From a virus, in the IMG/VR virus record IMGVR_UViG_3300037502_001960, positions 1 to 20,434 of that record: a DNA stretch of 20,434 bases. One strand, given 5' to 3'. Each line of letters starts with the position of its first letter. The first letter of the stretch is position 1. A model generated the notes under the pieces. That model saw only the letters and a program-made list of their open reading frames with translations. It did no database searches and was not told the DNA's origin. The position numbers and the translations under genes were made by a program. Positions 1 to 20,434 of the stretch are shown here, one piece after another.

Positions 1-1783
1 TGCGATGGGCATTGGCACGAATGTAATATTCGATATCAGTTCCGTCAAGCATGTGGGCTTCGGCAGCTTTGGGGATGATGAGTCCACCCTGATCCTGATG
101 CCACCCGAGTCCTTCATACTGATACGCACCTTTGCGTTTCGTCTTACCGTTGGTATAGACAGCGATATAGTTGTTGACGTCGCGAATAAACATCTTTGAA
201 TACTCGGCAAACTCCAACTCAAGCCCAACGTTCTCCTGCCATTGCTTGCACGCAGTGTCGTACCACCGACGATATTTCTTCGGGAACTTCACCGTGATGC
301 CGTCGGTGTTGACCTGAATAATCTGCATGCCACGAATCTTGAGCAACTGCTCGGCCAGATAGCACAGGCTAAGCTGACCGTTGATGGTGATGCTCATCGT
401 GTACTGCGGGTCGTAGAATGGGCTGTACTGATTGTTGCTATCGCCATACACCCCGTTCAGAGCAAGCTTCAACATGGCATTCTCAGCCGTGCCTTTAGCG
501 TAGCTCTTGCGCTGATTGTAGACGTCCTCGTAGATGTCACAAAACTTCTCGGACAGATGCTTCGGGTAGACGCGATTGGCAATAGCAATGTTCGGATACA
601 TCGATGAGACATCAGCATCAACAATGATGTTGTCGTCGTCAGCTTCGACGATGGTGTTCTCTAAACTGCCGTGGATGCCACCAGTGCCGAAGTCGAAACG
701 GAAATCATCGACGATGACGTTGAGGTTGTCAGCTTCTTTCCAACACATCCAGTGGCTATGCTGCACTTCGCCTTTCTTCTTCGCCTTCAACTCCACCTTC
801 TCCACCCATCCGAGAGGATGCTGTTGCTTGAAGTCGTCAATGTCTTCGAATGATGGCACTCGTGGAAACTTCTTGCGCTTCGTGTAAAGCTGCGCGTATT
901 GCGCTACGTCACCGAGATCGGACTCGTCAATCTCAGAAAAGACGCCTTTTGTTTCGCTGATCTTTTGCTTTGCAAACCAATCGAACACAGCCTGAAACTC
1001 AGGGCGATGAAAGTCGTAATAGTCAAAGAGACATTCCTTGACGTTGATGACTTTGCGCTTCGTCTGATTAATGCTGCGTCGACCCTTGTTGTCGTAGCTG
1101 TAGCAGCTACCCGGCAACTCTTCTTCAAGGCGCATGATGAAGTAGTCTTTGCCGATCTTCGTGTCGTTGTGATTGAGGAAGTTACGCCCATACTTCTGCG
1201 TCAACTCTTCACGAAACTTAATCGCACTCTTGCTCTCGTTGTAGAAATCAAGCGTACGAATAACGTCGTGTTTGTTGTACGACAGCAGCGTGTCGATCTG
1301 CTCGTCAGACAACTGCGTGCCCACCTCGAACGGCAAGTCTTCGATGGTGTCGCTTCGCATATTAAATTGAAGCATCTTCAACGAAGTGGCTCGTGCTTTA
1401 TTGTCGAAGTGATGAATTTTGTACAGATCAATCTGCGGCACATGCTCGTCAGCAGTGCGGATAATGTGCTCAAACTTCTCATCGCTGTTGATGAGTTCCA
1501 TCGCTTTCTTGTAGGCACGCACAGCCACGGCTTTACCACTCACCGTGACAGCCTTCTCGCGTACGCTCAACAGATCATGAACGACAGGATAGTCAAAGCC
1601 AATATTGTTGAAGCCGACCATACGGTGTCCATGCTCACGCAACTTGTCAAGAAACGAAAAAAGATCCGCAACTTGATTCTTTCGTTGTGAGCATTCAAAC
1701 TGTACAAACTCAGATTTGTCAGCGGAAATGGAAACGAAAGTGAACGTTGCCGGAAATGTTTCGACGTCATAGATGTAGTCCAT
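1..1783 (-). CDS. Family B DNA polymerase, 3' end outside window
   Basis: Replicative DNA polymerase with proofreading exonuclease; about 594 codons are visible and the gene runs off the left edge. I translated the minus strand by hand. Residues 6-9 are DVET (Exo I). NNIGFDYP lies near residue 55 (Exo II) and YNKHD near residue 155 (Exo III, YxxxD). GGIHG comes just before motif A, DADVSSMYPN (about residue 386), then motif B KLALNGVYGD (about 436) and motif C VNTDG (about 490). This order and these motifs are typical of family B, not of the family A enzyme of T7. ATG at 1783 is the first start after the in-frame stop at 1804-1802. It lies 18 bp after the DUF1289 stop and has no clear Shine-Dalgarno sequence, so translation may depend on the upstream gene. 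Family assignment is firm; the exact start is likely. Confidence 0.93.
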   Translation of the reverse strand, partial: MDYIYDVETFPATFTFVSISADKSEFVQFECSQRKNQVADLFSFLDKLREHGHRMVGFNNIGFDYPVVHDLLSVREKAVTVSGKAVAVRAYKKAMELINSDEKFEHIIRTADEHVPQIDLYKIHHFDNKARATSLKMLQFNMRSDTIEDLPFEVGTQLSDEQIDTLLSYNKHDVIRTLDFYNESKSAIKFREELTQKYGRNFLNHNDTKIGKDYFIMRLEEELPGSCYSYDNKGRRSINQTKRKVINVKECLFDYYDFHRPEFQAVFDWFAKQKISETKGVFSEIDESDLGDVAQYAQLYTKRKKFPRVPSFEDIDDFKQQHPLGWVEKVELKAKKKGEVQHSHWMCWKEADNLNVIVDDFRFDFGTGGIHGSLENTIVEADDDNIIVDADVSSMYPNIAIANRVYPKHLSEKFCDIYEDVYNQRKSYAKGTAENAMLKLALNGVYGDSNNQYSPFYDPQYTMSITINGQLSLCYLAEQLLKIRGMQIIQVNTDGITVKFPKKYRRWYDTACKQWQENVGLELEFAEYSKMFIRDVNNYIAVYTNGKTKRKGAYQYEGLGWHQDQGGLIIPKAAEAHMLDGTDIEYYIRANAHR

Positions 1784-1801
1784 CAGATGCTGCGAAAGAT
1801 A

Positions 1802-1984
1802 TCAAAGAGGTTGAGAAGGAAGTTGACGATGCTCATCAATAGTTCTGCCATTTAGTTGCTCCATGATGTTTTGTCGTTGAAGATCAGTTATTCTAGTCCA
1901 CTGCACGATTTCGTCAACGGTGCGCTTACACCCGGTACAGATGCCGTTGTGTAAGCGGCACACTTTGATGCAGGGCGTGATCAC
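1802..1984 (-). CDS. DUF1289-type Cys4 small protein
   Basis: A 60-residue protein with C5, C9, C16 and C19 in the pattern PCIxVCx6CxGCxRT followed by DEIxxW, which is the signature of the DUF1289 family. These are small, presumably metal-binding (zinc or Fe-S) bacterial proteins of unknown biochemical role. The start overlaps the HNH gene stop (ATGA-type, 1984/1981) and the stop lies 18 bp before the polymerase start, so it is translated within the replication operon. Its position between the helicase/HNH and polymerase genes suggests a replication or nucleic-acid accessory job, but that is inference from neighbours only. Confidence 0.85.
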   Translation of the reverse strand: MITPCIKVCRLHNGICTGCKRTVDEIVQWTRITDLQRQNIMEQLNGRTIDEHRQLPSQPL

Positions 1985-2499
1985 AACACGTCGTCTTCGT
2001 CTTTGGGTGACAATAGCTTCTTCATATTCTTTGCCATCAATAAAAATTCTTCAAGAGTTGCGTTGCTCTTCATTGTATTTGCCTTAAATGAAATGATCCA
2101 AACATTTCCCTTCACATAGCCCTTAGAAGGATCAATCCTGTCAATGCTTGCAGAATTTGACTTCACACTGCCTCTCCCTGTTGCTACATACAATCGGATT
2201 TCAAGCAGTGGGCAATGATGCGGGATGATTATGTCTTCAATTGTCAAGTCGAATTCGAGATTAAACTTTTTAGCTCTTGCTTTCGCCGCATTCAAAAGTC
2301 TGTTCTCTAACTTTCGTCGGTAATACTCTTTGCCTTTTTCTCGTATTGCCGTTCTGTTGGAGTCTCGGTATGTCTTGACGGTCTCTAAAACTTTCTCTCT
2401 GTTTTGATGATAGTAATTTGTAGCATCATCTTTTAGTCGTTGTTTATTTCTAGCATAATATTCTTTGTTGTATTTGCGTTTCTGTTCTGCGGTTGGCAT
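1981..2499 (-). CDS. HNH endonuclease, probable free-standing homing type
   Basis: 172 residues. The N-terminal 65 residues are basic and repeat-like (KEYYARNKQRL, TNYYHQNREK, KEYYRRK), resembling the DNA-binding lead of phage HNH proteins. The C-terminal half carries the HNH core: CPLLEI near residue 96, then DRIDPSKGYVKGN at 120-132 and a following NTMK, as in group I intron-type HNH nucleases (metal-dependent DNA nicking or cleavage). The gene looks more A/T-rich than its flanks, and the 58-bp gap before it is also A/T-rich, which fits insertion between helicase and polymerase genes. ATG at 2499 is preceded by the phage's CCTGAAAGGAC leader hairpin. The last residues, DEDDVL, resemble the helicase tail (see findings). 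Homing activity is inferred. Confidence 0.85.
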   Translation of the reverse strand: MPTAEQKRKYNKEYYARNKQRLKDDATNYYHQNREKVLETVKTYRDSNRTAIREKGKEYYRRKLENRLLNAAKARAKKFNLEFDLTIEDIIIPHHCPLLEIRLYVATGRGSVKSNSASIDRIDPSKGYVKGNVWIISFKANTMKSNATLEEFLLMAKNMKKLLSPKDEDDVL

Positions 2500-2505
2500 G
2501 GGTGT

Positions 2506-2518
2506 GTCCTTTCAGGAC
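2506..2518 (-). promoter_or_regulatory. RBS leader hairpin of the HNH gene
   Basis: On the minus strand this reads GTCCT-GAA-AGGAC, a perfect 5-bp stem with a GAA loop, ending 6 nt before the ATG at 2499. The 3' arm AGGA is the Shine-Dalgarno sequence, so the hairpin would hide it. It is the same element as in front of several early genes 8-11 kb away, with a G-C pair replacing the A-T pair seen there at the base of the stem. Confidence 0.6.
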
Positions 2519-2557
2519 TGCGTTATATCACTTAAAAACAAAAACAACAAACTCTAT

Positions 2558-4180
2558 TTATAAGACATCGTCATCCTCGCCGTCGAGCGGCCTGTCTTCG
2601 ACTTCTAACATTCTCCCGGTCTGCTTGGTGTAAAGCAAAGAGCAAGCGGGGCCGGTTTCGCCACTATAGCGCGATTTCAAAACACGCAAGCGAGTAGTGT
2701 TGCGCTCAGTGACATCTTCCGCCTGTCCGTTACGCTCTGCACCAATCACCATGTCGCTAAGTTGTGCAATAGCACCACTGCCACGAAGCTGCGACAACGA
2801 AGTGGCAGCGCCGTCCTCGTGACCGCGACCATCCGGGCGCTTCAAATGCGACACGGCGAACAATGCAATGTCAAGTTCCTGTACCGCAGTTCGAAGTTTT
2901 GTCATCAACTCGTCCAGTGCCTTACGCTCGTCCCCATTCTCCTGTGATGAAACGATCAGACTTAAGTGGTCAAGAAAGATATATTTACAACCAAGCGCTT
3001 TGCCCATGTAACGAATACGATTGATGATCGTCTCGATACTATTCGACCCAAAATGATTGAAGAGATAAAGCCGACCCGTACCGAGTGTGCGCTCAAATGC
3101 ATCCTTTCGTTCCTCGTCGCTTGATTCGGTGTCTGGCAGATGCAACGGCTTATTTGCCGCGAGAGACATCATCGACAGTCCGGTCTTACGAATGCCCTCT
3201 TCCATAAACATCAAGCCGATATTGTCGTCGGTATTCTGAAGAATACTCCATACGATTTCGCGCAGGATTTGAGACTTTCCCATGCCGCTACCCGCAGTGA
3301 TCGTAACAAGTTCACCAAGTCGAATACCATAAGTAATCTTGTTCAATCCGTCCCACGGGTACATGCACTGTGCAGGCGCAGGAGGGGTCGACACCAAGTC
3401 CCACAAGTTATTACCGGCGACAATGCCGTCGGGGATGTAAGCTTCAGCACTCCACCACCGCTGCACAAAGATGGCTTCTTTATTTGCGGCAACGTAGTCG
3501 CATGCGTCCTTCATGTCGACGTCATGCTTGTACACCTTCGCCTTGCTGCCGAAGAGTTCGGCAACTTCCTTCGCTGCCTTCTTTCCCGGCTCGTCGTTGT
3601 CGAAACAGACGACGATGTTCTCGAAGCTGTTGAGCCATTCGTATGCTGCGCGGCAGTCCTTCAAAGCCCCTGTAGCACCGTTGCGGATGCTGACGCAGGG
3701 CCATTTGCTGCCGGTAGCTTGAAAGACCGCTAGAGCATCGAATTCGCCTTCGGTGATGGTGATGTACTTGCCACCGCTGCTGAAAAGCTGCTGACCAAAC
3801 AGCGTCGACTTGCTCCAGTCGCCTTCAGTGGTGAATTTCTTCTCGTGTTTGTTGCGTACTTTTGCGGCAACAAGCGTGCCGTTGTCGTCGTAGTACGGGA
3901 AATAATAGTTGTTGCTGTCTGATGTTACACCGAAGCGTTCAGCCGTTGCTTTGGTGAGCCGTCGTGCGCTGACGGCAGGAGAGTCGTTGTCGTCGAAATG
4001 ACTTTTAAAATTCATGTTCACTTTCTTTGATGAGGGTTTCGAATATTGAATGACAACATCGTCATCCGGGGGAGTGAAATGGTTACAGGAAAAGCAGTAG
4101 CTGCTGCCGTCTATGTTAATAGATCGCGCATCACTACTGCCGCATTCGTCACAGGAAACGTGGGTTCGAAGAAATCCCAT
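2558..4180 (-). CDS. T7 gp4-like primase-helicase
   Basis: Bifunctional replicative primase and hexameric 5'-3' DNA helicase acting at the phage fork; 540 residues, close to T7 gp4 (566). The N-terminal zinc ribbon uses C10, C13, C29 and C32. The TOPRIM primase core has EGEFDAL at 144-150 and DNDEPG at 194-199. The RecA-like helicase has Walker A GSGMGKS (297-303), Walker B IFLDHLS (401-407), SHLKRP (444-449) and the DnaB-type SQLRGSGAI stretch (463-471). It ends in an acidic tail, GEDDDVL, as T7 gp4 does for docking its polymerase. ATG at 4180 is 1 nt after the preceding stop. Pairing with a family B rather than family A polymerase is the unusual point. Identification is firm. Confidence 0.95.
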   Translation of the reverse strand: MGFLRTHVSCDECGSSDARSINIDGSSYCFSCNHFTPPDDDVVIQYSKPSSKKVNMNFKSHFDDNDSPAVSARRLTKATAERFGVTSDSNNYYFPYYDDNGTLVAAKVRNKHEKKFTTEGDWSKSTLFGQQLFSSGGKYITITEGEFDALAVFQATGSKWPCVSIRNGATGALKDCRAAYEWLNSFENIVVCFDNDEPGKKAAKEVAELFGSKAKVYKHDVDMKDACDYVAANKEAIFVQRWWSAEAYIPDGIVAGNNLWDLVSTPPAPAQCMYPWDGLNKITYGIRLGELVTITAGSGMGKSQILREIVWSILQNTDDNIGLMFMEEGIRKTGLSMMSLAANKPLHLPDTESSDEERKDAFERTLGTGRLYLFNHFGSNSIETIINRIRYMGKALGCKYIFLDHLSLIVSSQENGDERKALDELMTKLRTAVQELDIALFAVSHLKRPDGRGHEDGAATSLSQLRGSGAIAQLSDMVIGAERNGQAEDVTERNTTRLRVLKSRYSGETGPACSLLYTKQTGRMLEVEDRPLDGEDDDVL

Positions 4181-4181
4181 A

Positions 4182-4316
4182 TCAAAGAACTTCTGCGTCT
4201 TTCTTTAGAATAAAGTTGAGACAGCGACACTCGTCGGGTTCACGCACCCAATAATGATCTTGGTCTTCCGATTCGACAACAAAGACGTTGCCGATTTCTC
4301 GGTGATACCAAAACAT
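4182..4316 (-). CDS. Small phage protein of unknown function
   Basis: A 44-residue protein beginning MFWYHREIGNVFVVE and ending KKDAEVL. I do not recognise a family. The ATG at 4316 lies 1 nt after the stop of the upstream gene (4318) and the stop lies 1 nt before the helicase start, the tight tandem spacing used throughout this operon. The frame is open upstream to an ATG at 4487, which has a good GGAGG-type Shine-Dalgarno sequence, but that extension lies entirely inside the upstream cysteine-rich gene and its residues look like a frame shadow. I therefore prefer the short form; the 101-residue form cannot be excluded. Confidence 0.55.
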   Translation of the reverse strand: MFWYHREIGNVFVVESEDQDHYWVREPDECRCLNFILKKDAEVL

Positions 4317-4317
4317 A

Positions 4318-4596
4318 CTATTGCTGCACTTCTTCACCGCTATCTGAACGATAGAGTTGGAGCACTGGTTGTGCCAAGAATTTGTCTCCATCGGAGCAAG
4401 GTTCGCTGCTTGCACAATTCTTTTTTCGATCCAGATGTTGACATTGTCTGCAATCGACTTCACCCGTTGTTTGAACTGTCTGATCATTTCGAAGAGCCTC
4501 CTTCAATGCGTCAATATGAAAGACACGATCATTGCGTCGTCCACCAAACTCTAGAAAGTCTAGAACATTAATCACTGCGTCTCGTAGTTCACTCAT
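4318..4596 (-). CDS. Small Cys-containing phage protein
   Basis: 92 residues. The first 45 are helical-looking and charged (LRDAVINVLDFLEFGG, HIDALKEALRND). A possible zinc site follows, CRQC-x7-C-x5-C, then SDGDKFLAQPVLQLYR. I recall many small phage proteins ending in a similar Cys cluster followed by a short hydrophobic LQLWR-like tail, but cannot give a function. The ATG at 4596 overlaps the stop of the upstream membrane protein (4593). The codon order is consistent with a real gene, and the overlapping reading frame in its 3' half is treated under findings. Confidence 0.7.
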   Translation of the reverse strand: MSELRDAVINVLDFLEFGGRRNDRVFHIDALKEALRNDQTVQTTGEVDCRQCQHLDRKKNCASSEPCSDGDKFLAQPVLQLYRSDSGEEVQQ

Positions 4597-4736
4597 GATG
4601 CCATCCTGTAAAGTCCGATGTTAGCAAAGGCATAGCCTGCATAGCAAATGAACATTGCTGTGTTGCCTTTGTACAGTTGCTCAAGCGCCACCCAAAGGTA
4701 GATGACGCCTGTCAGTGCAATGAGCCATCCACTCAT
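4593..4736 (-). CDS. Small membrane protein
   Basis: 47 residues starting MSGWLIALTGVIYLWVALEQ. There are two hydrophobic stretches, roughly residues 3-18 and 26-43, separated by a short polar turn (EQLYKGN), so it is a likely two-pass inner-membrane peptide. Similar MSGWLIA-type peptides are common in phages of proteobacteria; their role is not established. The start overlaps the upstream stop (ATGA at 4736/4733), and a purine-rich AGGGGGCAGGA precedes it. The longer open frame up to 4781 begins with residues that match nothing membrane-like and lies within the upstream gene, so the ATG at 4736 is chosen. Confidence 0.75.
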   Translation of the reverse strand: MSGWLIALTGVIYLWVALEQLYKGNTAMFICYAGYAFANIGLYRMAS

Positions 4737-5029
4737 TCCTGCCCCCTTGCTCTGATGGCTGCGGCAATTCGTCCTGCCCAATGAGCCTGTGCGTGATAGA
4801 TGTCGGCGTTTTCGCTTGCCCAGTTGTAATTGCGCTTTGCGTGCTCATCACACACCTTCGCACACGCCTCACGCTCCATCATTACGCCATCGTTCCAACC
4901 AAGGCGGTACTCTGCTGATGTCTCACGCACTGCGGCTGCGGAGAAAGCGGCGTACACGGTTTCGATCACATCCTCAGAGTCAATCGACCCCGCCTCCCGC
5001 GCCATGCGGATGATGTCGTCGCGGCTCAT
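4733..5029 (-). CDS. Phage protein of unknown function (MSRDDIIRMAREAG type)
   Basis: 98 residues starting MSRDDIIRMAREAGS, with EREACAKVCDEH near the middle and AAAIRARGQE at the end. This start, the acid/Cys block and this ending recur together in many phage hypothetical proteins; no function is known to me. It is soluble, alanine-rich and helical. ATG at 5029 has a good Shine-Dalgarno sequence (AGGAGAGAAGAA) and overlaps the upstream stop at 5026. The open frame continues to 5074, but this adds only residues that overlap the upstream gene, so the shorter start is used. Confidence 0.8.
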   Translation of the reverse strand: MSRDDIIRMAREAGSIDSEDVIETVYAAFSAAAVRETSAEYRLGWNDGVMMEREACAKVCDEHAKRNYNWASENADIYHAQAHWAGRIAAAIRARGQE

Positions 5030-5280
5030 TTCTTCTCTCCTAGTCGTTCGCGCAGGGCGGTGATGGCTGCGCAATCTTGGCAGATGCAGTCACCGTCATG
5101 CAATTGAATGTGCTGCTTCAACGCCTTTAACGCCTGCCGCAGCAGGGCAATATCATCGACGGGGCGGGTGTAGAGGGGCATCCCGTCACCATGTTGGTTG
5201 AACACAATGCGTCCACTCCAAAGGCCGTCATCGTCAACGAAGTTTTCAGTCTTTACCCACGCCACAGGCTCATTGCTCAT
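5026..5280 (-). CDS. Phage protein, paralogue of the 5516-5716 gene
   Basis: 84 residues: an N-terminal MSNEPVAW, a middle PLYTRPVDDIALLRQALKAL, and a C-terminal ITALRERLGEKK. A CICQDC pair of CxxC-like cysteines lies near residue 66. The same N-, mid- and C-terminal blocks recur in the protein at 5516-5716, so the two are a tandem duplication. This type of protein is common in phage accessory regions and has no assigned function. The ATG at 5280 has a strong GGAGGTGAAGC ribosome-binding site and overlaps the upstream stop (5277). It may be a small helical adaptor, but nothing in the sequence proves this. Confidence 0.8.
   Translation of the reverse strand: MSNEPVAWVKTENFVDDDGLWSGRIVFNQHGDGMPLYTRPVDDIALLRQALKALKQHIQLHDGDCICQDCAAITALRERLGEKK
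5031..5063. repeat. 33-bp direct repeat, copy 1
   Basis: Identical to 5521-5553. It covers the last codons of an MSNEPV-type gene (ALRERLGEK) and the ribosome-binding site of the next gene. It marks the boundary of the duplicated unit. Confidence 0.85.
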
Positions 5281-5519
5281 GCTTCACCTCCAATCCCGTG
5301 TGCGCGCTCGGCATAGCGGACACCGTCTGCAAAGGACAGCAGCGAGCCCGTGTCAACCTCATGCTCAAAGTAATAGATGATCTCCTCCTCCGTCAGCGGC
5401 TCCTGCTCAGGCTCCGCAAGCGCGGTGCGAAGGGCCATCATCAGACTTGCCATCCTGACGCTGCCGGGGTCGGTGTGCCATTCATCAAGCGCCTGCTGCG
5501 CTGCTGTTCGTAGGTTCAT
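5277..5519 (-). CDS. Phage protein of unknown function
   Basis: 80 residues starting MNLRTAAQQALDEWHTD; acidic in the middle (EPEQEPLTEEEIIYYFEHE) and ending in a glycine-rich tail. The N-terminal half resembles the helical QQALEAL-type segments of other small phage proteins. No function recognised. ATG at 5519 has the Shine-Dalgarno sequence AGGAGAGAAGAC, inside a 33-bp block repeated exactly at 5031-5063 (see repeats). Start and stop overlap the neighbours by 4 nt on both sides, so it sits between the two MSNEPV paralogues as part of one translationally coupled cassette. Confidence 0.8.
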   Translation of the reverse strand: MNLRTAAQQALDEWHTDPGSVRMASLMMALRTALAEPEQEPLTEEEIIYYFEHEVDTGSLLSFADGVRYAERAHGIGGEA

Positions 5520-5716
5520 GTCTTCTCTCCTAGTCGTTCGCGCAGGGCGGTGAGGGCTTTCTCAGTCTGCTCACCACCGCAATATCCCGATGATTCAAAT
5601 TCCAACGCCTCCAACGCCTGCCGTAACAGCGCAGTGTCGTCAGGCGGATGAGTGTACAAAGGGAAAAGTCCTTCTTTCCCGAGCAACGTCGTCCACATCA
5701 CAGGCTCATTACTCAT
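5516..5716 (-). CDS. Phage protein, paralogue of the 5026-5280 gene
   Basis: 66 residues: MSNEPVMW, then PLYTHPPDDTALLRQALEAL, ending ALTALRERLGEKT. It shares three blocks with the protein at 5026-5280 but has a shorter middle, and a single CGG cysteine replaces the CICQDC motif. The frame is open up to 5773, but the upstream residues are produced by the overlapping 39-residue membrane-peptide gene read in another frame. The ATG at 5716 overlaps that gene's stop (ATGA) and gives an N-terminus matching the paralogue, so it is chosen. Function unknown. Confidence 0.78.
   Translation of the reverse strand: MSNEPVMWTTLLGKEGLFPLYTHPPDDTALLRQALEALEFESSGYCGGEQTEKALTALRERLGEKT
5521..5553. repeat. 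33-bp direct repeat, copy 2
   Basis: Identical to 5031-5063, at the same place relative to the paralogous gene at 5516-5716. Exact identity over both coding end and Shine-Dalgarno site suggests a recent duplication or gene conversion. Confidence 0.85.
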
Positions 5717-5832
5717 GATATCCACATCCATAATGACAACAGAAGAAGGAAAACACAAATGCTCCGCAGACATAGCAAGATGAGATCCTGCGTCATGTCA
5801 TACTCATACTCATCAAAATCTTGTTTGCTCAC
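5713..5832 (-). CDS. Tiny GTG-start membrane peptide
   Basis: 39 residues, read as MSKQDFDEYEYDMTQD then a strongly hydrophobic segment from about residue 17 (LILLCLRSICVFLLLLSLW) to the C-terminus. This is an acidic head with one transmembrane helix. The start is GTG at 5832, with AAAGGGAA 7-8 nt upstream as the Shine-Dalgarno sequence. The stop overlaps the next ATG (ATGA, 5716/5713), and the start overlaps the preceding gene by 20 nt. I do not recognise a family. The architecture would suit a small membrane effector such as a superinfection or lysis modulator, but this is only a topological observation. Confidence 0.65.
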   Translation of the reverse strand: MSKQDFDEYEYDMTQDLILLCLRSICVFLLLLSLWMWIS

Positions 5833-5959
5833 GCTGTTCCCTTTCGAGTTGTGCTAATGTAATAATGCCAATGATGGCATTCGTGAGTTCGTCTTCAGTT
5901 AACATTTCTTCTCTGTCGCACACTGCCCACAGCAGTAGCTCCAACGCCTTCTCAATCAT
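5813..5959 (-). CDS. Small helical phage protein
   Basis: 48 residues (MIEKALELLLWAVCDREEM, then LTNAIIGIITLAQLEREQRE), an amphipathic, charged helix-rich peptide without a recognisable domain. ATG at 5959 has a very good Shine-Dalgarno sequence (AAAGGAGTGCGCG) and overlaps the integrase stop (ATGA, 5959/5956). The 3' end overlaps the next GTG-start gene by 20 nt. Being coupled directly behind the integrase it could be a small regulator of recombination, but no basic or HTH-like segment is visible, so this is speculation. Confidence 0.7.
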   Translation of the reverse strand: MIEKALELLLWAVCDREEMLTEDELTNAIIGIITLAQLEREQREQTRF

Positions 5960-7092
5960 CGCGCACTCCTTTGCAACATCGTCTGTTGCTCAATAAGTTG
6001 TTGAGGAAACTGTCTTATCTCTTGCGCCTTCGCAGCACCCTTGCGAGTGTGAACGAAGTAAGGGGTCACTGACGCAGCATGCTGATGCCCACTCATCTGC
6101 ATCACCGTCAACAAGTCTCCACCATTCTCAATGGTTTCGGTGATGGCAGTGCGACGCAGATCACGAAGCTGTAGCTCTCTGTCAAGCCCTGCTTCCTGCA
6201 TGATGTCGGTTGCGTAGTTGTTGATGGTGCTGATCGTGTACGGCACGAACTTGCCTTGACGACGCACCATCTGCGGTGCTACGTAGGGCGACAGCACGAA
6301 GTCTTTCTTCTGCGACAGCAACATTGTAGCGAGTCCCGGTGAGATTGGCAACTTCACTGTTGCGCCTCGCTTACTCTGCGTGATCGTGACGGTGTTGGTG
6401 TCGAAGTCGATGTTCTCCCATTTAAGTTTGAGAACATCGCTGACACGCTGACCCCACTCATAAATCATGTAGAAAATAAGTCCGGCATTGCGCCATTGCC
6501 AACGGCTAAATGCAGTGTTCAAGAACGCAAGTACGTCGGTACGCTCCCACATTACTTTGCGCTTCTTCACCGTTTGTTTACGCACTTTCTCGAACGGGTT
6601 GTGTCGAGTGTATCCACAACGAATAGCATAGTTGAGGACGACGCGATACACCGTCATGTTGTAGTTGGCAGTGTGCGTCGTCGTCCTGCGCGTCTCTTCG
6701 TCGTACATGCGCTGTATCATGGGCGTTTCCAACGTGGACAGCTTGTGATGCTGTAACGCCAACCCTGCAACACGTACGTTACGCCATGCTTCGATGGCGA
6801 TTTTATATTGACGTCTGGTAATGTCCGTCAGCTTCGTGAAGTCGACACTGTGCAGATAGGCAAAGATAACATCTTTAACTTTGCCATCCTTCTGCAATCC
6901 GGTGATGTGTTTTATTTCTGTTCGCCATTCGTCGATGCGGCTGTTGCATTCTGTAGCGTACGCAACAGCGTCGTTCATGCTTGTCAGCGGGAACGATTTA
7001 CGCTTCACCACACCGGCGTCTACAGCGCTCTGTGGCGGGTTGTAATAGACGTCAGTGGCACGATGGCGCAGGTGAAGAGGAAGGTCGGTCAT
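5956..7092 (-). CDS. int: Tyrosine recombinase (phage integrase)
   Basis: Site-specific integrase for insertion and excision of the phage; 378 residues, usual length. There is an N-terminal arm/core-binding region (about 60-170, with KVKDVIFAYLHSVDFTKLTD and KIAIEAWRNVRV), then the catalytic domain. I see R216 (EWGQRVSD), K241 (SKRGA), the box R310-D-L-R313 where most family members have HxxR, H336 (SGHQ) and the nucleophile Y345 (TPYF), nine residues after H336. The His-to-Arg change in box II also occurs in some active phage integrases. ATG at 7092 overlaps the previous stop (7089), so translation is coupled. No attP core could be recognised. Temperate lifestyle is inferred from this gene. 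Confidence 0.95.
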   Translation of the reverse strand: MTDLPLHLRHRATDVYYNPPQSAVDAGVVKRKSFPLTSMNDAVAYATECNSRIDEWRTEIKHITGLQKDGKVKDVIFAYLHSVDFTKLTDITRRQYKIAIEAWRNVRVAGLALQHHKLSTLETPMIQRMYDEETRRTTTHTANYNMTVYRVVLNYAIRCGYTRHNPFEKVRKQTVKKRKVMWERTDVLAFLNTAFSRWQWRNAGLIFYMIYEWGQRVSDVLKLKWENIDFDTNTVTITQSKRGATVKLPISPGLATMLLSQKKDFVLSPYVAPQMVRRQGKFVPYTISTINNYATDIMQEAGLDRELQLRDLRRTAITETIENGGDLLTVMQMSGHQHAASVTPYFVHTRKGAAKAQEIRQFPQQLIEQQTMLQRSAR

Positions 7093-7295
7093 GCTTCGGT
7101 GCTTCGGGTAACGGGTTTGTAGATGGTGTTCGTCGTCTCGAATCCACCGTCGTCAAGATCGCGCAGGATGAGCGATGTACGCACCCAGTCTTGTCCGAGT
7201 CGCGGATGATCATATGTATACACTTTGGCATACGTGCCACCGTGACTTTCGTGCAACTCGAAACTACTTTCTTCGTATTTCACTACAGGTTTCAT
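7089..7295 (-). CDS. Phage protein of unknown function
   Basis: 68 residues beginning MKPVVKYEESSFELHESHGG, mostly beta-like alternation of polar and hydrophobic residues, with RTSLILRDLDDGGFETTNTIY in the second half. I recognise no family. It overlaps the ADP-ribosylglycohydrolase stop (7295/7292) and the integrase start (7092/7089) by 4 nt each, so it is translated between the two. An open alternative frame on the same strand (7052-7240) gives a proline/serine-rich product that looks like a shadow. It may be an accessory factor of either neighbour. Confidence 0.7.
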   Translation of the reverse strand: MKPVVKYEESSFELHESHGGTYAKVYTYDHPRLGQDWVRTSLILRDLDDGGFETTNTIYKPVTRSTEA

Positions 7296-8128
7296 TTGCT
7301 TGCTCCAATCTCAAATAGTTTGTTGGCAACTTCGAAGATACGCTTTTTATTCTGTAGCGCATCGACGTACTCTTGTGGGAAACAGCTAATGCCATACTTA
7401 GCACCAACCCACATTCCTGCGATACAAGCATTCGTATCAGTGTCGTAGCCAAACGACACCGCATGCCGCAACACTGCACCACCATCGCTGCCACCATGAT
7501 GCAGGGCGTGACGTGCTGCGTTGTAGGCATACATGATAGTGCCACGGGCATTGGCAAATTTCTCAGGGTGACACTTGAGATGCGAATATTGCGTCGATGC
7601 CCCGTTCATTAATTCGTCAACAAATGCTGTCGTATATTCTAGAATGTCGCTGTTGCCATGCGTCATCAGACTGGCAGCAACGGTGTCTGCCAATGCTCGC
7701 ATGGGATTGGTGTGATTGGCAGCAATGCATGCAGCGATACGCATGAGACTTCCATTGCCGCTGTCACGATCATTGCCTATGGCAGCATAGACAACATCGT
7801 CATACCGCATACGATTGATGGCATTGCTTGTCGTCGTACCAATGTCGAATACATAACCGCGAGTGCCATACTTGCCCGTCAATGCCCATTGTCTGAAACG
7901 CTTTGCAGCGTCTTCGGCATCGAAGTATCCACGGGATACATAGCTTTCACCAAGGGCCAATGTCAACGCGCCATCGTCGGTGTATTCACCGAGTGATACA
8001 TTGTGTGCCCCGCCTGTCGTCAGCTTGACATCCTCTGCGTCGAGTCTATCTTCGAATTCATACGGCGCACCCAACATATCACCGAGGAAAGCACCGACAA
8101 ACATTCCAACAACTTGCTCACGATTCAT
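7292..8128 (-). CDS. ADP-ribosylglycohydrolase (DraG/ARH family)
   Basis: Enzyme family that removes ADP-ribose from modified proteins or nucleic acids using two metal ions; 278 residues, the usual length. Family blocks are present in order: GAFLGDMLGAPYE at 12-24, YTDDGALTLAL at 49-59, SGNGSLMRI at 123-131, and GYDTDTNACIAG at 227-238. The second block is normally TDDT; here the Thr is Gly53, which removes one usual metal ligand, so activity may be altered. All later acidic residues are retained. ATG at 8128 has AGAAGA upstream and overlaps the preceding gene by 11 nt. In a phage the enzyme could undo host ADP-ribosylating defences or host PARylation; that role is inference. Confidence 0.9.
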   Translation of the reverse strand: MNREQVVGMFVGAFLGDMLGAPYEFEDRLDAEDVKLTTGGAHNVSLGEYTDDGALTLALGESYVSRGYFDAEDAAKRFRQWALTGKYGTRGYVFDIGTTTSNAINRMRYDDVVYAAIGNDRDSGNGSLMRIAACIAANHTNPMRALADTVAASLMTHGNSDILEYTTAFVDELMNGASTQYSHLKCHPEKFANARGTIMYAYNAARHALHHGGSDGGAVLRHAVSFGYDTDTNACIAGMWVGAKYGISCFPQEYVDALQNKKRIFEVANKLFEIGASK

Positions 8129-8342
8129 CTTCTTCTTTCTTTTTGCGTAACGGTGTTACTTGTGCTGCTGCGGGGATATGAAATATCTTTCCTGCCATGT
8201 CGACGCAATATGAATACATGCCGTCGAGATGATCGAAATAAAAATACTGATCACAAAACCTCACGTAGTTACGTCGAGGCACTGTGTACAGCGGTGTAGA
8301 TTCCAAATGAATCCAATCACGCAGATCAACTTCGCTGATCAT
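8118..8342 (-). CDS. Phage protein of unknown function
   Basis: 74 residues, MISEVDLRDWIHLEST at the start, aromatic-rich in the centre (RNYVRFCDQYFYFDHLDGMYSYCVD) and a charged tail RKKKEEDES. Possibly a small beta-fold protein; no family recognised. The start has GAAAGGACATCTCAA upstream and overlaps the previous stop (ATGA at 8342/8339). Its 3' end overlaps the glycohydrolase start by 11 nt, so the two are coupled and may be functionally linked. Confidence 0.7.
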   Translation of the reverse strand: MISEVDLRDWIHLESTPLYTVPRRNYVRFCDQYFYFDHLDGMYSYCVDMAGKIFHIPAAAQVTPLRKKKEEDES

Positions 8343-8485
8343 TTGAGATGTCCTTTCTTTGGCTTGATCTTCTTCACCCGATTCGTCGGATGCAAAAGAT
8401 ATTTAGTGCCGAGTCGATTGATGGCGTCTTTCAGACGCTCATTGTTACGCTCACGGATTTCGTTGAGTTGCTGTTCGATGTTCAT
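8339..8485 (-). CDS. Small basic helical protein
   Basis: 48 residues: MNIEQQLNEIRERNNERLKDAINRLGTKYLLHP then a lysine-rich tail (RVKKIKPKKGHLK). It looks like a short amphipathic or coiled helix with a basic end, possibly nucleic-acid binding. No family recognised. The ATG at 8485 has no obvious Shine-Dalgarno sequence; an upstream TTG at 8533 would add 16 residues but also lacks one. The stop overlaps the next ATG. Confidence 0.55.
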   Translation of the reverse strand: MNIEQQLNEIRERNNERLKDAINRLGTKYLLHPTNRVKKIKPKKGHLK

Positions 8486-8548
8486 ATTATGAGTCGAAGA
8501 AAGAAAGGCAGCGCCATTAATAGCGCCACCCAAAAAAGGCTGTCGTCG

Positions 8549-8821
8549 TCAGACACTGTAGTGTTGGTAGCTACGCACCCGGCTGTCCTTGTCTGTGTGC
8601 TTCTCAATGCACTTGATGCGAGTGTTGCGTTGGTTGAGCGCTTCAATCAACAGAGGGAAGTCGCAGTCCTCTTCGAGATAGGCATAGTCTCCGCGCTGAT
8701 ACGAATAGCACGATACTTTGTCGGCAATGCCGAGGTTTTGTAGCACGCTGCGTTTAACCTTTGCCCATGCATGACCGGGATCGGCGTAGACGGTGACGGT
8801 GAATTGCTTTTCAGTGTTCAT
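8549..8821 (-). CDS. Phage protein of unknown function (VYADPGHAW type)
   Basis: 90 residues starting MNTEKQFTVTVYADPGHAWAKV, then SVLQNLGIADKVSCYSYQRGDYAYLEEDCD and a helical, charged end. I have seen this block order (YADPGHAW, LGIADKxSxYSYQRGxYxYLEEDCD) in many phage hypothetical proteins, always without a function. The ATG at 8821 has a clear AAGGAAACATC ribosome-binding site. About 60 bp without a recognisable gene separate it from the next gene at 8485. Confidence 0.78.
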   Translation of the reverse strand: MNTEKQFTVTVYADPGHAWAKVKRSVLQNLGIADKVSCYSYQRGDYAYLEEDCDFPLLIEALNQRNTRIKCIEKHTDKDSRVRSYQHYSV

Positions 8822-8830
8822 GATGTTTCC

Positions 8831-8992
8831 TTAGAATGGTGCGAGTGGAATAGACGTAAGCGCTTGCTTACTTTGCTCACGTTGTTGTCGTTGTAAAAAA
8901 CGACGCTGCCGTTGTCGTTGTGACTCGGGCAGCGCCGCACCTTTGTAGGTAGGGAAGGGCCACACAAGCGGTAGCCCATTGTTGCGTTGCAT
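8831..8992 (-). CDS. Short Gln/Arg-rich phage protein
   Basis: 53 residues: MQRNNGLPLVWPFPTYKGAAL followed by a Q/R-rich stretch (SQRQRQRRFLQRQQREQSKQ) and SIPLAPF. The ATG at 8992 overlaps the DUF932 gene stop as TAATG, the classic coupling arrangement, which supports translation although the product has no known family. The basic glutamine-rich middle could bind nucleic acid. It ends 10 nt before the next gene's start. Confidence 0.65.
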   Translation of the reverse strand: MQRNNGLPLVWPFPTYKGAALPESQRQRQRRFLQRQQREQSKQALTSIPLAPF

Positions 8993-9846
8993 TATGCAGG
9001 CAGCAGGTCGAACAACTCGCGGTTGATACGGACATGCTCAGCTACTGCGGTGACAGGGCGAGCCTTACGCATGCCGACGTTGTTGTTGGTGATGGACTTG
9101 ATCATCACGTTACCACGCAGCACATTCTCCTGAATGCGATTCCACACAGTGAAGGCATCGCTCAGGTTGTCCTCGCTACGCTGCACGCCGAGTGCATCAC
9201 GGATGGTCTTGTCAACAGCGTAGCTGCCCTTGATGGGGCGACCATCGACGTCGACAATGCTGTCGTCCCATGCACCCCAACGCTTCATCACGGCTTGCTT
9301 GGCAAGCTCATACTGCTGCATGCCGTCGAGGTTGATGTTACGGGCAACCTCGAACTGCTGCAACACCGAAGGCAAAGCTTCGATGGTAGAGCGCAGGGAT
9401 TGCTCGAATCCTGCAATCGACTTCGTCGTGTGGTAGATACGCTGCTGCATACCTTCCCCGGCAACGATGCCGTTGGAGCAGATGAAGCGGTATGCTCCGG
9501 CAAACAAACGCAGCGCAGAGCTACCATCGTGACTGTTGTAGACGATGATCTCACCACGGGTTTGACCGTCACCCTGATCGTCAGCCTTGCTGAAAGCAAC
9601 CATGTGGGTCTTGTGCTCAGCCTTGGTCGGGCTGTTCTTCGTGGGACGCTTCTGTGCAGCTTGCACAGGGAAGTAGCCGTAGTCTGCCATGATGGGCAAC
9701 AGATCCGCAGTGCGGAAGGCTGCATAGCGATCCGTCAGACGCTCCGCCTTAGTGTCCGAGAACATAGCGGGAGCACGCTGCTGCATGTCTTCGACGGTGA
9801 GCACGCCGTTGTCGTTGCGACGGGAGAAGATGAGGGATTGACGCAT
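8992..9846 (-). CDS. DUF932 (phage/plasmid-like) protein
   Basis: 284 residues. The region RLFAGAYRFICSNGIVAG near residue 115 is the hallmark of DUF932, a family spread on phages and plasmids and proposed, not proven, to act in DNA metabolism or anti-restriction. The N-terminus (TDRYAAFRTADLLPIMADYGYFPVQA) and the stretch RIYHTTKSIAGFEQSLRSTI also fit. ATG at 9846 has AAAGGAAACACC as ribosome-binding site. A near-consensus promoter at 9925-9896 lies 50-80 bp upstream, so this gene probably has its own strong transcription start. An open frame of 292 codons on the opposite strand is a shadow. Confidence 0.88.
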   Translation of the reverse strand: MRQSLIFSRRNDNGVLTVEDMQQRAPAMFSDTKAERLTDRYAAFRTADLLPIMADYGYFPVQAAQKRPTKNSPTKAEHKTHMVAFSKADDQGDGQTRGEIIVYNSHDGSSALRLFAGAYRFICSNGIVAGEGMQQRIYHTTKSIAGFEQSLRSTIEALPSVLQQFEVARNINLDGMQQYELAKQAVMKRWGAWDDSIVDVDGRPIKGSYAVDKTIRDALGVQRSEDNLSDAFTVWNRIQENVLRGNVMIKSITNNNVGMRKARPVTAVAEHVRINRELFDLLPA

Positions 9847-9895
9847 GGTGTTTCCTTTCGGGGTTGTGACGGCGACATTGCCGTCGATGGGATCA

Positions 9896-9925
9896 ATTGT
9901 ACAGCGAAATAAATAGTCGAGTCAA
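9896..9925 (-). promoter_or_regulatory. Sigma70-type promoter for the DUF932 gene
   Basis: Minus strand: TTGACT (9925-9920), 18-bp spacer, TACAAT (9901-9896). It belongs to a family of at least six closely similar leftward promoters in 9.9-13.6 kb. Start about 9889, leaving a leader of about 40 nt. Confidence 0.8.
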
Positions 9926-9933
9926 GTATGGGG

Positions 9934-10152
9934 TCATTCGTCCTTGGGTCGGATGTCAACCCATGACAGCGTGTCACTGCACCACATCATAGGTGACAGG
10001 GGCAAGCGCCACTGTATGACAACCTCAAGCGCTTCCGTCATCGTAGACTTCGTTGCACACAAGGGCATGCCTGCCCTAGCGTCGATGACGGCATAGCCCT
10101 GCGACTCGCTGCCGGAAATATAAAACTGATGTTCAAGCATAGCTTGCCTCAT
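9934..10152 (-). CDS. Phage protein of unknown function
   Basis: 72 residues: MRQAMLEHQFYISGSESQGYAVIDARAGMPLC, then a helix (TMTEALEVVIQWRL) and WCSDTLSWVDIRPKDE. No family recognised. The ATG at 10152 overlaps the DUF2591 gene stop (ATGA); an internal ATG four codons later, with AGG upstream, is an alternative start. The gene ends just before the promoter that serves the DUF932 gene. Confidence 0.65.
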   Translation of the reverse strand: MRQAMLEHQFYISGSESQGYAVIDARAGMPLCATKSTMTEALEVVIQWRLPLSPMMWCSDTLSWVDIRPKDE

Positions 10153-10505
10153 AGAAGATCTTCGGGAATGTCAACGTCATCACCGAACGTCGACGATACG
10201 TAAGCACGCATCGCTGCAATGAGCGGTGTTGCGCCTTGCTCTTCTGCACCACTCGGTAGCGTAGCGATCCAAGGTCTGCCCTTGGACTTGAGCGGATTGT
10301 AGTCGAGTGTGATGAGTTCACGCTCAATGATGGCTCCGGCTTGCGACCAATTCGTTGATGGTTGCCACACTAGGCGATACGCATTGCTGAGAATAATTTT
10401 CCATGACACAACTTCGTTGTGATCAAGCTCAGCTTTGTGCCCTTCAGCGGTTGCCACTGCCCAGTCAAGGGCGAAGCCATTGATGATGCTTGTCTTTACT
10501 TTCAT
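10149..10505 (-). CDS. DUF2591-like phage protein
   Basis: 118 residues starting MKVKTSIINGFALDWAVATAEGH, with STNWSQAGAIIERELI in the middle and TPLIAAMRAYVSSTFGDDVDIPEDL at the end. The blocks LxWAVAxxEG, WxxGGxIIERE and TPLIAAMRxYVxSxxGxxVxVPxxL are characteristic of DUF2591, a small protein family in many enterobacterial and betaproteobacterial phages with no established function. ATG at 10505 is preceded by a CCTGAAAGG leader 8-10 nt further up. An open extension upstream to 10697 runs inside the neighbouring gene and is not credible. Confidence 0.85.
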   Translation of the reverse strand: MKVKTSIINGFALDWAVATAEGHKAELDHNEVVSWKIILSNAYRLVWQPSTNWSQAGAIIERELITLDYNPLKSKGRPWIATLPSGAEEQGATPLIAAMRAYVSSTFGDDVDIPEDLL

Positions 10506-10518
10506 ATCGCTGCGCCTT

Positions 10519-10989
10519 TCAGGAAAAGCTGTATACACCAATGACACGGGTACGGGGCTTGCTTGCAAACGTATCGATGATACGTCCGTTGATGAGTGCA
10601 AACACATGTCCACGCACCGACACAATGTGACGTCCCGTAGGATAGCGTGATGCGATGTTGGCAACGGTGCAGCCTTTGCTGTCGACATCGTCAGCACCGC
10701 ATTGGTACAGCGACATCAGCCTGTCGCGCTTCTTTCCCGTCTCACCCAGTGTGGTGAAGGTAGCGCCAAATATCTTCGCCACTTCGTGAGTTGTCGTCAC
10801 CTTCGTACCACGGAATTGCTTGCGTCCCTTGCGGAAGAACAGGTCACGCAGGTTGGGGTAGGTGTCGACGCCAACGTTAGCAAATGCTCGAATGACGCAG
10901 TCATTTTTATCTTCGAGTCCGAAGTCAGCCGCCATGTATCCGGGTTCAGCAGGGTGATGGGGCAGATGGGTGATGAGGATTGTTCGCAT
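10519..10989 (-). CDS. Papain-like cysteine peptidase-type protein (putative)
   Basis: 156 residues. DCVIRAF at 30-36 (C31), then SVRGHVFALINGRIIDTF at 124-141 with H128 and D139, gives the Cys-His-Asp order and spacing of small papain-fold/C39-like proteins that I have seen in phages and plasmids (D-C-V-x-R-A ... GHxxAxxxGxxxDT). Between them there is a helical THEVAKIFGA segment. The catalytic triad is inferred from motif order alone; a non-enzymatic role is possible. ATG at 10989 has CTGAAAGG upstream and lies 13 bp after the preceding stop. A longer open frame to 11328 only reads through the next gene's region. A 7-bp perfect hairpin (ACGTATC-GAT-GATACGT) lies in the coding sequence at 10569-10585. 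Confidence 0.6.
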   Translation of the reverse strand: MRTILITHLPHHPAEPGYMAADFGLEDKNDCVIRAFANVGVDTYPNLRDLFFRKGRKQFRGTKVTTTHEVAKIFGATFTTLGETGKKRDRLMSLYQCGADDVDSKGCTVANIASRYPTGRHIVSVRGHVFALINGRIIDTFASKPRTRVIGVYSFS

Positions 10990-11002
10990 GTTGCGGAGCC
11001 TT

Positions 11003-11182
11003 TCAGTAAAAGCTGACGATGACAGCCGACGCTTCAGCAGGGTATGCAGCAGCCCATTCGTCAGCGCTGTTGCGCTTGATGGTGTAGTGCATGAACGTTG
11101 CGTTGCCCCATACGACGACGACAACGTGTCGTGCAAAGGTACGGATGAAGCTGCGGCGAATGGCGCTGATGATGTCACGCAT
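11003..11182 (-). CDS. Small phage protein of unknown function
   Basis: 59 residues: MRDIISAIRRSFIRTFARHVVVVVWGNATFMHY, then TIKRNSADEWAAAYP and a hydrophobic end. The N-terminal half is basic with one hydrophobic run (HVVVVVW). The ARHVVV string recurs near the C-terminus of the next protein upstream (TTARHVVVASR), which may be coincidence or a distant relation. ATG at 11182 has the TCCT-GAA-AGGA leader with Shine-Dalgarno AAAGGACAC, and a promoter (11261-11232) is about 60 bp upstream, so it appears to be the first gene of its transcript. Found by hand; it is short. Confidence 0.7.
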   Translation of the reverse strand: MRDIISAIRRSFIRTFARHVVVVVWGNATFMHYTIKRNSADEWAAAYPAEASAVIVSFY

Positions 11183-11189
11183 TGCTGTG

Positions 11190-11200
11190 TCCTTTCAGGA
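11190..11200 (-). promoter_or_regulatory. RBS leader hairpin
   Basis: Minus strand TCCT-GAA-AGGA, a perfect 4-bp stem with the Shine-Dalgarno AGGA in its 3' arm, 8 nt before the ATG at 11182. Confidence 0.5.
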
Positions 11201-11231
11201 AAGTGACAGCGGGGTGCTGTCGATGAGTTGC

Positions 11232-11261
11232 ATTGTAAGGGATAAATAATTCCCGAGTCAA
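11232..11261 (-). promoter_or_regulatory. Sigma70-type promoter for the 11182 gene
   Basis: Minus strand: TTGACT (11261-11256), 18-bp spacer, TACAAT (11237-11232). The -35 box overlaps the last codons of the gene at 11258-11662. Same family as the promoters at 9896, 12079, 12259, 13241 and 13549. Confidence 0.8.
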
Positions 11262-11662
11262 GCGGAGGGGCTTTGTCGGCATTCCTGACCGAAGATTGCG
11301 CCTCTGCCGTTACGTGATGCAACGACAACGTGTCGCGCCGTTGTCACGGGAAGCTCGCTCACGGCAGTGACGAAGCTGTCGAACTTGTACGGATTGTATT
11401 TGATGGGGGTGAACAGCGCCTCGATGCGGTTGATGAAGCTGTCGCTCACGTTGGTGTTGATCATCTCACCGACGACACCGGCATGTACGTTCTTGCGTTG
11501 CTCACGGATGACACGCTGACGTCCGGCTTCGGACACCTTGAACGTGGCGTTTGCAAGCAATACAGAGTCAGCATGGGCAATGACACGCCCTTTGCGCTCA
11601 CCTTCGAGTGCCTTCACGCTCAGGCACTTACGATGCAGATTGAAGTAGACGAAGACTCGCAT
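11258..11662 (-). CDS. Phage protein of unknown function (MRVFVYFNLHRK type)
   Basis: 134 residues starting MRVFVYFNLHRKCLSVKALE, with GERKGRVIAHADSVLLANATFKVSEAGRQRVIREQRKNVHAG in the middle. This block pattern is familiar from many phage hypothetical proteins (basic, beta-rich N-terminus followed by RxxRKNVHAG) but has no function assigned that I know. ATG at 11662 is preceded by the TTCCT-GAA-AGGAA leader hairpin. The frame is open up to 11707, but that extension covers the leader itself and the end of the upstream peptide gene. Confidence 0.75.
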   Translation of the reverse strand: MRVFVYFNLHRKCLSVKALEGERKGRVIAHADSVLLANATFKVSEAGRQRVIREQRKNVHAGVVGEMINTNVSDSFINRIEALFTPIKYNPYKFDSFVTAVSELPVTTARHVVVASRNGRGAIFGQECRQSPSA

Positions 11663-11667
11663 GTTGT

Positions 11668-11680
11668 TTCCTTTCAGGAA
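11668..11680 (-). promoter_or_regulatory. RBS leader hairpin
   Basis: Minus strand TTCCT-GAA-AGGAA, perfect 5-bp stem; the 3' arm is the Shine-Dalgarno sequence, 6 nt from the ATG at 11662. Confidence 0.6.
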
Positions 11681-11687
11681 TGTGTTA

Positions 11688-11759
11688 TCAGAACGCTTCC
11701 CACTCAAGCATTATCCAAAAGATAATGAGGGCGATAATGATGGCAAGGAAATAGTACAT
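11688..11759 (-). CDS. Tiny membrane peptide
   Basis: 23 residues, MYYFLAIIIALIIFWIMLEW plus EAF: essentially one transmembrane helix with an acidic C-terminal end. The ATG at 11759 comes 1 nt after the stop of a second tiny membrane peptide, and the stop lies 25 nt before the next gene's ATG. AAGGA (GAAAGGATA, within the end of the preceding reading frame) provides a Shine-Dalgarno sequence. Expression is plausible because the pair sits between a strong promoter/leader and a convincing gene, but a product this short needs direct evidence. Confidence 0.55.
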   Translation of the reverse strand: MYYFLAIIIALIIFWIMLEWEAF

Positions 11760-11760
11760 G

Positions 11761-11841
11761 TCAATATCCTTTCTTATGTAGGATAATTGCAGCGATGAAT
11801 AAGACTACGCCGACCATCAGCGCCATGATGGGGTATGCCAT
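11761..11841 (-). CDS. Tiny membrane peptide
   Basis: 26 residues, MAYPIMALMVGVVLFIAAII then LHKKGY: one transmembrane helix followed by a short basic tail, predicted N-out/C-in by the positive-inside rule. ATG at 11841 has GAAAGGATTCTGAC upstream (Shine-Dalgarno AAAGGA) after a CCTGAAAGG leader. It is the first open frame after the promoter at 12108-12079 and its structured leader of about 230 nt. The two adjacent peptides, one with a basic and one with an acidic tail, look like a matched pair. Function unknown. Confidence 0.6.
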   Translation of the reverse strand: MAYPIMALMVGVVLFIAAIILHKKGY

Positions 11842-12072
11842 GTCAGAATCCTTTCAGGTTTTGTCGAATGCTCCACCTCGAAGCATTCAAGAAAACCCCC
11901 TGTCGCAAGAGCACCCACTCTCACTTGGGGACAGATGGTACGGATGCCGCACTCCGTCCAATGCATGATGCCTTAACGTATGCATCATTCACGTCAGCCC
12001 ATAGTGCATCTGTCACATGCACCGACACTGAGTGTAGGTTTTTAAAGAGCGGGAAGCTTTCGCTTCGTGTTG
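11842..12072 (-). promoter_or_regulatory. Long structured leader before the two tiny membrane peptides
   Basis: About 230 nt with no credible gene lie between the promoter at 12108-12079 and the ATG at 11841. The minus-strand RNA would form GAAGC-GAAA-GCTTC (12066-12053, GNRA loop), ATGATGC/GCATCAT around 11965-11990 with a 10-nt loop, and GAATGCT/AGCATTC (11888-11866, 9-nt loop) just before the ribosome-binding site. The longest open frame in it is 33 codons, without a Shine-Dalgarno sequence. This size and structure suggest post-transcriptional control of the peptides, or a separate small RNA. Confidence 0.4.
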
Positions 12073-12078
12073 CCTTAC

Positions 12079-12108
12079 ATTATAGGGACGTCGGCTTATC
12101 CCTGTCAA
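12079..12108 (-). promoter_or_regulatory. Consensus sigma70 promoter
   Basis: Minus strand: TTGACA (12108-12103), 18-bp spacer, TATAAT (12084-12079): both hexamers are perfect consensus. It drives the long leader and the tiny-peptide genes to the left. Confidence 0.85.
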
Positions 12109-12111
12109 CCG

Positions 12112-12253
12112 TGGGGTTATTTGCCCCATTGTCGACCTGTCGCATGAGGTTGCATGTAACATACATGCTCACTCACACTTCGTCGCATTGCGTCTGTCGG
12201 AACCCGGCATCACCCGGCTAGCTTCTCACCGACTCGGCACTGCGTCGCATTGG
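12112..12253 (-). ncRNA. Candidate small RNA from an orphan promoter
   Basis: A perfect promoter (12288-12259) is followed leftward by about 140 nt without a credible gene before the next promoter region begins. The predicted transcript holds GCATGTA-TGT-TACATGC (7-bp stem, 12159-12143 region), GGGG-CAAATAA-CCCC at its end (12127-12113), and short CCGA/TCGG and CCGG/CCGG pairs. A 15-bp direct repeat with one mismatch (CACTTCGTCGCATTG at 12176-12190, CACTGCGTCGCATTG at 12238-12252) lies within it. There is no U-run after the last stem, so the 3' end is uncertain. It could instead be just a leader. Confidence 0.35.
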
Positions 12254-12258
12254 CTTTT

Positions 12259-12288
12259 ATTATAATCGCCAACGAAAAACCCTGTCAA
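12259..12288 (-). promoter_or_regulatory. Consensus sigma70 promoter (orphan)
   Basis: Minus strand: TTGACA (12288-12283), 18-bp spacer, TATAAT (12264-12259). The -35 box lies in the loop of an inverted repeat (CAACGAAA at 12270-12277 with TTTCGTTG at 12299-12306, inner CCCT/AGGG). No gene follows directly; see the candidate small RNA. Confidence 0.8.
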
Positions 12289-12308
12289 CTGTAGGGGCTT
12301 TCGTTGAC

Positions 12309-12324
12309 GTCCCCCGAAGGGGAC
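12309..12324 (-). terminator. UUCG hairpin after the gp88-like gene
   Basis: The minus-strand RNA forms GUCCCC-UUCG-GGGGAC, a 6-bp GC-rich stem closed by the extra-stable C(UUCG)G loop, 12 bp after the stop at 12337. No U-run follows directly, so it may protect the 3' end or act together with the next inverted repeat (12270-12306) rather than terminate alone. Confidence 0.45.
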
Positions 12325-12336
12325 AGTCGCTACGTA

Positions 12337-13200
12337 TCAGTGGACAGCGATGGCGATGACACGTCCCTTGAACACGTCGCTACCGCATGCATGCCCTACG
12401 TTGGTGCATGTGCCGCACTTGCCGGGGCAAGGGAAAACTTTGTTTTCGAATGCGGCACGCAACGCATCGTTGACGGGCTTCGTACCGTAGTCCGAAGACT
12501 TGATTTTGCGACCGATGCTGACGGCGACGAAGTCGCCGCGAACGAAGGGCATCGAACGGATTTCGTTGACTACGTCAACCGACGCATTGTGACCCGACGA
12601 AATATTCAAACGATAGTTTGCCGGGACAACACCGCCGCTCTTGACGAAGTCAAGCAACAGAGCGAAGCTCTTGCTGTAGCCGTAGGCTTTCACCGACGGA
12701 GTCAGCGAAAGCTGACGCATCCAAAAGGCGACGTCACTACGTGACGAAAAGTCGCCGTCAACGTACAGCCGGAAATCGAAACCCGTAGGGTTCTGTTCCA
12801 TCAGCTTGGCAAACGAAGATGCGATAGCATCTTGATCGAAGCGCATCAGGTATGCATTCTGACACTGACGAAAGAATGCGGCGGGATAGCGCCAAGCTCT
12901 GAAGCTGTAGCAGAATGCTAAGCATTCTCCGGCTCCGGGACAGGTAACACCGGGCAGGGTAGAGAAAGCATAGAACGGCAGCTTGCTGTTGCCTTCGGCA
13001 AAGATGCTGAAGGGTACGGTGCCCTGAAGCAAAGCTTCAAATTTCGCAATGTTGGCTTGCCAGCCCTTCGAAGCAAACAAAGGGGAAGCTTTCAGCTTCA
13101 GGATGGCTTGCTCAATAGCAGCTTCGCTGCCAGTCTGTACCGTGACGGCAAAGCTCTGCAAAGCAGAGAACTTAGCGGTAGTGAAGTGACGAACTTGCAT
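12337..13200 (-). CDS. gp88-like cysteine-rich phage protein
   Basis: 287 residues. KLPFYAFSTLPGVTCPGAGECLAFCYSFRAWRY (73-105; C87, C93, C97) and a C-terminal FPCPGKCGTCTNVGHACG (C258, C262, C265, C272) match the layout of the family named after mycobacteriophage gene product 88: a central CPxAGxCxxxCY motif, then an R-x-x-x-DGDF segment (144-151 here) and a terminal Cys cluster. The cysteines suggest bound Fe-S or zinc; the biochemical role is unknown. ATG at 13200 has AAAGGAAACATC and a 6-bp leader hairpin, with its own promoter at 13269-13241. The open frame to 13269 only covers leader and promoter. The coding sequence is packed with perfect short hairpins (see findings). Confidence 0.82.
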   Translation of the reverse strand: MQVRHFTTAKFSALQSFAVTVQTGSEAAIEQAILKLKASPLFASKGWQANIAKFEALLQGTVPFSIFAEGNSKLPFYAFSTLPGVTCPGAGECLAFCYSFRAWRYPAAFFRQCQNAYLMRFDQDAIASSFAKLMEQNPTGFDFRLYVDGDFSSRSDVAFWMRQLSLTPSVKAYGYSKSFALLLDFVKSGGVVPANYRLNISSGHNASVDVVNEIRSMPFVRGDFVAVSIGRKIKSSDYGTKPVNDALRAAFENKVFPCPGKCGTCTNVGHACGSDVFKGRVIAIAVH

Positions 13201-13204
13201 GATG

Positions 13205-13219
13205 TTTCCTTTCAGGAAA
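13205..13219 (-). promoter_or_regulatory. RBS leader hairpin of the gp88-like gene
   Basis: Minus strand TTTCCT-GAA-AGGAAA, a perfect 6-bp stem with GAA loop, 4 nt before the ATG at 13200. The complete Shine-Dalgarno sequence lies in the 3' arm. This is the longest example of the shared leader. Confidence 0.65.
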
Positions 13220-13240
13220 GATGTTGCGGAAAGTGTCGCC

Positions 13241-13269
13241 ATTGTAGGGCGGCGACAAAACCCTGTCAA
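13241..13269 (-). promoter_or_regulatory. Sigma70-type promoter for the gp88-like gene
   Basis: Minus strand: TTGACA (13269-13264), 17-bp spacer, TACAAT (13246-13241); predicted start near 13234, leader about 35 nt. Confidence 0.85.
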
Positions 13270-13277
13270 CTGTGAGG

Positions 13278-13499
13278 TTAATCGATGAGCTTCGGAAGCG
13301 GAGCTTCATCACGCTCAGCGCAGGTCTGCTGAATCAAAGATTCAGCCGATGCCATCACTTGAATGATGGTGTTGTCGAAGGTAACGTAGTTACCGAATCC
13401 GTCATCACTGTAAAAGCCTATGGCTTTACTGGGGATAATGACGCTGAACAAACCTTGGGTAGTTTCTACGAAACTAGGTACGTTGTGCAGATAACGCAT
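13278..13499 (-). CDS. Small phage protein of unknown function
   Basis: 73 residues: MRYLHNVPSFVETTQGLFSVIIP, then KAIGFYSDDGFGNYVTFDN and a helical acidic end. No family recognised; it appears to be a small beta-rich domain plus a helix. ATG at 13499 follows the TTCCT-GAA-AGGAA leader, and a promoter lies at 13578-13549, so it is the first gene of the leftward arm. Like its neighbour it contains several perfect hairpins (8 bp at 13328-13346, 7 bp at 13460-13476, 6 bp at 13380-13394 and 13413-13427). The frame stays open to 13550 but that part is leader. Confidence 0.72.
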   Translation of the reverse strand: MRYLHNVPSFVETTQGLFSVIIPSKAIGFYSDDGFGNYVTFDNTIIQVMASAESLIQQTCAERDEAPLPKLID

Positions 13500-13504
13500 G
13501 GTGT

Positions 13505-13517
13505 TTCCTTTCAGGAA
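13505..13517 (-). promoter_or_regulatory. RBS leader hairpin
   Basis: Minus strand TTCCT-GAA-AGGAA, 5-bp stem, Shine-Dalgarno in the 3' arm, before the ATG at 13499. Confidence 0.6.
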
Positions 13518-13548
13518 TGTGACAGCGGGATGCCGTCGATGGGTCTGC

Positions 13549-13578
13549 ATTATGCCGAGCTTCGAATACCCGAGTCAA
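13549..13578 (-). promoter_or_regulatory. First promoter of the leftward arm
   Basis: Minus strand: TTGACT (13578-13573), 18-bp spacer, CATAAT (13554-13549). It has the same CCC...TTGACTCGGG surroundings as the promoter at 11261-11232. Confidence 0.8.
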
Positions 13579-13761
13579 GCGAAGGGTTTTTCGGCATCGG
13601 CTTTGGCAGCGAAGCTGCTGCGAGTGCGCGTACGCTGTGCGGGTGTATGTGATGTGGACACGCGAACGAGGGGGTGTGCCTTGTGACGTGCGCGTTCCGG
13701 GATCGGGTGACGCAGAGCAGGGTAGGGTGTCAGAGACTATGTCTCTGCGGTGGAGTGATGG

Positions 13762-13793
13762 AGAGTGATGGAGAGCTTCGGAAACTATGTTTC
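13762..13793. repeat. 32-bp direct repeat, copy 1
   Basis: AGAGTGATG then one variable base, then AGAGCTTCGGAAACTATGTT and TC; matches 13810-13841 with a single mismatch. Its 3' half is the arm-loop-arm GAAAC-TAT-GTTTC. Confidence 0.8.
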
Positions 13794-13809
13794 TGTGTTG
13801 GAGCGGCAC

Positions 13810-13841
13810 AGAGTGATGCAGAGCTTCGGAAACTATGTTTC
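13810..13841. repeat. 32-bp direct repeat, copy 2
   Basis: 31 of 32 bases match 13762-13793. Here the hairpin is extended to CGGAAAC-TAT-GTTTCCG and enclosed by GAGCTTCGGA/TCCGAAGCTC. Confidence 0.8.
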
Positions 13842-13883
13842 CGGTAGCGTACTCCGAAGCTCGGATTCAAACACTTGTTTGAA

Positions 13884-13899
13884 GTTAGTGACCACTAAC
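13884..13899. promoter_or_regulatory. Dyad GTTAGTGACCACTAAC, operator candidate
   Basis: Two 7-bp arms around a 2-bp centre. The dyad plus the following A recurs 253 bp to the right with one changed base. Typical size for a dimeric repressor site; the cognate protein is not in this window. Confidence 0.45.
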
Positions 13900-14136
13900 A
13901 TACGATTTTCACCATTTTACGTCGCTCCGACTTATGTCAAAGACATAGGCTAAGTGCTTGATTCCTAACGGAATCTGATGCGCGTGAGATCGTGCTACGC
14001 AACGCATTATGCGCGATCACATGACGCACACACACACGGCAACGAAGTTGCTGCGAGCGTAGCCGGGCGTGGGCCACCGGGGGGTGCACGCGCTACTATA
14101 TACAGCCTCGTACACAGATTAGGTATTTTTAGTTAT

Positions 14137-14152
14137 GTTAGTAACCACTAAC
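14137..14152. promoter_or_regulatory. Dyad GTTAGTAACCACTAAC, operator candidate
   Basis: Second copy of the 16-bp dyad at 13884-13899 (one base different). The two bracket a 240-bp hairpin-rich segment in the divergence region. Confidence 0.45.
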
Positions 14153-14337
14153 AAGGAAACACAGTCTCCACCACATTCTTAGCTCTACACCACTCCACAC
14201 ACACGCCACCGATCTGCCCCACTCGTCACCGCTTGTACACATCAGCTAAATAGCCTACACCATCTCAATTGAGAATCGTTCTTATTTGCATTCGTATTAT
14301 CGCTCGTCGATGTAAAAACACAGACCTCCAAAGTCTA

Positions 14338-14371
14338 GGGCACAGCAAAAACGACTCTGTCCCCATTTTTT
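14338..14371 (+). terminator. Intrinsic terminator-like hairpin
   Basis: Plus strand: GGG(C)ACAG, 11-nt loop, CTGTCCC, then CA and six T. The stem is 7 bp with one bulged C. It would end a short rightward transcript beginning between about 14270 and 14310. Confidence 0.45.
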
Positions 14372-14375
14372 CAGC

Positions 14376-14606
14376 TTGACATCGTCACGTTAGCTGTGTA
14401 AAACTGGTGCCGTTGATCGGACGGGTAACGGTGGCGATCAACCACAGACAGCGCTACCACGGGACAGACATTGAAACAGCGCAACGGGACGGCGAAGACA
14501 GCATCCCAATGTCGAAAGGCTCGTCGAGTCGTGGTGGTGTCCATAATAACACCGCTGTGTAAAGGCTTAGCAGGAAGGCTAAGTCCGTCTATACAGCTAT
14601 ATAGAC
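14376..14606 (+). ncRNA. Candidate multi-helix structured RNA
   Basis: Perfect helices in nested order: GTTGATCG/CGATCAAC (14412-14419 with 14435-14442); P1 ACAGC/GCTGT (14448-14452 with 14554-14558); inside it P2 ACCACG/CGTGGT (14456-14461 with 14530-14535); inside that P3 GACATTG/CAATGTC (14467-14473 with 14507-14513); and P4 GGTGT/ACACC (14536-14540 with 14549-14553), stacked directly between P2 and P1. CTTAGC/GCTAAG (14566-14583) and GTCTATA/TATAGAC (14587-14606) follow. A weak promoter, TTGACA (14376-14381) with TAAAAC 17 bp on, precedes it. Strand is uncertain because helices can form on either. No known RNA class was recognised. Confidence 0.4.
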
Positions 14607-14720
14607 CAATAACACTCCTTCTTAAAGCAACTATTAAATAATTGATGCTTGTTAATAAAATAAATATCAGCGCTACTAGTTGCAATCATCTTTAAACCTT
14701 GTCAATATTTCTCTAATATG

Positions 14721-14749
14721 TTGACAGCCTTATTCAAAGTTGTTATGAT
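14721..14749 (+). promoter_or_regulatory. Sigma70-type promoter of the rightward arm
   Basis: TTGACA (14721-14726), 17-bp spacer, TATGAT (14744-14749), about 35 bp before the ATG at 14787. A TGTCAA at 14700-14705 forms an inverted pair with the -35 box and could be part of an operator. Confidence 0.8.
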
Positions 14750-14786
14750 GTTGTTCTGATGAATACGTCATCAGAAAGGACGTCCT

Positions 14787-15041
14787 ATGTCTTCGTTTAA
14801 AACAAGAGAACAACTTAGCGCTAGAGTCAACGATCCTCCGCATAGTTATTATTCGGTAGCGATGAAAGAAATCTTTAAGCATCGCGAAGAAGTTAAAACC
14901 GTTGGTTTTCATTCTGATGTTTATTACGTTAGAGCAGCATTAGAAAAACATACGGGGTTTCTGATACCGCTTCCACTCGTTGATAAAGCGATGAGAGACG
15001 AAGGATGGTATGAAGGCGTAGTGAATAGACGTCGTAAGTGA
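14787..15041 (+). CDS. First rightward gene, unknown function
   Basis: 84 residues: MSSFKTREQLSARVNDPPHS, then MKEIFKHREEVKTVGFHSDVYYVRAALEKHTGFLIP and LVDKAMRDEGWYEG ending in RRRK. Basic and helical, with a possible winged or helix-turn-helix-like DNA-binding segment at about 40-75 (SDVYYVRAALEKHTG...LPLVDKAMRDEGW), but no family is recognised. ATG at 14787 follows GAAAGGACGTCCT, and a strong promoter is 37 bp upstream. It is followed by a large hairpin rather than by a coupled gene, so it forms its own unit. Being alone behind a strong promoter at the arm divergence, a regulator is a reasonable guess but not shown. Confidence 0.75.
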   Translation: MSSFKTREQLSARVNDPPHSYYSVAMKEIFKHREEVKTVGFHSDVYYVRAALEKHTGFLIPLPLVDKAMRDEGWYEGVVNRRRK

Positions 15042-15047
15042 TAGCGA

Positions 15048-15085
15048 CTATGTAGTCTGCCGATCTTGACACGGCAGCTACATAG
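15048..15085. other. Large imperfect palindrome after the first rightward gene
   Basis: CTATGTAG, bulged T, CTGCCG, 9-nt loop, CGGCAG, CTACATAG: 14 paired bases with one bulge, beginning 7 bp after the stop at 15041. There is no following U-run, so it is not a textbook terminator; it may be an RNA processing or recombination site. Confidence 0.5.
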
Positions 15086-15123
15086 CCTCTATAGAACCAC
15101 CAACACAAACATTTTCTTGTTGC

Positions 15124-15140
15124 CCCGAAACGGGTGTTTT
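15124..15140 (+). terminator. Weak terminator-like hairpin
   Basis: CCCG-AAA-CGGG followed by TGTTTT and a T/G-rich run. The stem is only 4 bp, so this is a weak call; it separates the 14787 gene from the virion cluster. Confidence 0.25.
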
Positions 15141-15178
15141 GTTGCTTGTTGTTTGTTTTGCTGTTACAACGCGACCTT

Positions 15179-15430
15179 ATGAAAACTCCTGCATGGCAAC
15201 GCAAAGAAGGCAAAGATCCCAAAGGCGGCTTAAACGCCAAAGGCAGGGCTTCGTATAACAAAGCTACGGGTGGCAATCTAAAGCCTCCTGCACCCAATCC
15301 GAAGAATGAGAAAGACGCTAAGCGTCGTAAGTCGTTCTGTGCGCGGATGAGTGGTATGCCGGGGCCTATGAAGGATGACAAAGGTAAGCCGACACGTAAG
15401 GCGTTGTCTTTGAAAGCGTGGAATTGCTGA
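15179..15430 (+). CDS. DUF6321-type small basic protein
   Basis: 83 residues, MKTPAWQRKEGKDPKGGLNA at the start, KATGGNLKPP in the middle and RRKSFCARMSGMPGPMKDDK and RKALSLKAWNC at the end. The pattern KTPAWQRKEGKxPxGGLNxKGRxSY ... RRKSFCARMxGM is that of DUF6321, common in tailed phages of aquatic bacteria and of unknown role, probably a small structural or nucleic-acid-binding protein. ATG at 15179 gives the canonical family N-terminus; the frame is open upstream to a GTG at 15134 but those residues are not typical. There is no clear Shine-Dalgarno sequence. The next gene starts 1 nt after its stop. Confidence 0.85.
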   Translation: MKTPAWQRKEGKDPKGGLNAKGRASYNKATGGNLKPPAPNPKNEKDAKRRKSFCARMSGMPGPMKDDKGKPTRKALSLKAWNC

Positions 15431-15431
15431 T

Positions 15432-15707
15432 ATGCCGTTTATGACTGATGGTAAGCGAAGCTACAGCAAAGAGCTTCGTTGGGAAAAAGAAAGCAAGCCG
15501 CAGCGTGTCAAAGAGCGTGCTCAGCGTAATGCTGCGCGTGAGATGCTGAAGAAAGAAGGCGCAGTAAAGAAGGGCGACGGCAAAGACGTTGATCACAAAA
15601 CACCGATTTCTAGCGGAGGCAGTAATAAGCGCGGCAATCTACGCGCTGTTGCTGCTTCTTCAAATCGGTCAGTTGTGCGAAACAAGGACGGGAGTCTGAA
15701 GCGATAA
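15432..15707 (+). CDS. Small basic protein with an HNH-like half-motif
   Basis: 91 residues: SYSKELRWEKESKPQRVKER near the start, then KGDGKDVDHKTPISSGGSN and KRGNLRAVAASSNRSVVRNKDGSLK. The VDHKTPxSxGGSNxxxNLRxxxxxxNRS segment resembles the core of HNH nucleases (DH, then N) but lacks the usual first cysteine/histidine pairs, so enzymatic activity is doubtful. Proteins of this kind accompany DUF6321 and DUF5872 genes in aquatic phages. The stop overlaps the next start as TAATG. Lys/Arg-rich throughout, so DNA binding is likely. Confidence 0.78.
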   Translation: MPFMTDGKRSYSKELRWEKESKPQRVKERAQRNAAREMLKKEGAVKKGDGKDVDHKTPISSGGSNKRGNLRAVAASSNRSVVRNKDGSLKR

Positions 15708-16081
15708 TGGGACGCACCAACGAAAAGCTTTGGGAGTCTGCTAAGGCGCAAGCAAAGGCGAAGATGGGTGGTAAGCATTCCGCCAGAGCTATGCAGCTTG
15801 CGGGTAAGATTTACAAAGAAAAAGGCGGCAGCTACACTGGCGAGAAGACAGAGGCGCAGAAGTCCATGACGAAATGGACGAAGCAGGAATGGACAACGTC
15901 GTCGGGTAAGCCCTCTGAAGGCAAGCGTCGTTATCTGCCTAAAGCGGCATGGTCTGCTCTGAGTGAGTCAGAGAAGAAGGCAACAAACGCAGCGAAGGCT
16001 GCGGGTAACAAAGCGGGTAAGCAATTTGTTGCTCAGCCCGAGAAGGTGGCGGCTAAAGTCGCAAAGTATAGGAAGAAATGA
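15707..16081 (+). CDS. DUF5872-type protein
   Basis: 124 residues beginning MGRTNEKLWESAKAQAKAKM, then GGKHSARAMQLAGKIYKEKGG, SMTKWTKQEWTTSSGKPS, RYLPKAAWSAL and KAGKQFVAQPEKVAAKVAKYR. These blocks in this order identify DUF5872, found in phages and giant viruses; its molecular function is not known, though the strongly basic composition suggests DNA contact within the virion. The start overlaps the preceding stop (TAATG at 15705-15709) and the next gene starts 1 nt after its stop, so it is cotranslated with the cluster. Confidence 0.88.
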   Translation: MGRTNEKLWESAKAQAKAKMGGKHSARAMQLAGKIYKEKGGSYTGEKTEAQKSMTKWTKQEWTTSSGKPSEGKRRYLPKAAWSALSESEKKATNAAKAAGNKAGKQFVAQPEKVAAKVAKYRKK

Positions 16082-16082
16082 A

Positions 16083-16820
16083 ATGGCTCTGAGTAAACTT
16101 GTTGGCAAAGGATTGGGTCGCACCTTCGGTAGCGCTACCAATAAAGGTAAAAATCGTCTTGCTCCTGAAATGACGCAAGACGTTGTGAAGTCGCAGCGCA
16201 GCGATCTTGCTGCCATGCGTCGTGCTCTCAACGTTGACGATGAGCCTACAGTGCGTGGTGCTGCTCGTCAGAGCGTGCAAGAAGCCGGTGGTAGGGCTGC
16301 TATTCGCACAGGTGGTCGTGTTGCTGCCGGTGGTGCTGCTTTGGCAGCAGGCTACGAAGGTGGTCGTATGGCTCGCGGTGAAGCTGAGCGTACACGTGGT
16401 CGTATGCGTAGTGAGGAAGACGAAGAGGATACGATGCCTAAGCGTGTTGCTGTTGCCTCTCGCACAATGGACGACGAAGACGAAGCTCCTGCTCCGAAGA
16501 AGACAACGTTCAAAGAAGCCTTCGCTGCTGCTCGCAAGGGTGGAGACAAGACGTTTACATGGGAAGGCAAGCGCTATACGACAGAGCTTGCTTCTGAAGG
16601 CCCGAAGGCGTCTGTGCGCGAAGGACGCAACAAGAACATTGACGACGAAACCCGCAAGAAGGCTGAAGAGATGTACAAGGGTGGGGCTGTCAAGAAGAAG
16701 GTGAAGATGATGATGGGCGGAAGCGTCCCCACCATCTATGCCGGTGTTAAGGCTCCTAAAAAGCCTTCAATTGGTAAGTCGCCCAAGCTTGCCGCTCCTA
16801 AACTGAAAGGAAAGAAGTGA
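16083..16820 (+). CDS. Probable virion-associated protein with FTWEGKRYTTEL motif
   Basis: 245 residues. It starts MALSKLVGKGLGRTFGSATN, followed by an Ala/Gly/Arg-rich middle (about 85-120), an acidic patch (SEEDEEDTMP), then FKEAFAAARKGGDKTFTWEGKRYTTEL at about 159-185 and a lysine-rich tail. The FxxAFAxARxxGxKTFTWxGKxYTT motif recurs in many aquatic phage virion-region proteins. Function unknown; the composition suggests an internal or DNA-associated virion protein. ATG at 16083 lies 1 nt after the preceding stop; a longer frame from 15963 only overlaps the DUF5872 gene. The stop overlaps the next start (TGATG). Confidence 0.72.
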   Translation: MALSKLVGKGLGRTFGSATNKGKNRLAPEMTQDVVKSQRSDLAAMRRALNVDDEPTVRGAARQSVQEAGGRAAIRTGGRVAAGGAALAAGYEGGRMARGEAERTRGRMRSEEDEEDTMPKRVAVASRTMDDEDEAPAPKKTTFKEAFAAARKGGDKTFTWEGKRYTTELASEGPKASVREGRNKNIDDETRKKAEEMYKGGAVKKKVKMMMGGSVPTIYAGVKAPKKPSIGKSPKLAAPKLKGKK

Positions 16821-17026
16821 TGAAAACCTGTGCTGGATGTCCCAACCCCGCTGCCTGCGCTAAGGCAGGTAAGTGCCTGATGGAAGGCAAGAAGAAGATG
16901 GCTAAGGGTGGTATGGCTAAGAAGGCTGCTGCCGGTGTTGCCATTATGATTGCCATGCCTGCTAAGGCTAAGGGCAAGGGTAAGACGAAGATGGCTATGG
17001 GTGGCTGTGCCACGAAGAAGAAGTAA
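16820..17026 (+). CDS. Small Cys/Lys/Gly-rich protein
   Basis: 68 residues: MKTCAGCPNPAACAKAGKC with four cysteines in the first 20 residues (CAGC, C, C), then repeated KKMAKGGMAKK and MAMGGCATKKK. The N-terminal CxxCx6Cx5C could bind a metal; the GGMAKK repeats resemble low-complexity tails of virion proteins in related phages. ATG at 16820 overlaps the previous stop as TGATG and has AAGGAAAG upstream. No family recognised. A short hydrophobic run (AGVAIMIAMP) sits between the lysine blocks. Confidence 0.7.
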   Translation: MKTCAGCPNPAACAKAGKCLMEGKKKMAKGGMAKKAAAGVAIMIAMPAKAKGKGKTKMAMGGCATKKK

Positions 17027-17197
17027 ATGGCTACAAAGCTTTCTGCAAAACAGCAAGCTAAAGTCGGTGTCGTCATGAAAGAGTTCAAAGAAGGAACTCT
17101 TCATGGCGGCAAAGGCAAGAAAGCTCCTGTTGTCAAAAATCCGAAGCAAGCCATTGCCATTGCTTTGTCTGAGGCTCGTAAGGCTAAGAAGAAGTGA
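17027..17197 (+). CDS. DUF6496-type small basic protein
   Basis: 56 residues, MATKLSAKQQAKVGVVMKEF then KEGTLHGGKGKK and KQAIAIALSEARKAKKK. The KVGxVMxEFKxGTLHxGxG ... KQAIAIALSEA pattern is that of DUF6496, a short basic family common in phages and bacteria without known function. ATG at 17027 immediately follows the TAA of the preceding gene, and the stop overlaps the next gene's GTG (GTGA), showing tight coupling within the virion cluster. Confidence 0.82.
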   Translation: MATKLSAKQQAKVGVVMKEFKEGTLHGGKGKKAPVVKNPKQAIAIALSEARKAKKK

Positions 17198-18456
17198 GCA
17201 TCACTCATTATCCCGCACTTGTACGCATTGCTGATGATGGCAACACTGTTTCCATCAACGGCACTAATGTAGACGCATTTGGTCGCATTAGGGTAAGTCA
17301 GCCGTATACGTTGTTCGATAGTCAACAGCGTTATGCGGCTGACAACCAATTCGATACAAGCACAGCCACTGGTGGGTCGACAACATTCTTAGCGAATGAG
17401 TCGACACTACAGATGTCTGTAACGACATCCTCTGGCTCTAGAGTGGTACGACAGTCTTTCCGAAGCATGTCGTATCAGCCGGGTAAGAGTTTGCTCATCT
17501 TGGCTACATTCGCAATGAATGCGGCTAAGACAAATCTTCGACAGCGTGTTGGTTTCTTCAATACAGAAAACGGCGTTTTCTTTCAGCAGGAAAACTCAAC
17601 GCTGTCTTTTGTTCTTCGTTCCAATTCAATTCCGACACCGGGCACGCCCAGTGATGCTAGAACAATTACTCAGGCAAATTGGAATGGTGATAAGCTTGAT
17701 GGCACTGGGCCTAGTGGTTACACACTAGATCCGACAAAGACACAGATATTCTGGACAGACATTGAGTGGCTAGGTGTTGGCAGTGTTCGTTGTGGCTTCA
17801 TCATCAATGGTACGTATGTCGTCTGCCACACTTTCCACAACGCTAACGTTGAATCCAGTGTCTACATGACCACTGCGATTTTGCCGATTCGTTACGAAAT
17901 AGAAAATACTGGCACTACTGCATCTACTTCTAGTATGAAGCAGATTTGTTCCAATGTTGTCTCGGAAGGCGGATACGAACAATATTCTCCTTCGCACATT
18001 GCAAGACGTACATCAAAGCTTACCAACATTGGATTGACGTTTCTTCCGATTGTGTCGATTCGACTTGCGTCTACGGCTAGTGGAGCCGTCATTGTTCCGG
18101 GTCGTATGCAAGTGTTGCCAATCACAAGTCAGAACTACGAAGTTGCACTCATTACCAATCCGACACTGACAGGTGCGTCGTGGTCAACAATGCCTACAAC
18201 AAACAACGTTCAACTAGACACGTCAGCGACTGCGTTGTCTGGCGGAACAATTGTTCAAACAGACTATGTAACCTCTAGTGGCAGCGGTGGTGTCAATCCT
18301 CTTGTTGATCCTGCCGGATACAACTGGTCGCTGCAACTCGGAACATCGCTTGCAGGCGTTAGCGATATTCTCACTCTTGCAATTAGAACAGTAGACTCTG
18401 CAACTCCTGCCGGTGATGCGTATGGCAGCATTGCGTTTTGGGATTTGACACAATGA
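17194..18456 (+). CDS. Probable virion protein (head or tail decoration/fiber type)
   Basis: 420 residues, beta-rich, with no transmembrane or signal segment. The N-terminal block VDAFGRIRVSQPYTLFDSQQRYAADNQFDT, then FLANESTLQMSVTTSSG, PGKSLLILATF and LRQRVGFF, is a pattern I know from structural genes of aquatic tailed phages, usually next to small terminase or neck genes. The exact virion position is not established. The start GTG at 17194 overlaps the previous stop; the stop overlaps the next ATG (ATGA). The C-terminal half is Ser/Thr/Gly-rich, as in receptor-facing or decoration proteins. Confidence 0.78.
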   Translation: MSITHYPALVRIADDGNTVSINGTNVDAFGRIRVSQPYTLFDSQQRYAADNQFDTSTATGGSTTFLANESTLQMSVTTSSGSRVVRQSFRSMSYQPGKSLLILATFAMNAAKTNLRQRVGFFNTENGVFFQQENSTLSFVLRSNSIPTPGTPSDARTITQANWNGDKLDGTGPSGYTLDPTKTQIFWTDIEWLGVGSVRCGFIINGTYVVCHTFHNANVESSVYMTTAILPIRYEIENTGTTASTSSMKQICSNVVSEGGYEQYSPSHIARRTSKLTNIGLTFLPIVSIRLASTASGAVIVPGRMQVLPITSQNYEVALITNPTLTGASWSTMPTTNNVQLDTSATALSGGTIVQTDYVTSSGSGGVNPLVDPAGYNWSLQLGTSLAGVSDILTLAIRTVDSATPAGDAYGSIAFWDLTQ

Positions 18457-18788
18457 GCAATAAGAAACGAACAGTTGCGTTAGCGCTGACAACAAGCGCT
18501 CAAGATGTCTATGTTGTTCCTGCCGCATTCAAATCAGACGTCAGTAGCATCCTTGTTTCCAACGGCAGTAATAGTAGCGTTAACGTTACATTGCAATGGT
18601 ATAGCGCTGCTAATACAACGTCGTATGACATTATGGATGCGGTAGTAATGAAGCCGCGAAGTATCCTACAGATTACAAATTCTCTGTTCCTTGATAAGAA
18701 TGATAAGATTACAGGCTTTGCCAGTGTTGGCAGTAGCGCCATCACCGTCTCTGTCAGAGCAGAAGAAAACTTTGCCAATAACATCTAA
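18453..18788 (+). CDS. Small probable virion protein
   Basis: 111 residues: MSNKKRTVALALTTSAQDVY, then VSSILVSNGSNSSVNVTLQWY and KPRSILQITNSLFLDKNDKI, ending in AEENFANNI. It has the even alternation of a compact beta-sandwich, which fits a head-tail connector or decoration protein, but this is only a composition-based guess. ATG at 18453 overlaps the preceding stop (ATGA), and the next gene starts 2 nt after its stop. A start at 18438 is also open but falls inside the upstream gene. Confidence 0.72.
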   Translation: MSNKKRTVALALTTSAQDVYVVPAAFKSDVSSILVSNGSNSSVNVTLQWYSAANTTSYDIMDAVVMKPRSILQITNSLFLDKNDKITGFASVGSSAITVSVRAEENFANNI

Positions 18789-18790
18789 TC

Positions 18791-19156
18791 ATGAAAACAC
18801 AAATTAACGAACAGCAAAAGAAATTTATCGACGCTTTGCTTGGTGAAGCCAATGGCAGTCCTACGGTTGCCAAAGAAATGGCAGGCTATAGCAAGAACTA
18901 TCCGACTAAAGAGTTGATGAATAGCTTGAAAGAGCACATCATCGAAGCAACGCAGCTTTATATTGCCATGCACGCACCAAAGGCTGCGATGGCTGTTGTT
19001 AACGGCATTGATGATCCGACAGAACTCGGCATCAAGGAAAAGCTTGCTGCTGCCAAAGACTTGCTTGATCGATCAGGTGTTGTCAAAACAGAAAAGCTTG
19101 AGGTACAATCTAGCGGTGGCATTATGATTTTGCCCCCTAAAGATACTTCGGAGTAA
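18791..19156 (+). CDS. terS: Terminase small subunit-like protein
   Basis: 121 residues. The N-terminal half (EQQKKFIDALLGEANGSPTVAKEMAGYSK, then YPTKELMNSLKEHI) has the layout of phage small terminases: a helical FxxALL-type lead followed by an HTH-like AAxxAGYS segment that binds the packaging site. KEKLAAAKDLLDRSGVVKTEKLEV closes the protein, again as in small terminases. It lies two genes upstream of the large terminase, as usual. ATG at 18791 starts 2 nt after the preceding stop, and the next gene starts directly after its TAA. Length is typical. Confidence 0.8.
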   Translation: MKTQINEQQKKFIDALLGEANGSPTVAKEMAGYSKNYPTKELMNSLKEHIIEATQLYIAMHAPKAAMAVVNGIDDPTELGIKEKLAAAKDLLDRSGVVKTEKLEVQSSGGIMILPPKDTSE

Positions 19157-19621
19157 ATGTCTAGGAACCTATTAGGAAGTTGGATACTGCCGCAGCCTGT
19201 ACAACGTACAGAATATGTAAAGATACCGAGGCTACGGAAAGAACCACGAATTCCTTTTGGTTATCGCGTTGATGAGAACGAGCCGGGATGGTATATTCCA
19301 ATCCCTAAAGAGCTTGACGCCTTAGAGAAGGCTAAAGAATATTGCAAGCGCTACACATACAAACAAGTAGCGGCGTGGCTTACGAAGGAGACAGGGCGAC
19401 CAATTAGCTTAGATGGGCTTCGAAAACGTATACGTGATGAAAAAAGACGAAAGCATAAATACAATTTCTATCTCGCCCTTGCCGGAAGATACAAAGCCGC
19501 GCTTGAGCAAGCGAAAGTATACGAAGAAACCCTCGGTAAAAAAGATCGCACCGTCTTCTTCGACCAAGAACCCTACACAAGTCTCTACGATAGACACCCA
19601 ATACCCGAGCGTAGAGATTGA
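19157..19621 (+). CDS. HTH-like protein overlapping the large terminase
   Basis: 154 residues: LGSWILPQPVQRTEYVKIPRL near the start, GYRVDENEPGWYIPIP, then TYKQVAAWLTKETGRPISLDGLRKRIRDEKRRK at about 70-102. That last stretch has the look of the recombinase-like helix-turn-helix that reads DNA in phage proteins next to terL. It is followed by a basic helical tail (YKAALEQAKVYEETLGKKD). It may help select the packaging site or be a terminase accessory; this is inference. ATG at 19157 follows the terS stop immediately. Its last 185 nt are also covered by the terL frame (start about 19437). Confidence 0.75.
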   Translation: MSRNLLGSWILPQPVQRTEYVKIPRLRKEPRIPFGYRVDENEPGWYIPIPKELDALEKAKEYCKRYTYKQVAAWLTKETGRPISLDGLRKRIRDEKRRKHKYNFYLALAGRYKAALEQAKVYEETLGKKDRTVFFDQEPYTSLYDRHPIPERRD

Positions 19622-20434
19622 AAATGTCATCTTTAAGCCCAACGCAGGCCCACAAACTGCGTTTCTAGCAGCTTCAGAGCGTGAAGTATTGTATGGAGGT
19701 GCAGCAGGTGGTGGCAAATCCTACGCCATGCTTGCAGACCCGTTGCGCTACATCACGCATCCGCAGTTTTCTGGCTTGCTTCTGCGTCACACCACCGAAG
19801 AACTTCGTGAACTGGTGTGGAAATCGCAGGAGATGTACCCCAAAATCATCCCCGGCATCAAATGGAGCGAGCGAAAGTTCCAATGGGAAGTGCCGGGTGG
19901 TGGCAGATTGTGGATGTCCTACCTTGATCGCGACGAAGACGTGCTGCGATATCAGGGCTTGTCGTTCAGTTGGATTGGTTTTGACGAATTGACGCAGTGG
20001 GCTACGCCTTTTGCGTGGAACTACATGCGTTCTCGCTTGCGTACGGCAGCTTCTGACCTGCCTGTGTACATGCGAGCCTCCACTAACCCCGGAAACAAAG
20101 GTCATGCGTGGGTTAAAAAGATGTTTATTGACCCGGCTCCGCCCGGTGAAGCGTTTTGGGCGACGGATATTGAGACGGGTGAGCGCATGGTGTACCCGGA
20201 AGGGCATAGTAAAGCAGGTCAGCCGCTGTTTAAGCGTCGATTTATACCTGCTCGACTATCAGACAACCCATATTTGACCAAGTCTGGCGATTATGAGACA
20301 ATGCTGCTGTCGCTGCCAGAGCATCAGCGACGCCAACTGCTAGAAGGAGATTGGGATGTCGCTGAGGGTGCCGCTTTCCCGGAGTTTAAGCGCTCAATTC
20401 ACGTGGTTGAGCCTTATTCTATTCCCTCTGACTG
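19437..20434 (+). CDS. terL: Terminase large subunit, 3' end outside window
   Basis: ATP-driven packaging motor and headful/end nuclease; the window holds the ATPase part. Hand translation gives a basic, low-complexity lead (residues 1-60: RLSKRKYTKKPSVKKIAPSS...), then IFKPNAGPQTAFLAASEREV, Walker A GGAAGGGKS (87-95), LLLRHTTEELRELVW, Walker B WIGFDEL (179-185), and a coupling-type STNPGN motif. ATG at 19437 is the only ATG before Walker A except 19413 (after the stop TAG at 19410-19412); GTG at 19434 and TTG at 19479 or 19503 are alternatives. All give a long overlap with the preceding gene. No Shine-Dalgarno sequence is seen. The nuclease domain lies beyond the right edge. Confidence 0.92.
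   Translation, partial: MKKDESINTISISPLPEDTKPRLSKRKYTKKPSVKKIAPSSSTKNPTQVSTIDTQYPSVEIENVIFKPNAGPQTAFLAASEREVLYGGAAGGGKSYAMLADPLRYITHPQFSGLLLRHTTEELRELVWKSQEMYPKIIPGIKWSERKFQWEVPGGGRLWMSYLDRDEDVLRYQGLSFSWIGFDELTQWATPFAWNYMRSRLRTAASDLPVYMRASTNPGNKGHAWVKKMFIDPAPPGEAFWATDIETGERMVYPEGHSKAGQPLFKRRFIPARLSDNPYLTKSGDYETMLLSLPEHQRRQLLEGDWDVAEGAAFPEFKRSIHVVEPYSIPSD

Follow-up and report, generated by a model that had tools for sequence, protein, structure and literature searches.

A dense array of perfect triloop hairpins with a DNA-level signature in the early region of a phage clade

Introduction

Why would a phage gene be filled with short, perfect hairpins? The question arises from a 20,434-bp virus record (IMGVR_UViG_3300037502_001960; hereafter the window, meaning this whole stretch of DNA), in which an initial annotation had described a gp88-like gene packed with perfect stem-loops. 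It had proposed that something selects for or produces them, whether as mRNA architecture, as protein-binding sites or through template switching at quasi-palindromes. Here we measure the excess, ask whether its signature is that of RNA or DNA, follow it through related phages, and weigh selection against mutation as its source.

Results

We defined a hairpin as a perfect stem with a loop of 3-4 nt, set stem thresholds of at least 5 or at least 6 bp, and compared coding sequences with 1000 synonymous-codon shuffles that kept both protein and codon usage. The gp88-like gene (12337-13200, minus strand; 287 aa; PF17338, E 1.7e-16) contains 11 hairpins with stems of at least 6 bp, the number originally counted; the shuffles averaged 1.16 and never exceeded 5. 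With stems of at least 5 bp there are 19, not the 16 first reported, against a mean of 3.3 and a maximum of 10; codon-preserving shuffling did not reproduce the density. Ten hairpins had been given as examples, and direct counting found each exact in position and sequence: CGGCGAC-GAA-GTCGCCG (12522-12538), GTTGAC-TAC-GTCAAC (12565-12579), CTTGAC-GAA-GTCAAG (12640-12654), the tetraloop GTCAGC-GAAA-GCTGAC (12701-12716), CGTCAC-TAC-GTGACG (12732-12746), the tetraloop AAGATGC-GATA-GCATCTT (12816-12833), AGAATGC-TAA-GCATTCT (12912-12928), TGAAGC-AAA-GCTTCA (13025-13039), GAAGCT-TTC-AGCTTC (13085-13099) and CTCTGC-AAA-GCAGAG (13154-13168). The 73-aa ORF that follows (13278-13499, minus strand), to which we could assign no function, has five hairpins with stems of at least 5 bp and four with stems of at least 6 bp, compared with 0.21 in codon shuffles. 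The recount of these four gave the same 8, 7, 6 and 6 bp as before: GCTGAATC-AAA-GATTCAGC (13328-13346), TAGTTTC-TAC-GAAACTA (13460-13476), GGTAAC-GTA-GTTACC (13380-13394) and AAAGCC-TAT-GGCTTT (13413-13427).

The gene is hairpin-rich, as annotated, but the feature is wider than the gene. It forms a zone at approximately 12309-14153 that spans gp88, the ORF after it and the intergenic DNA of the divergent junction at much the same density; about 650 bp of it is non-coding. The intergenic part (13500-14160) carries 18 hairpins per kb, similar to the 21 per kb of gp88, and includes CAGAGAC-TAT-GTCTCTG (13731-13747), CGGAAAC-TAT-GTTTCCG (13827-13843), TTCAAAC-ACTT-GTTTGAA (13866-13883), TATGTC-AAA-GACATA (13933-13947) and GATTCC-TAAC-GGAATC (13960-13975). 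Whether coding or not, the zone has one hairpin per about 48-50 bp; the regularity of this spacing (CV 0.43-0.54, compared with 0.63-0.67 expected) is suggestive only. On the left the zone ends at GTCCCC-CGAA-GGGGAC (12309-12324), which reads C-TTCG-G on the gp88 strand and lies 13 nt 3' of the gp88 stop codon. Across the whole window there are 49 hairpins with stems of at least 6 bp, and 24 of the 49 fall inside the zone, which is 9% of the length; the adjoining intergenic stretch at 14160-14700 has none.

In the primase, integrase and virion genes, hairpins with stems of at least 6 bp occur at the level of codon shuffles. We conclude that the excess in the gp88 region is real. Chance, base composition, codon bias or an assembly artefact can be discounted almost entirely as its source: codon and zone shuffles refute chance and composition, and the zone recurs with intact reading frames on contigs from several different metagenomes.

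The DUF932 gene (8992-9846, minus strand) had been credited with only about one hairpin, which is slightly low. It has two with stems of at least 6 bp (p 0.08) and nine with stems of at least 5 bp, compared with 1.8 in codon shuffles, and belongs to the array's weaker tail.

Two other elements lie at the right side of the zone. A pair of near-identical 16-bp dyads, GTTAGTGACCACTAAC at 13884-13899 and GTTAGTAACCACTAAC at 14137-14152, the second marking the zone's right edge, is spaced by 252-254 bp in five genomes; from their sequence, the paired dyads resemble operators that could loop DNA. The sole Rfam match, the 'Betaproteobacteria-1' sRNA (RF02932; 14410-14529, plus strand; 73.4 bits, E 9.4e-13), adjoins the zone. 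It is found at the same place in three related records (L010, L011, L014), is absent from three others (L061, L070, L032), and hints at a betaproteobacterial host.

The bias in loop sequence noted at the outset is real and stronger than stated. In the 1861 bp of the zone we counted 29 perfect triloops with stems of at least 5 bp and 17 with stems of at least 6 bp, where 1.9 and 0.3 were expected; tetraloops were only weakly enriched, and loops of 5 nt or more were mostly accounted for by shorter loops nested within them. Seven gp88 homologs gave the same picture, with 7-13 triloop hairpins of at least 6 bp per gene compared with 0.7-1.0 in codon shuffles, loops of 4 nt weakly above shuffles and loops of 5-12 nt at chance. 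Pooled over the clade, 89 of 132 triloops were closed by a C-G pair, and 84 of these 89 had one of four pairs of loop ends: G..A (GNA, 27), T..C (TNC, 26), A..A (ANA, 15) or T..T (TNT, 16). These classes make up about 30% of background mini-hairpins. Where such a signature loop was in place, the next five pairs were perfect at 48 of 268 sites (0.3 expected), compared with only 4 of 482 sites for other C..G triloops.

The stems are bounded in size. Among triloops of the clade A zones, stems of 5, 6, 7 and 8 bp numbered 36, 44, 26 and 6, with a peak at 6 and none above 8, and complementarity past the stem ends was at chance level with no resumption. The stems share no sequence motif beyond the closing C-G pair, which speaks against sequence-specific protein sites as first suggested; a protein that recognizes the structure could still be involved.

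C-GNA-G mini-hairpins of the d(GCGAAGC) type are unusually stable as DNA and have been reported in some replication origins. The array has the same loop but is written through genes, whereas that motif is isolated. For the stability of GNA loops we draw on the N4 literature discussed below and on general knowledge, and we infer that of ANA loops.

We next asked whether the hairpins act in RNA, with early transcripts full of stem-loops that set stability, translation speed or RNase access. The local folding of gp88 mRNA is indeed more stable than that of synonymous shuffles (z -4.7), and an RNA-type hairpin covers the ribosome-binding site in gene leaders. However, the antisense strand folds almost as stably (z -3.9), and the loop classes divide 42:42 between strands across the clade, with GNA as frequent as TNC, and ANA as TNT, on the mRNA strand. 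Among mismatched pairs read on that strand, G·U was no commoner than A·C (7 vs 13, and 16 vs 23 in a second tally). Non-coding DNA is as dense in hairpins as coding DNA, and RNA loop penalties (5.4 vs 5.6 kcal/mol, ViennaRNA defaults) leave the preference for triloops over tetraloops unexplained. We therefore consider mRNA architecture, one of the original proposals, improbable. Because the loop classes are strand-symmetric and G·U pairs are not tolerated, the array points to a structure of DNA rather than of mRNA. A duplex that extrudes hairpins would need facing purines (G·A or A·A) at the loop ends on either strand, and so would single-stranded DNA of either polarity.

The leader hairpin was counted apart from the array. 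The shared minus-strand leader TTCCTGAAAGGAA (11668-11680, 13206-13218, 13505-13517) precedes successive early genes and covers the ribosome-binding site with a perfect hairpin; at gp88 it extends to TTTCCT-GAA-AGGAAA (13205-13219, minus strand). It occurs in 3-8 copies per related record, with TCTCAAA-ggtt-TTTGAGA in its place in a distant lineage, and is probably an RNA-level element separate from the array. We also considered intrinsic terminators and rejected them: 12200-14900 has six terminator-like sites with a stem and U tract, where shuffles have 2.4 on average (sd 1.8), and a single one of the six is an array hairpin.

Near-consensus sigma-70 promoters are predicted at 12288-12259, 13269-13241 and 13578-13549 on the minus strand and 14721-14749 on the plus strand, the first of them matching TTGACA-18-TATAAT at 12 of 12 positions. 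Those at 13269 and 13578 lie just upstream of gp88 and the 73-aa ORF, so each early gene may own a promoter.

Hairpins of this geometry have a known use in N4 (Schitoviridae), whose virion RNA polymerase recognizes early promoters with a 5-7 bp stem, a 3-nt loop and a C-G closing pair, also in the early region of a dsDNA phage. The N4 hairpins need this closing pair, and also the G and A that begin and end the loop, both to extrude under supercoiling and to be stable (PMC4496689). Our criterion returned nine sites in the first 50 kb of N4, of which 90-102, 557-573 and 4546-4562 fit its three early promoters, and in our clade 53 of the 89 C-closed triloops have G..A loop ends on one of the two strands and 31 of 89 have A..A. 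The geometry and loop are thus those of N4 promoter hairpins. N4, however, has three hairpins in one orientation (GNA on the template strand), with conserved flanks and loop bases and a polymerase of ~3500 aa, whereas the array has ~20-30, about 20 per zone, in both orientations and within coding sequence, and no polymerase was detected. The largest ORFs in two genomes (G001, G004) are 1164 and 1178 aa, on contigs that may be incomplete; four long late proteins of G001 have no polymerase motif C and no plausible motif B; and a PF00940 search for an RNA polymerase gave no match in our genomes but none in the control genomes either, and so carries no weight. Good sigma-70 promoters also precede the genes. 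That the array consists of N4-like promoters for a virion polymerase is, on this evidence, very improbable. As a physical basis for it, by analogy, supercoil-driven extrusion of the N4 kind is the best available model.

To see how the zone is distributed, we compared related loci. In the closest, gp88 is 97, 92, 78 and 77% identical; a profile search added relatives at 73-74% and many at 44-60%. The zone is carried by the window and eight other contigs of the clade (gp88 73-97% identical; three of them nearly identical among themselves), which keep the hairpin density while single hairpins shift place. In clade A genomes the early operon opens with two kb at 7-9 signature hairpins per kb, followed by five kb at about 1 per kb and then by nearly none, so that the tail reaches ~6 kb into the operon. 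On the opposite side the density falls at once, with a sharp edge at the dyads.

A second lineage (clade B, L059-L062; gp88 48% identical) has a zone of its own, with the same loop habit and just before its early genes. It contributes few hairpins, and their strand ratio of 10:3 (p 0.09) does not establish symmetry. Its zone, at the divergent junction, coincides with its cumulative GC-skew minimum; the zone of our clade also lies at a divergent junction, and a GC-skew minimum at the zone is clear in one genome only (G008). In the remaining relatives no kb holds more than two signature hairpins, and the zone is absent from genomes whose primase is up to 77% identical but whose gp88 is 55-58% identical. 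T7 and N4 have no zone and low counts of signature hairpins. Megablast against phages gave no match, and a scan of 84,980 prokaryote genomes with the gp88 profile, meant to find a host, returned no relative. No gene was common to zone lineages A and B and missing from eight zone-negative genomes, and no candidate for a hairpin reader was therefore found.

We then examined how single hairpins evolve. Some positions persist between homologs and others move: a stem of at least 5 bp is present at the place of 12522-12538 in all clade A genes compared, whereas in L005 a different, overlapping hairpin replaces 12816-12833. At several kept positions both arms have changed. CTTGAC/GTCAAG (12640) is GTTGAC/GTCAAC in L006 and L007; GTCAGC/GCTGAC (12701) is AATTGC/GCAATT and CGTCAC/GTGACG (12732) is CATCAC/GTGATG in L005; GAAAAC-TTT-GTTTTC (12433-12447) has exchanged A-T for G-C on both arms, giving GAAGAC/GTCTTC, in L004, L005 and L007; and the 5-bp stem GCAGC-TTC-GCTGC (13118-13130) is GGAAGC/GCTTCC in L004. 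Ancestral stems took 50 substitutions, 17 of them compensated, where by our own estimate about one would be by chance, and uncompensated third-position changes were rarer in stems than outside (7.0% vs 12.5%; p 0.011, approximate because the comparisons share branches). Turnover is nonetheless fast: between L014 and L013, which are 18% divergent, 25% of stem pairs are broken, and selection on any one hairpin is therefore weak. The stems of homologs thus decay and move, but the initial annotation had named decay without compensation as refuting it, and here compensation is in excess and density is kept. Together with the codon shuffles, the nine clade contigs and the second lineage, this bears out its broader claim that the hairpins are selected or produced.

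Could they be produced without function? Template switching might start at stable C-GNA-G or C-ANA-G nuclei, where, as the region replicates, a nascent 3' end folds, copies a few bases of its own strand and returns, making perfect hairpins of quasi-palindromes, and hairpin density would then be a balance of generation and decay. Hairpins can be created and maintained in this way (PMC8794818), T7 replisome reactions yield template-switch chimeras (PMC9484634), and these phages encode a DNA polymerase and primase/helicase families of the T7 type. The perfect arms fit, as do the fast turnover and the rewriting of single arms, which lean toward mutation. In several gains the rewriting is chiefly on one arm and conserved amino acids change, as in L007, where AAACTAT-tgct-ATAGTTT stands in place of 12912-12928 and CLAFCYSF has become CLNYCYSF; multi-base changes of one arm with amino-acid replacement were seen at L014 30, 111 and 156, L013 121, L007 288 and L005 369. 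Stems favor variable amino-acid columns by a factor of two (34% vs 16%), while unique amino acids show no association with stems. The fall in density away from the divergent junction would suit a hot zone of replication initiation.

Individual cases thus fit the template-switching proposal, but in our tally gains are not clearly more one-armed than a binomial would predict. Other features lean toward selection. Exact strand symmetry is unexpected if one nascent strand dominates, and neither the limit on stem length nor the equal density of coding and non-coding DNA favors template switching. Imperfect hairpins are few (23 signature-loop hairpins with one mismatch vs 48 perfect), where we estimate that simple neutral decay would leave more imperfect than perfect, although continuing conversion of arms could still account for the shortfall. 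We regard a purely mutational origin as the main and still live rival, though a less likely one.

Discussion

Our favored reading, with a probability of about 0.5, is that the early-control region carries an array of DNA mini-hairpins able to extrude, kept by selection on DNA structure. Each unit would be a perfect inverted repeat of 5-8 bp with a C-G-closed 3-nt loop. On one of the two strands, the outer bases of that loop could pair as sheared purines (G-A or A-A). Such hairpins would extrude in vivo under negative supercoiling, or fold in transiently single-stranded DNA, and their setting at a divergent junction of the early-control region is where supercoiling and DNA opening should peak. 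Selection would act on the number of structures and on no single site, with the codons of gp88, and those of its residues that tolerate change, fitted to them, and template switching is a plausible source of variation even so. The likely use would be as a topological sink, or as a structural platform for landing or opening in early transcription or replication initiation. More tentatively, and at a little short of even odds, the zone may be an undescribed element of ~2 kb in which supercoil-extrudable mini-hairpins run through coding and control DNA as a structural platform, evolved at least twice.

Other systems share parts of this pattern. The palindromes in mitochondrial coding sequences of Nematomorpha (PMC6649704) are likewise perfect repeats in conserved genes, with dynamic gain and loss and few imperfect copies, but they reach 284 bp, whereas the array keeps to stems of 5-8 bp, a 3-nt loop and strict loop chemistry within one segment. 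Template-switch hotspots at quasi-palindromes (PMC8794818, PMC8604942) also show perfect arms, concerted arm change and multinucleotide changes in coding sequence. Those cases are scattered, whereas the array is regional, strand-symmetric and specific to loop classes. To our knowledge, the hotspot cases have no fixed loop class. Our searches of the open-licence literature turned up no phage with a dense array of triloop DNA hairpins, and none is known to us.

Structural constraint on coding sequence is usually argued for RNA, and the constraint on gp88 has the signature of folded DNA. If it is selected, DNA hairpins that extrude would be usable in bulk, beyond the three N4 promoters to which they have been tied until now; if it is mutational, template switching would be rewriting a conserved protein across a region to a striking degree. 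Either way, the region offers a natural assay for both processes.

Two genes were noted in the clade A genomes. An ADP-ribosylglycohydrolase (7292-8128, minus strand; PF03747, E 7e-44) is encoded by six of six zone-bearing clade A genomes and by none of eight zone-negative ones. A 654-aa late protein with a stretch that, by eye, is ADP-ribosyltransferase-like (ITIYHGGSREKIASIEREGF; L075:15156-17120) is found in clade A only.
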